Shown in pieces: positions 1 through 64,000 of a DNA stretch of 64,000 bases. The stretch spans positions 248,001 to 312,000 of the forward strand of contig NZ_JAFLWW010000003.1 in assembly GCF_018555685.1 (NCBI RefSeq), read 5' to 3'. A model generated the notes under the pieces. That model saw only the letters and a program-made list of their open reading frames with translations. It did not search any database and was not told the DNA's origin. Source of the stretch: Aminobacter anthyllidis. Its GTDB lineage: Bacteria > Pseudomonadota > Alphaproteobacteria > Rhizobiales > Rhizobiaceae. Both the position numbers and the translations under genes were made by a program. How positions within the stretch are numbered: the stretch's first letter is position 1; each line of letters begins with the position of its first letter.

Positions 1-1
1 C

Positions 2-856
2 GGCGGTATCGAGAGCGACCTGACGGTCACGCGTCTTTCGCCAACGGCCTTCCTGGCAGTCGTGCCCGGCGCCACGCTCCAGCGCGACCTCGCCTGGTTC
101 CGCAAGCATCTCAACGACGAATTCGTCGTAATCACTGATGTAACCGCAGCAGAATCGGCGCTCTGCCTGATGGGTCCGAAGTCGCGTGAGCTGATCCAGA
201 AGGTCAGCCCCAACGATTTCTCCAATGAAAACAACCCATTCGGCAGCTGGCAGGAAGTCGAGATCGGCATGGGCCTCGCACGTGCCCATCGCGTCACCTA
301 TGTCGGCGAACTCGGCTGGGAGCTTTATGTGTCGACCGACCAGGCGGCGCATGTATTCGAAGCGATCGAGGAAGCCGGCGCCGATCTCAGCCTGAAACTG
401 TGCGGCTTGCACACGCTCGATTCCTGCCGCATCGAAAAGGCTTTTCGGCACTTCGGCCACGACATCACCGACGAGGACCATGTGCTGGAAGCCGGGCTCG
501 GTTTTGCGGTGAAATCGGGCAAGGGCGAATTCATCGGCCGCGATGCGGTGCTGCGCAAGCGCGACGCCGGTCTCGCCCGCCGGCTGGTCCAGTTCCGGCT
601 CACCAACGCTGAGCCATTGCTCTTCCACAATGAAGCTATCGTGCGCGACGGCGAGATCGTCGGCACGATCACATCAGGCAATTATGGCCATCATCTTGGC
701 GGCGCCATCGGTCTCGGCTACGTGCCATGCGCCAACGAGACCGAGGCGGACGTGCTCGGTTCCCGCTACGAGATCGAGATCGCCGGCGAGCGTTTCGCGG
801 CAGAGGCATCTCTGAAGCCGATGTACGATCCCAAGGCCGAACGCGTGCGCATGTAG
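2..856 (+). CDS. FAD-dependent oxidoreductase, C-terminal GcvT-like domain (partial)
   Basis: The reading frame is open from the first bases of the window, so this is the C-terminal part (about 284 residues) of a longer gene. The visible part looks like the aminomethyltransferase (GcvT) folate-binding domain and C-terminal barrel found at the end of dimethylglycine/sarcosine dehydrogenase-like flavoenzymes. Cues are ESDLTVTRL near the left edge, LMGPKSREL, YVGELGWELY and the late SGNYGHHLGGAIGLGYV stretch. In that family an N-terminal FAD domain demethylates an N-methyl amine and this domain passes the one-carbon unit to tetrahydrofolate. The FAD domain lies outside the window, so substrate and full length cannot be judged. 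A free-standing GcvT is less likely because of the ESDLTVTR segment. It ends 52 bp before a co-directional creatininase-family gene, which would fit degradation of a methylated amine, but that is only context. Confidence 0.75.
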   Translation, partial: GGIESDLTVTRLSPTAFLAVVPGATLQRDLAWFRKHLNDEFVVITDVTAAESALCLMGPKSRELIQKVSPNDFSNENNPFGSWQEVEIGMGLARAHRVTYVGELGWELYVSTDQAAHVFEAIEEAGADLSLKLCGLHTLDSCRIEKAFRHFGHDITDEDHVLEAGLGFAVKSGKGEFIGRDAVLRKRDAGLARRLVQFRLTNAEPLLFHNEAIVRDGEIVGTITSGNYGHHLGGAIGLGYVPCANETEADVLGSRYEIEIAGERFAAEASLKPMYDPKAERVRM

Positions 857-908
857 GCGCCCCTTACAAAATCGCCCGTGCTGACATATTCAGTCGGAGG
901 CGAATTTC

Positions 909-1730
909 ATGCGGCGAGGCCGGGCAGTGACGAAAAAACAGCGACGCGTCTGGTGGGGCGACTTCAAGGCGGCCGATTTCACCGCTCTCGATCCGGAAGC
1001 GACGATCGCCGTCATCCCAGTCGCGGCCATCGAACAGCACGGCCCGCATCTGCCTGTGTCCACCGATCTCGCCATCATGGAAGGCATGCTGGCCGAGACC
1101 TTCGCCCGCCTGCCCGACGATCTCGATGCCCGCTTCCTGCCGATCCAGGCAGTCGGCAAGTCCGACGAGCACATCCAGACACCCGGCACGCTCAGCCTGC
1201 CCGCCAACATGCTGGTCGACGCCTGGACCGAACTCGGCGCCTCGATCGCCCGCGCCGGCATCCGCAAGTTCGTGTTCGTCACCTCGCATGGCGGCAACGA
1301 AGAGGTGATGGGCATCGTCTCGCGCGAATTGCGCGTGCATTTCGGTGCCCTGTCGGTGCGCTCGAGCTGGGGCCGCTTCGGCACGCCCGACGGCCTCTAT
1401 TCTGCCCGCGAAATCCAGCTCGGCATCCACGGCGGCGATGTCGAGACGTCGCTGATGCTGCACTTCCGCCCTGAACTGGTCGACATGGCCAGGGCCCAGG
1501 ACTTTGCCTCCAGCTTCGAGCGTACCGAGGCCGAATTCGACCTGCTGCGCTCGCATGGCCCACATGGCTTCTCGTGGATCGCGAGCGACCTCAACCCGCA
1601 CGGCGTGGTCGGCAATGCCGCTATTGCGACGGTGGAAAAAGGCCGCCTGACCGCGGCGCATCAGGCCCAGGGCTTCATCCAGTTGTTGCAAGACATCCGC
1701 AAGGCCAAGCTGGCCGAGTGGCTGGCGTAG
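909..1730 (+). CDS. creatininase family protein
   Basis: A 273-residue protein with the metal-binding signature of the creatininase/creatinine amidohydrolase fold: EQHGPHLP at about residues 38-45, SHGGNE at about 125-130 and HGGDVETS at about 176-183. His, Glu and Asp residues in these motifs bind two metal ions in known members. The family contains creatinine amidohydrolase, amide hydrolases of pterin metabolism and mycofactocin maturase, so the substrate is not set by family membership. The start is supported by GGAGG eight bases upstream of the ATG. The preceding partial gene resembles a methylamine-type flavodehydrogenase, which makes a role in breakdown of a methylated N-compound possible. 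Confidence 0.8.
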   Translation: MRRGRAVTKKQRRVWWGDFKAADFTALDPEATIAVIPVAAIEQHGPHLPVSTDLAIMEGMLAETFARLPDDLDARFLPIQAVGKSDEHIQTPGTLSLPANMLVDAWTELGASIARAGIRKFVFVTSHGGNEEVMGIVSRELRVHFGALSVRSSWGRFGTPDGLYSAREIQLGIHGGDVETSLMLHFRPELVDMARAQDFASSFERTEAEFDLLRSHGPHGFSWIASDLNPHGVVGNAAIATVEKGRLTAAHQAQGFIQLLQDIRKAKLAEWLA

Positions 1731-2008
1731 CGCGTCCTTTGAGGCTCGCCCAGCGAGGACAGCGGCTCAACGACAACGTCGTGCAGGCTCGCACTTCAGG
1801 ATGAGGACCGGCAGCGCCAGGCCACCATTCGCCCGGGACGGTGACCGTTCCCAGCGCAGCTAAACTTCAGCTTTGACTGCAGTTGTGGGACGACGCACGA
1901 CAGCCCTCATCTTGAGGTGCGAGCCCGCACAACCTGCACCTGTCGCGCGCAGTGATCGGCGGGCGAGCCTCGAAGGCCGCACGACCGGCCAGGCTGACCC
2001 TCGCTGCT

Positions 2009-2512
2009 CTAAAGCTCCAGCCCGAACGGCACGCCCTCGAAACAGTCGGCGCCACGCCCAATCGCAGCGATAGCAGCGACCATCCGCCCGTTGCGTCCCA
2101 GAATCTGGTCTGCCACCGCAATCAGCCGTGGATTGGGCGTCGCCGTCGGGGAAAGCCTCCGCAACAGCAGGGCAAGCTCCGTCTCGTCGCGCGACGGATC
2201 GAATGCCGCCGCTATGATGTAGGCGGACGCCGTCGACCTGCTCACGCCAGCCCAGCAATTGATCGCCAGCGGCCGCGAGCGGTCCCAGGCACGGGCGAAG
2301 TCCAGCAGCTGCCGCACATGCGCCTCGCCAGGCAGTGTCATGCCGTCTTGCGGGGCAGCGATGTCGTGCATGTTCATCAACAGATGGTTTTCGGCCCGGA
2401 TGGCCACGGGCCGTACCATCTCGGTCCCAACCGACAGCAGCGAAATCAGGCGCTCGGCGCCAACACGCCGAACCGTATCTTCAATCCTGGAAAGCGGGCT
2501 GACGTAGATCAA
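2009..2512 (-). CDS. tyrosine/dual-specificity phosphatase-like protein
   Basis: A 167-residue protein with a Cys-x5-Arg phosphatase loop in NCWAGVSRSTAS (about residues 85-96). In the canonical PTP loop the residue before Cys is His; here it is Asn. An Asp-containing stretch at about 49-56 could hold the general acid. The gene start overlaps the stop of cobC by 4 bp (ATGA), so the two are probably translationally coupled. Its substrate is unknown. Because of the coupling to cobC, a small phosphorylated intermediate of cobalamin nucleotide-loop assembly is a possible substrate; that is inference. Downstream, toward 1731, there is about 280 bp with no gene I can support. Confidence 0.7.
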   Translation of the reverse strand: MIYVSPLSRIEDTVRRVGAERLISLLSVGTEMVRPVAIRAENHLLMNMHDIAAPQDGMTLPGEAHVRQLLDFARAWDRSRPLAINCWAGVSRSTASAYIIAAAFDPSRDETELALLLRRLSPTATPNPRLIAVADQILGRNGRMVAAIAAIGRGADCFEGVPFGLEL

Positions 2513-3567
2513 GACACAGCTCCCTCGCCGACGGGCTGCCGGTCCTGCGCCCAGTCGCCAAGCGCAATGTCAAGCCGCCGCCACTCGATCTCGGTGCCCG
2601 GCAGGCCGCAGCGCAACTGCGTCGGCCGGTCGGCAAAGCTGCGCACCAGTATGCCCTCGCGCCCCAGCGCCTTGAACAGGCCGGCGGCGTCGGGGATGTC
2701 GACATGACGGAACAGCGACGTGCCACCGGTAACGATCACACCGGCGCGGGCAAAGGCCTGGTCGAGACGATGCGCGGCATGCGCCAGCGTTGTCCGCATC
2801 TCACGCTGCCAGTCCGCATCCGACAGTGCCTTGACGCCGTATTCGAGCGACGGCACGGCCACCGACCAAGGCCCCAGTTCCTCCTCCAGTCGACCGGCGA
2901 TATCTGGGTGGGCCAGCGCGAAGCCGAGACGGATGCCGGCCAGCCCGTAGAACTTGCCGAAGGAGCGCAGCACCACGAGGCCACCCTGCTCGACGTCGCC
3001 GGCAAGGCTCTGCGCCTGCGGGCCGACATCCATGAACGCCTCGTCGACGACCAGCAGCCCGCCCTTGGCGCGCAGCTTCTCGGCAAGGCCGAGGAGGTCG
3101 GCACGGGAGACAACGCGACCGTCAGGATTGTTCGGATTGACCACCACCGCGAGGTCGGCTTCGGCAAGCCGCTCGAACGAGCGCACTTCCGCAACCTGGT
3201 GACCGGCGATCGCCGCCGCCCGCGCATGCTCCTGATAGGTCGGCCCGAGCACGAAGGCGCGGCCCGGCCGCACCAGCGAGGCGATGCGCGGCAGCAGAAT
3301 CTGCGTGCCCGGCGCCGGCACCACATTGGCCGCCGAGGGTGCGCCATAGGCAGTGGCGGCAACCGCTGCGAGGTCGCGCGCCCGGCCCGGCTCGGGCAGG
3401 CGCGACAAGGCTGTGGCAGGCAGCTCGAAAAGCGGATAGGAGTTTGGATTAATCCCGGTCGACAGGTCGACGAATGGCTCGGGCGCTCCCGGAAACAGCG
3501 CCCTCGCCCGTTCCAGGCTGCCGCCGTGGTCCACGGTCCCTGTCCTACGTCCTGCAAGAAGCGTCAT
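2509..3567 (-). CDS. cobC: threonine-phosphate decarboxylase
   Basis: A 352-residue PLP-dependent aminotransferase-fold enzyme of the CobC/CobD(Salmonella) type. It decarboxylates L-threonine O-3-phosphate to (R)-1-amino-2-propanol phosphate, the linker of the cobalamin nucleotide loop. Cues: DHGG near the N terminus, DLSTGINP at about residues 33-40, VVNPNNPDGR in the middle and the PLP-lysine motif SFGKFYGLAGIRLG. The ATG at 3567 shares two bases with the ATG of the divergent cobD. A GTG about 11 codons downstream, just before DHGG, is an alternative start that would remove the overlap. Its product feeds CobD. Confidence 0.9.
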   Translation of the reverse strand: MTLLAGRRTGTVDHGGSLERARALFPGAPEPFVDLSTGINPNSYPLFELPATALSRLPEPGRARDLAAVAATAYGAPSAANVVPAPGTQILLPRIASLVRPGRAFVLGPTYQEHARAAAIAGHQVAEVRSFERLAEADLAVVVNPNNPDGRVVSRADLLGLAEKLRAKGGLLVVDEAFMDVGPQAQSLAGDVEQGGLVVLRSFGKFYGLAGIRLGFALAHPDIAGRLEEELGPWSVAVPSLEYGVKALSDADWQREMRTTLAHAAHRLDQAFARAGVIVTGGTSLFRHVDIPDAAGLFKALGREGILVRSFADRPTQLRCGLPGTEIEWRRLDIALGDWAQDRQPVGEGAVS

Positions 3568-4531
3568 GTCTTTTCCGCTCGCCTTCCTGTCGCTTCTGTT
3601 CGAACTCGGTCTCGGTTACCCGGATCGGCTGGTGCGTGCCATCGGCCACCCGGTGATCTGGATCGGCAAGCTGATATCCTTTCTCGACGACCGCCTCAAC
3701 CGCGCCACCGATACCGACGCCAGGCGCCGTTTTCTGGGCGTGGTTGCTCTTGCGGTCATCGTCACAGTGCCCGCCACAATCGCCTTCGCCATGGAGCGCC
3801 TTTTCGGTTTGCTGCCCTTCGGCATGCTCCTGACCGCCATCGCCGCTTCCAGCCTCGTCGCCCAGCGCAGCCTCGGCAGCCATGTGAAGGCGGTCGCCGA
3901 CGCGCTCGACAGCGGCGGTATCATTGCCGGCCGCAAGGCGGTGTCGCAGATCGTCGGCCGCGACCCTGAGCGCCTCGACGAAGCAGGCGTCAGCCGCGCC
4001 GCCATCGAAAGCCTGGCCGAAAACTTCTCCGACGGCATCACCGCTCCCGCTTTCTGGCTCGCCGTCTTCGGCTTCGCCGGCGGTGCCGCCTACAAGGCCG
4101 CCAACACCGCCGATTCGATGATCGGTCATCGCACCAGCCGCCACCAAGCCTTTGGCCGGGCCGCCGCCCGTTTCGACGACCTCATCAACCTGCCGGCCTC
4201 GCGCCTGACCGCACTTGCCATCGTGCTCGCCGCGTTCCTCGTCCCTGGCGCCGACCCGCACAGCGCATGGCAGGCAGTCTGGCGCGATGCGAAAAAGCAC
4301 CGCTCCCCCAATGCCGGCTGGCCGGAAGCGGCGATGGCCGGCGCTCTGGGCCTCGCCTTGGCCGGCCCGCGTGCCTATGGTGGCGTCATGGTCGACGACG
4401 CCCTCATGGGCGATGGCGGACGCCGTGAAGCTACTGCGGCCGATATCCGCGCCGCACTCCGGCTCTATTGGACGGCCGATGCGCTGATGGTCGGCACTCT
4501 CGGGCTGATCGCTTTCATCTTCTGGTTCTGA
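3566..4531 (+). CDS. cobD: adenosylcobinamide-phosphate synthase (CbiB/CobD)
   Basis: A 321-residue polytopic membrane protein of the CbiB/CobD family. It joins aminopropanol (phosphate) to adenosylcobyric acid. Family cues are GYPDRLVRAIGHPVIWIG near the N terminus, RDPERLDEAGVSRAAIESLAENFSDG split over about residues 131-156, ADSMIGHR and, near the end, ALMGDGGRR. It is divergent from cobC, whose product it uses, and the two start codons interlock in the tetramer CATG. Any cobD promoter must therefore lie inside cobC, and the reverse. It converges with cobO, with only 13 bp between the stops. Confidence 0.93.
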   Translation: MSFPLAFLSLLFELGLGYPDRLVRAIGHPVIWIGKLISFLDDRLNRATDTDARRRFLGVVALAVIVTVPATIAFAMERLFGLLPFGMLLTAIAASSLVAQRSLGSHVKAVADALDSGGIIAGRKAVSQIVGRDPERLDEAGVSRAAIESLAENFSDGITAPAFWLAVFGFAGGAAYKAANTADSMIGHRTSRHQAFGRAAARFDDLINLPASRLTALAIVLAAFLVPGADPHSAWQAVWRDAKKHRSPNAGWPEAAMAGALGLALAGPRAYGGVMVDDALMGDGGRREATAADIRAALRLYWTADALMVGTLGLIAFIFWF

Positions 4532-4544
4532 CCGCCACAGGCGC

Positions 4545-5165
4545 TCAGAACTCGATACCCTTCTGCGCCTTCACGCCAGCTGCAAAATGGTGCTTGGTCG
4601 CGCCCATCTCGGTCACAAGATCGGCTGCCTCGACCAGCGCCGGCTTGGCGTTGCGGCCGGTGACGACGACATGCAGCCCCTCGCGACGGTTCTTCAACGT
4701 CGCGACGACTGCATCCAGATCGAGATAGTCATAGCGCAGCGCGATGTTGAGCTCGTCGAGCACGACAAGCGAAATTGTCGGGTCGGCCAGCAGTTCCTGT
4801 GCCTTTGCCCAGGCTGCTTCGGCAGCGGCGATGTCGCGCTTGATATCCTGCGTCTCCCAGGTGAATCCTTCACCCATCGTGTGCCAGACGGCACGATCGC
4901 CGAATGCGGCGAAAGCGTCCTGCTCGCCAGAATGCCAGGCGCCTTTGATGAACTGCACCACTCCGACCCGCTGACCGTAGCCGAGCATGCGCAACGCCAG
5001 ACCAAAGGCCGCCGTCGACTTGCCCTTGCCGGGACCTGTGTTGACGACCAGCAGGCCCTTCTCGACGATGGTCTTGCCGGCGACCTCGGCATCCTGCACC
5101 GCCTTGCGCTTGGCCATCTTGGCGCGGTGGCGTTCGGCTTCCCGTTCGTCGATCGTCTTCATCAT
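4545..5165 (-). CDS. cobO: cob(I)yrinic acid a,c-diamide adenosyltransferase
   Basis: A 206-residue BtuR/CobO/CobA-type ATP:corrinoid adenosyltransferase. It transfers the adenosyl group of ATP to the reduced cobalt of the corrinoid. The P-loop is VNTGPGKGKSTAA at about residues 41-53; LDELNIAL and the C-terminal EMGATKHHF are family hallmarks. The N terminus is rich in charged residues, as in rhizobial CobO. The start lies in ATGATGA, overlapping the cobU stop by 3-4 bp, so this is the last gene of the riboswitch-led cbtB-cbtA-cobU-cobO operon. The first or second ATG could be used. Confidence 0.93.
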   Translation of the reverse strand: MMKTIDEREAERHRAKMAKRKAVQDAEVAGKTIVEKGLLVVNTGPGKGKSTAAFGLALRMLGYGQRVGVVQFIKGAWHSGEQDAFAAFGDRAVWHTMGEGFTWETQDIKRDIAAAEAAWAKAQELLADPTISLVVLDELNIALRYDYLDLDAVVATLKNRREGLHVVVTGRNAKPALVEAADLVTEMGATKHHFAAGVKAQKGIEF

Positions 5166-5671
5166 TTCACCTTCATCGGCAGGCCGGCGACCAGAAACAG
5201 CACCTCGCCGGCCACCGCCGCCACCTTCTGATTGAGCCTGCCGGCATCGTCACGAAAACGGCGGGCCAGTGCATTGTCGGGCACAATGCCGAGCCCGACC
5301 TCGTTGGAGACCACGAACCACGGCCCGCGCGGACGCGACAGCACCTCGACGAGCGCCGCACATTCGGCCTCGACGTCATGATCGGCCAGCAGATGATTGG
5401 TAAGCCAGAGTGTCAGGCAGTCGACCAGCACCGGTTCGCCATCGGGCACGCTGCCAAGCGCGCCCACCAGATCGAGTGGCGCGTCGAGCGTTCGCCAGCC
5501 CTCGCCGCGGCGGCCGCGATGGATCGAAATGCGCTCGCGCATCTCGTCGTCATAGGCCTGCGCCGTGGCGATATACGTCCACGGCGCAGGAAACTGCGTG
5601 ATGAGCCGCTCGGCATGCGCGCTCTTGCCGGAGCGCGCGCCACCGAGCAGGAAGGTCAGCTTCTCAGGCAA
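5162..5671 (-). CDS. cobU: bifunctional adenosylcobinamide kinase / guanylyltransferase
   Basis: About 169 residues. The enzyme phosphorylates adenosylcobinamide and then transfers GMP to give adenosylcobinamide-GDP (named CobP in Pseudomonas). Motifs: P-loop LLGGARSGKSAHAE at the N terminus, IHRGRRGEGW with the His that carries GMP in this family, DCLTLWLTN and SNEVGLGIVP. The open frame extends upstream to 5857, but that part lies over cbtA and is not CobU-like. I place the start at the TTG at 5671, which overlaps the cbtA stop and has AAGG about 7 bases upstream; a GTG at 5698 is the alternative. Length from the TTG fits the family. Third gene of the cbtB operon. Confidence 0.85.
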   Translation of the reverse strand: MPEKLTFLLGGARSGKSAHAERLITQFPAPWTYIATAQAYDDEMRERISIHRGRRGEGWRTLDAPLDLVGALGSVPDGEPVLVDCLTLWLTNHLLADHDVEAECAALVEVLSRPRGPWFVVSNEVGLGIVPDNALARRFRDDAGRLNQKVAAVAGEVLFLVAGLPMKVK

Positions 5672-6443
5672 GGCGGCCTTGCAGCGCTGGCGTCGCACCC
5701 ATGAAGCGATTGCGCACCATGCCGACTGCCGCGCCAAGCACGATCCAGAACACCAGATTGGTGATGGTGACGGCGACGACGAAGCTGTGGTGCAGGTCGG
5801 CGGGGATCGGCGAGTCGTGGCTTTCGGGCTGCGGCGCACCAACGATGTGCGGCGCAACGATCAGCGCCACGCCAAGGATGGCGAGCGGCAGCGACTGCCG
5901 GAAGGCAATCAGCGCAAGACCCACAGCCGTTGCAACCACCGTCGAGCTCCACCAGATTTGGCGCGACACGAGATCGGCCGCCGGCATGGCCGGCAGTTCC
6001 GGTGGCAGGCCAAGGCCCGGCGCAAGCGTGAACACCGCAAAGCCGGCGAACCCCCAGAACACGCCCTGGCGCCAGTTGGCGATGCCACCGGCGAATTCGG
6101 AAACGGCGACAAGGATCAAGGCGAAAGCGATGCCACTGACGATGTTGGCCAGCGCCGAATAGGCAAAACGCTCGGCGCCGTCGGCGGGAGCCCAGGCCTC
6201 TGCCTCTTCTTCAGCGGGAGCCGCCGCGGGTGCCGCGGCTTCGGTGCCGGCTGCCGGCGTTGTGGCCTCGGTGCCAGCCGCTGGCGCAGCAGCGGCATGC
6301 TCATGGCCGCCGCCGGCATTCTCATATGTCTCCGCCTTGAAGATTAGTGGATCGGTTGCATAGGTCTGGAGTGCGGCAAGGACCACGCCGGCCAATAGGC
6401 CGCTGATCGCCGCGATGAACACGACGTTTCTGAAGATCGACAT
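5664..6443 (-). CDS. cbtA: CbtA family cobalt transporter subunit
   Basis: A 259-residue membrane protein with several hydrophobic segments, beginning MSIFRNVVFIAAISGLLAG. Between the first and later membrane segments lies a low-complexity Ala/Glu-rich stretch with GGHEHAAAAP and repeated AAGTEA units (about residues 36-80). CbtA is a predicted cobalt permease that is repeatedly found under B12 riboswitch control with CbtB. Here it follows cbtB by 16 bp and its stop overlaps the proposed start of cobU. The frame is open upstream to 6572, but the first Met consistent with CbtA is at 6443. Function is assigned from family and context. Confidence 0.87.
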   Translation of the reverse strand: MSIFRNVVFIAAISGLLAGVVLAALQTYATDPLIFKAETYENAGGGHEHAAAAPAAGTEATTPAAGTEAAAPAAAPAEEEAEAWAPADGAERFAYSALANIVSGIAFALILVAVSEFAGGIANWRQGVFWGFAGFAVFTLAPGLGLPPELPAMPAADLVSRQIWWSSTVVATAVGLALIAFRQSLPLAILGVALIVAPHIVGAPQPESHDSPIPADLHHSFVVAVTITNLVFWIVLGAAVGMVRNRFMGATPALQGRLA

Positions 6444-6459
6444 GATTGGATCGCCTTGG

Positions 6460-6636
6460 TTAGTGGCAGGGGAAAGCCATCGAGTGGCGATAGTCGTGGG
6501 CAGCGTTGTGCACCACGTCCATATGCGAGAACCCGAGGAAGCCAACAACAAAAAGGCCGAGCAGCGCGGCAAGTGCGAGCTGCATGCTACGCGACTGCGA
6601 AGAGACGTCGGTGCCGAGAGCAGAAACAGTGTTCAT
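6460..6636 (-). CDS. cbtB: CbtB family cobalt transporter subunit
   Basis: A 58-residue protein with one membrane segment (ALAALLGLFVVGFLGF) and the C-terminal metal-binding cluster HDYRHSMAFPCH typical of CbtB. It is predicted to bind cobalt at the membrane and work with CbtA. The start at 6636 is fixed by AAAGGA six bases upstream. It is the first gene after a cobalamin riboswitch, which fits repression of cobalt uptake by high B12. Confidence 0.9.
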   Translation of the reverse strand: MNTVSALGTDVSSQSRSMQLALAALLGLFVVGFLGFSHMDVVHNAAHDYRHSMAFPCH

Positions 6637-6682
6637 CGTAAGTCCTTTCGCCCTCCACCCGAGGGCACAGAGATAAGTGCCT

Positions 6683-6856
6683 GTCGCCGGCAGGTCTCCT
6701 GGCTTGCGGATCGACACCCTTCCCCGCCTTCCCGAAGCAAGCTTCAGTGGCATTTGGGGAGAGCTAGCCGCATACAGTTGCGGGGGCAGCCACGGCTTCG
6801 GGCCTCCAACAGGCCCTTACCGCATTCCCTCTTGATTCCGTAACGGAACCGACGAC
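6683..6856 (-). promoter_or_regulatory. cobalamin riboswitch upstream of cbtB
   Basis: On the minus strand the conserved B12 box GCCAGGAGACCTGCCGGC lies at about 6685-6705, and the core elements AGAGGGAATGCGGT and GCCCCCGCAACTGTA follow each other in the expected order. The closing helix P1 can be formed by GTCGTCGG (6849-6856) and CCGGCGAC (6683-6690), eight pairs with one G-U. Between the aptamer and cbtB a hairpin GCCCTC/GAGGGC (6650-6666) abuts the Shine-Dalgarno sequence AAAGGA (6643-6648) and could be the expression platform. Expected outcome: cbtB-cbtA-cobU-cobO repressed when adenosylcobalamin is plentiful. Confidence 0.95.
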
Positions 6857-6935
6857 GCCGCAACTATAGAAACAAATGCATTGGGCGGCAAACCAAATTC
6901 CGACGCCAGACGGCGCGAATGCGGCGTTCTGGCGG

Positions 6936-7625
6936 TCAGCCGCGCGCAACGATTCGCTCGGCCACCAGATGCTGCAGCCGCCACAGATGCCGGTCGTGGA
7001 TGGCCCGTTCTTCGAGGTTCTTGACCACATTGTAGAGGTAATCCGCCGCAGAACCCCAATGGCCGCAGGTCGTCGCCAGCCGCTCGACCACCTCGTCCTC
7101 GCCGAGCGCGCCGGCATAGGCGTGGCCTTGGCGGTTGATGACGAAGGCGAGCGCTGTCAATGGCCCCTCGTCGGTAGCGAGGTTCAGCCAGCGCGGCTTG
7201 TAGGTCGAGGGCTTCAGCGTCATCTCGCGGCGAAACAGCTTGTCGAGCTGCTCGCGCCGGTCGCCGTCCGTCAGCCTGAGCGCCACGCCCTTGCACTGGC
7301 CGCCGCGATCCATGCCCATCATCAGTCCGGGCTGTTCTTTCGTTGCGCGCCATCGGTTCATGCTGATGCAGAACGACCGGTGCCAGCCGCGCGCCAGCGC
7401 CACCCTTTCATCGGTGTGCTCCACCTCGGGCTTCCAGATCAGCGAACCGTAGGCGAACAGCCATAGCGGTCCATTGTCGGGATGCGCGGCAAGCGTCTCA
7501 TCGATCATCGCCTCATAGTCGGCGTCGTCGAGATGCATGGCATCGGGATCAGGGCCCGTATCGGCAACCTCGCGATGGCAACGCGCCACCAGTTCTTCGG
7601 TCAGCGCCATCTTTCGTCCGGTCAT
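6936..7625 (-). CDS. chaC: ChaC-like gamma-glutamylcyclotransferase
   Basis: A 229-residue protein with the gamma-glutamylcyclotransferase signature FAYGSLIWKP at about residues 57-66 and a later LYNVVKNLEERAIHDRHLW segment found in ChaC proteins. Members cleave the gamma-glutamyl group of glutathione to give 5-oxoproline. The conserved catalytic Glu probably lies in the middle of the protein around GEDEVVERLA or before it; I cannot fix it without alignment. Start at 7625; a second Met at 7610 preceded by GGACG is possible. It is divergent from the next gene (7748). Confidence 0.85.
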   Translation of the reverse strand: MTGRKMALTEELVARCHREVADTGPDPDAMHLDDADYEAMIDETLAAHPDNGPLWLFAYGSLIWKPEVEHTDERVALARGWHRSFCISMNRWRATKEQPGLMMGMDRGGQCKGVALRLTDGDRREQLDKLFRREMTLKPSTYKPRWLNLATDEGPLTALAFVINRQGHAYAGALGEDEVVERLATTCGHWGSAADYLYNVVKNLEERAIHDRHLWRLQHLVAERIVARG

Positions 7626-7747
7626 CCCCGCCCCATCAATTGCTTAACCCTGTGCACGACAGACAGTTCTGCTCTCTTCCGCCCCGCTTCAACCATGATA
7701 GTGCTGCATGGGCGCTGCAACACCCGAAAACGCCGAAGCGAACAACC

Positions 7748-8746
7748 ATGACGATGCAACCGAGCCCCGACCAGATAAAAGCCCCTTCGCGGCGTGTATC
7801 GGTCATCGACATCGCACGCGGCGTGGCCCTCATCGCCATGGCGATCTACCATTTCGCCTGGGACCTCGAATTCTTCGGCTATGCCGACCCGGGCATGACC
7901 GCCTATGGCAACTGGAAGCTGTTCGCGCGCTGCATCGCCTCGAGCTTCCTGTTCCTCGTCGGCGTCAGCCTGGTGCTGGCGCACGCCAAGGGCATCCGCT
8001 GGCCCGGCTATTTCAGGCGGCTCGCCATGGTGGCGGCTGCTGCGCTGGCGATCACCATCGCAACCTGGTTCGCCACGCCCGACACCTTCATCTTCTTCGG
8101 CATCCTGCACCATATCGCGCTCGCCAGCGTGCTTGGCCTCGCCTTCCTGCGCGTCCCGCCGGTGCTGACGCTAGTCGCCGCCGCTCTGGTGGTCGTAGCA
8201 CCCCAGTACCTGCGCTCGGAGGCGTTCAATCACCCTGCACTGGTCTGGATCGGACTTTCCACCGCCAACCCACGCTCCAACGATTTCGTCCCGCTGTTTC
8301 CTTTCTTCGGCGCCGTATTGGCCGGCATCGGCGTCGCCGGACTCGCGCTCAGGGCAGGCCTGATCGAAAAAATGGCGCGGCTGCAGCCCGGCGCCTGGTC
8401 GCAGCCCCTCTCCTTCTTCGGTCGACACAGCCTTGCGTTCTACCTCATCCACCAGCCGTTGATGATCTCGCTGGTCTGGCTCTTCGCCCAGGTCTTTCCC
8501 GCTCCTGTCGAAACCCGCGAAGTCACCTTCCTCAAATCGTGCCAGGTTTCGTGCGAGCAGAGCCGCGACACCGATTTCTGCTCGCGCTACTGTGTCTGCA
8601 TGCTCGACGAGCTGCAGAAGGATGATTCGTTCGATCGGCTCTATGCCACCGACCAGAGCCCCGAGCTCAGGGCGCATGTCGCGCAGACCGCCGCGATGTG
8701 CACGGCCAACACCGACAGCCAGACGATACCAGGAGGAGCGCAGTGA
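7748..8746 (+). CDS. DUF1624 (heparan-alpha-glucosaminide N-acetyltransferase-like) membrane protein with Cys-rich tail
   Basis: A 332-residue polytopic membrane protein. The N-terminal part (VIDIARGVALIAMAIYHFAWDLEFFGY) is typical of DUF1624/acyltransferase-3-like proteins, with the conserved membrane His in AIYHF, HHIAL and, late, FFGRHSLAFYLIHQP. After the last membrane segment there is a soluble tail of about 70 residues with five Cys in about 20 residues (CQVSC, CSRYCVC). Donor and acceptor of the acyl group are unknown. The open frame begins at 7640, but the hydrophilic run before 7748 looks non-coding; ATG at 7754 is also possible. The stop overlaps the start of the methyltransferase gene. 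Confidence 0.8.
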   Translation: MTMQPSPDQIKAPSRRVSVIDIARGVALIAMAIYHFAWDLEFFGYADPGMTAYGNWKLFARCIASSFLFLVGVSLVLAHAKGIRWPGYFRRLAMVAAAALAITIATWFATPDTFIFFGILHHIALASVLGLAFLRVPPVLTLVAAALVVVAPQYLRSEAFNHPALVWIGLSTANPRSNDFVPLFPFFGAVLAGIGVAGLALRAGLIEKMARLQPGAWSQPLSFFGRHSLAFYLIHQPLMISLVWLFAQVFPAPVETREVTFLKSCQVSCEQSRDTDFCSRYCVCMLDELQKDDSFDRLYATDQSPELRAHVAQTAAMCTANTDSQTIPGGAQ

Positions 8747-9219
8747 CAGATCTCAACGCCGCCCCCAGCAGGGTGCCATGGCCGCCGATCCTCTACCTCG
8801 CCGCGATCGTGGTGGCGGCGGTTCTCGGGCTGCTCTATCCCTTGCCGTGGATCACCGAACCCCTGTCGGATCTGCTTTTTGCAGCCGGTTGGCTGGCGGT
8901 GGCCGGCGTCGTTGCGATCTATTATTCGGCCATGCAGACGCTGAAGCGCGCCAAGACCACCATCCGCCCCGACCGGCCGTCCGAACATCTGGTGACGTCG
9001 GGCGCCTTCTCCTTCACCCGCAACCCGATCTATTTCGCCAACACGCTGCTGATGATCGCCATCGGCCTGATCACGGCGAATGTCTGGTTCCTGGCGTTGG
9101 CGCTCATTGCCGCCTTTGCCACGCAAAAGCTCGCCATCGTGCCAGAGGAAAAGCACCTGCAGGCCCGTTTCGGCAAGAAATACATCGATTATTCGAAGAA
9201 GGTCCGGCGCTGGATCTAA
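8743..9219 (+). CDS. isoprenylcysteine carboxyl methyltransferase family membrane protein
   Basis: A 158-residue protein with four or so hydrophobic segments and the ICMT/phospholipid methyltransferase C-terminal pattern: TRNPIYFANTLLM, then PEEKHLQARFGKKY. The GTG start at 8743 overlaps the stop of the preceding gene and has an ideal AGGAGGAG four bases upstream, which makes this start firm. The family methylates small or lipid substrates with SAM; the true acceptor is unknown. Coupling to the Cys-rich DUF1624 protein suggests the two act together. It converges with the CPBP gene with a 4-bp overlap. Confidence 0.8.
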   Translation: MTDLNAAPSRVPWPPILYLAAIVVAAVLGLLYPLPWITEPLSDLLFAAGWLAVAGVVAIYYSAMQTLKRAKTTIRPDRPSEHLVTSGAFSFTRNPIYFANTLLMIAIGLITANVWFLALALIAAFATQKLAIVPEEKHLQARFGKKYIDYSKKVRRWI

Positions 9220-10004
9220 CCCGTGACGGCGGTAGCTTCGCTTCGACGGAAACTGCTTGTTCCGTATATCGCGACGATCGCCACGGCGAATGCCAGCCAC
9301 AAAATCAGGCCGATCCACTGATGCTGGACCGCATCGCTGCCCTCAAACACGCGCCCTAAAAACCGGACGCTGTTCTGGTGCGATGCGTGCATGAGGATTG
9401 CCGGCAGCACGCTGCCCGCGGAATTTTGATACAGCCACGTGAACACCACCGCCGCAGCCATGACGTGGAGCGCGCTGGAAATGCTGTAGTCATTCAGCAA
9501 AACCAGCGGCAAGTGCCAGGCCGTCCAGATCATCCCGAGCACAAGACTGGCATTCAGCGCCGCGCGCTCGCCCAGCAACGCGGGCAGTGCAAATCCCCGC
9601 CATCCTGGTTCCTCGCCAAGCGGACCGCTGAAAACCAGCAGCAGCGCCACCATGACGGCGATTTCCGCAATCGCAGGCACGTTCGCCCAATTTGGTGGGG
9701 CAGAGCCGAACAAAGGGTTCAGCCAGATCGCGAGCAGTTGCACCGCCACCGGCATGCCAATCGCCACGAGGTACCACACTGGTGGCACCCGCCATTTCGC
9801 CACCGAGGCAAGCAGGGCTCGAACCTTCGGCCAGCCGCCCAGGATGGCCGAAATGACAATGGCCGCGACGAACGGCCCGAATGTGAACCAGGCGATGGCT
9901 TCGCCGCCAGCCTGATAAAACGGGATAAAAACGATCCAGGTGATCGCGAATGTCAGCACCACGAAACTTACGACCGGCCAGTCGCGAACCATCCTGATGA
10001 GCAT
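9216..10004 (-). CDS. CPBP family intramembrane glutamic endopeptidase
   Basis: About 262 residues with many membrane segments and the three CPBP (Abi/CAAX protease-like) motifs: GPLGEEPGWRGFALP (EExxxR), WTAWHLP and LMHASHQN. The Glu and His residues form the active site in this family. Cellular substrate unknown. The frame is open to 10070; I place the start at ATG 10004 because GGGAG lies upstream and the hydrophobic domain follows at once. A further Met at 9992 is possible. Confidence 0.82.
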   Translation of the reverse strand: MLIRMVRDWPVVSFVVLTFAITWIVFIPFYQAGGEAIAWFTFGPFVAAIVISAILGGWPKVRALLASVAKWRVPPVWYLVAIGMPVAVQLLAIWLNPLFGSAPPNWANVPAIAEIAVMVALLLVFSGPLGEEPGWRGFALPALLGERAALNASLVLGMIWTAWHLPLVLLNDYSISSALHVMAAAVVFTWLYQNSAGSVLPAILMHASHQNSVRFLGRVFEGSDAVQHQWIGLILWLAFAVAIVAIYGTSSFRRSEATAVTG

Positions 10005-10091
10005 CGAAAGCCACTCCCGAGGGGCAGCCAACCATACCACAATGCAGCTATTGAGTCCGGCCACCGCCATGTCGGATGACCCGATCGGCTG

Positions 10092-10478
10092 TCAGGTGTT
10101 GACGCCGAGCTCGACCAGACGTTCGACGCAGGATTCCTCTGCCTGGTCCAGTTCGGCCAACGTTTCCTCGAGGTCGCGGCGCTTCTGGCGCAGATCCTCG
10201 CGCTTTTCCTCGATGCGTTTGATCATCAGCTTGAGCTGACCGACCTCGCCGGGCGGCTCGCGATACATCTGGATGATCTCGCGAATCTCGTTGATCGAGA
10301 AACCGAGCCGCTTGCCGCGCATGATCTGGCGTATGAGCTGCCGGTCAGACGGGCGGAACAGCCGGGTGCGGCCGCGGCGTACGGGCTGCACCAGCCCCTC
10401 GTCTTCATAAAACCGCAGCGTTCGTGTCGAAATGTCGAATTCGCGGGTCAGTTCGGTGATCGAATAATATTCCCGCAT
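10092..10478 (-). CDS. MerR family transcriptional regulator (LiuR-like)
   Basis: A 128-residue MerR protein. The winged HTH covers about residues 1-70 (SITELTREFDISTRTLRFYE), followed by a long coiled coil rich in Glu/Lys/Arg (KLMIKRIEEKREDL). No cluster of metal-binding Cys is seen; the only Cys is near the C terminus (EESC). The sequence resembles regulators of branched-chain amino acid/acyl-CoA degradation (LiuR type), but no such catabolic gene is adjacent. The start at 10478 is supported by GGAGGG three bases upstream; the frame open to 10607 is not needed. A dyad containing TTACGTAA lies at 10610-10627 in its upstream region. Confidence 0.85.
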   Translation of the reverse strand: MREYYSITELTREFDISTRTLRFYEDEGLVQPVRRGRTRLFRPSDRQLIRQIMRGKRLGFSINEIREIIQMYREPPGEVGQLKLMIKRIEEKREDLRQKRRDLEETLAELDQAEESCVERLVELGVNT

Positions 10479-10609
10479 CGTCCCTCCACCCGGCGGACGC
10501 TGTCGCCCCGCCTTAAAATCATGCCGGGCACCAGCCGAGGCGATCATGCCGCGCGACAACAACCGTGCGGCCAAAGGACCGTTGTTGGCCCTCAGGGAGT
10601 CTCGCACGC

Positions 10610-10627
10610 GACTTACGTAAAAGTCAA
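10610..10627 (-). promoter_or_regulatory. putative MerR-type operator upstream of the LiuR-like regulator
   Basis: The dyad GACTTACGTAAAAGTC (10610-10625) has GACTT/AAGTC arms around ACGTAA and overlaps TTGACT on the minus strand (10622-10627), a possible -35 element. The TTACGTAA core is like sites I recall for LiuR-type MerR regulators. It lies 130 bp upstream of the regulator and 10 bp from the mgtE stop. No convincing -10 element was found, so confidence is modest. The rest of the 10479-10637 spacer shows nothing else. Confidence 0.35.
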
Positions 10628-10637
10628 TCGAACACGG

Positions 10638-12068
10638 CTAGCCTGCAGCCGCGCCGAGATGCAACCACCAGGTGGCGAGACTGAGGAAAGCGAGGAAGCC
10701 GATGACGTCGGTGATCATCGTCGTGAAGATCGACGACGATATTGCCGGATCGGCGCCGAACTTGTCGAGCAACAGCGGAATGAGGATGCCACCGAGCGCT
10801 GCCGCCAGCATGTTGAGGACCATCGCTGCGGCGATGACGAAGCCAAGATCCGGATTGTGGAACCACAGGCCGGCAACCAGGCCGAGGATGGTCGCGATGA
10901 CCGCGCCATTGAGCAGGCCGACCATCACCTCGCGGCGGATGACGCGGCCGGCATTGTAGATATCGAGATCGCGGGTGGCGAGCGCGCGAACCGTCACCGT
11001 CATCGTCTGGGTGCCGGCATTGCCGCCGAGCGAGGCGACGATCGGCATCAGTGCCGCCAGCGCCACCATCTCCTCGATCGTCGCGCCGAACTGGCTGATC
11101 ACCGATGCCGAGATGAAGGCGGTGCCTAGATTGACGAGCAGCCAGGGCACGCGCGAGCGTGACGTCGCCGCTACCGTGTCGGACAGCTCCTCGTCGCCGA
11201 CGCCGCCCATGCGCAGCAGATCTTCCTCGGCTTCCTGCTGGATGACGTCGACGACGTCGTCGATGGTCAGGACGCCGACGAGGCGCTCGTTCTCGTCGAC
11301 GACGGCAGCGGACAGTAGATCGTATTGCTCGAATTCGCGCGCCGCTTCTTCCTGGTCCATCGTTGCAGGAATGGCATGGCGCGTCTCGTGCATCACCTCT
11401 TCGATCTTGATCGCACGCTTGGTGCGCAGAATCTGGTCGAGGTCGACGGCGCCGAGCAGCTTGAAGCTAGGGTCGATGACGAAGACCTGGCTGAAGCGGT
11501 CCGGCAGGTCCTTGTCGTCGCGCAGATAGTCGATCGTCTGGCCGATGGTCCAGAACGGCGGCACCGCGACGAACTCGGTCTGCATGCGCCGGCCGGCCGA
11601 CTCCTCGGGATAGTCGAGCGAGCGGCGCAACCTGATGCGTTCGGTGAACGGCAATTGCGCCAGGATCTCGTCCTGGTCCTCGGCGTCGAGATCCTCGAGG
11701 ATGTAAACCGCGTCGTCGGAATCGAGTTCCTGGACGGCCTGAGCGATCTGCGCATTGGGCAGGTTGTCGACGATATCGAGGCGAATCGCCTCGTCGACTT
11801 CGGTAAGTGCCGAAAAGTCGAAATCCGAGCCCATCAGTTCGACCAGCGCCAGCCGCTGCTCGGGCAGCAAGGCTTCCAGCAAGTGGCCGAGTTCGGACTG
11901 GTGCAGCACGGAGACGTCGCGCTTCAGCGTCAGCGTATCGCGGTCGGCGATCGCCGCCCCGATATGCGCCAGGAACGACGCAAGGATCACCCCGTCCTCG
12001 CCGTAGATTTCGGCGCGGACAGCGTCAGCGGCGTCGGCGCCGTGCGTATGGTCGTGTCGGGCTTCCAT
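10638..12068 (-). CDS. mgtE: magnesium transporter MgtE
   Basis: A 476-residue MgtE protein: N-terminal superhelical MgtE_N domain (about residues 40-140), a pair of CBS domains (about 150-270; VFVIDPSFKLLGAVDL and VVDENERLVGVLTIDDV) and five membrane segments in the C-terminal 180 residues. The pore-lining segment ALMPIVASLGGNAGTQT is the family signature. It moves Mg2+ inward, gated by Mg2+ binding to the cytosolic domains. It ends in a short tail with His (WWLHLGAAAG). A His/Asp-rich N terminus (RHDHTHGADAAD) is visible. It stands alone; no M-box or similar leader was recognised upstream. Confidence 0.93.
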   Translation of the reverse strand: MEARHDHTHGADAADAVRAEIYGEDGVILASFLAHIGAAIADRDTLTLKRDVSVLHQSELGHLLEALLPEQRLALVELMGSDFDFSALTEVDEAIRLDIVDNLPNAQIAQAVQELDSDDAVYILEDLDAEDQDEILAQLPFTERIRLRRSLDYPEESAGRRMQTEFVAVPPFWTIGQTIDYLRDDKDLPDRFSQVFVIDPSFKLLGAVDLDQILRTKRAIKIEEVMHETRHAIPATMDQEEAAREFEQYDLLSAAVVDENERLVGVLTIDDVVDVIQQEAEEDLLRMGGVGDEELSDTVAATSRSRVPWLLVNLGTAFISASVISQFGATIEEMVALAALMPIVASLGGNAGTQTMTVTVRALATRDLDIYNAGRVIRREVMVGLLNGAVIATILGLVAGLWFHNPDLGFVIAAAMVLNMLAAALGGILIPLLLDKFGADPAISSSIFTTMITDVIGFLAFLSLATWWLHLGAAAG

Positions 12069-12194
12069 CGGCGCTTCCCGCTTGCGGATTTCGGGATTCG
12101 AGGTGGGCTATCCCTAGCCCGCAAAGGGCCGGAATATCAAATGAAATACGGTCCGACCTACCCGCGCGGAACAGGCAATCTCAGGCTGTTTCAA

Positions 12195-12617
12195 TCAGGC
12201 CACATGCTCGCTGACACATTGCCTGTGATCAGCCAGCACCTCGATGATGCGGCAGTCACAGATCCGGCCATGGCCACACTCGTCGATCATCCGCGACAGC
12301 TCGCCGCGCAGCGCCTGAAGCCGCTCTATACGCCGGTCGACTTCGCGCAGGTGCGACTTGGCGATACTATCGGCCTGATGGCACGACGCCTGCGGCTCCT
12401 GCGACATGACCAGCAATTCCCTGATGTGGTCGACCTCGAAGCCCAGTTCGCGGGCATGGCGGATGAAGTTCAGCCGGTCGATCTCGGCCTTGCCATAACG
12501 GCGCTGGTTGCCTTCGGTGCGCGGCGGAGCGGCAATCAGCCCGATCTGTTCGTAAAAGCGGATCGTCGGCACTTTTACGCCCGTGCGCCGCGCCAGTTCG
12601 CCAATCGGCAGATTCAT
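12195..12617 (-). CDS. MerR family heavy-metal-responsive regulator (ZntR/CadR/PbrR type)
   Basis: A 140-residue MerR regulator. The DNA-binding wing is at about residues 3-70 (IGELARRTGVKVPTIRFYEQIGL); a Cys at about 79-80 (ASCHQAD) and the C-terminal CGHGRICDCRIIEVL supply thiolates and His for Zn, Cd or Pb binding, the pattern seen in ZntR/CadR/PbrR. CueR-type Cu sensors have a shorter C-terminal loop. It is divergent from a P-type ATPase gene, with a 72-bp shared promoter region that contains a perfect MerR operator, so the ATPase is its evident target. Confidence 0.9.
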   Translation of the reverse strand: MNLPIGELARRTGVKVPTIRFYEQIGLIAAPPRTEGNQRRYGKAEIDRLNFIRHARELGFEVDHIRELLVMSQEPQASCHQADSIAKSHLREVDRRIERLQALRGELSRMIDECGHGRICDCRIIEVLADHRQCVSEHVA

Positions 12618-12629
12618 CGAAAAAACCCC

Positions 12630-12660
12630 TTGATCCTCTAGTGGCTAGAGATTCTAGCAT
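12630..12660 (+). promoter_or_regulatory. MerR-type promoter/operator of the metal-efflux ATPase gene
   Basis: TTGATC (12630-12635) and TAGCAT (12655-12660) are separated by 19 bp, the overlong spacer typical of MerR-activated promoters. The spacer holds the perfect 15-bp palindrome CTCTAGTGGCTAGAG (12636-12650). The divergent regulator starts at 12617, so the same site could also control its synthesis. Confidence 0.88.
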
Positions 12661-12689
12661 TGCTTCATAGTGAATTGAAAGGACCCATC

Positions 12690-14975
12690 ATGAACGATGC
12701 CAGCCACGGCAAGACACGATTCCGCGTTGGCGGCATGGATTGCGCCTCGTGCGCGACAAAGATCGAAAACGCGGTCAGCCGACTGCCCGGCATCACCGAG
12801 GTCGGTATTTCGGTCTCGGCCGGCACGATGATCGTATCGCATCAGGGGCCGGCACCTTCCGCCGCGATCTCGAAGCAGGTGAAGGCGCTCGGCTATTCCG
12901 TTGCCGAAGTCGGCGCAGCGAGGACCGCGGAACCGAAGGCCCATGTCCACGAACACGGCCAGAACTGCAGTCACGATCACGCCGACCACAACCATAGCCA
13001 TGGCGAACACGCCGGCCACGATCATGCAGGTCACGATCATTCCGGACACGACCACGGAGCGCCGGCAACGAATGCCACTGGCGCCGGCCACGACCATTTC
13101 GACCTCGACGACGGCCCATGGTGGAAGTCGCGTAAGGCAAAGCTCACCATCGCCTGCGGCGCGGCCCTTGTCGCCGCCTACGCCATCGGCCAGTTGCTGC
13201 CGCAGGTGGGCCATTGGGCGTTTCTGGCTGCCCTTGCTGTCGGGTTGGTGCCCGTCGCACGGCGCGCCTACGCCGGCGCTATATCAGGCACGCCCTTCTC
13301 GATCGAGACGTTGATGACCATCGCCGCCGTTGGCGCGGTGTTCATTGGCGCCACCGAAGAAGCGACGATGGTCGTGCTGCTGTTTCTCATCGGCGAATTG
13401 CTGGAGGGCGTCGCCGCCCGCCGCGCGCGCGCCAGCATTCGAGGGCTTGCCGACCTCGTGCCCAAGACCGCGCTGGTCGAGGAAGGTGGTTCGACCCGCG
13501 AAATTTCAGCCGACGCGCTTCAGGTTGGGGCGATCATGCTGGTCAGGCCCGGCGACCGTGTCGCCGCCGACGGCGTCATCGTCGAAGGTTCGAGCACGCT
13601 CGACGAAGCCCCCGTGACCGGCGAGAGCGTACCCAAGTCGAAGACCACTGGTGACGACGTCTTCGCCGGCACGATCAACACCGACGCGGTGCTCAGGGTT
13701 CGCGTCACGGCGGCGGCGGCCGACAACACCATCGCCCGCGTCATCAAGCTGGTCGAGGAGGCGCAGGAGAGCAAGGCGCCGACCGAGCGCTTCATCGACA
13801 GCTTCTCGCGCTACTACACGCCGGCTGTCCTCGTCGTCGGCGCGCTTGTCGCGATCCTGCCGCCGCTGGTTGCCGGTGGCGACTGGTCGGAGTGGGTCTA
13901 CAAGGGCCTCGCCATTCTGCTGATCGGCTGCCCTTGCGCGCTGGTCATCTCGACGCCGGCCGCGATTGCCGCTGGCCTGTCCGCCGGCGCCCGCCGTGGC
14001 CTGCTGCTCAAGGGTGGCGCCGTGCTCGAAGGCATGCGCCGCGTCACGACGGTCGCGCTCGACAAGACCGGCACGCTGACCGAAGGCAAGCCCAAGGTCA
14101 CCGACATCGTTGGCATTGGCCGCTCCGAGGCCAGGGTCCTGTCGCTCGCGGCGGCTTTGGAGACAGGCTCCAGCCATCCACTGGCGCTCGCCATCCTGGG
14201 ACGCGCCAAGGCCGACGGCGTGCCGGTACCGCCGGCCAATGCCGCCAAGGCAATCGCCGGCAAGGGCGTCACCGCCACGGTGGGCGGCGAGGACGTGTTC
14301 CTGGCCTCGCCTGGCGCAGCCGATGAAATGGCCGGATTATCAGGCGAACTGAAAGCGCAGATCGCCGCCTTCAACGCCAACGGCAAAACCGTCTCGGTAC
14401 TGCTGGTCGACAACAAGATCGCCGGCATCCTCGCCATGCGCGACGAGCCGCGCGCCGATGCCATCGCGGCATTGGCCACCCTCAAGGCCGACGGCATCGC
14501 CACCGTCATGCTGACCGGCGACAACGAGACGACGGCCCAAGCCATCGGCAAGGGCCTTGGCATCAACGTTCGCGCCGGCCTCATGCCCGACGACAAGCAG
14601 CGTATCGTGCGCGAGTTGCAGAAGCAGGGTCAGGTTGTCGCCAAGGTCGGCGACGGCATCAACGACGCCCCTGCCCTGGCCGCGGCCGATTTCGGCATCG
14701 CCATGGGTGGCGGCACCGACGTCGCCTTGGAAACGGCCGACGCGGCTATCCTGCATGGCCGCGTCAGCGACATCCCCGACATGATCGCCCTATCGAAGTC
14801 TGTGATGGGCAACATCGCCCAGAACATCACCATCGCCCTCGGCCTCAAGGCGGTGTTCCTGGTGACGACAATCATGGGCATCACCGGCCTGTGGCCGGCG
14901 ATCCTGGCCGACACCGGCGCAACGGTGCTTGTCACCGCCAACGCCATGCGCCTGCTCGCCTGGCGCGGGCGCTGA
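12690..14975 (+). CDS. zntA: heavy-metal-translocating P-type ATPase (Zn/Cd/Pb efflux)
   Basis: A P1B-type ATPase of 761 residues. Order of parts: HMA domain with GMDCASC (about 14-20); a His-rich linker (about 75-130, many HDH, HGEH, GHDH units); membrane segments; actuator with TGES; CPC ion motif in GCPCALVIS; phosphorylation motif DKTGTLTEG; MLTGDN; GDGINDAPALA. CPC together with the C-terminal LADTGATVLVTANAMRLL motif points to the Zn/Cd/Pb subgroup and not Cu. ATG at 12690 has AAAGGA seven bases upstream; the frame from 12660 would start inside the promoter. The MerR pair upstream supports metal-induced efflux. Zn versus Cd versus Pb preference cannot be read from sequence. Confidence 0.92.
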   Translation: MNDASHGKTRFRVGGMDCASCATKIENAVSRLPGITEVGISVSAGTMIVSHQGPAPSAAISKQVKALGYSVAEVGAARTAEPKAHVHEHGQNCSHDHADHNHSHGEHAGHDHAGHDHSGHDHGAPATNATGAGHDHFDLDDGPWWKSRKAKLTIACGAALVAAYAIGQLLPQVGHWAFLAALAVGLVPVARRAYAGAISGTPFSIETLMTIAAVGAVFIGATEEATMVVLLFLIGELLEGVAARRARASIRGLADLVPKTALVEEGGSTREISADALQVGAIMLVRPGDRVAADGVIVEGSSTLDEAPVTGESVPKSKTTGDDVFAGTINTDAVLRVRVTAAAADNTIARVIKLVEEAQESKAPTERFIDSFSRYYTPAVLVVGALVAILPPLVAGGDWSEWVYKGLAILLIGCPCALVISTPAAIAAGLSAGARRGLLLKGGAVLEGMRRVTTVALDKTGTLTEGKPKVTDIVGIGRSEARVLSLAAALETGSSHPLALAILGRAKADGVPVPPANAAKAIAGKGVTATVGGEDVFLASPGAADEMAGLSGELKAQIAAFNANGKTVSVLLVDNKIAGILAMRDEPRADAIAALATLKADGIATVMLTGDNETTAQAIGKGLGINVRAGLMPDDKQRIVRELQKQGQVVAKVGDGINDAPALAAADFGIAMGGGTDVALETADAAILHGRVSDIPDMIALSKSVMGNIAQNITIALGLKAVFLVTTIMGITGLWPAILADTGATVLVTANAMRLLAWRGR

Positions 14976-14994
14976 GAGACGTCCTCCCAGGACC

Positions 14995-15023
14995 TGCCCG
15001 GGGCCATTCGACGGCTCCGGGCA
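14995..15023 (+). terminator. hairpin after the metal ATPase gene
   Basis: TGCCCGG and CCGGGCA (plus inner GCC/GGC) form a strong GC hairpin with a 7-base loop, 20 bp after the stop codon. There is no U tract, so it may be a Rho-assisted terminator or a 3' stabiliser rather than a classical intrinsic terminator. Confidence 0.45.
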
Positions 15024-15168
15024 ACTGCCCAATCAACACCAAGGGGCATTTGGTCAGCTATTTCAGGGCATTTTTGACAATCTTGCCGCCACCCCATAAG
15101 TTTGCCGGAAACTAGTAGTCGTCCGCTCCTGTCGATGGAGCAGGCCTTTCGAAAAGATCGGCGACGAG

Positions 15169-15669
15169 ATGACCTCGGCAATCATGGCTCTGCTTCTGGC
15201 GGTTTTTACCTTCTCCGCAGCCATTGCGGACGAGAAGGACTTTATCGACACCCTATCCGGCAATTGGCATGGCTCGGGACAGGTCCGGCTGAACCCCGGC
15301 GCCATGCCGCTTGCCGTCTCCTGCAGCCTCGATTCCCGCGCAGATGGCGCAGCCCTCAACCTTGATGGCGCCTGCCGCGCAAAAGTCGTGTTCACCCGTC
15401 GCATAGGGGTGGATCTGCGTGCCAGCGGGACGCGCTATACCGGCTCATATATCGGTTCGAGGCGTGGCGCCGCACGCCTCGTCGGCATACGCACCGGCGA
15501 CACGCTCAATCTCCAGATCATCTGGCCGGACAAAGGCACCGGTTCGCGCGTGGCAAGCATGCGGCTGGCAAGCGCCGGTACAGGGCATATGCAGATCGTC
15601 ACGATCGAACCGCATCCCCAGACCGGAGAGAAGGTCATAACCGCGAAAATCGAACTCACCCGGAATTAG
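15169..15669 (+). CDS. secreted hypothetical protein
   Basis: A 166-residue protein of unknown function. An N-terminal signal peptide is clear (hydrophobic core IMALLLAVFTFSAAIA, likely cut before DEKDF). The mature part begins DFIDTLSGNWHGSGQV and is rich in beta-prone segments with alternating Arg and hydrophobic residues, so a small beta-barrel or lipocalin-like fold is plausible. No catalytic motif is seen. The start codon lies just after GGCGACGAG, a weak ribosome site. The upstream 15024-15168 stretch holds no gene. I do not recognise a named family with confidence. Confidence 0.65.
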   Translation: MTSAIMALLLAVFTFSAAIADEKDFIDTLSGNWHGSGQVRLNPGAMPLAVSCSLDSRADGAALNLDGACRAKVVFTRRIGVDLRASGTRYTGSYIGSRRGAARLVGIRTGDTLNLQIIWPDKGTGSRVASMRLASAGTGHMQIVTIEPHPQTGEKVITAKIELTRN

Positions 15670-15867
15670 GCGGCGTCTGGCAGTCGATAGTTGCAGGGCA
15701 GCTGTGGCGTCGCTTGTTTGTCTCTACGATATCCGGCGCGTGGACGCTTCACATCCCGAGGGCGATAATCGACTGCAGCAAAGCCACACAATCTTCTGTA
15801 AAGTCTTGGAAAAAGCCGGCTGACCCCGGCGATGCTCAGCTGCCTCATCCCTAATGGAACAGCTTGC

Positions 15868-15889
15868 TCAGATGATGGTAGTCATCTGA
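15868..15889 (-). terminator. hairpin downstream of tRNA-Leu
   Basis: TCAGATGA and TCATCTGA form an 8-bp perfect stem with a 6-base loop, starting 9 bases after the encoded CCA end of the tRNA on the minus strand. No U tract follows. It is a plausible 3' end signal for the tRNA transcript. Confidence 0.45.
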
Positions 15890-15897
15890 AAAGTGAC

Positions 15898-15982
15898 TGG
15901 TGCGGTCGAGAAGACTCGAACTTCCACGGGTTGCCCCACAGCGACCTCAACGCTGCGCGTCTACCAATTCCGCCACGACCGC
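15898..15982 (-). tRNA. tRNA-Leu(GAG)
   Basis: An 85-nt class II tRNA. Acceptor arms GCGGTCG (5', at 15982) and CGACCGC (3') pair fully, followed by A and an encoded CCA (15898-15900). The D-arm has TGGCGGAATTGGTAGACGC, the anticodon stem CAGCG/CGCTG holds loop TTGAGGT with anticodon GAG, and the T-arm contains GTTCGAGTC. A long variable arm fits leucine. Confidence 0.97.
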
Positions 15983-16017
15983 ACTGTCACGAAGGGCCGG
16001 TCCGAACCGGCTCGCGG

Positions 16018-16046
16018 CATGTAGCAAATCGTTTCCGGGGAAACAA
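16018..16046 (-). promoter_or_regulatory. putative promoter of tRNA-Leu
   Basis: On the minus strand TTGTTT (16041-16046) and TACATG (16018-16023) are separated by 17 bp, about 35 bases upstream of the mature tRNA 5' end. This fits an alphaproteobacterial housekeeping promoter. Confidence 0.5.
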
Positions 16047-16191
16047 GCGCCCTGTGCGATATTCGTCCATCATTCTTGCATGCCCCAGCGGAAGTCCCTG
16101 GCGGCAGCCGCCAATAGCCGGCTTTCAAAGCCCAGGCACTGGACGTTTCCGCGCCAAGCCGCCATATCAGGTCGACGAACGGACCCCCAAA

Positions 16192-16932
16192 ATGACCGAA
16201 CGCAGCCTGATCGCCACGTCGTTTCTCGCCCTGCCGGGCTCAGCACCCGTCGAATGGCGAATCGAACCCGGTCTCACGCCCTATGACCAGGCGCTGGCCT
16301 TCATGGAGGAGCGCGCCGACGCGATCCGCCAGGGCAGCGCCGGCGAGATGGTCTGGCTCGTCGAACACCCTCCAATCTACACCGCCGGCACCAGCGCGCA
16401 GGAGCAGGACCTCGTCGAGCCCGACCGTTTCCCTGTCTTCAAGACCGGCCGCGGCGGCGAATACACCTATCACGGCCCCGGCCAGCGCGTGGCTTACGTC
16501 ATGCTCGATCTCAAGCGCAGGCGCGAGGACGTCCGCGCCTTCGTCGCGGCACTCGAAGCCTGGATCATTTCAGCGCTCGCCGCCTTCAACGTGAAGGGTG
16601 AGCGCCGCGAGGATCGTGTCGGTGTCTGGGTCGTGCGCCCGGATCGCCCGGCCTTGCCGGACGGCTCATCGGCCGAAGACAAGATCGCCGCCATCGGCAT
16701 CCGCCTGCGCCGCTGGGTCAGTTTTCACGGCATCGCCATCAATGTTGAACCGGAGCTCGGCCACTTCTCCGGCATCGTGCCTTGCGGCGTCACCGACCAT
16801 GGCGTGACCAGCCTCGTCGACCTCGGCCTGCCGGTGACGATGGCCGACCTCGACGTCGCGCTGAAGGGTGCCTTTGAGGAAATCTTCGGGCCGGCAGACA
16901 CCGTCTCTGCTTCGGTTCGGAAAACGGCCTGA
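16192..16932 (+). CDS. lipB: lipoyl(octanoyl) transferase
   Basis: A 246-residue LipB. It moves the octanoyl group from acyl-carrier protein to the lipoyl domains of 2-oxoacid dehydrogenases and the H protein. Motifs: [12 protein letters not shown] at about residues 85-96, the Lys in [16 protein letters not shown], and the catalytic Cys in [11 protein letters not shown]. The frame is open back to 15832, through the tRNA region, but LipB similarity starts at [15 protein letters not shown] 16192 is chosen. The N terminus is a little longer than in E. coli, as usual in rhizobia. It stands alone. Confidence 0.93.
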
Positions 16933-17116
16933 GGCCATCCCCCGGCGCGCCCAAAGGCACACGCCTTCTTCCATCCAGTCGCGCCACACGACGCGCTTCA
17001 TTCATTTGTTCAATCTTGGCGGCGTCCCGCCTTATCCCGGCATCGGGAAAACCCGGTGCCTCACTGTTTCATGGTTGGGAATGCCAACGGCAAAGATGCC
17101 CCAACAGGCGCTCAAA

Positions 17117-17203
17117 TCAGAGCGCGCCGATCCACATCGCCATGGTGACGAGGAAGGTGCTCATGCAGACCATCGAAATGACATCTTGTACCAGCTCGGT
17201 CAT
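17117..17203 (-). CDS. 28-residue single-pass membrane peptide
   Basis: A short frame on the minus strand starting MTELVQDVISMVCM and ending TMAMWIGAL. It has a good ribosome site (AGGAGC, six bases before the ATG). Residues 8-28 make one hydrophobic helix containing a Cys and four Met. I recall similar 25-35 residue peptides in rhizobial genomes but cannot confirm conservation here. Function unknown. It sits in the 16933-17440 spacer, which is otherwise empty, downstream of the decayed lolD copy and convergent with lipB. Confidence 0.6.
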   Translation of the reverse strand: MTELVQDVISMVCMSTFLVTMAMWIGAL

Positions 17204-17440
17204 CTGTTGCTCCTGTTTTTAATATGTTCTTAATTTGTTCTATTTCTGTTCAGATGTCAACGCGCACCATTGCATTCGAGCGCAGCCAGTTGCCGCACGC
17301 GATTCGACAGTAAATGAAGGGTTTATGCAGGCGAACGCAGGCCCTCGCCCGTTAACGAACAGGCGACGGCGCCGTCAGGTCATAGGAATGGCAACTGAGC
17401 ATCGCCCGACTCAAAGCCGGACACTTCCGCCGCGCCTAGA

Positions 17441-17605
17441 CTAACGCAGCGGGCCGATCTTGCCTTTCGATGGCGCGGCCAGCGCCACCATCTGGCCCGG
17501 CTTGAGCGATAAGTTGGCGTCGTTGAGGATCGTCAGCTTGCGCGAAACCTGCTCATAGTGGCGCTCGACCTTCTTGAGCTCGATAACATGCTCGATGCCC
17601 ATCAT
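17441..17605 (-). pseudogene. truncated lolD copy
   Basis: The first 46 residues match the intact LolD at 19293-19979 with five substitutions (starting [19 protein letters not shown]), then the match stops just before the Walker A motif: the intact protein reads APSGAGKST, this copy APSKGKIGPLR and a stop. With no Walker A, signature or Walker B motif it cannot be an ATPase. It overlaps the stop of lolC copy 1 by 4 bp as the intact pair does, showing that it came from duplication of the proS-lolC-lolD operon. Confidence 0.9.
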
Positions 17606-18888
17606 TCGTACCTCAGCGCCTCGACAGGATCGAGCGCTGCCGCCCGCCATGCCGGAAACAGCGTCGCCAAAAACGACAGCACCAGTGCCATCAGCACCAC
17701 CGAGACGGTCTCGCCGACGTCCATCTTCGCCGGCAGCTGGGACAGGAAATAGAGTTCGGGGTTGAACAGCACCGTGCCCGACAGCCACGAGAAGAACTGC
17801 CTGATGCGCTCGACATTGAGGCAGATGACCACGCCAAGCAGAACGCCGGCGAGCGTTCCGGTCATGCCGATGGCCGCCCCCGTCATCAGGAAGATGCGCA
17901 TCACAGCGCCTCGCGTCGCCCCCATCGTGCGCAGGATCGCGATGTCATGGCCCTTGTCCTGCACCAGCATGATCAGGCCGGAGATGATGTTGAGCGCGGC
18001 CACCAGAACGATCAGCGTCAGGATCATGAACATGACGTTGCGCTGGACCTGCAGCGCCGAGAAGAAGGTCTGGTTGCGCTGGCGCCAGTCGGTCAGGAAG
18101 ATCGGCCGCTGCGCCGCCTCCTCGACCTTGGTCTTCAGCGCGTCGACATCGTCGGGATTGTCGACATAGATCTCGATCGAGCCGACCTTGCCTTCCGAAT
18201 TGAAATAGAGCTGCGACTCAGCGAGCGGCATGAAGACGATCGAGCTGTCGTATTCCGACATGCCGACCTCGAAGATACCGGTGACCGGATAGGCCTTTGC
18301 CCGCGGCGTTGTCCCCATCGGGGTGACGTCGCCGTCGGGCGAAATCAGCTTGATCGAATCGCCCAGCACCAGGCCCATGTTTTCTGCCATGCGCTTGCCG
18401 ATGACGACGCCCTCGCCGGTATCGAACCCGACGATGGAGCCTTGCTTGATGTTGTTGGCGACCAGCGTCACCTTGCCGAGGTCGCTGCCTCTGATGCCGC
18501 GCACCAGCGCGCCGGCGCCCGCGCCGACATTGCCCTGGGCCAGCACCTGGCCTTCGACCAGCGGGATCGCATATTTGACACCCGAGACACCGTTGATGCG
18601 GTCGGCAACCGCGGCATAGTCCTCAAGCGGCGTGTCGGTCGCGATCACGACAAGATGGCCGTTGATGCCGAGGATGCGTGACAGCAGCTCCGCGCGGAAA
18701 CCGTTCAACACCGCCATCACCACGATCAGCGTCGCGACACCCAGCATGATGCCGAGGAAGGAGATCGAGGCGATCACCGAGATCATCGTTTCGTTGCGGC
18801 GCGAGCGCAGATAGCGCCACGCCACCATGCGCTCGAACACCGAGAACGGCCCTGCGCCTGCCGGTTTCGCCGCCACCGCTTGGCTCAT
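17602..18888 (-). CDS. lolC: LolC/E-family lipoprotein-releasing permease, copy 1
   Basis: A 428-residue permease with one membrane segment near the N terminus ([20 protein letters not shown]), a large periplasmic domain and three C-terminal membrane segments in an FtsX domain, ending PVEALRYE. LolC/E with LolD extract mature lipoproteins from the inner membrane. The frame is intact and differs from copy 2 at 14 residues, mostly conservative (for example SRRNETMIS versus SKRKETVIS). Its own lolD partner is truncated, so to work it would need LolD from the neighbouring copy. Its start overlaps the stop of the proS remnant by 4 bp (ATGA). Whether it is still needed is unclear. Confidence 0.9.
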   Translation of the reverse strand: MSQAVAAKPAGAGPFSVFERMVAWRYLRSRRNETMISVIASISFLGIMLGVATLIVVMAVLNGFRAELLSRILGINGHLVVIATDTPLEDYAAVADRINGVSGVKYAIPLVEGQVLAQGNVGAGAGALVRGIRGSDLGKVTLVANNIKQGSIVGFDTGEGVVIGKRMAENMGLVLGDSIKLISPDGDVTPMGTTPRAKAYPVTGIFEVGMSEYDSSIVFMPLAESQLYFNSEGKVGSIEIYVDNPDDVDALKTKVEEAAQRPIFLTDWRQRNQTFFSALQVQRNVMFMILTLIVLVAALNIISGLIMLVQDKGHDIAILRTMGATRGAVMRIFLMTGAAIGMTGTLAGVLLGVVICLNVERIRQFFSWLSGTVLFNPELYFLSQLPAKMDVGETVSVVLMALVLSFLATLFPAWRAAALDPVEALRYE

Positions 18889-19037
18889 GCCTTGGCGCCC
18901 AGCTTGGCCAGCGCCTGCGCCACCGGCAGCGTCAGGCGCCCGCCGGACTTGCGGTTCTTGATCTCGACCTCGCCGACAGCGGCACCGCGCGGTCTGACGA
19001 TCACCTGCCAGGGCAGGAAATAGCGCAACAAACGCAT
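18885..19037 (-). pseudogene. internally deleted proS remnant (50 codons, in frame)
   Basis: The frame starts MRLLRYFLP, matching residues 1-9 of intact ProS, and then continues with WQVIVRPRGAAVGE and the last 41 residues of ProS, ending LAKLGAKA. About 392 codons are missing. At the two borders in the intact gene the sequence CCTGCC occurs, and one CCTGCC remains at the junction, as expected for a deletion between 6-bp direct repeats. Reading frame, the lone Met at position 5 of the longer ProS frame, and the ATGA overlap with lolC are kept. It has no catalytic motif and may only serve as a translational leader for lolC copy 1. Confidence 0.88.
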
Positions 19038-19292
19038 CGGCTGGTCCGTAAATGAAGAACGCCGCGCCAGAATCGGCGCACAGCAGGCTTCAATGCAAAG
19101 GCTTCATAGCTATTTCATGGCGGAACGGAACCTGCGCGCCCGTGGCAAGTGCGCGAGGTGCCCGGTTATGCCGGGAACCCACAGCGCGTGTTCCGCTGCC
19201 TTACGAGAAGGGCCGCGAACCGCGACCTGCAACTGCAGGAGATGTGAGGCGGACAGCAGCTCGCCTCCAGACTCCATTGATGGAAGGCAGGC

Positions 19293-19979
19293 CTACAGGG
19301 GCACGATCCTGCCTTCGGCCAGCGTGACGCGGCGGTCCATGCGCGCCGCCAGCTCGTGGTTGTGGGTGGCGATCAGCGCCGCCAGTCCCGATTGCCGAAC
19401 GAGCGCCGAAAGCGCATCGAAGACATAGCTTGCCGTCACCGGGTCGAGATTTCCGGTCGGCTCGTCAGCCAGCAGCACCAGAGGCGCGTTGGCCACCGCG
19501 CGCGCGATCGCCACGCGCTGCTGTTCGCCGCCGGAAAGCTCGGACGGCCGATGCTGGGCGCGCTTGCCGATCTTCATGTAGTCGAGCAGCTGTGCCGCCC
19601 GCTCGCTCGCCTGCTTGGGGCTCAGGCCCTTCACCAGCTGCGGCATCATCACATTCTCCAGCGCGGAGAATTCGGGCAGCAGGTGATGAAACTGGTAGAC
19701 GAAGCCGACGTCGTTGCGGCGGATCGCAGTGCGCTCGTCATCCGACAGCCGCCCGCAGGCACGTCCGTTCAGGAAGACATCGCCAGCATCGGGGCGTTCG
19801 AGCAGGCCGGCGGTGTGCAGCAGCGTCGACTTGCCTGCGCCCGATGGCGCGACAAGCGCCACCATCTCGCCTGCCTTCAGCGAAAAGTTGGCGTCGTTGA
19901 GGATCGTCAGCTTGCGCGATCCCTGCTCATAGTGGCGCTCGACCTTCTTGAGCTCGATAACATGCTCGATGCCCATCAT
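19293..19979 (-). CDS. lolD: lipoprotein-releasing system ATP-binding protein
   Basis: A 228-residue ABC ATPase. Walker A is APSGAGKST at about residues 44-52, the signature [14 protein letters not shown] at about 146-159, Walker [12 protein letters not shown] at about 169-179 and the H-loop in ATHNHELA. Start MMGIEHV overlaps the lolC stop by 4 bp. It powers lipoprotein release from the inner membrane. It is the only intact lolD in the window and could serve both lolC copies. Confidence 0.93.
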
Positions 19980-21262
19980 TCATACCTCAGCGCTTCGACA
20001 GGATCGAGCGCTGCCGCCCGCCATGCCGGAAACAGCGTCGCCAAAAACGACAGCACCAGTGCCATCAGCACCACCGAAACGGTTTCACTGACGTCCATCT
20101 TCGCCGGCAGCTGGGACAGGAAATAGAGTTCGGGGTTGAACAGCACCGTGCCCGACAGCCACGAGAAGAACTGCCTGATGCGCTCGACATTGAGGCAGAT
20201 CACGACACCGAGCAGCACACCCGCAATGGTGCCGGTCATGCCGATGGCCGCCCCCGTCATCAGGAAGATGCGCATGACAGCGCCACGCGTCGCCCCCATC
20301 GTGCGCAGGATCGCGATGTCATGACCCTTGTCCTTCACCAGCATGATCAGGCCGGAGATGATGTTGAGTGCGGCCACCAGCACGATCAGCGTCAGGATCA
20401 TGAACATGACGTTGCGCTCGACCTGCAGCGCCGAGAAGAAGGTCTGGTTGCGCTGGCGCCAGTCGGTCAGGAAGATCGGCCGCTGCGCCGCCTCCTCGAC
20501 CTTGGTCTTCAGCGCGTCGACATCGTCGGGATTGTCGACATAGATCTCGATCGAGCCGACCTTGCCTTCCGAATTGAAATAGAGCTGCGCTTCGTTGAGC
20601 GGCATGAAGACGATCGAGCTGTCATATTCCGACATGCCGACCTCGAAGATACCGGTGACCGGATAGGCCTTTGCCCGCGGCGTCGTGCCCATCGGGGTCA
20701 CGTCGCCGTCGGGCGAAATCAGCCTGATCGAATCGCCCAGCACCAGGCCCATGTTTTCGGCCATGCGCTTGCCGATGACGACGCCCTCGCCGGTATCGAA
20801 CCCGACGATGGAGCCTTGCTTGATGTTGTTGGCGACCAGCGTCACCTTGCCGAGGTCGCTGCCTCTGATGCCGCGTACCAGCGCGCCGGCACCCGCCCCG
20901 ACATTGCCCTGGGCCAGCACCTGGCCTTCGACCAGCGGGATCGCATATTTGACGCCCGAGACACCGTTGATGCGGTCGGCAACGGCGGCATAGTCCTCAA
21001 GCGGCGTATCGGTCGCCGTCACGACAAGATGGCCGTTGACGCCGAGGATTCGGGTCAGGAGCTCGGCGCGAAAGCCGTTCATGACAGCCATCACCACGAT
21101 CAGCGTGGCAACGCCCAGCATGATGCCGAGGAAAGAGATCGAAGCGATGACGGAAATCACCGTCTCCTTGCGCTTCGAACGCAGGTAGCGCCACGCCACC
21201 ATGCGCTCGAACACCGAGAACGGCCCTGCGCCCGCCGGTTTCGCCGCCACCGCTTGGCTCAT
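19976..21262 (-). CDS. lolC: LolC/E-family lipoprotein-releasing permease, copy 2 (parental)
   Basis: A 428-residue permease with the same layout as copy 1: N-terminal membrane segment, periplasmic domain, three C-terminal segments and the FtsX domain. It lies between an intact proS and an intact lolD with ATGA overlaps at both ends, the usual rhizobial order, so it is taken as the parental copy. Alphaproteobacteria often have one LolC/E protein acting as a homodimer, which fits the absence of a separate lolE. The frame is open to 21385, but this upstream part lies over proS; the Met at 21262 is the start. Confidence 0.93.
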
Positions 21263-22587
21263 GCCTTGGCGCCCAGCTTGGCCAGGGCCTGCGCCACCGG
21301 CAGCGTCTCGCGCTCGCCGGTCTTGCGGTTCTTGATCTCGACTTCGCCAGCTGCCGCACCGCGCGGGCCGACGATCACCTGCCATGGCAGGCCTATCAGG
21401 TCGGCGGTGGCGAACTTGCCGCCAGCGCGCTGGTCGGTGTCGTCATAGAGCACGTCCTTGCCGGCAGCCTCGAAGGCCTTGTAGAGCTCGTCGCAGATAC
21501 GGTCGCACTCGCCGTCGCCGACCTTCATGTTGATCAGGCCGATGTCGAACGGCGCCACGGATTCCGGCCAGATGATGCCGTTTTCGTCATGGCTCGCCTC
21601 GATGATCGCGGCGATCAGGCGGCTCGGGCCAATGCCGTAGGAGCCCATCGACACGAAATGCTCCTTGCCGTCAGGCCCCATGACCTTGGCGCCCATCGGC
21701 TTGGAGTACTTTTCGCCGAAGTGGAAGATGTGGCCGACCTCGATGCCGCGCGCCGAAACCTTGTCGGCTTCAGGAACGGCGGCCCAGGCCGCTTCATCGT
21801 GCATTTCTTCGGTCGCGGCGTAAGGCGTCGTCCACTGCTTGACGATACCGTCGATCTCGCCGTCATTGGCGAAGTCCGTCGCAGCACCCGGCACCGGCAA
21901 GGCGAGATAGTCGCGGTGGCAGAACACCTGGCTTTCGCCGGTTTCGGCCAGGATGATGAATTCGTGGCTCAGGTCGCCGCCGATCGGGCCGGTGTCGGCG
22001 CGCATCGGGATCGCCTGCAGGCCCATCCTGGTGAAGGTGCGCAGATAGGAAACGAACATCCTGTTGTAGGCGGCCTTGGCGCCGTCGAAATCGAGGTCGA
22101 AGGAATAGGCGTCCTTCATCAGGAATTCGCGGGAGCGCATCACGCCGAAGCGCGGACGCACCTCGTCGCGGAACTTCCACTGGATGTGGTACAGGTTGAG
22201 CGGCAGGTCCTTGTAGGTCTTGACGTAGGATCGGAAGATTTCCGTGACCATTTCTTCATTGGTCGGGCCGAACAGCATGTCGCGCTCGTGCCGGTCCTTG
22301 ATGCGCAGCATCTCCTTGCCGTAGTCGTCATAGCGGCCGCTTTCGCGCCACAGGTCGGCCGACTGGATGGTCGGCATCAGGATTTCCAGCGCCCCTGCCC
22401 GGTCCTGCTCCTCGCGCACGATGCGGCAGATCTTGTCGAGCACGCGCTTGCCCAGCGGCAGCCACGAGAAGCTGCCGGCCGCCTGCTGCCTGATCATGCC
22501 CGCACGCAGCATCAGCCGGTGGGAAATGATGTCCGCCTCGCGGGGATTTTCTTTGAGGATAGGCAGGAAATAGCGCGACAGACGCAT
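21259..22587 (-). CDS. proS: prolyl-tRNA synthetase
   Basis: A 442-residue class II synthetase. Motif 2 and 3 regions are clear ([35 protein letters not shown], split over about residues 105-160; [16 protein letters not shown] near 325). It is the short form without the large editing insertion, as usual in alphaproteobacteria. The frame begins four codons earlier (ATG 22599), but I take ATG 22587: GGAA lies before it, known homologues begin MRLSRYFLP, and in the decayed copy the upstream ATG is lost while this one is kept. First gene of proS-lolC-lolD. Confidence 0.94.
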
Positions 22588-22794
22588 CGATTGTTCCATG
22601 AAAACGATGATGCCGGAATCGGCACGAGAAAGAGGCTTGCTTGAACGGGCTTCATAGCCATTTCAAGGCGGAATGAAAACCCGCGCACGCCGTTTCGACG
22701 CAGCGTCAGAATGACCTTTGTGGCGGACCGGCGGCGCCTGCCAATCAATTGTGCAATGCAGCACAGGATTGCCCGCCTGGAAGCAAAATTCCGC

Positions 22795-22823
22795 GTGACA
22801 ATTCATTTCCGCTTGGTCTAATG
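22795..22823 (+). promoter_or_regulatory. putative promoter of an intergenic sRNA
   Basis: GTGACA (22795-22800) and CTAATG (22818-22823) are spaced by 17 bp and point away from proS, into a stretch that ends in a strong intrinsic terminator 150 bp later. No coding gene uses this promoter. Confidence 0.45.
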
Positions 22824-22829
22824 TGCCCC

Positions 22830-22979
22830 GATAACCGAGAGGGCGGAGAAAAATTCGCTCTCCTGCGCGGTCAAAGTCTTGGGAGGATGCGATCTAGGCG
22901 CGATAACTCGCTGCCGCCGGCAACGGAAAGCAGATCGGACGCGTTTAAATTGCAAGGCTTCGTGCCTTGCATTTTTTTT
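22830..22979 (+). ncRNA. putative trans-acting sRNA between proS and the DUF1467 gene
   Basis: The 462-bp spacer 22588-23049 holds no credible protein gene. A promoter-like pair at 22795-22823 and a textbook terminator at 22951-22979 delimit a transcript of about 150 nt on the plus strand, opposite to both neighbours. An imperfect hairpin can form at 22837-22862 (GAGAG...CTCTC) and a second GC-rich part lies around 22900-22925. Length and place fit the rhizobial sRNA families named alpha-r (I recall alpha-r9 as about 150 nt and near this gene set, without certainty). No 6S, SRP or tmRNA features were seen. Confidence 0.55.
22951..22979 (+). terminator. intrinsic terminator of the putative sRNA
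   Basis: TGCAAGGC and GCCTTGCA form a perfect 8-bp stem with loop TTCGT, followed by an unbroken run of eight T. This is the best intrinsic terminator in the window and no coding gene ends upstream of it on this strand. Confidence 0.9.
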
Positions 22980-23049
22980 GGGCAATCATCAGCTTATGCC
23001 GCTTCGTTAAGAAGCAACACTAACTGCATTCCCCACTCGCTGGAATGCG

Positions 23050-23319
23050 TCAATTGATCTCGGGAATGAACTGCGGGAAGTCGTCGAAGCTGTAGCCCAG
23101 CCCCTTGGTGACGAAATAGAACGCCCCGATCACCACTGCCGTAACCACCGTCGTCCACAGCATCGCACGCAGCATGTGCGGCCCCCGCGGCGCACTCGCC
23201 TCGGTGCCGAGCGTCACGTCACGGTCTTCGTCCTGGGTCTTGACCCCAAAGGGCAGGATGGCAAACAGCGTCAGCCACCAGAAGACGAAATACATCGCAG
23301 CAAGTGATACCCAGGTCAT
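23050..23319 (-). CDS. DUF1467 family membrane protein
   Basis: An 89-residue protein with two membrane segments (SLAAMYFVFWWLTLFAILPFGV and, later, MLWTTVVTAVVIGAFYFV, each given in part) joined by a charged loop. The DUF1467 signature PFGVKTQDE is present. Its function is not known. The start overlaps the mce stop by 4 bp, and the gene keeps this place after mce across rhizobia, but no link to propionate metabolism is proven. Confidence 0.88.
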   Translation of the reverse strand: MTWVSLAAMYFVFWWLTLFAILPFGVKTQDEDRDVTLGTEASAPRGPHMLRAMLWTTVVTAVVIGAFYFVTKGLGYSFDDFPQFIPEIN

Positions 23320-23720
23320 ACCTGCTCCAGTTCTACCAGCGTGCCCTGGAAATCCTTGGGATGAAGAAACAGCACCGGCTTGCCATGTGCCCCGATCTTC
23401 GGATTGCCGTCGCCGAGCACGCGCGCGCCAGTCGCCTTGAGATGATCGCGCGCCGCCAGGATGTCGTCGACCTCATAGCAGACGTGGTGCATGCCGCCCG
23501 ACGGGCTCTTCGCCAAGAACGCCACAATCGGCGAACCCTCGCCCAGCGGCTCGAGCAGCTCGATCTTGGTGTTGCCGACGTCGATGAACACCACGGTCAC
23601 GCCATGCTCGGGCAGCGCCTGCGGCTCGCCGACTTTGGCGCCGAGCGTATCGCGATAGGTGGCACTTGCCGCCGCCAGGTCCGGCACGGCGATAGCGACG
23701 TGGTTGAGACGTCCGAGCAT
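23316..23720 (-). CDS. mce: methylmalonyl-CoA epimerase
   Basis: A 134-residue vicinal oxygen chelate protein that interconverts the (2R) and (2S) forms of methylmalonyl-CoA. Metal ligands are seen in LNHVAIAV (His 7), GGMHHVCYEV (His about 85) and the C-terminal KDFQGTLVELEQV (Glu). The (2R) product is used by B12-dependent methylmalonyl-CoA mutase, a functional link to the cobalamin genes in the window. It lies 94 bp downstream of rnj across a repeat-rich spacer and overlaps the DUF1467 gene. Confidence 0.92.
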   Translation of the reverse strand: MLGRLNHVAIAVPDLAAASATYRDTLGAKVGEPQALPEHGVTVVFIDVGNTKIELLEPLGEGSPIVAFLAKSPSGGMHHVCYEVDDILAARDHLKATGARVLGDGNPKIGAHGKPVLFLHPKDFQGTLVELEQV

Positions 23721-23732
23721 TGTCTAAATCCC

Positions 23733-23810
23733 AGCGAATGGCGAATAGTGAGTAGGGAATAGGAAGAGGCGGCCTGAGAACCAGTCCATTCGCTATTCGC
23801 TACTCCCCAT
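23733..23810. repeat. repeat-rich spacer between rnj and mce
   Basis: The motifs GCGAATG, GCGAATAG and AGTAGGG on the left (23734-23757) recur as their complements CCATTCGC, TATTCGC and TACTCCCC on the right (23787-23808). AGCGAATGG (23733-23741) and CCATTCGCT (23786-23794) form a perfect 9-bp arm. It resembles short palindromic intergenic repeats seen in Mesorhizobium-type genomes and could act as an mRNA processing or stability signal inside the operon. Confidence 0.5.
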
Positions 23811-23814
23811 TTGC

Positions 23815-25485
23815 TCACCTCGTGACGAACACCGTCACCAGCGGTTTCTTGCCCCAGGCTTCGTTGGCAGCACCTCGCACGGCGCGACGCACGGCTTCCT
23901 GCACCAGGTCGAGGTCTTTTCGGCGCGCACGGGGTATCGAGTCCACGGCGCCGATTGCCGCATCAAGCATCAGCTCTTCGAGATCCTCGCCACCGGCGTC
24001 GGTTTCGGCCACGCCGATCGCCACCAGATCCGGGTCGCCGGCGAGCTCATACTTGTCGTCGAGCACGACATTGACCGCAACATGGCCGGCAAACGACAGC
24101 TTGCGCCGGTCGCGGATGCCCATCGCCTCGTCGGAGCCGATCAGCTTGCCATCCTTGTAGACGCGGCCGAACGGTACCTGGTCGATGATCTCGGCGGCGC
24201 CCGGCCACAGCCTGAGCATGTCGCCGTCGCGGATCTGCGCCACCTCGGGAATGCCCGACAGCGACATCAGCGAGCCTTGGCCGACAAGGTGGGCGGCCTC
24301 GCCATGCACCGGAACGCCGATGCGCGGGCGGACCCACTCATACATGCGCTTGAGTTCGCTGCGACGCGGATGGCCGGAAACGTGGACCAGCGCGTCGCCG
24401 TCCTCGATGATCTTGATGCCCTGGTCGATGAGCTGGTTCTTGATCTCGAGGATCGCCTTCTCATTGCCGGGAATGGTGCGGGAGGAAAACACCACGGTGT
24501 CGCCGGGCGACAGCGCAACAGACTTCATCTCGTCACGCGCCAGCTTGGCGAGCGCTGCCCGCGGCTCGCCCTGGCTGCCGGTGCAGATGACGACGAGGTT
24601 TTCGCGCGGAATGTAGCCATAGTCCTCTTCGGACACGAATTCCGGCAGCCCGTCCATGTAGCCGAGCTCGCTCGACACATCGATGACACGCTTGAGCGAA
24701 CGGCCCATCACCAGCACCTGCCGGCCGGCGTCGCGCGCGGCTTCCGCGATCGAGCGGATGCGGCCGACATTGGACGAGAAGGTGGTGACCGCAACGCGGC
24801 CCTTGGCTTCCTCGATGACCTTGCGCAACCCCTGCCCAACCTGCTGCTCGGACGGCGAGTCGCCTTCGCGCAGCGCATTGGTGGAATCGCAGACCAGTGC
24901 CAGAACGCCCTTGTCGCCATAGGCGCGGAAGCGTGCCTCGTCGGTCATCGGCCCGATTTCGGGCGCCGGGTCGATCTTCCAGTCGCCAGTATGGATCACG
25001 GTGCCGGCAGGCGAGGTGATCGCCAGCGACACCGGCTCCGGAATAGAGTGGCTGACCGCGATCGCCTCGATCTCGAACGGACCGACGGTGAATTTTTCGC
25101 CGGCACGATAGATTGTCACCGGAATTTTCGGCGCGCCCTGCTCCGACTGCCGCTTGGCTTCCAGAAGCCCTGCAGCGAACGGCGTCATCCAGACCGGCGC
25201 CTTGAGCTTCGGCCAGGTGTCGTGCAGCGCGCCATAATGATCCTCGTGCGCGTGCGTGATGATGATGCCACGGAGGTTCTTCAGGTCCTCCTCGATGAAG
25301 CGGGTGTCGGGCAGCACGAGGTCGACACCAGGCAGCGTCGCATCGGGGAACGTCACGCCGACATCGATGATGATCCACTCGCGCGCATTCGCCGGGCCGA
25401 AGCCATAGAGAGCGAAGTTCATGCCGATCTCGCCGACGCCGCCCAGCGGCACGAATACGAGCTCGGCTTTTTCCGCTTTCGCCAT
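23815..25485 (-). CDS. rnj: ribonuclease J
   Basis: A 556-residue metallo-beta-lactamase/beta-CASP RNase. The zinc motif THAHEDHYGAL lies at about residues 77-87; further ligands are in VIHTGDWKIDP and the beta-CASP motifs (SGHPRRSELKRMYEW, PVHGEAAHL). In alphaproteobacteria RNase J has 5'-exonuclease activity in rRNA maturation and mRNA decay. It follows birA by 22 bp within the block downstream of nuoN. Confidence 0.94.
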   Translation of the reverse strand: MAKAEKAELVFVPLGGVGEIGMNFALYGFGPANAREWIIIDVGVTFPDATLPGVDLVLPDTRFIEEDLKNLRGIIITHAHEDHYGALHDTWPKLKAPVWMTPFAAGLLEAKRQSEQGAPKIPVTIYRAGEKFTVGPFEIEAIAVSHSIPEPVSLAITSPAGTVIHTGDWKIDPAPEIGPMTDEARFRAYGDKGVLALVCDSTNALREGDSPSEQQVGQGLRKVIEEAKGRVAVTTFSSNVGRIRSIAEAARDAGRQVLVMGRSLKRVIDVSSELGYMDGLPEFVSEEDYGYIPRENLVVICTGSQGEPRAALAKLARDEMKSVALSPGDTVVFSSRTIPGNEKAILEIKNQLIDQGIKIIEDGDALVHVSGHPRRSELKRMYEWVRPRIGVPVHGEAAHLVGQGSLMSLSGIPEVAQIRDGDMLRLWPGAAEIIDQVPFGRVYKDGKLIGSDEAMGIRDRRKLSFAGHVAVNVVLDDKYELAGDPDLVAIGVAETDAGGEDLEELMLDAAIGAVDSIPRARRKDLDLVQEAVRRAVRGAANEAWGKKPLVTVFVTR

Positions 25486-25507
25486 ACCAGAAATCCTTTC
25501 AGGCCTT

Positions 25508-26335
25508 TCAGGCCGCGCCGGCCGAAGCGACCGCGCCGAAATGCACGTCGCCGGCAGCGATCTTTACCGTTTCACCTTTTGCGTCACGGATCACGAAGCG
25601 GCAATCCTCGTCGATGGTCTCGAAGACGCCGCGCACCACATTTCCTTCGATCCGCACGGCGACTTCGCTGCCGAGTCCGGCCGCGCGGGCAAGCCAGCGC
25701 TTGCGGATCGATGCCAATCCCCTGCCGCCTGCCCAGATGCGCTCGTTTTCGCTCCAGGCATCGGAGAGCGCAAGGAACAAGGTCTCGGCATCGACACCGG
25801 CACCCAGGCTGCCAAGCGAGGTCGCGGGATACGGTACGTCATCAGGATGCGCAACGACATTGACGCCGATGCCGATGGCGATCGCCAGCCGCCCTTGCCC
25901 GAGCAAGGTCGATTCAAGCAGGATGCCGGCAAGCTTGGCGCCCGAGGCCAGAACGTCATTCGGCCATTTCAGCTCGAAACGCTTGACGCCCTGCCCGCTG
26001 CCACCATCGACGCCAACCGAAAACCGCGCATTGGGCGCGACAGCATCGAGCGCATCGGCCAGCGCCAGCCCGGCGACGAAACCGAGTGTCGCCGCATGTT
26101 GCAGGTCGTGGTCGAGAACCTTGAGCAGGGTCGCGGCGAGATTGCCTTCCGGCGTTGCCCAGGCGCGGCCACGTCGGCCACGCCCGCTTTCCTGTTTCTT
26201 CGAAACCACCCAGAGCTTGCCCGGGTCGCCGGCCATGGCCCGCTCCAGCGCCAGTGCGTTGGTCGAACCTACGGCGTCATGGGCTTCGAGGCGGAAACCG
26301 TCGGCAGTTGCTGTCGGTGCGAGCTGGAATCCCAT
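25508..26335 (-). CDS. birA: biotin--[acetyl-CoA-carboxylase] ligase
   Basis: A 275-residue group I biotin protein ligase without an N-terminal DNA-binding domain. Biotin/ATP motifs: VGSTNALALE, the glycine-rich SGRGRRGRAWATPEGNL (about residues 49-65) and KWPNDVL (about 121-127). The frame runs to 26392 into nuoN, but the catalytic domain fits ATG 26335, which sits just after the nuoN stop. The ribosome site is weak. Lacking the HTH it cannot be a biotin repressor of the E. coli kind. Confidence 0.92.
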   Translation of the reverse strand: MGFQLAPTATADGFRLEAHDAVGSTNALALERAMAGDPGKLWVVSKKQESGRGRRGRAWATPEGNLAATLLKVLDHDLQHAATLGFVAGLALADALDAVAPNARFSVGVDGGSGQGVKRFELKWPNDVLASGAKLAGILLESTLLGQGRLAIAIGIGVNVVAHPDDVPYPATSLGSLGAGVDAETLFLALSDAWSENERIWAGGRGLASIRKRWLARAAGLGSEVAVRIEGNVVRGVFETIDEDCRFVIRDAKGETVKIAAGDVHFGAVASAGAA

Positions 26336-26339
26336 ACCG

Positions 26340-27776
26340 TCAGAAGAAGGTCTTGGCAGCAGCTTCCGCCATCTGCCCGATCGGGCCGCCAATCAGCACG
26401 TAAAACAGCACGAACGCACCTGACAGGCCAAGCACGAGGCGAAGCTCGCCGGCCATCGGCTGGAAACCGCCGACCGGCTCATCGAACCACATGATCTTGA
26501 TGATGCGCAGGTAGTAGAAAGCACCCACCACCGAAGCCAGGACACCGATGATTGCGAGCGCGTAGAGGTTGGCGTTGATCGCGGCGAGGAAGACGTACCA
26601 CTTCCCCCAGAAGCCCGCGAGCGGCGGGATGCCGGCCAGCGAGAACATCAGGATGGTCAGGATCGTCGCCATCATCGGATTGGTCGACGACAGGCCGGCG
26701 AGGTCGGAGATCTGCTCGACATTGCCGTCCTTGCGGCGCATCGCCAGGATGAAGGCGAAAGTGCCGAGCGTCATCACCAGGTAGATCAGCATGTAGATGA
26801 CCACGCCGCGCACGCCGGCTTCGCTGTTGGCGGCCAGACCGACAAGCGCGTAGCCCATGTGGCCGATCGACGAATAGGCCATCAGTCGCTTGATGTTCTT
26901 CTGGCCGATCGCGGCAAAGGCGCCGAGCGCCATCGACGCGATCGAGACGAAGACGATGATCTGCTGCCAGTCGGTACCGATCGGCTCGAACGCACCCATG
27001 GTGACGCGCACGATCAGCGCCATCGCCGCCATCTTGGGGGCCGCGGCGAAGAATGCCGTGACCGGCGTCGGCGCGCCTTCATAGACGTCGGGCGTCCACA
27101 TGTGGAACGGCACCGCCGAGATCTTGAAGCACAGGCCGGCGAGTACGAAGACCAGACCGAACACCAGGCCGAGCTGACGCTCGCCACCAGAGAGCGCCGC
27201 GGCGATCGCCTCGAACGAGGTGTGGCCGGTGTAGCCGTAAACGAGGCTGATACCGTAGAGCAGCATGCCCGACGACAGCGCGCCGAGAACGAAATACTTC
27301 AGACCCGCTTCGGTCGACCGCACATTGTCACGGTTGATCGCGGCGATGACATAGAGCGCCAGAGACTGCAGCTCGAGCCCGAGATAAAGCGCCAGCATGT
27401 CGTTGGCCGAGATCATCAGCAGCATGCCGAGCGTTGCCAGCAGCACCAGCACCGGGAACTCGAACTTGTCGAACTTCTCGGCCTTGGCGAAGCCAACCGA
27501 CATGATCAGCGTCACCGCCGCGCCGAGCAGCGTCAGGAACTTCATGAAGCGTGCGAAGGGATCGGACACGAAGGCCGTGCCGTAGCCCGCACCGTCATGG
27601 CCGAACACCAACATCCAGGCACCGGCCGCCACCAGCAGCGCGACAGCCAGACCGGTCACGGTCGAGTTGGCGCGCTCGCCGGAGAACACGCCGATCATCA
27701 GCAGCGCCAGCGCGCCAACGGCAATGATCAGCTCCGGCGTGGAGAGCGAGAGGCTCGAAAGGAGTTCGGGCGTCAT
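26340..27776 (-). CDS. nuoN: NADH-quinone oxidoreductase subunit N
   Basis: A 478-residue antiporter-like membrane subunit of complex I with about 14 membrane segments. Conserved [14 protein letters not shown], the broken-helix region [16 protein letters not shown] and [12 protein letters not shown] are present, including proton-path Lys and Glu residues. The frame can start at a TTG at 27785, three codons earlier; I take ATG 27776 (MTPELLSS). Last nuo gene of the operon. Confidence 0.94.
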
Positions 27777-27793
27777 GGTTCGCAAAACCCCTG

Positions 27794-29299
27794 TCAGTTC
27801 GCCGCCGCGGTCTGCGCGGCGTCGATCGATACGGTTACGTTGTTGATCAGCGCCTTGACCGAAGCGGTCGTGGCGTCGAACACCGGCGCCGGATAGACGC
27901 CGTAGAAGATGACCAGGATGACCAGCGGATAGAGCACCACCTTCTCACGGCCAGACAGGTCGAACAGACCCTTCAGGCTTTCCTTGGTCAGCGCGCCAAA
28001 CACCACGCGGCGGTAGAGCCACAGCGCATAGGCCGCAGACAGGATCACGCCGCTCGCCGCGATCAGCGCCACCCAGGTGTTGACCTGGAAGATGCCGAAC
28101 AGCGTCAGGAACTCGCCGACGAAGCCTGAGGTGCCGGGAAGGCCGACATTGGCCATGGTGAAGATCAGGAAGGCCACCGCGTATTTCGGCATGTTGTTGA
28201 CCAGGCCGCCATAAGCCGCGATCTCGCGGGTATGCATGCGGTCGTAGACGACGCCGACGCACAGGAACAGCGCGCCCGAGACGAGGCCATGGCTGAGCAT
28301 CTGGAAGATAGCGCCCTGCACGCCCGCCTCGTTCATCGCGAAGATGCCCATGGTGACGTAGCCCATGTGGGCAACCGACGAATAGGCGATCAGCTTCTTG
28401 ATGTCTTCCTGCATCAGCGCCACCAGCGAGGTGTAGACGATGGCGATGACCGACATGGCGAACACCAGCGGCGCGAAGAACTCGGACGCCAGCGGGAACA
28501 TCGGCAAGGAGAAGCGCAGGAAGCCGTAGCCGCCCATCTTCAGCAGGATGCCCGCCAGGATGACCGAACCGGCAGTCGGTGCTTCGACGTGCGCATCCGG
28601 AAGCCAGGTGTGCACCGGCCACATCGGCATCTTCACCGCAAACGAAGCGAAGAAGGCCAGCCATAGCCATGTCTGCATGTTGGCCGGGAAGTCGTGCGCC
28701 AGAAGCGTCGGGATGTCGGTCGTGCCGGCCTGCCAGAACATCGCCATGATGGCCAGCAGCATCAGCACCGAGCCGAGCAGCGTGAACAGGAAGAACTTGA
28801 AGCTGGCATAGACGCGGCGCTTGCCGCCCCACACGCCGATGATGATGAACATCGGGATCAGGCCGGCTTCGAAGAACACGTAGAACAGCACGATATCCAG
28901 CGCGCAGAACACGCCGATCATCAGCGTTTCCAGGATCAGGAACGCGATCATGTATTCCTTGACGCGCTTTTCCACCGACTCCCAGCTTGCCAGGATGCAC
29001 AGCGGCATCAGGAAGGTCGTCAGGATGACGAACAGCATCGAAATGCCGTCCACGCCCATGTGGTAGGAAATGCCGGAATCGAGCCAGGCGGCCTTCTCGA
29101 CAAACTGGAAGCCGGCTTCCGCATTGTCGAAATAGATCCAGATCAGCAGCGACACCGCAAAGGTGAACACAGTCGTCAACAGCGCAACATTGCGGATATT
29201 GCGGCGCGCGGCATCACCATCGTCCCTGATCAGCAGGATCAGGAACGCGCCGACCAGCGGCAGAAAGGTGACCAGCGATAGAATGGGAACGCCAGACAT
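27794..29299 (-). CDS. nuoM: NADH-quinone oxidoreductase subunit M
   Basis: A 501-residue antiporter-like subunit. Family cues are [36 protein letters not shown] and [16 protein letters not shown]. It pumps protons with NuoL and NuoN. Its ATG overlaps the nuoL stop by one base. Confidence 0.96.
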
Positions 29300-31287
29300 C
29301 AGAAGGAGCTCCCGAGCATCATCCAGGTAACGAGGGCCGCCACGCCGATCAGCATGGCGAAGGCGTAGTGGTAGAGGTAACCGGTCTGCAGCTTGACGAC
29401 GCGGTTGGTGACGTCAACGACGCGGGCCGAGATGCCATCGGCGCCAAAGCCGTCGATCAGCCAGCCATCGCCCTTCTTCCACAGGAAGCGGCCGAGCCAC
29501 TTGGCCGGGCGCACGAACAGGAAGTCGTACAGCTCGTCGAAGTACCACTTGTTGAGCAGGAAGGCGTAAAGTCCGCGATGGCGTTCGGCCAGTACCTTCG
29601 GCATCTCCGGCGAGCGGATGTAGAACAGGTAGGCCATGGCGAAACCGCCAATCATGGCCGCGAACGGCGCGAGCTTCACCCACATCGGCACGCTGTGGAA
29701 GTCGTGCAGGATGTGGTTCGTGTCGAGCGTGAACAGCGCGCCCTTCCAGAACTCGTTGTAGGCCTCGCCGATGAACTGGTCATGGAAGATCACGCCTGCA
29801 AACAGCGCGCCGACGGCCAGGACAAACAGCGGCACCAGCATCACCGGCGGCGATTCATGCACGTGGTGCATGACGTCGGCGGTAGCGCGCGGCTTGCCGT
29901 GGAAGGTCATGAAAATCAGGCGCCACGAATAGAAGCTGGTGAAGCAGGCGGCGATGACGAGCATCGTGAAGGCAAAGCCGGCGACCGCATTGTGGCCGAC
30001 GAACGCGCCTTCGATGATGGCGTCCTTGGAGAAGAAGCCGGCAGTGCCGATGATCGTCGCCGGGATACCGACGCCGGTCAGGGCCAGCGTGCCGATGACC
30101 ATCATCCAGTAGGTGGTCGGGATCAGCCTCCGGAGACCGCCCATCTTGCGCATGTCCTGCTCGTCGGAAACGGCGTGGATCACCGAGCCCGAGCCCAGGA
30201 ACAGCAGCGCCTTGAAGAAGGCATGCGTGAACAGGTGGAAGATCGCAGCCGAGTAGAAGCCCATGCCGAGTGCGACGAACATATAGCCGAGCTGCGAGCA
30301 GGTCGAATAGGCGATGACGCGCTTGATGTCGTTCTGCACCAGGCCGACGGTCGCCGCGAAGAAGGCGGTGAAGGCGCCGATGAAGGTAACGACGGTCAGT
30401 GCCGAGTGCGACAGCTCGAACACCGGCGACATGCGCGCCAGCATGAACACGCCGGCAGTGACCATGGTCGCCGCGTGGATCAGCGCCGAGACCGGCGTCG
30501 GGCCTTCCATGGCGTCCGGCAGCCAGGTGTGCAACGGCACCTGCGCCGACTTGCCCATGGCGCCCATGAACAGCAGCAGGCACACGATGGTCAGCGCGCT
30601 GTGCTTGTCGAGCGCATAGCCGAGGAAGTTCAGCACAGTGTCGCCATGCTCGGCAGCACCTTCAGCCGGCAGGTAGGACGCAGCGCTGGCGAAGATGGTG
30701 CTGAATTCGACCGAGCCGAACAGCACGAACAGGCCGAAGATGCCGAGCAGGAAGCCGAAGTCGCCGACGCGGTTGACGACGAATGCCTTGATCGCGGCGG
30801 CGTTCGCCGACGGCTTCTTGTACCAGAAGCCGATCAGCAGGTAGGACGCGAGACCCACCCCTTCCCAGCCGAAGAACATCTGGACGAGGTTGTCCGACGT
30901 CACCAGCATCAGCATGGCGAAGGTGAACAGCGACAGATAGGCAAAGAAGCGCGGCCGATGCGGATCGTGGTGCATGTAGCCGATCGAGTAGATGTGAACC
31001 AGCGCCGACACCGTGTTGACCACGACCAGCATGACCACCGTCAGCGTGTCGATGCGCAGGGCCCAGTCGGCCTGGATCCCGCCGACGTCGAGGAAGCGCA
31101 GCACCGGCACGGTGAAGGCTTCGGCGTGGCCGAGCCCGACTGTCACGAAGGCAACCCAGGAAAGTGCGGCCGACACCACGAGCAGGCCCGAGGTGATGTA
31201 TTCGGATGCTTTCGCTCCAATCGAACGGCCGAACAGGCCGGCGATCAGGAAGCCGAGAAGCGGAAGGAAGACGATTAGCTGATACAT
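29299..31287 (-). CDS. nuoL: NADH-quinone oxidoreductase subunit L
   Basis: A 662-residue subunit, the largest of the antiporter-like set, with 14-15 membrane segments and the long lateral helix at the C terminus. Motifs: [39 protein letters not shown] (shown in part) and [16 protein letters not shown]. Located 10 bp after nuoK. The long plus-strand frame over it is a codon-bias shadow. Confidence 0.96.
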
Positions 31288-31297
31288 TTTTGTCCCG

Positions 31298-31606
31298 TCA
31301 GCCCTTCATCATGTTCACGTCTTCGACCGCGATGGAGCCGCGGTTGCGGAAGAATACGACCAGAATGGCAAGCCCGATTGCCGCTTCAGCAGCAGCGACC
31401 GTAAGCACGAACAGCGCAAAGACCTGGCCGACGAGATCGCCGAGCTGGGCCGAGAACGCCACGAAATTGATATTGACCGCGAGCAGGATGAGCTCGACCG
31501 ACATCAGGATGACGATGACGTTCTTGCGGTTCAGGAAGATGCCGAACACGCCGAGCGTGAACAGGACCGCCGAAAGCGTCAGATAGTGCGCGATGCCGAC
31601 AACCAT
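31298..31606 (-). CDS. nuoK: NADH-quinone oxidoreductase subunit K
   Basis: A 102-residue subunit with three membrane segments (ND4L homologue). The membrane glutamates are in [11 protein letters not shown] and [11 protein letters not shown]. Two bases separate it from nuoJ. Confidence 0.96.
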
Positions 31607-31608
31607 GG

Positions 31609-32229
31609 TCAGATTCCCTTGCCTGTCTCGACCTTCTTGATCTCGATCGCGGTCGCCGGGGTACGGGCGACCTGGGCCGAGATGTCCTGGCGCTTGACGT
31701 TCGGCTTGTGGCGCAACGTCAAGACGATGGCGCCGATCATGGCGACCAGCAGCACAAGGCCGGCGATCTGGAAGAAGTAGATGTAATCCGTGTAGAGAAT
31801 GTCGCCGAGTGCTGCCGTGTTGTGGCGCGTGGCGATATCGGGTGTTGGCTGGGCTACGGCCGTGGCGAGCTTCGGGGTGAAGGCATAGCCACCGGTCACC
31901 ACGATCAGCTCGGCGGCAAGGATCAGGCCGACAAGCGCGCCGATCGGCGCATATTGCAGGGCGCCCGACTTCAGTTCCGCAAAGTCGACGTCGAGCATCA
32001 TGACGACGAACAGGAACAGCACCGCCACCGCGCCGACATAAACGACGAGCAGGATCATCGCCAGGAACTCGGCACCGGTCAAAAGGAACAGGCCCGCCGC
32101 GTTGAAGAACGTCAGGATCAGGTAGAGCACCGAGTGAACCGGGTTGCGCGCCGAAATGACCATGAAGGCCGACGCCACCGCGATGAAGGCGAAGAGGTAG
32201 AAAAATACCGCTTCAAGTCCGTTGAGCAT
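31609..32229 (-). CDS. nuoJ: NADH-quinone oxidoreductase subunit J
   Basis: A 206-residue subunit (ND6 homologue) with five membrane segments; the glycine/tyrosine-rich third segment [20 protein letters not shown] is characteristic. The C-terminal tail is longer and hydrophilic. It follows nuoI after a 128-bp spacer, one of the few gaps in the operon, in which I see no gene. Confidence 0.95.
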
Positions 32230-32357
32230 GGGTTCCCCCGGTTTTCCTTTCGGGCAGTACGCATCTGCGCCCTGCCCTGTTCACGTCCTTGCTCCGCCTC
32301 CGGTGCAGGTCGCGCGTTCCTTAGACGAGCCGGCTTGGCCCGTCCATTGTTCAAGCC

Positions 32358-32849
32358 TCAGCGATAAGGCGAATCCATAGCGATGTTGCGCGCGATCTCG
32401 CGCTCCCACCGGTCGCCATTCGCAAGCAGCTTGTCCTTGTCGTAGTACAGCTCCTCGCGCGTTTCCGTCGCGAATTCGAAGTTCGGCCCCTCGACGATGG
32501 CGTCGACCGGGCAGGCTTCCTGGCAGAAGCCGCAATAGATGCACTTCACCATGTCGATGTCGTAGCGCACCGTGCGGCGGGTGCCGTCGTTGCGGCGCGG
32601 GCCGGCCTCGATGGTGATGGCCTGCGCCGGGCAGATCGCCTCGCACAGCTTGCAGGCGATGCAGCGCTCTTCGCCGTTCGGATAGCGGCGCAGCGCATGT
32701 TCGCCACGGAAGCGCGGGCTGACCGGACCCTTTTCATGCGGATAGTTCAGCGTCGCCTTGGGCGCGAAGAACTGGCGCATCGACAGGAAGAAGGCGCCGA
32801 CGAAGTCCTGCAGCAGCAGCGATTTGGCGGCTTGTGCGAGAGCGGACAT
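32358..32849 (-). CDS. nuoI: NADH-quinone oxidoreductase subunit I
   Basis: A 163-residue ferredoxin-like subunit carrying clusters N6a and N6b in two motifs, [12 protein letters not shown] and [12 protein letters not shown]. The frame is open to 33107 over nuoH, but the family N terminus is [16 protein letters not shown], so ATG 32849 is used. It overlaps the nuoH stop by one base. Confidence 0.95.
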
Positions 32850-33892
32850 TAGGCGGCTCCGGTAAGCTTGAGGACGGCGGCGGTGATCACGACCATTGCC
32901 AGCGAGATCGGCAGGAACACCTTCCAGCCCAGGCGCATCAGCTGATCGTAGCGGTAGCGCGGCACGAAGGACTTCACCATGGCGAACATGAAGAACACCA
33001 TGCAGACCTTGAGCACGAACCAGATCACGCCGGGAACCCAGGTGAAGGGTGCGAAGTCGAACGGCGGCAGCCATCCGCCGAGGAACAGGATCGTCGTCAG
33101 CGCGCACATCAAAACGATCGCGACATACTCGCCGAGGAAGAACAGCAGGAACGGCGTCGACGAATATTCGATCATGTGACCGGCGACGAGTTCCGACTCG
33201 GCTTCGACCAGATCGAAGGGCGGACGGTTGGTCTCGGCAAGCGCCGAGATGAAGAAGATCACGAACATCGGGAACAGGACGAGCCAGTTCCAGTCGAGGA
33301 AGGTGTTCGGCAGGCCGAGGCGCGTGCCGATGCCGTCGCCCTGCGACAGCACGATGTCGGTGAGGTTGAGCGAGCCGACGGTGAGCAGCACGCAGACGAT
33401 GACGAAGCCGATCGAGACCTCATAAGACACCATCTGGGCCGCCGAACGCAGCGCGCCGAGGAACGGATATTTCGAGTTCGAGGCCCAGCCGCCCATGATC
33501 ACGCCATAGACCTCGAGCGAGGAGATGGCGAATACGTAGAGAATGCCGACATTGACGTTGGCGATCGCCCAGCCTTCGCTGACCGGGATCACCGCCCAGG
33601 CCGAGATCGCCAGTACCGCCGAGACGACAGGAGCGAGCAGGAACACGCCCTTGTTGGAGCCGGACGGGATGATCGGTTCCTTGAAGACGAACTTCAACAG
33701 ATCGGCGAATGCCTGCAGCAGGCCCCAGGGGCCCACGACGTTCGGGCCGCGGCGCAGCTGCACCGCCGCCCAGATCTTGCGGTCGGCGTAGAGGATATAG
33801 GCGACGAAGATCAGCAGGACGACGATCAGGACGACCGACTTCAAGAGGATGATCAACGCCGGCAGGACGTAGAAGGAGAAAAAGGTATCCAT
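32849..33892 (-). CDS. nuoH: NADH-quinone oxidoreductase subunit H
   Basis: A 347-residue membrane subunit (ND1 homologue) with eight membrane segments that forms part of the quinone chamber. Motifs: [30 protein letters not shown] and [12 protein letters not shown] 33892 is chosen; the earlier frame start at 33946 lies in the nuoG end. Confidence 0.95.
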
Positions 33893-33900
33893 GACAGCCC

Positions 33901-35982
33901 TTACTCCGCCGCCTGCTTGAAGCCGTTCTTGGCCAAGGCCGAACATTCGGCCATCACCGCCGACGCGCGCGCGATCGGGTTGGTGAGATAGAAGTCCTTC
34001 ACGGCAGAGGTGAAGGCACCCTTGTTCAGCCGGCCGCCGAGCTTGGCGACCTTGGCGATGTCGTCATTGTCGCCGGCGTCGATCTCGTCGATGCGGCGCA
34101 GATGCGGGAATTCCGCATAGAGCTTGGCGCGCAGCTGCGGCAGCGAATCGAAGGGCAGCTTGTGGCCGAGCACGTCGGACAGCGCCCTGAGGATCGCCCA
34201 GTCTTCCTTGGCCTCGCCCGGCGCGAAGCCGGCGCGGCCGGTCTGCTGCACCCGGCCCTCGGTGTTCACATAGGTGCCCGACTTTTCGGTGTAGGCGGCA
34301 GCCGGCAGGATGACGTCTGCGCGGTGCGCACCTGTATCACCATGCGTACCGATGTAGACGACGAACGCGCTTGCGGCCTTGGCCATGTCGAGCTCATCGG
34401 CGCCGAGCAGGAACAGCACGTCGGTCTCGCCGAGCATGCCGGCAACATTCTTGCCACCCTCGCCCGGCACGAAGCCGACGTCGAGGCCACCAACGCGGGC
34501 AGCCGCGGTGTGCAGCACGGCAAAGCCGTTCCAGTCGGGGCGGCTGGCCTTGACTGCAGTCGCGAGCTTGGCGGCCTGGCCGAGCACGGCAGCACCATCA
34601 GAGCGCGCGATGGCGCCCTGGCCGACGATGATCAGCGGGTGCGAGGCCTTCTTGAGCACCGAGAAGAACTTGCCATTGCCTTCGGCCAGATCCTTGAGCG
34701 TATCCGGGCCCGAGCCGAGCTGCTCGTAGTCGTAGCGCGTGTCGCCGATCTCGCCGATGACGGCAACCGGCACATTGGCTGCGCGCCAGTGCTTGCGGAT
34801 GCGGGCGTTGAGCACCGAAGCCTCGAAGCGCGGGTTGGCGCCGATGATCAGGATGGCGTCGGCCTGCTCGATGCCTTCGATGGTCGGGTTGAAGATATAG
34901 CTGGCGCGGCCGAGCGAAGGATCGAGCGCTGCGCCGTCCTGGCGGCAATCGATGTTCTTCGAGCCGAGCGAGGAGATCAGCTGCTTGAGCGCGTACATCT
35001 CCTCTACGGTCGCCAGATCGCCGGCAATGGCGCCGATGCGGTCAGCCGAAGTCTTGGCGACGGCGTCCTTGATCGCCGAAAACGCCTCGGGCCACGTCGC
35101 CGGAGCGAGCTTGCCATCCTTGCGGACGTAAGGCCGGTCGAGCCGCTGCGTGCGCAGGCCGTCCCAGATGAAGCGGGTCTTGTCGGAGATCCACTCCTCG
35201 TTCACCTGCTCGTTGATGCGCGGCATGATGCGCATCACTTCGCGGCCACGCGTGTCGACGCGGATCGCCGAACCGACGGCGTCCATCACGTCGATGGATT
35301 CGGTCTTGGTCAGCTCCCACGGACGCGCCTGGAAGGCATAGGGCTTCGAGGTCAGCGCACCGACCGGGCACAGGTCGATGACGTTGCCCTGCAGCTCGGA
35401 GGTCATTGCCTGCTCGAGATAGGTGGTGATCTCGGCGTCCTCGCCGCGGCCGATCAGGCCAAGCTCGGAGATGCCGGCCACTTCGGTGGTGAAACGGACG
35501 CAGCGCGTGCAGTGGATGCAGCGCGTCATGATCGTCTTGACCAGCGGGCCGATGTACTTGTCTTCGACCGCGCGCTTGTTTTCATTGTAGCGCGAACCGT
35601 CGAGGCCGAAGGCCATCGCCTGGTCCTGCAGGTCGCATTCGCCGCCCTGGTCGCAGATCGGGCAGTCGAGCGGATGGTTGATGAGCAGGAACTCCATCAC
35701 GCCTTCGCGGGCCTTCTTGACCATCGGCGTGTTGGTGAAGATCTCCGGCGTCTCGCCGTTCGGGCCGGGACGCAGGTCGCGCACGCCCATGGCGCAGGAC
35801 GCCGCCGGCTTGGGCGGTCCGCCCTTCACCTCGACAAGGCACATGCGGCAGTTGCCGGCGATTGACAGCCGCTCATGGAAGCAGAAGCGCGGCACTTCCG
35901 CGCCTGCCTCTTCCGCAGCCTGCAGCAGCGTATAGTGGTCGGGTACCGAAATCTCTTTCCCGTCGACCTTAAGCTTTGCCAT
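33901..35982 (-). CDS. nuoG: NADH-quinone oxidoreductase subunit G
   Basis: A 693-residue iron-sulfur subunit. The N-terminal [2Fe-2S] domain has [18 protein letters not shown], then the His-ligated cluster ([17 protein letters not shown]) and [10 protein letters not shown]; the rest is a molybdopterin-oxidoreductase-like domain without cofactor. The short alphaproteobacterial/mitochondrial form. It lies 78 bp after the extra HhH-domain gene. Confidence 0.95.
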
Positions 35983-36060
35983 AGCGCCTCAAATCCCGCG
36001 GATGATCCGCATTCCGTCCTGCAAGGGGCGCGGCCTGCGCTGCGCCCCGAATTCCACAAT

Positions 36061-36771
36061 TCAAGCGGCTGACTTGCCGCCGCCGGCAAGTGTCGCCGCC
36101 TGCCCTATCCAGTCGTCACGACCGATCCGGCCCTTGAAGCCGAGATAGTCGTCGGCCCATGCCACCTCTTCCGCCGTCCAGCCGGCGATCTGGCCAAAGG
36201 TCCAGATGCCGAGACCGTTCAGCACCTGCTCCAGCTTCGGACCGATGCCCGAAATGGCCTTGAGATCGTCATGCGTTTCCGGCCTTTCGATCGATGCAGG
36301 CTGCCTGAAATCCTCAGGCTGAAGCCCCACCGGGGCTTCATCAACGACAGCGGCCTCGACAACCACCGCATCGGTCGCCGCAGCAACCACCGGCTTCGCC
36401 TCGGCCTGCTCCAGCTTGCGCGCCAGGGTTTTCACCTCGGCGATCAGCGAGGCGGTCTCTGCCTCCGCCCGCTTGGCCGCCACACCGGCCGACTTGATAT
36501 GCGTCGCGCCGGTAAAATCGCCGAAGTCAGGCGAAAACAGGCGCTGCGCGGCTTCGGATGCGCCTGACACGGCACCGATCCAGACACCAAGAGCGTGACT
36601 GGCGATACCGACACCGAGCGCCGAAGCAGCAGCGAAGCCCGCGGCGGGATGCACCATGAGGTTCGCCCCGCCGGCAAACTCCTTGGGCAGCATGGCCGCG
36701 AAGTCCCTGTTCATCTGCTCCAAACGTTCCATCTCAGGCACTGCACTTTCGGGAATGGGAAATGTCGACAT
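36061..36771 (-). CDS. helix-hairpin-helix domain protein inserted in the nuo operon
   Basis: A 236-residue protein of unknown function between nuoF and nuoG. N-terminal 80 residues contain a hydrophobic Gly/Ala stretch (AAGFAAASALGVGIASHALG) and MNRDFAAMLPKEF, which looks phasin-like; residues about 100-130 could be a coiled coil; then a Val/Ala-rich linker. The C-terminal 60 residues (LKAISGIGPKLEQVLNGLG onward) are a helix-hairpin-helix domain that matches the C-terminal extension of NuoE at about 37 of 60 positions. The shared domain and the position suggest a link to complex I assembly or structure, but this is inference; such HhH domains also bind nucleic acid. Confidence 0.75.
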   Translation of the reverse strand: MSTFPIPESAVPEMERLEQMNRDFAAMLPKEFAGGANLMVHPAAGFAAASALGVGIASHALGVWIGAVSGASEAAQRLFSPDFGDFTGATHIKSAGVAAKRAEAETASLIAEVKTLARKLEQAEAKPVVAAATDAVVVEAAVVDEAPVGLQPEDFRQPASIERPETHDDLKAISGIGPKLEQVLNGLGIWTFGQIAGWTAEEVAWADDYLGFKGRIGRDDWIGQAATLAGGGKSAA

Positions 36772-36858
36772 TGGTAGCTCCTTGTCGCCTTCGCCGTTCG
36801 CCTCTGCCTCGTCGTTTCCTATTTCGGACCTTTGGCCCGCACTTTCTGACTTAAACCC

Positions 36859-38166
36859 TTATTCAGCCGCCACCAGCACCGGCTCGGCGCGGTGCGAATT
36901 GCGCGAGAACTCGTCGATGCGCCGTTCGATCTCCGGACGGAAATTGCGGATCAGGCCCTGGATCGGCCATGCGGCCGCATCGCCAAGCGCGCAGATCGTG
37001 TGGCCTTCCACCTGCTTGGTGACGTCGAGCAGCATGTCGATCTCGCGCTTGTGCGCCTCGCCCCGCACCAGGCGCTCCATGACGCGCCACATCCAGCCCG
37101 TGCCTTCGCGGCACGGCGTGCACTGGCCGCAGCTCTCGTGCTTGAAGAAGTAGCTGAGCCGCGCGATCGCCTTCACGATGTCGGTCGACTTGTCCATGAC
37201 GATCACGGCAGCCGTGCCGAAGGACGACTTGCGCTCGCGCAGGCCGTCGAAATCCATCGGGCAGTCGATGATGTCCTCGGCCTTGACCAACGGGCACGAC
37301 GCACCGCCGGGGATGACCGCCAGAAGATTGTCCCAGCCGCCGCGAATACCGCCGCCGTGCTTTTCGACCAGCTCGCGGAAGCTGATGCCCATGGCCTCTT
37401 CGACCGTGCAGGGCGTGTTGACGTGGCCGACAAGCATGAACAGCTTGGTGCCAACGTTGTTCGGGCGGCCGATGCCGGAGAACCAGGCAGCGCCACGGCG
37501 CAGGATGGTTGGCGCGACAGCGATCGACTCGACGTTGTTGACCGTCGTCGGGCAGCCATAGAGGCCGACATTGGCCGGAAACGGCGGCTTGAGACGCGGC
37601 TGGCCCTTCTTGCCTTCGAGGCTTTCGAGCAGCGCGGTTTCTTCGCCGCAGATATAGGCGCCGGCGCCGTGATGGACGTAGATTTCGAAGTCGTAGCCGT
37701 TCTTGTTGTTCTTGCCGATCAGCTTGGCGTCATAGGCTTCGTCGATGGCGCGCTGCAGCGCTTCGCGCTCGCGGATGAACTCGCCACGCACATAGATGTA
37801 GGCGGCAACGGCACCCATGGCGAAACCGGCGAGCAGGCAGCCTTCGACCAGCGTATGCGGGTCATGGCGCAGGATGTCGCGGTCCTTGCAGGTGCCCGGC
37901 TCGGATTCGTCGGCATTGATGACGAGATAGGACGGACGCCCGTCGGGGTTGCTCTTGGGCATGAACGACCACTTGAGACCCGTCGGGAAACCGGCGCCGC
38001 CGCGGCCGCGCAGTCCCGACGCCTTCATCTCGTTGATGATCCACTCACGGCCCTTCTCGATGATGCCGGCGGTGCCATCCCAATGGCCACGCGACATCGC
38101 GCCGGCCAGCGACTGGTCGAAGCGGCCGTAGATGTTGGTGAAGATGCGATCCTTGTCTTCAAGCAT
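36859..38166 (-). CDS. nuoF: NADH-quinone oxidoreductase subunit F
   Basis: A 435-residue subunit that binds NADH, FMN and cluster N3. Motifs: [13 protein letters not shown] (NADH), [19 protein letters not shown] (FMN region) and the cluster ligands [12 protein letters not shown] with a further Cys near [11 protein letters not shown]. Located 11 bp after nuoE. Confidence 0.96.
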
Positions 38167-38177
38167 GTTCTTGCCCC

Positions 38178-39302
38178 TCAGACCGGCTTCTTGCCGAAGA
38201 CGCGGATGTATTCGGCCACGCCACCCTTGGCGAGCGCCTTGGCCTGCTTGACCCAGTCGTCACGCTCGATGCGGCCCTTGAAATTCAGGTAACCGTCGAC
38301 CCACTCGCGCTCGGCCTTCTTCCAGGACGCGACCTGGCCGAAGGTGAAGATGCCGAGCTCGTGCAGCGTGCCCTCGATCTTCGGACCGACGCCCGAGATC
38401 AGCTTGAGGTCGTCGACGGCAGCCGGCTTGGCGATGCCCGCCGGGCGGTTCTTGTCTTCGAGCGACGGCTTGGCCACCGCTGCGGCCTTGGGCGCTGCAA
38501 CACTTGCGGCCTTCTCGGCTGCGGGTGCTGCCTTGACCTTTGACGGCGACTTCACGGCCGGGCTGGTCTCGATCGCGTCGGTCTTCGGCTTGGCCGCATT
38601 GGACGGCGGCACGACGGCCTCGACGGAAGCTGCCTTGGCAGCCTTGGAAGCGGCCTTGGCCTCCTTGTCGCGGGTCGTCTTGAGAACGCCTTTCTCTTCC
38701 TTGAGCGAGGTAAAACCGGTCAGCGGCGCGGAGAACACGCGGCCAGTCTGTGGACCGGTCTTGACCTGCTTGCCCTTGCCCGCCTCGAACTGGTCGATGA
38801 TATCGGCCAGCCGTTCCGGCGTCAGGTCCTCGTAGGTGTCCTTGAAGATCATGACCATCGGCGCATTCACGCAGGCGCCAAGGCACTCGACCTCTTCCCA
38901 CGACAGCGTACCCGCTTCGTTGGTGTGGAACTGGTCGTGATGGATCTTCGAGCGGCACACGTCCATCAGCTCTTCCGAGCCGCGCAGCATGCACGGCGTG
39001 GTGCCGCAAACCTGGATATGGGCGCGCGTGCCCACCGGCTTGAGCTGGAACTGGGTGTAGAACGTCGCGACTTCAAGCGCGCGGATGTAGGGCATGGCAA
39101 GCATGTCGGCGACATGCTCGATGGCGGCTTTCGTCACCCAGCCGTCTTGTTCCTGCGCCAGCATTAGCAGCGGGATGACGGCCGACTGTTCGCGGCCCTT
39201 GGGGTACTTCTTGATCCAGGTTTTCGCCTGCGCGGTCATCGCCTTGTTGAAGGCGAATGACGCTGGCTGGACGCTGGCTTCTGCGAGACGGCGGACTGAC
39301 AT
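38178..39302 (-). CDS. nuoE: NADH-quinone oxidoreductase subunit E with C-terminal HhH extension
   Basis: 374 residues, about twice the size of a minimal NuoE. Residues about 20-175 are the thioredoxin-like [2Fe-2S] domain ([10 protein letters not shown], then [11 protein letters not shown]). Residues about 205-300 are a low-complexity Ala/Lys/Pro linker. The last 75 residues are a helix-hairpin-helix domain ([19 protein letters not shown]) paralogous to the end of the protein encoded at 36061-36771. Rhizobial NuoE proteins are known to be long. The role of the extension is not established. One base separates it from nuoD. Confidence 0.94.
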
Positions 39303-40493
39303 TTAGCGGTCGACCTCACCAAACACGATGTCGAGGGAGCCGAGAACGGCTGAGATATCCGCAAGCATGTGACCGCGGCACAGAAAATCCATCGCCTGGA
39401 GATGGGCGAAACCTGGCGCGCGCAGCTTGCAGCGGTAGGGCTTGTTGGTGCCGTCGGAGACGAGGAAGACGCCGAATTCGCCCTTGGGCGCTTCGACGGC
39501 TGCGTAAACCTCGCCGGCCGGCACGCGGTAGCCTTCGGTGTAGAGCTTGAAGTGATGGATCAGCGATTCCATCGAACGCTTCATCGCCTGGCGCTTCGGT
39601 GGAACCACCTTGCCATCCATGTTCGACACAGGACCGGTGCTCTCCTTGCCAAGCAGCAGGTCGACGCACTGGCGCATGATGCTCGCCGACTGGCGCATTT
39701 CTTCCATGCGGATCAGGTAGCGGTCGTAGCAGTCGCCGTTCTTGCCGATCGGAATGTCGAATTCCATCTCGGAATAGCACTCGTAGGGCTGGCTCTTGCG
39801 CAGGTCCCAGGCAGCGCCCGAACCGCGCACCATCACGCCCGAAAAGCCCCAGGCCCAGGCGTCGTCAAGCGACACCACGCCGATGTCGACGTTGCGCTGC
39901 TTGAAGATGCGGTTGGGGGTGAGCAGGTCGTCGAGGTTCTTCACCGTCTGCAGGAACGGATCGATCCACTTGCCAATGTCTTCGACCAGCTTCTGCGGCA
40001 GGTCCTGGTGGACGCCGCCCGGGCGGAAATAGGCCGCGTGCATGCGCGCGCCGCAGGCACGCTCATAAAACACCATCAGCTTTTCGCGCTCTTCAAAACC
40101 CCATAGCGGCGGGGTCAGCGCGCCGACGTCCATCGCCTGCGTGGTGACATTGAGCAGGTGCGACAGGATGCGGCCGATTTCGGAGAACAGCACGCGGATG
40201 ATCTGGCCGCGCTTCGGCACGTCGATGCCGAGCAGACGCTCGACAGCCAGCGAAAACGCATGTTCCTGGTTCATCGGCGCGACATAGTCGAGCCGGTCGA
40301 AATAGGGGATCGCCTGCAGGTAGGTCTTCTGCTCGATCAGCTTTTCAGTGCCGCGGTGCAGCAGACCGATATGCGGATCGACACGGTCGACGACTTCGCC
40401 ATCGAGCTCGAGTACCAGGCGCAAAACGCCGTGCGCCGCCGGATGCTGCGGGCCGAAGTTGATGTTGAAATTGCGGACGGAGGTTTCAGCCAT
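39303..40493 (-). CDS. nuoD: NADH-quinone oxidoreductase subunit D
   Basis: A 396-residue 49-kDa-type subunit that lines the quinone site. Motifs: [15 protein letters not shown] at the N terminus (with the quinone-binding His), [14 protein letters not shown] and the C-terminal DIVFGEVDR. Separate from NuoC, not fused as in E. coli. Confidence 0.97.
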
Positions 40494-40502
40494 TTCGGCG
40501 CC

Positions 40503-41108
40503 TCAATTCGTCTTGGCTTTTTCGTCGCCCGGAAGCACGTAGTCGGTGCCTTCCCAGGGAGACAAAAAGTCGAAATTGCGGAATTCCTGCTTGAGCTCGA
40601 CCGGCTCGTAGACGACGCGCTTCTGCTCGTCATCGTAGCGAACCTCGACGAAGCCGGTGAGCGGGAAGTCCTTGCGCAGCGGGTGGCCTTCGAAGCCGTA
40701 GTCGGTCAACAGACGACGCAGGTCCGGATGGCCGGAGAACAGGATGCCGTACATGTCGTAGGCTTCGCGCTCGAACCAGTCGGCGCCCGGATACACCGAG
40801 GTGACCGACGGCACCGGCGTGTCTTCGTCGGTACTGATCTTGACGCGGATGCGCAGGTTCTGGCGTGGCGACAGCAGGTGATAGACAACGTCGAAGCGCT
40901 TGCGGCGCTGCGGATAGTCGACACCGGCCGCATCGATGAACGATATGAACTGGCACTGCACGTCGCTGCGCAGGAAAGTCAGCACATCGACGATGTCGGC
41001 GGCCTTCACCGTCAGCGTCAGTTCGCCATAGGCGACGGCGCTTTCTTCGATGTCCGCATCGAGCTTTTCCGCAATGTAAGCGGCAAGGTCGTTCAGGGCT
41101 TCACTCAT
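40503..41108 (-). CDS. nuoC: NADH-quinone oxidoreductase subunit C
   Basis: A 201-residue 30-kDa-type subunit. The signature ERESYDMYG is here [20 protein letters not shown], followed by [20 protein letters not shown], both given in part. It docks NuoD and NuoG in the peripheral arm. Confidence 0.96.
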
Positions 41109-41114
41109 CTGGGA

Positions 41115-41696
41115 TCACCGCTCGATCGTGCCGGTGCGGCGGATCTTCTTCTGGAGAAGAAGGATGCCGTAGAGAAGTGCTTCGGCGGTCGGAGGACAGC
41201 CGGGCACGTAGATGTCGACAGGCACGACGCGATCGCAGCCGCGCACCACCGAGTACGAATAGTGATAGTAGCCGCCGCCATTGGCGCACGAGCCCATCGA
41301 GATGACGTAGCGCGGCTCCGGCATCTGGTCATAGACCTTGCGCAAAGCGGGCGCCATCTTGTTGGTCAGCGTGCCGGCGACGATCATCACGTCCGACTGG
41401 CGCGGCGAAGCGCGCGGCGCGATGCCGAAGCGCTCGGCGTCATAGCGCGGCATCGAGATGTGCATCATCTCGACGGCGCAGCAGGCCAGACCGAAGGTCA
41501 TCCACATCAGCGAACCGGTGCGCGCCCAGGTGATCAGCGCTTCGGACGAGGTGACGAGGAACCCCTTGTCGGAAAGCTCGCTGTTGAGGTCGCCGAAGAA
41601 GGCGTCGTCAGAACCGATGAGCTTACCGGTGTTCGGATCGATGATGCCTTTCGGCTTCGGTGCGACCAGGGTGCCGGAGGCGTCGTTCAATCCCAT
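41115..41696 (-). CDS. nuoB: NADH-quinone oxidoreductase subunit B
   Basis: A 193-residue PSST-type subunit with cluster N2, the electron donor to quinone. Cluster ligands are in [20 protein letters not shown] and [12 protein letters not shown] take ATG 41696 (MGLNDASG), which has AAAGGGAG about 10 bases before it; the in-frame ATG at 41717 is upstream of that ribosome site. The start overlaps the nuoA end by 10 bp. Confidence 0.95.
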
Positions 41697-42052
41697 TCCA
41701 GCGCTCCCTTTTTCCACTCATAGATAAAGCCGATGGTCAGCACGCCCAGGAAGATCATCATCGACCAGAAGCCGAGCATTCCGATCTCGCCAAAGGACAC
41801 TGCCCAGGGGAACAGGAACGCCACTTCGAGGTCGAAGATGATGAACAGGATGGAGACCAGATAGAAGCGGATGTCGAACTTCATGCGGGCGTCGTCAAAC
41901 GAGTTGAAGCCGCACTCGTAGGCTGAAAGCTTTTCCGGATCCGGATTGCGGTAGGCGACAAGGAAAGGCGCCACGATAAGCGCAATGCCGACGATAAGCG
42001 CCACACCGATAAAAATGACGATGGGCAGATACGAACTCAGGAGAGCGTTCAT
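41687..42052 (-). CDS. nuoA: NADH-quinone oxidoreductase subunit A
   Basis: A 121-residue ND3-type subunit with three membrane segments. The loop [20 protein letters not shown] (conserved Cys) is diagnostic. First gene of the nuo operon, preceded by GGAAT 10 bases before the ATG. Confidence 0.96.
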
Positions 42053-42395
42053 GCTGCGAATTCCGTTGGTGGCCTATCCACCCAGATTTACAGCACGGGG
42101 TCCGTTTCCGGAAGCGCGACAGATTCTCGCCGAGCCGGACGAAACGGTCGTGCTGCAATGCGGCGACGGTTAGCGCAGCCGGTCGGTCGAAGCAAGTCCA
42201 ACCTTGGCCAAAACGTGGCAAAGCCCACTGCTGGACCAAAATCCTGCGCGTGTGGCTCGTGTTTGATTTCCTTCGTCTTTTACTCAAGTTTACGCTCCTG
42301 ACAAGACCGGAACCGCGCTTCTGCTAGCATTTGCAGCAAAGACCGATTCTCGTGCCCTTGCGTCACCCCTCCGGAGACTGCGATAGCTTGCCGCA
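42053..42395. other. intergenic region between nuoA and the YcaQ-like gene
   Basis: A 343-bp divergent spacer that must hold the promoters of the nuo operon (minus strand) and of the next gene (plus strand). I see no coding frame, hairpin or repeat of note. Several TTG-rich hexamers occur on the minus strand near 42200-42290, but none has a convincing -10 partner. Confidence 0.5.
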
Positions 42396-43622
42396 ATGAA
42401 GGAAAAACTCTCGCTCGCCACCGCCCGCCGCGTCGCATTGGCGGCCCAGGGATTTGCCGACCCGCGGCCTGCGGGCGCTATAACGCGACGTCACTTGCAG
42501 CGTGTGCTCGGCCGCATCGGCCTGCTGCAGATCGACTCGGTCAGCGCGGTCGTGCGCGCCCACTACATGCCGCTCTATTCGCGACTCGGCCCCTACCCCA
42601 TGGCGCTGCTCGACGATGCCATGCAGTCGAAGAAGCGGATGCTTTTCGAGTACTGGGCGCACGAGGCCTCGCTGTTGCCGCTGGAGACCTTTCCGCTGAT
42701 GCGCTGGCGCATGGCACGAGCCGAGGACGGGATGTATGGCGGGCTTGCCAAGTTCGGCCGTGCGAACAGACCCTATATAGAAGAGATATTCCGCCAGGTT
42801 GTCGACCGTGGCCCGATCGCCGCTTCCGACATCGAGGGCGCCAAGGGCTCCGGTGGCTGGTGGGGCTGGAGCCAGGAGAAGCACGCCTTCGAATGGCTGT
42901 TCTGGGCTGGCCGCATCACCACCCATTCGCGCCGCGGCTTCGAGCGTCTTTATGATCTGCCCGAACGCGTGCTCCCGGCCGACATTTACGCCCGCCCTGC
43001 CCTGCAAGCCGAGGATGCGCATCGCGATCTGTTGCGAATCTCCGCCCGCGCCCATGGCGTGGCCACCGGCAATTGCCTGCGCGACTATTTCCGCCTGTCT
43101 CCGGCCGACATGAAGGGCCGGCTCGAAGAGCTGGTCGAGATGGGCGAACTGATTCCCGTGCGCGTCGAGGGCTGGGACCGGCCGGCCTATCTTCATGCCG
43201 AGGCCCGCATCCCGCGCAAGATCCACGCACGCGCCCTGCTCGCGCCCTTCGACCCGCTTGTATTCGAGCGCACCCGCGCCGAGCAGCTGTTCGACTTCCG
43301 CTACCGCATCGAGATCTACACCCCGGCGGAGAAGCGCCAGTACGGCTATTACGTCCTGCCGTTCCTGCTCGGCGAGCGTATCGTCGCCCGCATCGACCTG
43401 AAAGCCGACCGGCCCGCGGGTGTTTTGCGTGTCCACGCCGCCTATTCCGAGCCCTGCGCCCCGCCCGACACTGCAGCCGAACTTTATGAAGAGTTGAAGC
43501 AGATGCGCGACTGGCTTGGCCTCGAACGCATCGAGGTCACACCCGCCGGCGACCTCGGGCCGGCGCTGAGCGACATTGCGGGTCGCTCCATCACGTTGAC
43601 TCCACCCCTCGCGAAAGCCTAA
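42396..43622 (+). CDS. winged-helix protein of the YcaQ/AlkX family (DNA glycosylase-like)
   Basis: A 408-residue protein of the HTH_42/YcaQ family. YcaQ (AlkX) of E. coli removes interstrand crosslinks and alkylated bases; its QxD motif corresponds here to LLQIDSVSAV at about residues 44-53. Other cues: FEYWAHEASLLP and the late LLAPFDPLVFER and YYVLPFLLGERIVARIDLK segments. Relation to known enzymes is by family only; the DNA lesion is not predictable. It ends 10 bp before the second cobalamin riboswitch but is transcribed independently. Confidence 0.85.
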   Translation: MKEKLSLATARRVALAAQGFADPRPAGAITRRHLQRVLGRIGLLQIDSVSAVVRAHYMPLYSRLGPYPMALLDDAMQSKKRMLFEYWAHEASLLPLETFPLMRWRMARAEDGMYGGLAKFGRANRPYIEEIFRQVVDRGPIAASDIEGAKGSGGWWGWSQEKHAFEWLFWAGRITTHSRRGFERLYDLPERVLPADIYARPALQAEDAHRDLLRISARAHGVATGNCLRDYFRLSPADMKGRLEELVEMGELIPVRVEGWDRPAYLHAEARIPRKIHARALLAPFDPLVFERTRAEQLFDFRYRIEIYTPAEKRQYGYYVLPFLLGERIVARIDLKADRPAGVLRVHAAYSEPCAPPDTAAELYEELKQMRDWLGLERIEVTPAGDLGPALSDIAGRSITLTPPLAKA

Positions 43623-43632
43623 ATCGCCCACA

Positions 43633-43809
43633 GACGGTCCTTCGCCCGCAACGGCGGAGGCTAAGAGGGAATGCGGTGCGCGCCGTTGGCGTCAAATCCG
43701 CGGCTGTCCCCGCAACTGTAAGCGACGAGCTTAGGCCGAAGACCACTGGGAAGTCCTCCCGGGAAGGCGGCACGAAGGCGACGACTCGCGAGCCAGGAGA
43801 CCTGCCGTC
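43633..43809 (+). promoter_or_regulatory. cobalamin riboswitch of the main cob cluster
   Basis: The B12 box GAGCCAGGAGACCTGCCGTC lies at 43790-43809; upstream core elements TAAGAGGGAATGCGGTG and GTCCCCGCAACTGTAAG are in the right order and spacing. GACGG (43633-43637) pairs with CCGTC (43805-43809) to close P1. It begins 10 bp after the preceding stop codon and precedes the DUF1636-cobW-cobN-cobGHIJ genes. Confidence 0.96.
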
Positions 43810-43827
43810 TGCAACATTGATCCGATC

Positions 43828-43858
43828 GCCTGGCGGGTGTCCCAGGCAAGGAGCCTGG
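43828..43858 (+). promoter_or_regulatory. expression platform: two mutually exclusive hairpins around the Shine-Dalgarno sequence
   Basis: CCAGGC (43842-43847) can pair with the upstream GCCTGG (43828-43833) or with the identical downstream GCCTGG (43853-43858). In the second pairing the AAGGAG ribosome site (43848-43853) is the loop and stem edge, so it is masked; in the first it is free. This is the layout of a translational riboswitch. Which state goes with bound cobalamin is inferred to be the masked one. Confidence 0.8.
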
Positions 43859-43862
43859 TATT

Positions 43863-44303
43863 TTGGAACTCGACGACAATCTCTCTGTCGAAATTTTGGA
43901 CGCATCCAGCGATAGCGCCGACGCGCGCCTCGCCGCGGAGGTGACAATTCTCGTCTGCTCGTCCTGCCGCGACGAGACCGGATCGGACGCCCCCCCCCGC
44001 GCAGGCGCCAAACTCGCCGAATCTGCGCGTCTCGCCGCGGCCAGCGAAGGCATCACTGTCCGCAGCGTCGAATGCCTCGGCAACTGCAAGCGCCGCCTGA
44101 GCGCTGCGATCCTGCGCGACGGCTCGTGGAGCTACGTCTTCGGCGATCTCAATATTGCCTCCGGCGACGATCTCGTCACCGGCGCGAAGCTTTTCGCCAC
44201 CTCGACCGACGGCCTGATCCCCTGGCGTGGCCGTCCCGACAGTCTCAAGCGCGGCCTCGTCGCGCGCATCCCACCACTTGCTCTCATCAAGGAAGACAAA
44301 TGA
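43863..44303 (+). CDS. DUF1636 family protein
   Basis: A 146-residue protein of the DUF1636 family, often found in cobalamin clusters. Two Cys pairs suggest a thioredoxin-fold ferredoxin or metal site: LVCSSCRDE and ECLGNCKRRL. The start is a TTG at 43863, supported by AAGGAG nine bases upstream and by the riboswitch platform; GTG further on (before TILVC) is a less likely alternative. The stop overlaps the cobW start (ATGA). Role unknown; a redox or metal-handling role in cobalt insertion is inference. Confidence 0.85.
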   Translation: MELDDNLSVEILDASSDSADARLAAEVTILVCSSCRDETGSDAPPRAGAKLAESARLAAASEGITVRSVECLGNCKRRLSAAILRDGSWSYVFGDLNIASGDDLVTGAKLFATSTDGLIPWRGRPDSLKRGLVARIPPLALIKEDK

Positions 44304-45337
44304 CCGCCTCCGTCGAACGCGTTCCCTGCACCGTCGTCACCGGGTTTCTCGGCGCCGGCAAGACCACCTTGCTGCGCAACATCCTCGAAAACTCCAAGGG
44401 CAAGCGCCTCGCCATCATCGTCAACGAGTTCGGCGATGTCGGCATTGACGGCGAGATCCTCAAGGGCTGTGGCGTCGAAGCCTGTCCCGAAGAAAACATC
44501 GTCGAATTGGCCAATGGCTGCATCTGCTGCACCGTTGCCGACGACTTCGTGCCGGCCCTGGACAAGATCCTGTCGCTCACGCCGAAGGTCGACCACATCC
44601 TGATCGAAACCTCGGGCCTGGCGCTGCCCAAGCCGCTGGTTCAGGCCTTCCAGTGGCCGAGCGTGAAAAGCCGCGTCACCGTCGACGGCGTCATTGCGGT
44701 GGTCGATGGTCCAGCGCTGGCCGCAGGCAAGGTCGCGTCCGACATGCAAGCGCTCGCCGCCCAGCGGCTGGCCGATGATTCGCTCGACCATGACGATCCG
44801 GTCGAAGAGGTGTTCGAGGATCAGGTCGCCTGTGCCGACCTCATCATCCTGTCCAAGAGCGACCTGCTCGACGAAGCCGGTCACGCCCGCGCCACCGCCA
44901 TCGTGCGAGAGCACCTGGCACGCGCGGTCAAGATCGTGCCGTCGGCGCACGGCAAGGTCGACCCGTCGGTGCTGCTCGGCCTCGGCCTCGCCGTCGAGGA
45001 CGACATCGAAAACCGCAAGACCCACCACGACGGCGCTTTCGACCACGAGCACGACGATTTCGACACCTTCGTCATCGAGATCCCCTCGATCACGAGCCCT
45101 GACGAACTGGCCAAGCGCGTCGCCACCGCCGCCGAGGAAGAAAACGTGCTGCGCGTGAAGGGTTTCGTCGACGTCGGCGGCAAGCCGATGCGCCTGCTCG
45201 TCCAGGCCGTCGGCCCGCGCGTCAACCACTATTACGACCGCGCCTGGACGCCCCAGGACGACCGCCGCTCGCGCCTCGTCGTCATCGGCCTCAAGGGCCT
45301 CGACCGCCCGGCCATCGAGCGCATCCTGGTCGGCTGA
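44300..45337 (+). CDS. cobW: CobW family GTPase
   Basis: A 345-residue G3E GTPase. The P-loop GFLGAGKTT lies at about residues 15-23, the metal motif NGCICCTV at about 72-79, and SKSDL at about 187. A His/Asp-rich stretch near residues 240-255 (HHDGAFDHEHDDFD) could bind metal. CobW is thought to deliver Co2+ to the CobNST chelatase. It overlaps the DUF1636 gene and precedes cobN by 13 bp. Confidence 0.94.
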   Translation: MTASVERVPCTVVTGFLGAGKTTLLRNILENSKGKRLAIIVNEFGDVGIDGEILKGCGVEACPEENIVELANGCICCTVADDFVPALDKILSLTPKVDHILIETSGLALPKPLVQAFQWPSVKSRVTVDGVIAVVDGPALAAGKVASDMQALAAQRLADDSLDHDDPVEEVFEDQVACADLIILSKSDLLDEAGHARATAIVREHLARAVKIVPSAHGKVDPSVLLGLGLAVEDDIENRKTHHDGAFDHEHDDFDTFVIEIPSITSPDELAKRVATAAEEENVLRVKGFVDVGGKPMRLLVQAVGPRVNHYYDRAWTPQDDRRSRLVVIGLKGLDRPAIERILVG

Positions 45338-45350
45338 ACCGGACACCGGG

Positions 45351-48300
45351 ATGCACATCCTCACCACCACATCCGCCTCGCTCGACGACCTGATCGAGCC
45401 GGTCGACCTCGGGCAGAAGCCTGCGGATGTGGTGGCGCTGTCCTTCACCGACAGCGACCTCGCCGGCCTCGCCAATGCCTGGAAGGCCGATGCTGCCAAC
45501 CTGCCCTCGATGCGGCTCGCCAACCTGCGCGACCTCCGGCACCCGATGTCGGTCGATCTTTGGATCGACAGGGTCGCCGCCCACGCCAGGGTCATCCTCG
45601 TCCGCATCCTCGGCGGCCACGATTGGTGGCGCTATGGCTGCGATCGGCTCGCGTCGCTGGCTCGCGAAAAAGGCATCGCGCTGGCGCTGTTGCCGGGCGA
45701 AAGCCACGATGAGGATTTGCGGCTGATCGAAGCCTCGACGCTGCCGCGCGCCGAACTCGATGCGCTGCTCGGCTATTTCCGCGAGGGCGGCCCCGAGAAT
45801 ATGAAGGCGCTGGTGGCGCGGCTGGCCGGACTGGCGGGGGCCAAAAGCACAACCGTCGCGCCTGTTACTGTGCCGAAGGCGGGATTCTATGACCCGGCAC
45901 GGGGCGTGATGACAGCCCCCTTCTCCCCGTTCACGGGGAGAAGGTCCCGGCAGGGGGATGAGGGGCAGGAGCCCACTCTTGATCCCCTCGCGCAGCCTCT
46001 CGAACGCCCCTTCGGGGCACCTTCTCCCCGTGAACGGGGAGAAGGAAGTGTCATCCCCATCCTCTTCTACCGGTCGATGCTGCTCGCTGCCGATGTCGCC
46101 CCCATCGACGCGCTGGTCGAGGCACTGCGCGCACAAGGCCTCCACCCTGCCCCGATCTTCGTCTCAAGCCTGAAAGACAAGGACTCCCTCGCCTTCGTCG
46201 AGACGGCGCTGGCACAACTAGACCCCGCTGCTATCGTAACGGCGACCGCCTTTGCCGCCGGCGCCGAACCGGGCACCGAAACCTTGTTCGACCGCGCCGG
46301 CGTGCCGGTGTTCCAGGTCATCGTCGCCACCACCCGCCGCGAAGCATGGGAAGGCAGCCCGCGTGGCCTGGCGCCCGCCGACCTTGCCATGCATGTGGTG
46401 ATGCCTGAGCTCGACGGTCGCATCCTCGCCGGCGCCATTTCCTTCAAGGCGGAGAGCGACGTCGACCCGGCCCTCGGCTTCCGAGCCTTCGCCAACCGGC
46501 CCGAGCCCGACCGCGTCGAGCAGGTCGCCCGCCGCATCGCCGCCCATCTCAGGCTGCGCGAGACGCCGCCCGAAAAGCGCAAGCTGGTGATCCTGCTCCC
46601 CGACTACCCCAGTGCCCCCGGCCGCACCGGTTATGCCGTCGGCCTCGACGTGCCATCAAGCGTGCTCGCCATGCTTCACGACCTGAAGGACGCTGGCTAC
46701 GAGGTTGAATCGATTCCCGAATCGCCACGTGAATTGCTCGAGCTGATCGAGACAGGCGGGCATGGGCTGGCGCTTGAGGACTACGTGGCGATGGCTGCGG
46801 ACTTGCCGGGGGAAGCCAGGGATGCGGTCGAGGCTGCCTGGGGTGGACCTGCGGAAGAAGCTGAATTCAGTAGTCGGCGCTCGACGTTGCCCCCCTCTGT
46901 CCTGCCGGACATCTCCCCCACAAGGGGGGAGATCATGCCTTCATTGCTGACTTCGCCTTTCGCCGACGTTGCAGGAAGTGCGACGTCGCCGAAGCTGCCA
47001 ATCTCCCCCCTTGTGGGGGAGATGTCCGGCAGGACAGAGGGGGGCAACGTCGAGCACGAGTCTTCATCTCCTGCAGGCACCTTCCCTTTCCGCGCCGCAA
47101 CCTTCGGCAACATCACCGTCGCCCTTGCCCCCGATCGCGGCCGCTCGGCCGATCGCCGCGCCGACTATCACGACCCGACGCTGCCGCCGCGCCACACGCT
47201 GCTTGCGTTCGGGCTTTGGCTGCAGAAATCCCTCGGCATCCACGCCATCGTCCATGTCGGCGCCCATGGCACGCTCGAATGGCTGCCCGGCAAGGCGGTG
47301 GCACTGAGTTCGACCTGCTTCCCGGAGATCGTCACCGGCTCGCTGCCGGTGGTCTATCCCTTCATCGTCTCCAATCCAGGCGAGGCCGCCCAGGCCAAGC
47401 GTCGCATCGCAGCGATCACGCTTGGCCACCTGCCGCCGCCGCTCGCTGCTGCCGGCCTGGACGAGCACCAGCAGAAGCTCGAGCGCCTGGTTGACGAATA
47501 TGCCCAGGCCGACGGCCTCGACCGCCGCCGCCGCGACCGCCTGGCCAAGCTGATCGTCGAGACGGCTGCCCAGACCGGCCTGGCGAGCGAAGCCGGCGTT
47601 GCCAACACCGACGCCCCCGATGAAGCGCTGCGCCGCATCGACGCCTGGCTCTGCGACCTCAAGGATTTCGCCATCAAGGACGGCCTGCATGTCTATGGCC
47701 GCATCGAAGCCGATGAGCCTGACGCAGCCCGCCGCGCCAGCGCCATCAGCGAGCGGAAAAACCTGATCGCCGCGCTCGACGGCCGTCACGTCAAGGCCGG
47801 CCCTTCGGGCGCGCCGGCGCGTGGCCGCACCGATGTCCTGCCTACCGGGCGCAACCTGTTCACCTCAGATCCGCGCACCATGCCGACGCCGACGGCCTTC
47901 GACCTAGGCAAGGCAGCCAGCGACGAGATCATGCGCAGCTACCTGCAAGGCCACGGCGAATGGCCGCGCGCGCTGGTCATCGACCTTTGGGGAAGTGCTT
48001 CGCTGCGCACCGGCGGCGAGGAGATCGCCCAAGGGCTTGCGCTGATGGGCTGCCGGCCGCAATGGGACGCCGCCACCGGCCGCGTCACCGGCATCGAGGT
48101 GCTGCCGCCGGCGGCGCTCGGCCGCCCGCGTGTCGATGTCACCTGGCGCATATCGGGCCTGTTTCGCGACATGTTCCCGACCCAGATCGCGCTGATCGAC
48201 GCCGCCGCACGCGCCGTCGCCACCCGCGACGAGGACGATTCGGAGAACCCGCTCGCCGCCAGCACCCGCGCCTCGGGCAAGGTCGAGCCGCGCATCTTCG

Positions 48301-49007
48301 GCTCGTCGCCGGGTACCTATGGCGCGGGCCTTGAAGACCTTCTTTCCAGCGGCGACTGGCAGGCGCGCGAGGAACTCGGCCGCGCTTATCTTGACGCCGC
48401 CTCGCACGCCTATGGCGGCAGCGATGGCGAAGGAATTTCCGCGCCCGGCGCCTTTGCCGATCGCATCGCCGACGCCGACCTTCTGGTCCACACCGGCGAC
48501 GATCCCGGCCGCGACATCCTCGAGGGCTCCGCCGACGTCGCCTTCATCGGCGGCTTCACCGCAGCACTCGCGGCACTGGGCAGGAATGCCGACGTCATCG
48601 TGCTCGACACGTCGGACCCGCATAAGCCACGTCCACGCTCGGTCACCGAAGCCGTCGGCCGCGTCGTCCGGGCGCGCGCCACCAACGCCCGCTTCATCGC
48701 CGGCCAGATGCGCCATGGTCCGCGCGGCGCCTCGGAATTCGCCGAAACCGTCGACCGGCTGATCGGCTTCGCCGAGACCACCAACGCCATTCCGGGTGCG
48801 CTCATCGAGGCCGTGCACGATGCCTATGTCGGCAATGACGACGTGCGCGCCTTCATGCTGCGCGAAAACCCGGCGGCAGCGAAATTCATCGCCGAACGCT
48901 TCGCGACCGCCCGCCGGCGCGGCCTCTGGCATCCCTTGCGCAACTCCATCGACGACGACCTCGCCGCCCTCATCGCCGAGGCACAGGCGCGCGAGGTTGC
49001 GGCATGA
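45351..49007 (+). CDS. cobN: cobaltochelatase subunit CobN, with two inserted palindromic elements
   Basis: A 1218-residue large chelatase subunit that binds hydrogenobyrinic acid a,c-diamide and inserts cobalt with CobS/CobT(chelatase). Conserved parts: PIFVSSLKDKDSL, HVGAHGTLEWLPGKAVALS (His/Glu metal-site region), YPFIVSNPGEAAQAKRR and FGSSPGTYGAGLEDL. Residues about 190-232 and 510-568 are not CobN-like; each is the translation of a palindromic repeat (45919-46045 and 46879-47055). Both fall in what are variable loops in the Pseudomonas protein as I remember it. The frame stays open through both. The stop overlaps cobG (ATGA). Confidence 0.94.
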   Translation: MHILTTTSASLDDLIEPVDLGQKPADVVALSFTDSDLAGLANAWKADAANLPSMRLANLRDLRHPMSVDLWIDRVAAHARVILVRILGGHDWWRYGCDRLASLAREKGIALALLPGESHDEDLRLIEASTLPRAELDALLGYFREGGPENMKALVARLAGLAGAKSTTVAPVTVPKAGFYDPARGVMTAPFSPFTGRRSRQGDEGQEPTLDPLAQPLERPFGAPSPRERGEGSVIPILFYRSMLLAADVAPIDALVEALRAQGLHPAPIFVSSLKDKDSLAFVETALAQLDPAAIVTATAFAAGAEPGTETLFDRAGVPVFQVIVATTRREAWEGSPRGLAPADLAMHVVMPELDGRILAGAISFKAESDVDPALGFRAFANRPEPDRVEQVARRIAAHLRLRETPPEKRKLVILLPDYPSAPGRTGYAVGLDVPSSVLAMLHDLKDAGYEVESIPESPRELLELIETGGHGLALEDYVAMAADLPGEARDAVEAAWGGPAEEAEFSSRRSTLPPSVLPDISPTRGEIMPSLLTSPFADVAGSATSPKLPISPLVGEMSGRTEGGNVEHESSSPAGTFPFRAATFGNITVALAPDRGRSADRRADYHDPTLPPRHTLLAFGLWLQKSLGIHAIVHVGAHGTLEWLPGKAVALSSTCFPEIVTGSLPVVYPFIVSNPGEAAQAKRRIAAITLGHLPPPLAAAGLDEHQQKLERLVDEYAQADGLDRRRRDRLAKLIVETAAQTGLASEAGVANTDAPDEALRRIDAWLCDLKDFAIKDGLHVYGRIEADEPDAARRASAISERKNLIAALDGRHVKAGPSGAPARGRTDVLPTGRNLFTSDPRTMPTPTAFDLGKAASDEIMRSYLQGHGEWPRALVIDLWGSASLRTGGEEIAQGLALMGCRPQWDAATGRVTGIEVLPPAALGRPRVDVTWRISGLFRDMFPTQIALIDAAARAVATRDEDDSENPLAASTRASGKVEPRIFGSSPGTYGAGLEDLLSSGDWQAREELGRAYLDAASHAYGGSDGEGISAPGAFADRIADADLLVHTGDDPGRDILEGSADVAFIGGFTAALAALGRNADVIVLDTSDPHKPRPRSVTEAVGRVVRARATNARFIAGQMRHGPRGASEFAETVDRLIGFAETTNAIPGALIEAVHDAYVGNDDVRAFMLRENPAAAKFIAERFATARRRGLWHPLRNSIDDDLAALIAEAQAREVAA
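45919..46045. repeat. palindromic element A inside cobN
   Basis: The 27-bp arm at 45919-45945 (CCTTCTCCCCG, a TTCA turn, CGGGGAGAAGGT) recurs inverted at 46019-46045. Each arm is itself a palindrome. Between them are the tract CCGGCAGGGGGATGAGGGGC and another small palindrome (GCCCCTTCGGGGC). The element is translated in frame as part of CobN (for example FSPFTGRR and APSPRERGEG). A related unit occurs at 53450-53687. Confidence 0.9.
46879..47055. repeat. palindromic element B inside cobN (55-bp inverted arms)
   Basis: The arms 46879-46933 and 47001-47055 are perfect inverted complements over 55 bp, enclosing 67 bp. The arm includes CCCCCTCTGTCCTGCCGG and CATCTCCCCC. It is translated without a stop; the left arm gives PPSVLPDISPTRGEI, the right ISPLVGEMSGRTEGG. 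The central 67 bp are homologous, in opposite orientation, to the centre of element C in cobG. Confidence 0.95.
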
Positions 49008-50554
49008 CCGGCTTCTCCCGCCGCGGCGCCTGCCCGGCACTGTCGGCACCGATGCAGACGGGCGACGGCATGCTCGTGCGGCTCAACCCGGTTGCTGGAG
49101 AAATCACGCCCAAAACCTTGATCGGACTCTGCGAATCCGCAGCTGGACATGGCAACGGCATCGTCGAGGTCACCGCGCGCGGCAGCATCCAGATCAGGGG
49201 CCTGACAGCGGAAAGCGCTTGCTTGCTGGCCGGGGAAGTCGACGCGCTCGGTATCGCAGTGCGAACTGGCGTACCCGTCGACACGAGCCCGCTCGCCGGC
49301 ATCGACCCGACTGAGATTGCCGACCCTGCACCGCTCGCCGCAGCCATCCGCGCCGGCATCGAAGTTGCCGGCCTCGCATCGCGGCTTGGGCCGAAGGTCT
49401 CGGTCGTCGTCGATGGTCGCGGGCGGATCGGGCTGGGTTCGATCATGGGCGATATCAGGCTGGTGGCGTTCAGTGTCTCGCGCTGGCGTTTGTCGGTTGG
49501 TGGCGACGAGTCGGCGGCAAGGTTTGTCGGCGAGTTCGAGACGGATGAGGCGTGTGCAGCGACGCTGGGCATTGTTCACGCTGTCGCCGCGCTGGGTCGC
49601 GGCGGCCGAGGTCGCGATCTTGATCTGGAGGCAGTGTCCGCCGCTATCGAAGGGTCAGAGAGGTCGCGATCCTTCGCACCCCCCTCTGTCCTGCCGGACA
49701 TCTCCCCCCCAAGGGGGGAGATTGGCAGCTTGGCCATCTCCGCTTGTCTCGCGACATTAGCGATGGGCGAAGGCACCGATGAAGTCGTGATCTCCCCCCT
49801 TGCGGGGGAGATGTCCGGCAGGACAGAGGGGGGTGCGAAGGATCGCGATTTGCCCGCAGCGTCTTTCACTGCCCCTGCCCAAGCACCTGACTCATATTCT
49901 GAACCAACCGCGCCAACCGATTCATCGCCCATCGGAATCCTCCCCCTCACAGGCTCCCGAATCGCTCTCGGCATAGCCCTTCCCTTCGGCAGCATCGACG
50001 CCTCAACGCTCATCCAGTTCTGCCACGACGCAGCAACCGCCGGTGCCACCGGCATTCGCCCGGCTCCCGGCCGAACCCTTCTCGTCATGGGGCTCGACCC
50101 CGCCTCCGCCGACACCCTGGCCGCCAACGCCAAGTCCCTCGGTCTCGTCACCTCGCCTGCCGATCCTCGCATCCGCATCGCGGCCTGCCCCGGCGCGCCG
50201 GCTTGCGCTTCGGGCATGATCGCCGCGCGGGACGTCGCCACCGACATTGCGACAGGCCTCGGCGAAAGCCTCGACCCGACGCTGACGCTCCACGTCTCCG
50301 GCTGCGCCAAGGGCTGCGCCCATCCCGGCCCGGCGACGCTGACCATCGTCGGTGACGAAAAAGGCGCGGCATTTGTCGTCGGCGGAACGGCGACGGGCCT
50401 TCCGGCCGCCTACACCGCAGGATATGAAGCCGCGCGCGGCATGGGCCGCCTCACGAAATTGCTCGCCCAGGAGCGCAAGCCGGACGAGAATGCCGCCGCT
50501 TGCCTCGCAAGGTTGGGCGCAAAGCGTCTCGCGCAAGCTCTGGCACAGGAATGA
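49004..50554 (+). CDS. cobG: precorrin-3B synthase, with an inserted palindromic element
   Basis: A 516-residue nitrite/sulfite-reductase-like enzyme with siroheme-type [4Fe-4S] ligands in AACPGAPACASGM and HVSGCAKGCAHPG. It hydroxylates precorrin-3A with O2 and forms the lactone that permits ring contraction, marking the oxygen-dependent route. N-terminal half-domain: MQTGDGMLVRLNP and ARGSIQIRGL. Residues about 221-282 are the translation of element C (49664-49848); without them the length is about 454, near the 459 of the Pseudomonas enzyme as I recall it. Confidence 0.93.
   Translation: MTGFSRRGACPALSAPMQTGDGMLVRLNPVAGEITPKTLIGLCESAAGHGNGIVEVTARGSIQIRGLTAESACLLAGEVDALGIAVRTGVPVDTSPLAGIDPTEIADPAPLAAAIRAGIEVAGLASRLGPKVSVVVDGRGRIGLGSIMGDIRLVAFSVSRWRLSVGGDESAARFVGEFETDEACAATLGIVHAVAALGRGGRGRDLDLEAVSAAIEGSERSRSFAPPSVLPDISPPRGEIGSLAISACLATLAMGEGTDEVVISPLAGEMSGRTEGGAKDRDLPAASFTAPAQAPDSYSEPTAPTDSSPIGILPLTGSRIALGIALPFGSIDASTLIQFCHDAATAGATGIRPAPGRTLLVMGLDPASADTLAANAKSLGLVTSPADPRIRIAACPGAPACASGMIAARDVATDIATGLGESLDPTLTLHVSGCAKGCAHPGPATLTIVGDEKGAAFVVGGTATGLPAAYTAGYEAARGMGRLTKLLAQERKPDENAAACLARLGAKRLAQALAQE
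49664..49848. repeat. palindromic element C inside cobG (59-bp inverted arms)
   Basis: The arms 49664-49722 and 49790-49848 are inverted complements with one mismatch, enclosing 67 bp. Arms share the CCCCCTCTGTCCTGCCGG and CATCTCCCCC core with element B, but the outermost bases differ (CGCGATCCTTCGCA). Translated in frame: PPSVLPDISPPRGEI on the left and ISPLAGEMSGRTEGG on the right, the same peptides as B. The centre runs opposite to that of B. Confidence 0.95.
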
Positions 50555-50556
50555 AC

Positions 50557-51189
50557 ATGGCCGCCTACGACTACATCCATGATGGCACGGCCATCTACGA
50601 GCGCTCCTTCGCCATCATCCGCTCGGAGGCCGACCTCACGCGCTTCTCCGAGGCCGAAGCCGACGTCGCCGTGCGCATGATCCATGCCTGCGGCCTCGTC
50701 GAAGCGGCCGAACACTTCGTCTTCTCCGAAGGATTCGTCTCTGCCGCGCGCGGTGCGCTGCAGGCCGGCGCGCCGATCTTCTGTGACGCCGAGATGGTCG
50801 CGCGCGGCGTCACCCGCGCCCGCCTGCCAGCCGACAACGAAGTGATCTGTACGTTGCGCGACCCGCGCACGTCGGAAATCGCCAAGAAAATCGGCAACAC
50901 CCGCTCGGCGGCCGCGATCGACCTGTGGGTGGATAGGTTGGCCGGCTCGGTCGTCGCCATCGGCAATGCGCCGACCGCCCTGTTTTACCTGCTCGAAAAG
51001 CTGCGCGACGGCGCGCCCAAGCCTGCGGCCATCATCGGCATGCCGGTCGGCTTCGTCGGCGCTGCCGAATCCAAGGACGCGCTGGCCGAGAATTCCTATG
51101 GCGTGCCCTATGCCATCGTGCGCGGCCGCCTCGGCGGCAGCGCCATGACGGCGGCCGCCCTCAATTCGCTGGCGAGGCCGGGCGTATGA
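50557..51189 (+). CDS. cobH: precorrin-8X methylmutase
   Basis: A 210-residue enzyme that moves the C-11 methyl group to C-12, giving hydrogenobyrinic acid. The catalytic His is in MIHACGLVEAAE (about residue 40); IGNAPTALFYLLE and GMPVGFVGA are family marks. Two ATGs, 50551 and 50557, are in the overlap with cobG; the second has AGGA six bases upstream and gives 210 residues, the family length. The stop overlaps cobI. Confidence 0.94.
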   Translation: MAAYDYIHDGTAIYERSFAIIRSEADLTRFSEAEADVAVRMIHACGLVEAAEHFVFSEGFVSAARGALQAGAPIFCDAEMVARGVTRARLPADNEVICTLRDPRTSEIAKKIGNTRSAAAIDLWVDRLAGSVVAIGNAPTALFYLLEKLRDGAPKPAAIIGMPVGFVGAAESKDALAENSYGVPYAIVRGRLGGSAMTAAALNSLARPGV

Positions 51190-51938
51190 GCACTGCTGCA
51201 GCACAGGGCCGCCTCATCGGCGTCGGCACTGGCCCGGGCGACCCCGAGCTGCTGACCGTCAAGGCGGTGCGCGCGCTGGCCGAGGCCGACGTGATCGCGC
51301 ATTTCTCCAAGCGTGGCGCCAACGGCAACGCCCGCACCATCACAGACGCGCATTTCCGCGACGGCGTGATCGAGCTGCCGCTCGTCTATCCGGTCACGAT
51401 AGAGATCGACAAGGATCACGACGACTACCGTTCGGCCATCACAGGCTTCTACGAAGAGTCGGCGCAAGCGGTGGCCGCCCATCTCGACCAGGGCCGCACC
51501 GTCGCCATCCTGTCTGAAGGCGACCCGCTGTTCTACGGCTCCTACATGCACCTGCATGTGCGCCTGTCGCATCTCTACCCGACCGAGGTCATCCCCGGCG
51601 TCACAGCCATGTCCGGCTGCTGGTCGCAGACGGGCGTACCGATCGTCCAGGGCGACGACGTGCTGTCGGTGCTGCCCGGCACCATGAGCGAGTTCGAGCT
51701 CACGCGCCGCCTCGCCGACACCGACGCCGCCGTCATCATGAAGGTCGGGCGCAACCTGCCGAAAATCCGCAAGGCGCTTGAAGTGACCGGCAAGCTCGGC
51801 CGCGCCATCTATGTCGAGCGCGGCACCATGCCGACGACACAGCATATGCGGCTCGTCGACAAGGCAGACGACAAGGCGCCCTATTTCGCCATCGTGCTGG
51901 TGCCCGGCTGGGCCGGCAAGCCGGGAGCCGACAAGTGA
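51186..51938 (+). CDS. cobI: precorrin-2 C20-methyltransferase
   Basis: A 250-residue SAM-dependent tetrapyrrole methyltransferase. N-terminal GVGTGPGDPELLTVKAVRAL, ILSEGDPLFYGSYMHL and VIPGVTAMSGCWS are the family motifs, the first two given in part. It makes precorrin-3A. Coupled by 4-bp overlaps to cobH and cobJ. Confidence 0.94.
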   Translation: MSTAAAQGRLIGVGTGPGDPELLTVKAVRALAEADVIAHFSKRGANGNARTITDAHFRDGVIELPLVYPVTIEIDKDHDDYRSAITGFYEESAQAVAAHLDQGRTVAILSEGDPLFYGSYMHLHVRLSHLYPTEVIPGVTAMSGCWSQTGVPIVQGDDVLSVLPGTMSEFELTRRLADTDAAVIMKVGRNLPKIRKALEVTGKLGRAIYVERGTMPTTQHMRLVDKADDKAPYFAIVLVPGWAGKPGADK

Positions 51939-52699
51939 GCGGCCGCCTCGTCGTCATCGGCCTTGGCCCCGGCAATCCGGACCAGATCACGCCGGAAGCA
52001 AGCCGTGCAGTCGCCGAGGCGAGCCACTTCTACGGCTACAAGCCCTATCTCGACCGGCTGGAACTGCGCCCCGACCAGACCCGCGTCGCCTCCGACAACC
52101 GCGAGGAAATCTCGCGCTCCAACGCGGCACTCGAAATGGCGGCAAGCGGCCACAATGTTGCCGTCGTCTCCGGCGGCGATCCCGGCGTCTTCGCCATGGC
52201 CGCAGCCGTCTGCGAGGCCATCGAGGCCGGCCCCAGGGAATGGCGCGACATCGATCTCGCGGTCGTGCCCGGCGTCACTGCCATGCTGGCCGTCGCCGCC
52301 CGCACCGGCGCCCCGCTTGGCCACGACTTCTGCGCCATCAACCTGTCGGACAATCTCAAGCCCTGGGATCTGGTCGAGCGCCGTCTCGTCGCCGTCGCCC
52401 AGGCAGGCTTCGTCATCTCGCTCTACAATCCGATCAGCAAGGCCCGCCCCTGGCAACTCGGTAGCGCGCTTGAGACGCTGCGCGCCCATTTGCCCGCATC
52501 GACGCCCGTCATCTTCGGCCGCGCCGCCGGCCGGCCCGATGAGCGCATCGAGATATTCACGCTCGCCGAGGCCGACGCGCAAAAGGCGGACATGGCCACC
52601 TGTGTCGTCATCGGCTCGCCGGAAACGCGCCTGATCGAGCGCGACGGCAAGCGCCCGCTGGTCTACACGCCGCGCTTTTCAGCCGGAGCGGCGAAATGA
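51935..52699 (+). CDS. cobJ: precorrin-3B C17-methyltransferase
   Basis: A 254-residue methyltransferase that methylates C-17 and contracts the ring to precorrin-4. Motifs: GLGPGNPDQITPEA, YGYKPYLDRL, SGGDPGVFAMA and SLYNPISKARPWQL. It starts with GTG 51935 inside the cobI stop. Its last 37 bp overlap the 3' end of the convergent cobK. Confidence 0.94.
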   Translation: MSGRLVVIGLGPGNPDQITPEASRAVAEASHFYGYKPYLDRLELRPDQTRVASDNREEISRSNAALEMAASGHNVAVVSGGDPGVFAMAAAVCEAIEAGPREWRDIDLAVVPGVTAMLAVAARTGAPLGHDFCAINLSDNLKPWDLVERRLVAVAQAGFVISLYNPISKARPWQLGSALETLRAHLPASTPVIFGRAAGRPDERIEIFTLAEADAQKADMATCVVIGSPETRLIERDGKRPLVYTPRFSAGAAK

Positions 52700-53427
52700 T
52701 CGACCATCTCGGCAAGGGCAGCGACGCTTGGAGCCGACGGCACGTCGGGAAGCTGCGGCCGGCGCAACAGGATCACCTCGATGCCGAGCTCCCGCGCCGC
52801 CGCGATCTTGCCGTAGGTCGCCTGCCCGCCGCTGTTCTTGGCGACGATGACTTCGATTCTCTCCGCCTCGAGCAGCGCCCGCTCGTCCGCTTCGGCGAAC
52901 GGGCCGCGCGCCAGAATGTAGGTGGCGTCCGGCACGCCGAGCGGCGGGGCGATCGGGTCGACGCTGCGGATGACGTAGGCATGCTGGAGTGCTGCCTCGA
53001 ACGCCGCCACCTCCTGCCGGCCGAGTGCCAGGAACACACGGCGCGGCTTGTCGCCCAGCGCGGCGACGGCCTCTTCGCTATCGTCAACCAGCGTCCAGCA
53101 ATCGCCTTCGACCGGCTCCCAGCCGGGTCGGCGCAAGGCGAAGATCGCCACGCCGGCAATCCGCGCCGCCTCCGCGGCATTGGCCGAGATGCGTGCGGCG
53201 TAAGGATGCGTGGCGTCGATCAGAAGATCGCTCTTGTGCTCGACCAGCCAGTCGGCCAGCCCCTGCGCGCCGCCAAAGCCGCCTGTCCGCACCGGCACAG
53301 GCTGCTCGACCGGGTTTTCGGTCCGGCCGGCCAGCGACAGCGTGATATCGAGATCGCCGCGCGTGGCCAGCCTAGCCGCAAGTTGGCGCGCTTCGGTGGT
53401 GCCGCCCAGGATCAAAACCGTCTTCAT
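52663..53427 (-). CDS. cobK: precorrin-6A reductase
   Basis: A 254-residue NADPH-dependent reductase acting on the corrin ring (precorrin-6A to -6B). Motifs: VLILGGTTEARQLA at the N terminus, LLIDATHPYAARISANA and ILARGPF. ATG 53427 begins the family sequence; a longer frame to 53502 runs into repeat element D. Transcribed opposite to the other cob genes around it; it overlaps cobJ tail to tail by 37 bp. It needs its own promoter, which must lie in the repeat-filled spacer 53428-53693. Confidence 0.92.
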   Translation of the reverse strand: MKTVLILGGTTEARQLAARLATRGDLDITLSLAGRTENPVEQPVPVRTGGFGGAQGLADWLVEHKSDLLIDATHPYAARISANAAEAARIAGVAIFALRRPGWEPVEGDCWTLVDDSEEAVAALGDKPRRVFLALGRQEVAAFEAALQHAYVIRSVDPIAPPLGVPDATYILARGPFAEADERALLEAERIEVIVAKNSGGQATYGKIAAARELGIEVILLRRPQLPDVPSAPSVAALAEMVDHFAAPAEKRGV

Positions 53428-53449
53428 GATCATCCGCGTTCGAAGGAAA

Positions 53450-53687
53450 CTGCCCCTCACCCTTACCCTCTCCCCGTAAGAACGGGGAGAGGGGTTCGTC
53501 AACGTAGCCGCTTGTCCTTGTCTCTAGTCGGAAACGCCGTCGTGAATTTCGCGCCTATCGCCGGGAGTTCCCTGACGCTTGTCGGGAGGTTCCTTTCTCC
53601 TGTGTGGAAGAAGGAAGCACCGGCGACGACGCTTCTCCCTTCTCCCCGCCTGCGGGGAGAAGGTGCCGGCAGGCGGATGAGGGGCAG
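53450..53687. repeat. palindromic repeat element D between cobK and cobL
   Basis: The ends CTGCCCCTCA (53450-53459) and TGAGGGGCAG (53678-53687) are exact inverted complements. Inside are two hairpins, CTCTCCCCGT/ACGGGGAGAG (left) and CTTCTCCCCG/CGGGGAGAAG (right), the right one followed by GTGCCGGCAGGCGGATGAGGGGC as in element A of cobN. It fills the only spacer available for the divergent cobK and cobL promoters. Confidence 0.8.
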
Positions 53688-53693
53688 CGCGAG

Positions 53694-54923
53694 ATGACAA
53701 AATCATCCAATCCAGAGCAAAATTGGCTGACAGTCGTCGGCATCGGTGAGGATGGCATCGCCGGTCTCGGCGACGAGGCCAAGCGCGTGATTTCAACCGC
53801 AAGCCACGTCTTCGGTGGCAAGCGTCATCTGGCGCTGGCCGCCGAATTGATCCGTGGCGAAGCCCGCCCTTGGCCGACCCCCTTCGACAGCGAGATGCGC
53901 GACGTGGTCGCCTTGCGCGGCAAAAATGTCTGCGTGCTGGCTTCGGGCGACCCGTTCCTGCACGGCGTCGGCGTCACCCTCGCCCGTGTCGTGCCATCAT
54001 CCGAAATGCGCGTCCTGCCTGCTCCTTCCGCCTTTTCGCTGGCAGCATCCCGGCTCGGCTGGGCGCTGCAGGACGTCGAGACGATCTCGCTGCACGGCCA
54101 CGCCATCGACATGATCCGCCCGCTGCTGCAGCCGGGCGCCCGCATCATCGCGCTCACCTCCGACGGCGAAGCGCCCGCAGCCATCGCAAGGCTGGTTGCC
54201 GCCAGCGGTTTTGGTGCCTCGCGCCTGACCGTGCTCGAAGCGCTCGGCGGCGAGAACGAGCAGATCAAGCGTGCCCAGGCTGACGGCTTCAACCTCGAAA
54301 ACATCAATCCGCTCAACGTCCTGGCACTCGAGATTGAATCAAGCCCTCAGGCCCGCATCCTGCCTCTGGCCTCCGGTTTAGCCGACGAGCTCTTCGAGCA
54401 TGACGGCCAGATCACCAAGCGCGAGATCCGCGCCGTTACGCTGTCGACCCTCGCGCCCCGTCGCGGTGAGCTGCTGTGGGACATCGGCGCAGGTTCCGGC
54501 TCGATCTCCATCGAATGGATGCTTTGCCACCCTTCGCTGCGCGCCATCGCTATCGAGCACAATGCCGACCGCGCCGAGCGCATCGAACGCAATGCCAGCG
54601 CCTGCGGCGTGCCGGGCCTCACGATTGTCAGGGGCGCAGCGCCTGAAGCACTTGCCGGCCTGCCTGTGCCAGACGTCATCTTCATCGGCGGCGGCGGTTC
54701 GGAAACCGGCGTCTTCGACGCGGCCATCGCAGCGCTACGATCTGGCGGTCGCCTCGTCGCCAACGCCGTCACGCTCGAAATGGAAACGCTGCTGCTGTCG
54801 CGCCATGCCGCGCATGGCGGCGAACTGCTGCGCCTTCAAGTTTCCCGCGCCGCCCCAGTTGGCTCGATGACCGGCTGGCGGCCGGCAATGCCGGTCACGC
54901 GGTGGAGCTGGGTCAAGCCATGA
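53694..54923 (+). CDS. cobL: precorrin-6Y C5,15-methyltransferase (decarboxylating)
   Basis: A 409-residue two-domain enzyme. The N-terminal CbiE-like domain ([27 protein letters not shown]) methylates C-5 and the C-terminal CbiT-like domain ([17 protein letters not shown]) methylates C-15 and decarboxylates. The frame opens at 53604, but that part is translation of element D (FSPPAGRR); ATG 53694 starts the real protein. The stop overlaps cobE. Confidence 0.93.
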
Positions 54924-55306
54924 TGATCGCAGGCATTGGCTGCCGCAAAGGCGCAGCGCACGAAGACATTCTGTCCGCAATCGAAACCGCGCTCGAGGCG
55001 CATGGCCTCGCGGTCACCGCACTTTCAGCGCTCGCAACCGCAAACCTGAAGCGCGACGAGCCAGGCATCGTCGCAGCCGCCCGCCGCCTCGACCTGCCGC
55101 TGCTCGTCGTCGACGACACGGCGCTGGCCGCTGTTGCATCCCGTACACTGAGCCACTCGCGGGCCTCGCAGGAAGCCGCCAACACGCCCTCGGTGTCCGA
55201 GGCGTCAGCGCTCGCCGCCGCCGGCACCGACGCCGCCCTGCTCGGTCCGCGCACTGTCGTCGGCCCCGCCACCTGCGCCATCGCCACCTCTGGAGCCACA
55301 GCTTGA
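54920..55306 (+). CDS. cobE: CobE, cobalamin biosynthesis protein
   Basis: A 128-residue protein homologous to the C-terminal part of CbiG. Family cues: GIGCRKGA at the N terminus, DLPLLVVDD and the late [12 protein letters not shown]. In the anaerobic route CbiG opens the lactone and releases acetaldehyde; the role of free-standing CobE is less clear. ATG 54920 is within the cobL stop (ATGATGA); ATG 54923 is an alternative. Confidence 0.9.
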
Positions 55307-56067
55307 CCGTTCATTTCATCGGCGCCGGCCCGGGCGCGGCAGACCTCATCACCGTGCGCGGCAGCCGCCTGCTCGGCTCCTGCCCGGTCTGCCTCTATGC
55401 CGGCTCCATCGTCTCGCCGGAGCTTTTGACCTACTGCCCGGCGGATGCGCGACTGGTCGACACGGCACCGATGTCGCTCGACGAGATCGAGGCGGAATAT
55501 GTCGCCGCCAATGCAGCTGGCTACGACGTCGCGCGCCTGCATTCGGGCGATCTCTCGGTGTGGAGCGCGGTTGCCGAGCAGATGCGCCGGCTGGACAAGC
55601 ACGGCATCCCCTACACGCTGACCCCCGGGGTGCCATCCTTTGCAGCAGCCGCAGCAGCATTGAAGCGCGAACTGACGATTCCCGAGGTCGCTCAGAGCCT
55701 GGTGCTGACCCGCACCTCCGGCCGTGCCTCGAAGATGCCGCCGGGCGAAACGCTGGCAGCCTTTGGCCGCACCGGCGCCACGCTTGCCGTCCACCTGTCG
55801 ATCCACGCCATCGATCAGGTCGTCACCGAACTGACACCGCATTACGGTCCGGATTGCCCCGTGGCGGTGGTCTTCCGCGCCTCCTGGCCGGACGAGCGCA
55901 TAGTCAGGGCCACGCTGTCGACTATTGCCACTGAATTGGCCAAGGATCCGATCGAGCGCACCGCCATCATCTTTGTCGGGCAGTCGCTGGCGGCAGAGGA
56001 TTTCCGCGAAAGCTCGCTCTACGACGCCTATTATCAGCGCCGCTTCAGGGGCCGCGACGGGTTATGA
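55303..56067 (+). CDS. cobM: precorrin-4 C11-methyltransferase
   Basis: A 254-residue SAM-dependent methyltransferase making precorrin-5. N-terminal [42 protein letters not shown] and IFVGQSL are family motifs. It starts with TTG 55303 in the cobE stop (TTGA). Its last 34 bp overlap the 3' end of the convergent cbiD. Confidence 0.94.
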
Positions 56068-57149
56068 GAGGCGGCGAAGGGCGCATGCCCCATCAGCTCT
56101 CCGTCGCGGTTGAAGACCAGAATCTCGACCGCCAAGTCGGGGTTATCGAACACATCTGCCGCCGTGCGCCAGGCCGCAGCGGCAACCGCGTCGCCAATGG
56201 CGATGCCGGCCTTGTTGGCCTCGATGAAGGCCTCGGCCACCGTGTTGGCGCCCTTGATGCGGCCCTCGAGTTCGGTATCCGCCCCGGCCTCGACAGCAAC
56301 CGCGGCCAATCCGTCGAGGTCGGCCGAACCGCGGCTCGAATGCAGGTCGAGCAACCCTTGCGCCAGCTTGGTCATCTTGGCGACGCCGCCTGCGATCGTT
56401 ACCTTCGCCACCGGATGGGCGCGGATGTATTTCAGCATGCCGCCGACGAAGTCGCCCATGTCGATCAGCTGCACCTCGTGCAAACCGTGGAATTTCTGGA
56501 CCGCCAGTTCGGAAGCGTTGCCGGTGGAGCCTGCGACATGGTCGAAGCCCATGGCGCGCGCCACGTCGACACCGCGATGGATGGAGTGGATCCAGGCCGA
56601 GCAGGAATAGGGAATGACGATGCCCGTCGTCCCCAGGATCGAGATGCCGCCCAAAATGCCGAGGCGCGGGTTGAGCGTCTTGAGTGCCATCTCCTCGCCG
56701 CCGGCGACGGAAATCTCGACCTCTACATCGGCGCCCTCGCCCAGCACCTCGGCCACGACGCCGGCGATCATCTTGCGCGGCACCGGGTTGATCGAGGCTT
56801 CACCCGGCGGGATCGGCAGGCCCGGCCGAGTCACCGTTCCGACACCCTTGCCCGCCTTGTAAACAAGACCGCTGCCGGCAGCGCCCGGCCGCACCGTGCT
56901 CATCACCAGCGCGCCATGCGTGACGTCAGGGTCGTCGCCGGCGTCCTTGACGATGCCGGCCATCGCCCAGCCGTCGCCGCGTTCGTTTCTCGCCAGCACA
57001 AAGGCCACGTTCTGCCCACCTGGCAGCACTATCTCCACCGGATCGGGAAACTGCCCCGCCTTCAATGCCACGCACGCCGCCTTGGTGGCGGCGGTGGCGC
57101 AGGCACCCGTGGTCCAGCCGCGCTTGAGCGGACGATCTTCTTCATTCAT
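56034..57149 (-). CDS. cbiD: cobalt-precorrin-5B C1-methyltransferase (CbiD type)
   Basis: A 371-residue CbiD. The N-terminal [16 protein letters not shown], the central [13 protein letters not shown], the [15 protein letters not shown] region and [11 protein letters not shown] are typical. In the anaerobic pathway CbiD methylates C-1 of the ring; in the aerobic pathway this step belongs to CobF, which is not seen here. I therefore expect CbiD to replace CobF in an otherwise aerobic set. ATG 57149 is used ([11 protein letters not shown]); an in-frame start at 57200 adds a poorly conserved tail. Divergent from cobA, convergent with cobM. Confidence 0.93.
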
Positions 57150-57202
57150 GACGCGATCTATAGGCTGGCCAGCCCGGCGCGTCATCGGCGAAAGCGACAC
57201 GC

Positions 57203-57988
57203 ATGAGTCTCGAAAAAGCCATCTCGCGCCTGAACCACAGGCAGCACCAGCTTCAGCCCGGCCATGTCTGGCTCGCAGGTGCCGGTCCCGGCGATCCCGG
57301 CCTGCTGACGCTCGACGTCCTGTCTGCGCTCGATCAGGCCGACGCCCTTGTCCATGACGCGCTGGTATCGCCGGAAATCATCGCCGTTGCCGAGCAGGCG
57401 GAAAAATTCTTCGTCGGCAAGCGCGGCGGCAGGCTGTCGATCCCGCAAGGCGACATCAACGCTCTTCTGGTCAAGCTGGCGCGCGACGGCCGCAAGGTCG
57501 TGCGGCTCAAGGGCGGGCATCCCTTCGTCTTCGGACGCGGTGCCGAGGAAGCGCTGGTGCTCACCCGCGAAAACATTCCCTGGCGCGTGCTGTCGGGCGT
57601 AACCTCCGCCTTCGGAGGCCTCTCCTCCGCAGGCATTCCGGCCACCATGCGCGGCGTCAACGGCGCCATCATCCTCGCTACGGGCTTTGCGGCTGTCAGT
57701 GACGACCGCCCCGACTGGGCAGCGCTGGCCCGCACCGGCCAGCCCATCGTCATCTATATGGGCCTGACCCACATGGCCGAGACGGTGGCCGAACTTCTGC
57801 GCGGCGGCCTGTCAGTCGACACACCCGCCGCCTTCGTCGAGAACGCATCGACGCCCGAGGAGCGCACGGTCACTGCCACGCTCGGTACCCTGGTTGCCAC
57901 CGCCGAGCGCGAAAAGGTCGTCTCGCCGTCGCTCATCGTCGTCGGCGGCATCGTTTCCCTGCGCGCCGAACTTTTGGGGCAAAAATGA
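57203..57988 (+). CDS. cobA: uroporphyrinogen-III C-methyltransferase
   Basis: A 261-residue SUMT that adds methyl groups at C-2 and C-7 to give precorrin-2, the entry step of the branch. Motifs: VWLAGAGPGDPGLLTLDVL, LVHDALVSPEI, RLKGGHPFVFGRG and GVTSAFGGLSSAGIP. No CysG-type fusion. The stop overlaps cobB by 4 bp. Confidence 0.95.
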   Translation: MSLEKAISRLNHRQHQLQPGHVWLAGAGPGDPGLLTLDVLSALDQADALVHDALVSPEIIAVAEQAEKFFVGKRGGRLSIPQGDINALLVKLARDGRKVVRLKGGHPFVFGRGAEEALVLTRENIPWRVLSGVTSAFGGLSSAGIPATMRGVNGAIILATGFAAVSDDRPDWAALARTGQPIVIYMGLTHMAETVAELLRGGLSVDTPAAFVENASTPEERTVTATLGTLVATAEREKVVSPSLIVVGGIVSLRAELLGQK

Positions 57989-59298
57989 CGGCGCGCGGGC
58001 TCATCATCGGCGCTCCGCGCTCCGGCTCGGGCAAGACCAGCGTCACCATCGGCCTGCTGCGCGCGCTTGCCCGACGCGGCCTGCGGGTGCGCGGCGCCAA
58101 ATCCGGCCCGGATTACATCGATCCCGGCTTCCACAAGGCCGCCACCGGGCTCCCCGGCGTCAATCTCGACAGCTGGGCGATGCCGCCCTCGCTGCTCAAC
58201 GCACTGGCCGCCAATGCAGCTTCAGATACCGATTTCGTCATCGTCGAAAGCGCCATGGGCCTGTTCGACGGCATCCCGGCTCCCGATGGCCGCTCCGGTG
58301 CCGCGGCCGATCTTGCCCGGCTCTATGGCCTGCCCGTGCTGTTGGTGCTCGACGTTTCCGGCCAATCGCAAACCGCTGCCGCCATCGCCAAAGGGTTTGC
58401 CACCTACGACCCGGATGTCCGTATCGCGGGCGTCGTGCTCAACCGCCTGGGCAGCGAGCGCCATCGCAAGCTCGCCGGCGACGCCATCGAAGCGCTCGGC
58501 CTGCCCGTCGTCGGCGCCATCCTGCGCGACCCCACCCTGTCCATCCCCGAACGCCATCTCGGCCTCGTCCAGGCCGAGGAACACGCCGACCTGATCGCCC
58601 ATATCGACAGGCTCGCCGACATGGTCGAGCGCTCGCTCGACCTCGACGCCATCATCGAGCTGGCGACGCCGCTGGCACCGGCCCCCGGCGACCAATCCTT
58701 CGCCTTGCCGCCGCCCGGCCAGCGCATCGCGCTCGCCCAGGACGCTGCCTTCACCTTCCTCTACCCGCATGTCGCCGGCCACTGGCGCACCATGGGGGCG
58801 GAACTCCTGCCGTTCTCGCCGCTCGCCGACCAGGCGCCGGACGCCTCCTGCGACGTCTGCTGGCTGCCGGGCGGTTATCCCGAATTGCATCCCGGCCGCC
58901 TTGCCGCCGCTTCCAACTTCTTGTCGGGCACCCGCCGTTTCGCCGAAACCAGGCCAGTCCATGGCGAGTGCGGCGGCTTCATGGTGCTGGGCGAGACCAT
59001 CGAAGACGCCAATGGCGTGACGCACCCGATGCTCGGGCTGCTCGGCCACGCCACCAGCTTCGCCAAGCGCAAGATGAACCTCGGCTACCGCCAGGCGCGC
59101 CTTGGGGCGGCCTGCCCGCTGGGCGAAGCCGGCGGCGCCATCCGCGGCCACGAATTCCACTATGCCCAGACGGTCAAGAAGGGCGAGGATATCCCGCTCG
59201 GCGAGATCGCCGACGGCCAAGGCAATCCGCTCGGCGGCTTTGGCGGCCGGCGCGGCCACGTTACCGGCACCTTCTTCCACGCAATAGCGAAGGCTTGA
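57985..59298 (+). CDS. cobB: cobyrinate / hydrogenobyrinate a,c-diamide synthase
   Basis: A 437-residue amidotransferase that amidates side chains a and c. N-terminal ATP-binding loop APRSGSGKTSVTIG at about residues 7-20; SGPDYIDPGFH; C-terminal triad glutaminase domain with nucleophile Cys in HGECGGFMVLGE and catalytic His in RGHEFHYAQ. Coupled to cobA and to cobS (1 bp gap). Confidence 0.95.
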   Translation: MTARGLIIGAPRSGSGKTSVTIGLLRALARRGLRVRGAKSGPDYIDPGFHKAATGLPGVNLDSWAMPPSLLNALAANAASDTDFVIVESAMGLFDGIPAPDGRSGAAADLARLYGLPVLLVLDVSGQSQTAAAIAKGFATYDPDVRIAGVVLNRLGSERHRKLAGDAIEALGLPVVGAILRDPTLSIPERHLGLVQAEEHADLIAHIDRLADMVERSLDLDAIIELATPLAPAPGDQSFALPPPGQRIALAQDAAFTFLYPHVAGHWRTMGAELLPFSPLADQAPDASCDVCWLPGGYPELHPGRLAAASNFLSGTRRFAETRPVHGECGGFMVLGETIEDANGVTHPMLGLLGHATSFAKRKMNLGYRQARLGAACPLGEAGGAIRGHEFHYAQTVKKGEDIPLGEIADGQGNPLGGFGGRRGHVTGTFFHAIAKA

Positions 59299-59299
59299 G

Positions 59300-60058
59300 A
59301 TGATCTCGCTGGCAACCACCTTCGACGACCTGCGCATCGGTCTGGTGTTTTTCACCCGCCTGCCGCTGCCGCATTTCGAGGCCAAGGACCGCTCGCTCGC
59401 CGACGCCATCTGGACCGCGCCGCTGATCGGCCTCCTCATCGCCGTCATCGCCTGGCTTACCTATGCCGTGGCCACTCTGCTCGGCCTCGTGCCCAGCCTC
59501 GCCGCTGCCCTCGCCTTGACCGCTGGCATGCTTGTGTCGGGCTGCCTTCATGAAGACGGCCTGTCAGACACGGCGGACGGCTTCGGCGGTGGCCGTACGC
59601 GCGAACGCAAGCTCGAGATCATGCGCGACAGCCGCATCGGCACCTACGGTGCCTGCGCACTGGGACTGTCAATCCTCGCGCGTTGGAGCGCCATTGGCGA
59701 ACTGGCCACACCCGGCCATGTCTTTATCGGCCTCGTCGTCGCCCATGCAGCCTCGCGCGCACTGATCCCCATATTCATGCAGATGTTGCCCCAGGCGCGC
59801 CTCGACGGGCTGTCGGCTGGCGTCGGCACCTTGTCCGACAGCGTTGTCCTGACAGCGCTTGCCATCGGCGTGCTAGCCCTGTTGCTGCTCGGCCTCAAGG
59901 GCGCCGTGGTCGCCGCCATCTGTCTTGCGCTGCTGTTTGTCGCTTTCCGAAAACTCTGCCTCGCCCAGATCGGCGGCCAGAGCGGCGACACCATCGGCGC
60001 TCTGCAGCAGTTCGCCGAGATCGCTTTGCTTTTCACCGCTTCCGCCATCCTGGCTTGA
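59300..60058 (+). CDS. cobS: adenosylcobinamide-GDP ribazoletransferase (CobS/CobV)
   Basis: A 252-residue integral membrane enzyme that joins adenosylcobinamide-GDP and alpha-ribazole (phosphate). The acidic motif CLHEDGLSDTADGFGGG at about residues 77-93 binds Mg. Called CobV in Pseudomonas and distinct from the chelatase subunit also named CobS. The ATG follows the cobB stop directly. Confidence 0.93.
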   Translation: MISLATTFDDLRIGLVFFTRLPLPHFEAKDRSLADAIWTAPLIGLLIAVIAWLTYAVATLLGLVPSLAAALALTAGMLVSGCLHEDGLSDTADGFGGGRTRERKLEIMRDSRIGTYGACALGLSILARWSAIGELATPGHVFIGLVVAHAASRALIPIFMQMLPQARLDGLSAGVGTLSDSVVLTALAIGVLALLLLGLKGAVVAAICLALLFVAFRKLCLAQIGGQSGDTIGALQQFAEIALLFTASAILA

Positions 60059-60082
60059 TTCAATCTTGGAGTTTTCGCAGCC

Positions 60083-61093
60083 ATGGCCTTCAAATCATCA
60101 AATGAATTGCGCGCCGCCTGCCTCGACCTGCCGGCCGGCAGCGACGCCGCGGCGGACGCCGTCGCCCGCCGCCAGGACACGTTGACCAAGCCGCGCGGCA
60201 GCCTCGGCAAGCTCGAATCCATCGCCGCCTGGCTGGCGCGCTGGCAGGGCCGCGACATGCCCCGGCTCGACAAGGTCAAGGTCATCGTCTTTGCCGGCAA
60301 CCATGGCGTCACAGCCCAGGGCGTATCGGCCTACCCGTCCGAAGTGACGGTGCAGATGGTCGCCAACTTCGCCGGTGGCGGTGCCGCCATCAACCAGCTC
60401 GCCCGCCTTGCCGGTGCTGAGCTTTCGGTGATCCCGCTCGACCTCAACCACCCCACCGGCGACTTCACGCAAGACGTTGCGATGAACGAGGCGGAATTCC
60501 TCGCCGCCGTCTCCACCGGCTACGAAGCGGTCGACGAGGACCTCGACCTGATCTGCTTCGGCGAAATGGGCATCGGCAACACGACGCCCGCAGCAGCCAT
60601 CGCCGCCGGCCTGTTCGGCGGCACGGGGCGGCAATGGGCCGGTCGCGGCACCGGCGTTGACGATTCCGGCCTGGCCCGCAAGTTCGCGGCAATCGATGCC
60701 GGCCTCGCCCGTCACGCCGCCACCCTCGCCGACCCGCTGGCCGTCGCCGCCAAGCTCGGCGGCCGCGAACTCGCCGCCATCCTCGGCGCCACGCTCGCCG
60801 CGCGCCACCGCAACGTACCCGTCCTGCTCGACGGCTTCGTCGTCACGGCCGCAGCCGCCCCGCTGGCCAAGCTCCATCCCGAGGGCCTTGCGCATACGCT
60901 GTCGGCTCACGTCTCCGCCGAGGCCGGCCATCGCCAGCTTCTCGAAGCTTTGCAGCTTGCACCACTGCTCGACATGGGCATGCGCCTTGGCGAGGGCTCG
61001 GGCGCCTGCCTTGCCATCAACATCGTGCGTTCGGCGCTCGAATGCCACGCCCGCATGGCAAGCTTCGCCGAGGCCGGGGTCACCGACAAATAG
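60083..61093 (+). CDS. cobT: nicotinate-nucleotide--dimethylbenzimidazole phosphoribosyltransferase
   Basis: A 336-residue enzyme that makes alpha-ribazole phosphate for the lower ligand (CobU in Pseudomonas). Motifs: RQDTLTKPRGSLG at the N terminus, FAGNHGVTAQGVSAYP, GEMGIGNTTPAAA and the catalytic Glu region RLGEGSGACLA near the C terminus. Last gene of the cluster. The product is a phosphate ester, so a phosphatase is needed later; none is in this cluster. Confidence 0.94.
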   Translation: MAFKSSNELRAACLDLPAGSDAAADAVARRQDTLTKPRGSLGKLESIAAWLARWQGRDMPRLDKVKVIVFAGNHGVTAQGVSAYPSEVTVQMVANFAGGGAAINQLARLAGAELSVIPLDLNHPTGDFTQDVAMNEAEFLAAVSTGYEAVDEDLDLICFGEMGIGNTTPAAAIAAGLFGGTGRQWAGRGTGVDDSGLARKFAAIDAGLARHAATLADPLAVAAKLGGRELAAILGATLAARHRNVPVLLDGFVVTAAAAPLAKLHPEGLAHTLSAHVSAEAGHRQLLEALQLAPLLDMGMRLGEGSGACLAINIVRSALECHARMASFAEAGVTDK

Positions 61094-61186
61094 TCGTACA
61101 TTCCTCTAGTGGGGATCCAAAAACTTCACTTCGGAAAACGATTTCTTCGATCAAGGAAAAGATAGAAGAAAATTCTTCATACATGT

Positions 61187-61207
61187 GCAGAGGCAACCTG
61201 CCTCTGC
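61187..61207 (+). promoter_or_regulatory. hairpin in the leader of the sulfate-binding protein gene
   Basis: GCAGAGGCA and TGCCTCTGC form a perfect 9-bp stem with a 3-base loop, 77 bp upstream of the sbp start. No U tract follows, so it is either a leader element or a weak cobT terminator. Sequence downstream (CTCC...GGAG) can make a second short stem. Confidence 0.5.
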
Positions 61208-61283
61208 CTCCACCTGACGGAGCCTCCCGATTATCTTGCGGTAAAGTTTAGCCATTTGCCGCTTGTCTCAGGAGAATGCCCCC

Positions 61284-62270
61284 ATGAAACGTTTCCTTCT
61301 CGTTGGCGTAGCCCTCGCCGCGATCCTCGCCGGTCCGCTGCAGGCATCCGCCGCCGACAAGCTGCTCAACGCCTCCTACGACGTCGCCCGCGAGCTGTTC
61401 GCCGCCGAGAACGCTGCCTTCATCGCCAAGAACCCGGGCGTATCAGTCGACCAGTCGCATGCCGGCACCTCCAAGCAGGCACGCGCCATCGTCGAGGGCC
61501 TCGAGGCCGACGTCGTCACCTTCAACCAGGTCACCGACATCGAATTCCTGGTCAAGAACGGCTTCGTATCCGACGACTGGAAGAAGGATTTCGCCAACCA
61601 GGCCTCGCCCTTCTATTCGCTGCCGTCCTTCCTCGTCCGCGCCGGCAACCCCAAGGGCATCAAGGACTGGTCCGATCTCGTCCGCGACGACGTCAAGGTG
61701 ATCTTCCCCAACCCCAAGACCTCGGGCAATGCGCGCTACACCTATCTCGCGGCCACCGCCTACGCCAAGGAAGCCTTCAAGGGCGACGATGCCAAGGTGA
61801 AGGAGTTCGTGACCAAGCTGTTCAACAACGTGCCGGTGTTCGACACCGGCGGCCGCGCCGCCACCACCACCTTCGTCGAGCGCAATATCGGTGACGTCCT
61901 CATCACCTTCGAGGCCGAGACCCGCTCGATCGCCAAGGAATACGGTTCCGACAAGGTCGAGAGCGTCATCCCATCGGTCAGCCTGCTCGCCGAATTCCCT
62001 GTTGCCATCGTCGACAAGGTCGTCGACAAGCACGGCTCGCGCGATCTGGCAAAGTCCTACCTCGACTTCCTCTACACGCCTGAAGGCCAGCGCATCGCCG
62101 CCCAGCACGGCAACCGCGTCCACGAGCCTGCGGTCGCAGCCGAATTCAAGGACCAGTTCCCCGAGGTTCGCCTGGTCACCGTGGAAGATGTCTTCGGCGG
62201 CTGGGACAAGGTCCAGAAGGAACATTTCGGTTCCGGCGGCCTGCTTGAAGAGATTTACGGCGAGCGTTGA
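61284..62270 (+). CDS. sbp: sulfate/thiosulfate ABC transporter substrate-binding protein
   Basis: A 328-residue periplasmic protein. Signal peptide MKRFLLVGVALAAILAG with a likely cut after QASA. The mature part has LLNASYDVARELFA, DQSHAGTSKQARAI (sulfate-binding region) and FPNPKTSGNARYTYLAA, as in Sbp/CysP. ATG 61284 has AGGAGA upstream; the frame start at 61263 precedes that site. It is followed by cysT and cysW. Sulfate versus thiosulfate preference is not decided by sequence. Confidence 0.92.
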   Translation: MKRFLLVGVALAAILAGPLQASAADKLLNASYDVARELFAAENAAFIAKNPGVSVDQSHAGTSKQARAIVEGLEADVVTFNQVTDIEFLVKNGFVSDDWKKDFANQASPFYSLPSFLVRAGNPKGIKDWSDLVRDDVKVIFPNPKTSGNARYTYLAATAYAKEAFKGDDAKVKEFVTKLFNNVPVFDTGGRAATTTFVERNIGDVLITFEAETRSIAKEYGSDKVESVIPSVSLLAEFPVAIVDKVVDKHGSRDLAKSYLDFLYTPEGQRIAAQHGNRVHEPAVAAEFKDQFPEVRLVTVEDVFGGWDKVQKEHFGSGGLLEEIYGER

Positions 62271-62275
62271 CCTCA

Positions 62276-62418
62276 GTGCATGACCCGAAAATCGGTATCG
62301 ATTTTCGGAAAAGGATCATGCACAACTCAAAGTGCTACAGCGCCGCGCGTCCGAAAAGGACGCGCGGCGCTGTAGCCAATACTGGTGAGAATTGGAAAGC
62401 CGGCCATGCCGGCTTTCC
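62276..62418 (+). repeat. three consecutive hairpins between sbp and cysT
   Basis: Hairpin 1 (62276-62323): GTGCATGA/TCATGCAC outer and GAAAATCG/CGATTTTC inner arms, a motif I recall as a common rhizobial intergenic repeat. Hairpin 2 (62334-62376): perfect 19-bp stem GCTACAGCGCCGCGCGTCC with loop GAAAA. Hairpin 3 (62394-62418): perfect 11-bp stem GGAAAGCCGGC with loop CAT. They fill the sbp-cysT gap and could stabilise the sbp message or reduce read-through into the permease genes. Confidence 0.85.
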
Positions 62419-62446
62419 GCATTGATGTATCCAGGAAGGCATTTCA

Positions 62447-63268
62447 GTGGCGCGCCGCATTCTGCCGGGGTTTCCCCTGGCACTGGGGATAACCCTCGTC
62501 TACGTCTCGATCATCGTCGTGCTGCCGCTCGGCGCACTGGTGTTCAAGGCGGCCAGCCTCGGCTTCGAGGATTACTGGCGCATCGTTTCCTCGCCGCGCG
62601 CCGTTGCCAGCTACCGCGTCACCGCGCTTTCCGCACTTGCCGCCACCGCCTTCAATCTCGTCTTCGGCATGGCGCTCGCCTGGGTACTGGTGCGCTATCG
62701 TTTTCCCGGCCGTCGCTTCATCGACGCGCTTGTCGACCTGCCCTTCGCCCTGCCGACGGCGGTCGCCGGCATAGCGCTGACGACATTGTTCGCCGAAAAC
62801 GGCTGGTTCGGCTCGGTGCCGGCGCATGCCGGCATCAAGGTTGCCTACACCCCGCTCGGCATCATGGTCGCCATGGCCTTCACCAGCCTGCCCTTCATCG
62901 TGCGCACGGTGCAGCCGGTGCTCGAAGACCTCGACCCGGCACTTGAGGAAGCCGCCCAGACGCTCGGTGGCAGCGACCGTTCGATCTTCCTGCGCGTGAT
63001 CCTGCCGCTGCTCACGCCTGCCCTTCTTGCCGGCCTGTCGCTTTCCTTCGCCCGCAGCCTCGGCGAGTTCGGTGCCATCATCTTCATCGCCGGCAACCAG
63101 CCGATGTCGACCGAAATCACAGCATTGCTCGCCTTCATCCGGCTCGAGGAATACGACTACCAGGCCGCCGCGGCGATCGCCTCCGTGCTGCTCATCACCG
63201 CCTTCCTGATGCTTGCCATCACCAACATCCTGCAGGCCCGAGCCCTGCGCTACATGGCGAGGGGCTGA
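62447..63268 (+). CDS. cysT: sulfate ABC transporter permease CysT
   Basis: A 273-residue permease with six membrane segments and the ABC permease EAA loop (EEAAQTLGGSDRSIFLRVILP region, given in part). Other cues: LPFALPTAVAGIALT and SLGEFGAIIFIAGN. It starts with GTG 62447, with AGGAAGG seven or so bases upstream. One base separates its stop from cysW. Confidence 0.92.
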   Translation: MARRILPGFPLALGITLVYVSIIVVLPLGALVFKAASLGFEDYWRIVSSPRAVASYRVTALSALAATAFNLVFGMALAWVLVRYRFPGRRFIDALVDLPFALPTAVAGIALTTLFAENGWFGSVPAHAGIKVAYTPLGIMVAMAFTSLPFIVRTVQPVLEDLDPALEEAAQTLGGSDRSIFLRVILPLLTPALLAGLSLSFARSLGEFGAIIFIAGNQPMSTEITALLAFIRLEEYDYQAAAAIASVLLITAFLMLAITNILQARALRYMARG

Positions 63269-63269
63269 G

Positions 63270-64000
63270 ATGAGCAATCCCGTCAAGGGCCGCCCGCCCC
63301 GCGTCGGCGACGCTCCCGCCTTCCGCCGCACCCTGATCGGCATCGTGCTGGCCCTGGTCGCCATCGTCATCATTGCGCCATTGGCCGTCATCGGCTACCA
63401 GGCATTTTCGCAAGGCCTCCAGGTCTATGCGGCGGCGATCGCCCATCCCGACACGCTGCACGCCATCGGCCTGACCGTCGTCACCGCGCTGATCGCCGTT
63501 CCGATCAACACCGCCTTCGGTGTTGCCGCCGCCTGGGCGATCACAAAATTCGACTTCTGGGGCCGTCGCTTCCTGCTGGTCGTCATCGAAATCCCCTTCT
63601 CGATCTCGCCCATCGTCGCCGGCGTCGCCTACCTCTTCGTCTACGGCCTGCAGGGCCTGTTCGGGCCGGCTCTTGACTCGGCCGACATCAAGATCCTGTT
63701 CGCCCTGCCCGGTATCGTGCTGGCCTCGATGTTCGTCACCGCTCCCTTCGTCGCCCGCGAGCTGATCCCGCTGATGCAGGCACAAGGGCGCGACCTGGAG
63801 GAAGCCGCGACATCGCTCGGCGCCTCGGGCTGGCGCACCTTCTTCTCGGTCACGCTGCCCAACATCCGCTGGGCGCTGCTCTATGGCGTGGTGCTGTGCA
63901 ACGCGCGTGTCATGGGCGAGTTCGGCGCGGTGTCTGTGGTGTCAGGCAACATTCGCGGCCAGACCAACACGCTGCCGCTCCATATCGAACTGCTCTACCA
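63270..64000 (+). CDS. cysW: sulfate ABC transporter permease CysW (partial)
   Basis: Open to the end of the window: 243 codons of an expected 285 or so. Starts MSNPVKGRPPRVGDAP; membrane segments follow, with IEIPFSISPIVAGVAYLFVYG (part), LEEAATSLGASGWRTFFSVTLP (part; EAA loop) and MGEFGAVSVVSGNIRGQTNTLP, typical of CysW. Partner of CysT; the ATPase gene cysA is expected just beyond. Confidence 0.92.
   Translation, partial: MSNPVKGRPPRVGDAPAFRRTLIGIVLALVAIVIIAPLAVIGYQAFSQGLQVYAAAIAHPDTLHAIGLTVVTALIAVPINTAFGVAAAWAITKFDFWGRRFLLVVIEIPFSISPIVAGVAYLFVYGLQGLFGPALDSADIKILFALPGIVLASMFVTAPFVARELIPLMQAQGRDLEEAATSLGASGWRTFFSVTLPNIRWALLYGVVLCNARVMGEFGAVSVVSGNIRGQTNTLPLHIELLY

What the first reader, a model, noticed from the sequence alone, without database searches (positions are those of the whole stretch)
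46879..49848. Palindromic elements inserted in frame in cobN and cobG, encoding the same peptides in either orientation
Elements B (46879-47055) and C (49664-49848) have 55-59 bp inverted arms around 67-bp centres. Both are read through without a stop, in the same frame, giving PPSVLPDISP-RGEI on the left and ISPL-GEMSGRTEGG on the right. Their centres align only when one is flipped, so the two were inserted in opposite orientations, yet the arms give the same peptides because the element is a palindrome. This is the logic of protein-coding palindromic elements described in Rickettsia. It happens here in two enzymes of one pathway.
Basis: partly seen in the sequence, partly recalled or inferred. 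Interest (0 to 1): 0.85.

Follow-up and report, generated by a model that had tools for sequence, protein, structure and literature searches.

The report
Flipping palindromes inside vitamin B12 genes
Two vitamin-B12 enzymes of a soil bacterium carry a repeated palindromic DNA element inserted without breaking the protein, and comparison with related species shows that the middle of the element has turned round in place again and again, so one gene position encodes either of two different peptides while the reading frame stays intact.

Summary
B (46879-47055) and C (49664-49848) are palindromes with 55- and 59-bp arms and 67-bp centres that align only when one is flipped (45/67 against 17/67), read in frame in cobN and cobG of an Aminobacter.

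'Two insertions in opposite orientations' needs changing. In 85 distinct genomes, mostly Mesorhizobium, the same positions carry a full element in 50 of 85 (B) and 57 of 81 (C), with centres 27 F/22 R/1 unclear and 30 F/25 R/2 unclear. Orientation does not follow the tree. M. muleiense and M. prunaredense have the same centre, 67/67, inverted. Flips also occur at non-cob copies (9 flipped, 13 same, 15 unclear of 37 pairs) and between hutH and hutG on complete Rhizobium plasmids (6 against 9 of 15).

So these are in-frame, invertible palindromic elements. Centre length keeps one class modulo 3 at each site (123 of 123). Centres change equally at all codon positions, so the peptide looks neutral; arms are conserved as DNA, not as protein.

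It works like Rickettsia palindromic elements plus flip-flop small inversions. Membership in a named family, flipping within a culture, and any function are unshown.

The parts
45351..49007 (+). cobN, 1218 codons, carrying two in-frame inserts (A and B)
   Evidence: open frame; PF02514 in 3 stretches; aligns to solved CobN 9uk9 with gaps at the two inserts
45919..46045 (+). element A: palindrome of another repeat family (39-nt arms, 87% complementary, 49 nt between), in frame, CobN residues 190-232
   Evidence: I4; 77 listed matches in the own genome; lies between chain residues 185 and 201 of solved CobN
46879..46933 (+). element B, left arm (55 nt)
46934..47000 (+). element B, 67-nt centre, orientation R (invertible part)
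47001..47055 (+). element B, right arm (55 nt, perfect complement of the left)
49004..50554 (+). cobG, 516 codons, carrying in-frame insert C
   Evidence: open frame; PF03460
49664..49722 (+). element C, left arm (59 nt)
49723..49789 (+). element C, 67-nt centre, orientation F (invertible part)
49790..49848 (+). element C, right arm (59 nt, one mismatch to the left)

Best explanation
B and C are copies of a short, multicopy, non-coding palindromic repeat of Rhizobiaceae (GTDB sense) that came to lie in variable loops of CobN and CobG. Shown: arms and centre are read in frame; at each site the length class modulo 3 is kept while length itself varies; the centre peptide drifts as if neutral; the arms are kept alike as DNA; and the centre inverts in place between species, which leaves length and arms unchanged. 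Inferred: the elements entered these loops before or early in the spread of Mesorhizobium and Aminobacter and were mostly inherited; inversion and the likeness of the two arms both come from the hairpin (short template switching, or recombination between the arms), not from a dedicated recombinase; the insert is tolerated rather than useful.
For: Full element at the same position in 50 of 85 (B) and 57 of 81 (C) distinct loci. Orientation B 27 F/22 R, C 30 F/25 R; least number of changes 16 on 49 tips (label shuffles mean 16.3) and 17 on 55 (18.5). L114 against L120 at B: 67/67 identical after flipping, next 1.26 kb of cobN 5.6% different. WSM1271 CobG centre: best of 30 other paired copies in its genome 0.65, best orthologue 0.93 and in the opposite orientation. 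Complete genomes show both states: B R in L157, F in L162; C F in L147, R in L157 and L162. Non-cob copies flip too: 9 flipped, 13 same, 15 unclear of 37 orthologous pairs; hutH-hutG copy 6 against 9 of 15 complete plasmid records. Centre length class: A 16/16, B 50/50, C 57/57 in one class, 68 other copies 43:9:16. Codon-position differences 1/2/3: centre B .25/.20/.30 (34 pairs), C .24/.21/.16 (17 pairs); arms .05/.05/.05 and .06/.05/.07; CobN flank .04/.02/.22. Arms alike within a copy: 0.948 and 0.941 against about 0.91 between species; variable tetranucleotide equal in both arms 19/42 and 30/51 against 7.9 and 7.7 by shuffling. In solved CobN 9uk9 insert A falls between chain residues 185 and 201, B between 487 and 495.
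Against: The window's own centres are no closer to orthologues (0.73 B, 0.63 C) than to other copies in the genome (0.71, 0.67; 20 copies), so descent in place is not shown for this very genome; nearest neighbours cross sites in 7 of 48 (B) and 11 of 34 (C), and B and C of one genome reach 0.93 identity once, so some exchange between copies is possible. Flips are not more often stop-free than codon composition predicts: 4 of 50 (expected 2.3) at B and 11 of 57 (expected 5.6) at C would gain a stop, so there is no sign of selection for both orientations. One CobG (L157, a complete genome) is out of frame in the element. Most cob loci are draft assemblies. No clean pre-insertion site, target duplication or transposase was found.
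Confidence: 0.8

Rival explanations
1. No inversion: orientation differs because the element was inserted independently in different lineages, or was replaced by other copies of the genome through recombination in the conserved arms.
For: Several families occupy the same loops: at A 19 loci of this family, 5 and 12 of two others, 8 other long, 38 short, of 82; at B 9 of 35 loci without the full element carry another palindrome-like motif. Nearest neighbours sometimes cross sites, and the window's own centres are no closer to orthologues than to other copies.
Against: Exact 67/67 inverted match L114/L120; WSM1271 CobG centre 0.93 to an inverted orthologue against 0.65 to the best of 30 other copies; identity declines with flank distance alike for same- and opposite-orientation pairs; same behaviour at hutH-hutG.
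Confidence: 0.12
2. Orientation differences are assembly errors: inverted arms of 44-59 bp let short-read assemblers place the centre either way.
For: Most cob loci are draft contigs; arms are longer than small k-mers (recalled).
Against: Both orientations occur among records titled complete at cob (L147, L157, L162) and at hutH-hutG (15 complete plasmid records, near-identical strains always agreeing: N731/N1314, N621/N561, Mim1/NXC12).
Confidence: 0.04
3. The elements are useful phase switches: the centre flips within a population and the two peptides change CobN or CobG.
For: Arms are conserved at DNA level beyond neutral expectation; most flips stay open (46 of 50 at B, 46 of 57 at C); at A, where 10 of 16 flips would give a stop, 9 of those 10 are F and 1 unclear, whereas the same species are 11 F/9 R at B and C (Fisher p 0.027, species not independent).
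Against: Equal change at all codon positions suggests the centre peptide is not under selection; open flips are no more frequent than composition predicts; full elements are lost to in-frame remnants in 11 (B) and 13 (C) loci; non-cob copies flip too; near-identical strains share orientation.
Confidence: 0.06

Closest known systems
Rickettsia palindromic elements (RPE)
   Same: Multicopy palindromes of about 150 bp that lie in frame in unrelated metabolic genes and are read through (passages of review PMC10969869).
   Different: Here most copies in the own genome are outside genes; the centre inverts in place; the arms are kept alike, whereas RPEs are reported to lose repeat identity over time (passage of PMC6649704). 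Sequence kinship with RPEs was not tested.
RIME and other intergenic repeats of rhizobia
   Same: Dozens of short structured repeats per rhizobial genome, in the same bacterial group (passages of PMC2573895).
   Different: Described as intergenic; the original RIME paper is not held, so the sequence could not be compared. This is the family name I think most likely, by recall only.
Small flip-flop inversions of chloroplast DNA
   Same: Short stretches between short inverted repeats that form stem-loops and appear in either orientation (passage of PMC12928735 on its reference 30).
   Different: Reported spans 5-50 bp with 11-24 bp arms; here 67 bp with 44-59 bp arms, in bacterial genes, in frame, and in a repeat with dozens of copies.
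Intragenic invertons / gene-altering programmed inversions
   Same: Invertible DNA inside a coding sequence giving another protein form (seen only as a sentence and reference-list entries in PMC11892184; the two cited papers are not held).
   Different: Invertons there are described as enzyme-mediated; here inversion is seen only between species and strains, no recombinase was looked for, and both orientations mostly keep the full-length frame.
Coding palindromes of Nematomorpha mitochondria
   Same: Long inverted repeats inside coding sequence whose arms evolve together; template switching is proposed there (abstract and passages of PMC6649704).
   Different: There the arms encode conserved native residues; here the element is an insert with neutral peptide. 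The word inversion does not occur in that text.
Enterobacterial RU repeats inside genes
   Same: Small MITE-like repeats with open frames fused into genes (abstract of PMC2759123).
   Different: Other bacteria; the abstract mentions no inversion of a centre.

Membership tests
Rickettsia palindromic elements | multicopy palindrome of about 100-150 bp | tested here: met
   177 and 185 bp with 55/59-bp arms; 53 arm matches in the own genome
Rickettsia palindromic elements | in-frame insertion in several unrelated genes | tested here: met
   cobN, cobG, a Hydantoinase_A gene (half-arms only) and an XdhC gene (partial match) in the own genome, 4 of 37 loci
Rickettsia palindromic elements | copies mainly inside coding genes | tested here: not met
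   4 of 37 loci in the own genome; 1 doubtful of 40 non-cob loci in M. ciceri WSM1271
Rickettsia palindromic elements | sequence kinship with RPE families | not tested
   no RPE sequence was fetched
RIME of rhizobia | sequence match to RIME1/RIME2 | not testable with these tools
   original paper not held; no Rfam family matched
RIME of rhizobia | structured repeat confined to Rhizobiaceae and kin | tested here: met
   exact arm pattern in 4 of 121 sampled genomes of the order, all in the window's family; 180 plasmid records, top genera Rhizobium and Sinorhizobium
Invertons | inverted-repeat-bounded DNA found in both orientations at one locus | tested here: met
Invertons | both orientations within one population | not testable with these tools
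   no reads held; one genome per species at cob
Invertons | dedicated site-specific recombinase | not tested
   no search for a recombinase was made
Autonomous or MITE-type transposable element | target-site duplication and empty site | tested here: inconclusive
   only arm-bearing loci were fetched for the non-cob comparison, so empty sites there could not appear; cob loci without trace exist (15 at B, 11 at C) but are too diverged to define a junction

The most novel reading that the evidence does not exclude
A dispersed mobile-type palindrome acts as an in-frame intragenic inverton without a recombinase: its hairpin makes the centre flip often enough for clones of one culture to differ, so that CobN and CobG exist in two forms, and the arms are conserved because flipping depends on them.
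Probability: 0.12. Interest if true: 0.85.

Novelty: new variant of a known kind. Interest (0 to 1): 0.7.

Why it matters
Palindromic repeats in genes are known, and short inversions at inverted repeats are known; here one repeat family does both, inside two enzymes of one pathway, across dozens of species. That gives a natural series to measure how fast hairpin loops invert, to test whether inversion and arm likeness share one mechanism, and to see what a protein loop tolerates: the site keeps only frame and openness while the peptide is free. It also warns that alignments and trees of CobN and CobG contain non-homologous segments produced by inversion, and that the centres at one site are not alignable without flipping.

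Tried and rejected
Outer arms as inverted target duplications: B and C have different outer arms (GCTCGACGTTG and TCGCGATCCTTCGCA), which first looked like copied target sequence; but the same two kinds recur at other copies of the genome and in other species at other sites, so they are element subtypes. Mixed outer arms are common and were not explained.

Selection for two-way open frames: against shuffled bases the flipped centres look strongly open (4 against 25.5 expected with a stop at B, 11 against 29.4 at C), but against shuffled codons there is no excess (2.3 and 5.6 expected); rejected.

Counts of copies inside genes rest on a codon-usage score trained on 15 window frames; five further loci have an open agreeing frame that starts only 17-83 nt before the element and were not counted as inside genes.

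Rfam: no match in window 44000-52000 or in three other loci. Literature: ten searches, of which only the listed top rows were seen; none of the listed titles or abstracts describes in-frame palindromes with inverting centres in rhizobia.
Full report
What is there. A third palindrome in cobN, 45919-46045, belongs to another repeat family with 77 listed matches in the genome. CobN matches PF02514 and CobG PF03460.

A repeat family. An arm pattern with one mismatch allowed occurs 53 times in the own genome against 0 for the reversed pattern, and 4 to 57 times in eight other Aminobacter genomes and 73 to 197 times in four Mesorhizobium genomes (12 genomes). Exact arms were found in 4 of 121 sampled genomes of the order, all in the window's family. 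Copies inside genes are the exception: in 4 of 37 loci of the own genome an open, coding-like frame runs more than 500 nt on both sides of the element (cobN, cobG, a Hydantoinase_A gene with half-arms, an XdhC gene with a partial match), and in M. ciceri WSM1271 1 doubtful of 40 non-cob loci.

Same sites in relatives. I took 10 genus genomes and the best 80 of 224 relatives found in named genomes, 90 loci or 85 distinct genomes after five duplicates. All three linkers were cut out between conserved flanks. Full elements: A 16 of 82, B 50 of 85, C 57 of 81. Of 35 and 24 loci without a full element at B and C, 11 and 13 keep arm remnants, 9 and 0 another palindrome-like motif, 15 and 11 no trace (simple patterns). 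At A three families and other long inserts share the loop. Lengths are multiples of 3 in 82/82, 85/85 and 80/81; the exception is CobG of L157, a complete genome, out of frame in the element. Centre lengths vary (64 to 118) but always in one class modulo 3 at a site, 16/16, 50/50 and 57/57, whereas 68 other copies spread 43:9:16 (centre cut slightly differently there).

The centre inverts. Scored against one reference centre, B is 27 F, 22 R, 1 unclear; C 30 F, 25 R, 2 unclear. On a FastTree tree of 1.26 kb of cobN after site B, orientation needs at least 16 changes among 49 tips (label shuffles mean 16.3; 536 of 1000 do as well) and 17 among 55 (18.5; 314 of 1000), so it carries no phylogenetic signal. 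B and C orientations in one genome are independent (FF 11, RF 10, FR 10, RR 8). Identity of centres falls with flank distance in the same way for same-orientation pairs and for opposite pairs after flipping. L114 (M. prunaredense) and L120 (M. muleiense) have identical 67-nt centres in opposite orientation although the neighbouring cobN differs by 5.6%. For WSM1271 the CobG centre is 0.93 identical to an orthologue in the opposite orientation (L160) and at most 0.65 to 30 other paired copies of its genome, which speaks against replacement.

Not special to cob. Among four Aminobacter genomes 45 orthologous non-cob pairs were found: 9 flipped, 13 same, 15 unclear, 8 without a paired element in the second genome (only arm-bearing loci were fetched, so empty sites could not be seen). 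Between the listed hutH and hutG genes of 15 complete Rhizobium plasmid records the centre lies one way in 6 and the other in 9; WSM1689 and Vaf-108, 94% alike in the flanks, have centres 89% identical after flipping and 56% without; three near-identical pairs agree. The plasmid gene table is incomplete, so a small annotated feature over the element cannot be excluded.

What selection sees. In same-orientation pairs with flank distance up to 10% the centre differs equally at codon positions 1, 2, 3 (B .246/.203/.301, 34 pairs; C .235/.211/.156, 17 pairs), about the third-position rate of the CobN flank (.217.226), so the peptide looks free. The arms differ by .048/.048/.047 and .059/.051/.065, a quarter of that rate and without codon bias, so they are kept alike as DNA (pairs are not independent). 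Within a copy the arms agree more than between species (0.948 and 0.941 against about 0.91), and a variable tetranucleotide is equal in both arms in 19 of 42 and 30 of 51 copies against 7.9 and 7.7 by shuffling. No centre contains a stop as read (0 of 123). Flipping would bring one in 4 of 50 (B), 11 of 57 (C) and 10 of 16 (A). At B and C this is no better than codon-shuffled expectation (2.3, 5.6), so there is no sign of selection for both directions. At A, 9 of the 10 stop-prone copies are F and 1 unclear while the same species are 11 F/9 R at B and C (p 0.027, species not independent), as expected if a nonsense flip is weeded out.

Where it sits. In the alignment to solved CobN 9uk9, insert A falls between chain residues 185 and 201 and insert B between 487 and 495, that is, in short connections. 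No comparable alignment covers C.

Mechanism. The element folds into one long hairpin. Shown: inversion in place and likeness of the arms. Inferred: both follow from the hairpin, through short template switching at replication or recombination between the arms; template switching is the mechanism that the Nematomorpha paper offers for concerted arms (PMC6649704, passages), and flip-flop of chloroplast stem-loops is the nearest case of inversion (PMC12928735, passages). Inversion does not change length, so a frame once open in both directions survives; this is why cobN and cobG can keep an inverting element. Ongoing exchange with other copies could also keep the arms alike; it was not excluded.

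Against this reading. For the window's own genome the centres are no closer to orthologues (0.73, 0.63) than to other copies (0.71, 0.67), nearest neighbours cross between B and C in 7 of 48 and 11 of 34, and B and C of one genome are once 0.93 identical, so exchange between copies may also happen. Most cob loci are drafts. How the element moved, and whether it still moves, is not known.

Noticed in passing
L149 at B and C, L129 at C: A further repeat-like insert (peptide ..GGEEWSAQRTESQLLGFPSDERPERQRRAGSGRTEGG or similar) lies in frame inside the right arm of the element: in-frame inserts nested in an in-frame insert.
   Followed up: no
L136 site B: A short in-frame insertion (peptide LSLSNG) splits the left arm motif VLPDISP.
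   Followed up: no
L157 site C (Mesorhizobium sp. M1B.F.Ca.ET.045.04.1.1, complete genome): The CobG region is out of frame within the palindrome, with stops in the nominal frame; a length difference in a G run of an arm is the apparent cause.
   Followed up: partly
45919-46045 and site A of relatives: The same CobN loop carries at least three palindromic repeat families in different species, always in frame (82 of 82 loci).
   Followed up: partly
L172 (G000:C2) and L184 (G000:C5): Hydantoinase_A and XdhC genes of the own genome also carry partial elements in frame, between Pfam domains.
   Followed up: partly
17468-17767 and 19842-20141: A 300-bp direct repeat at 95% identity, 2.4 kb apart.
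   Followed up: no
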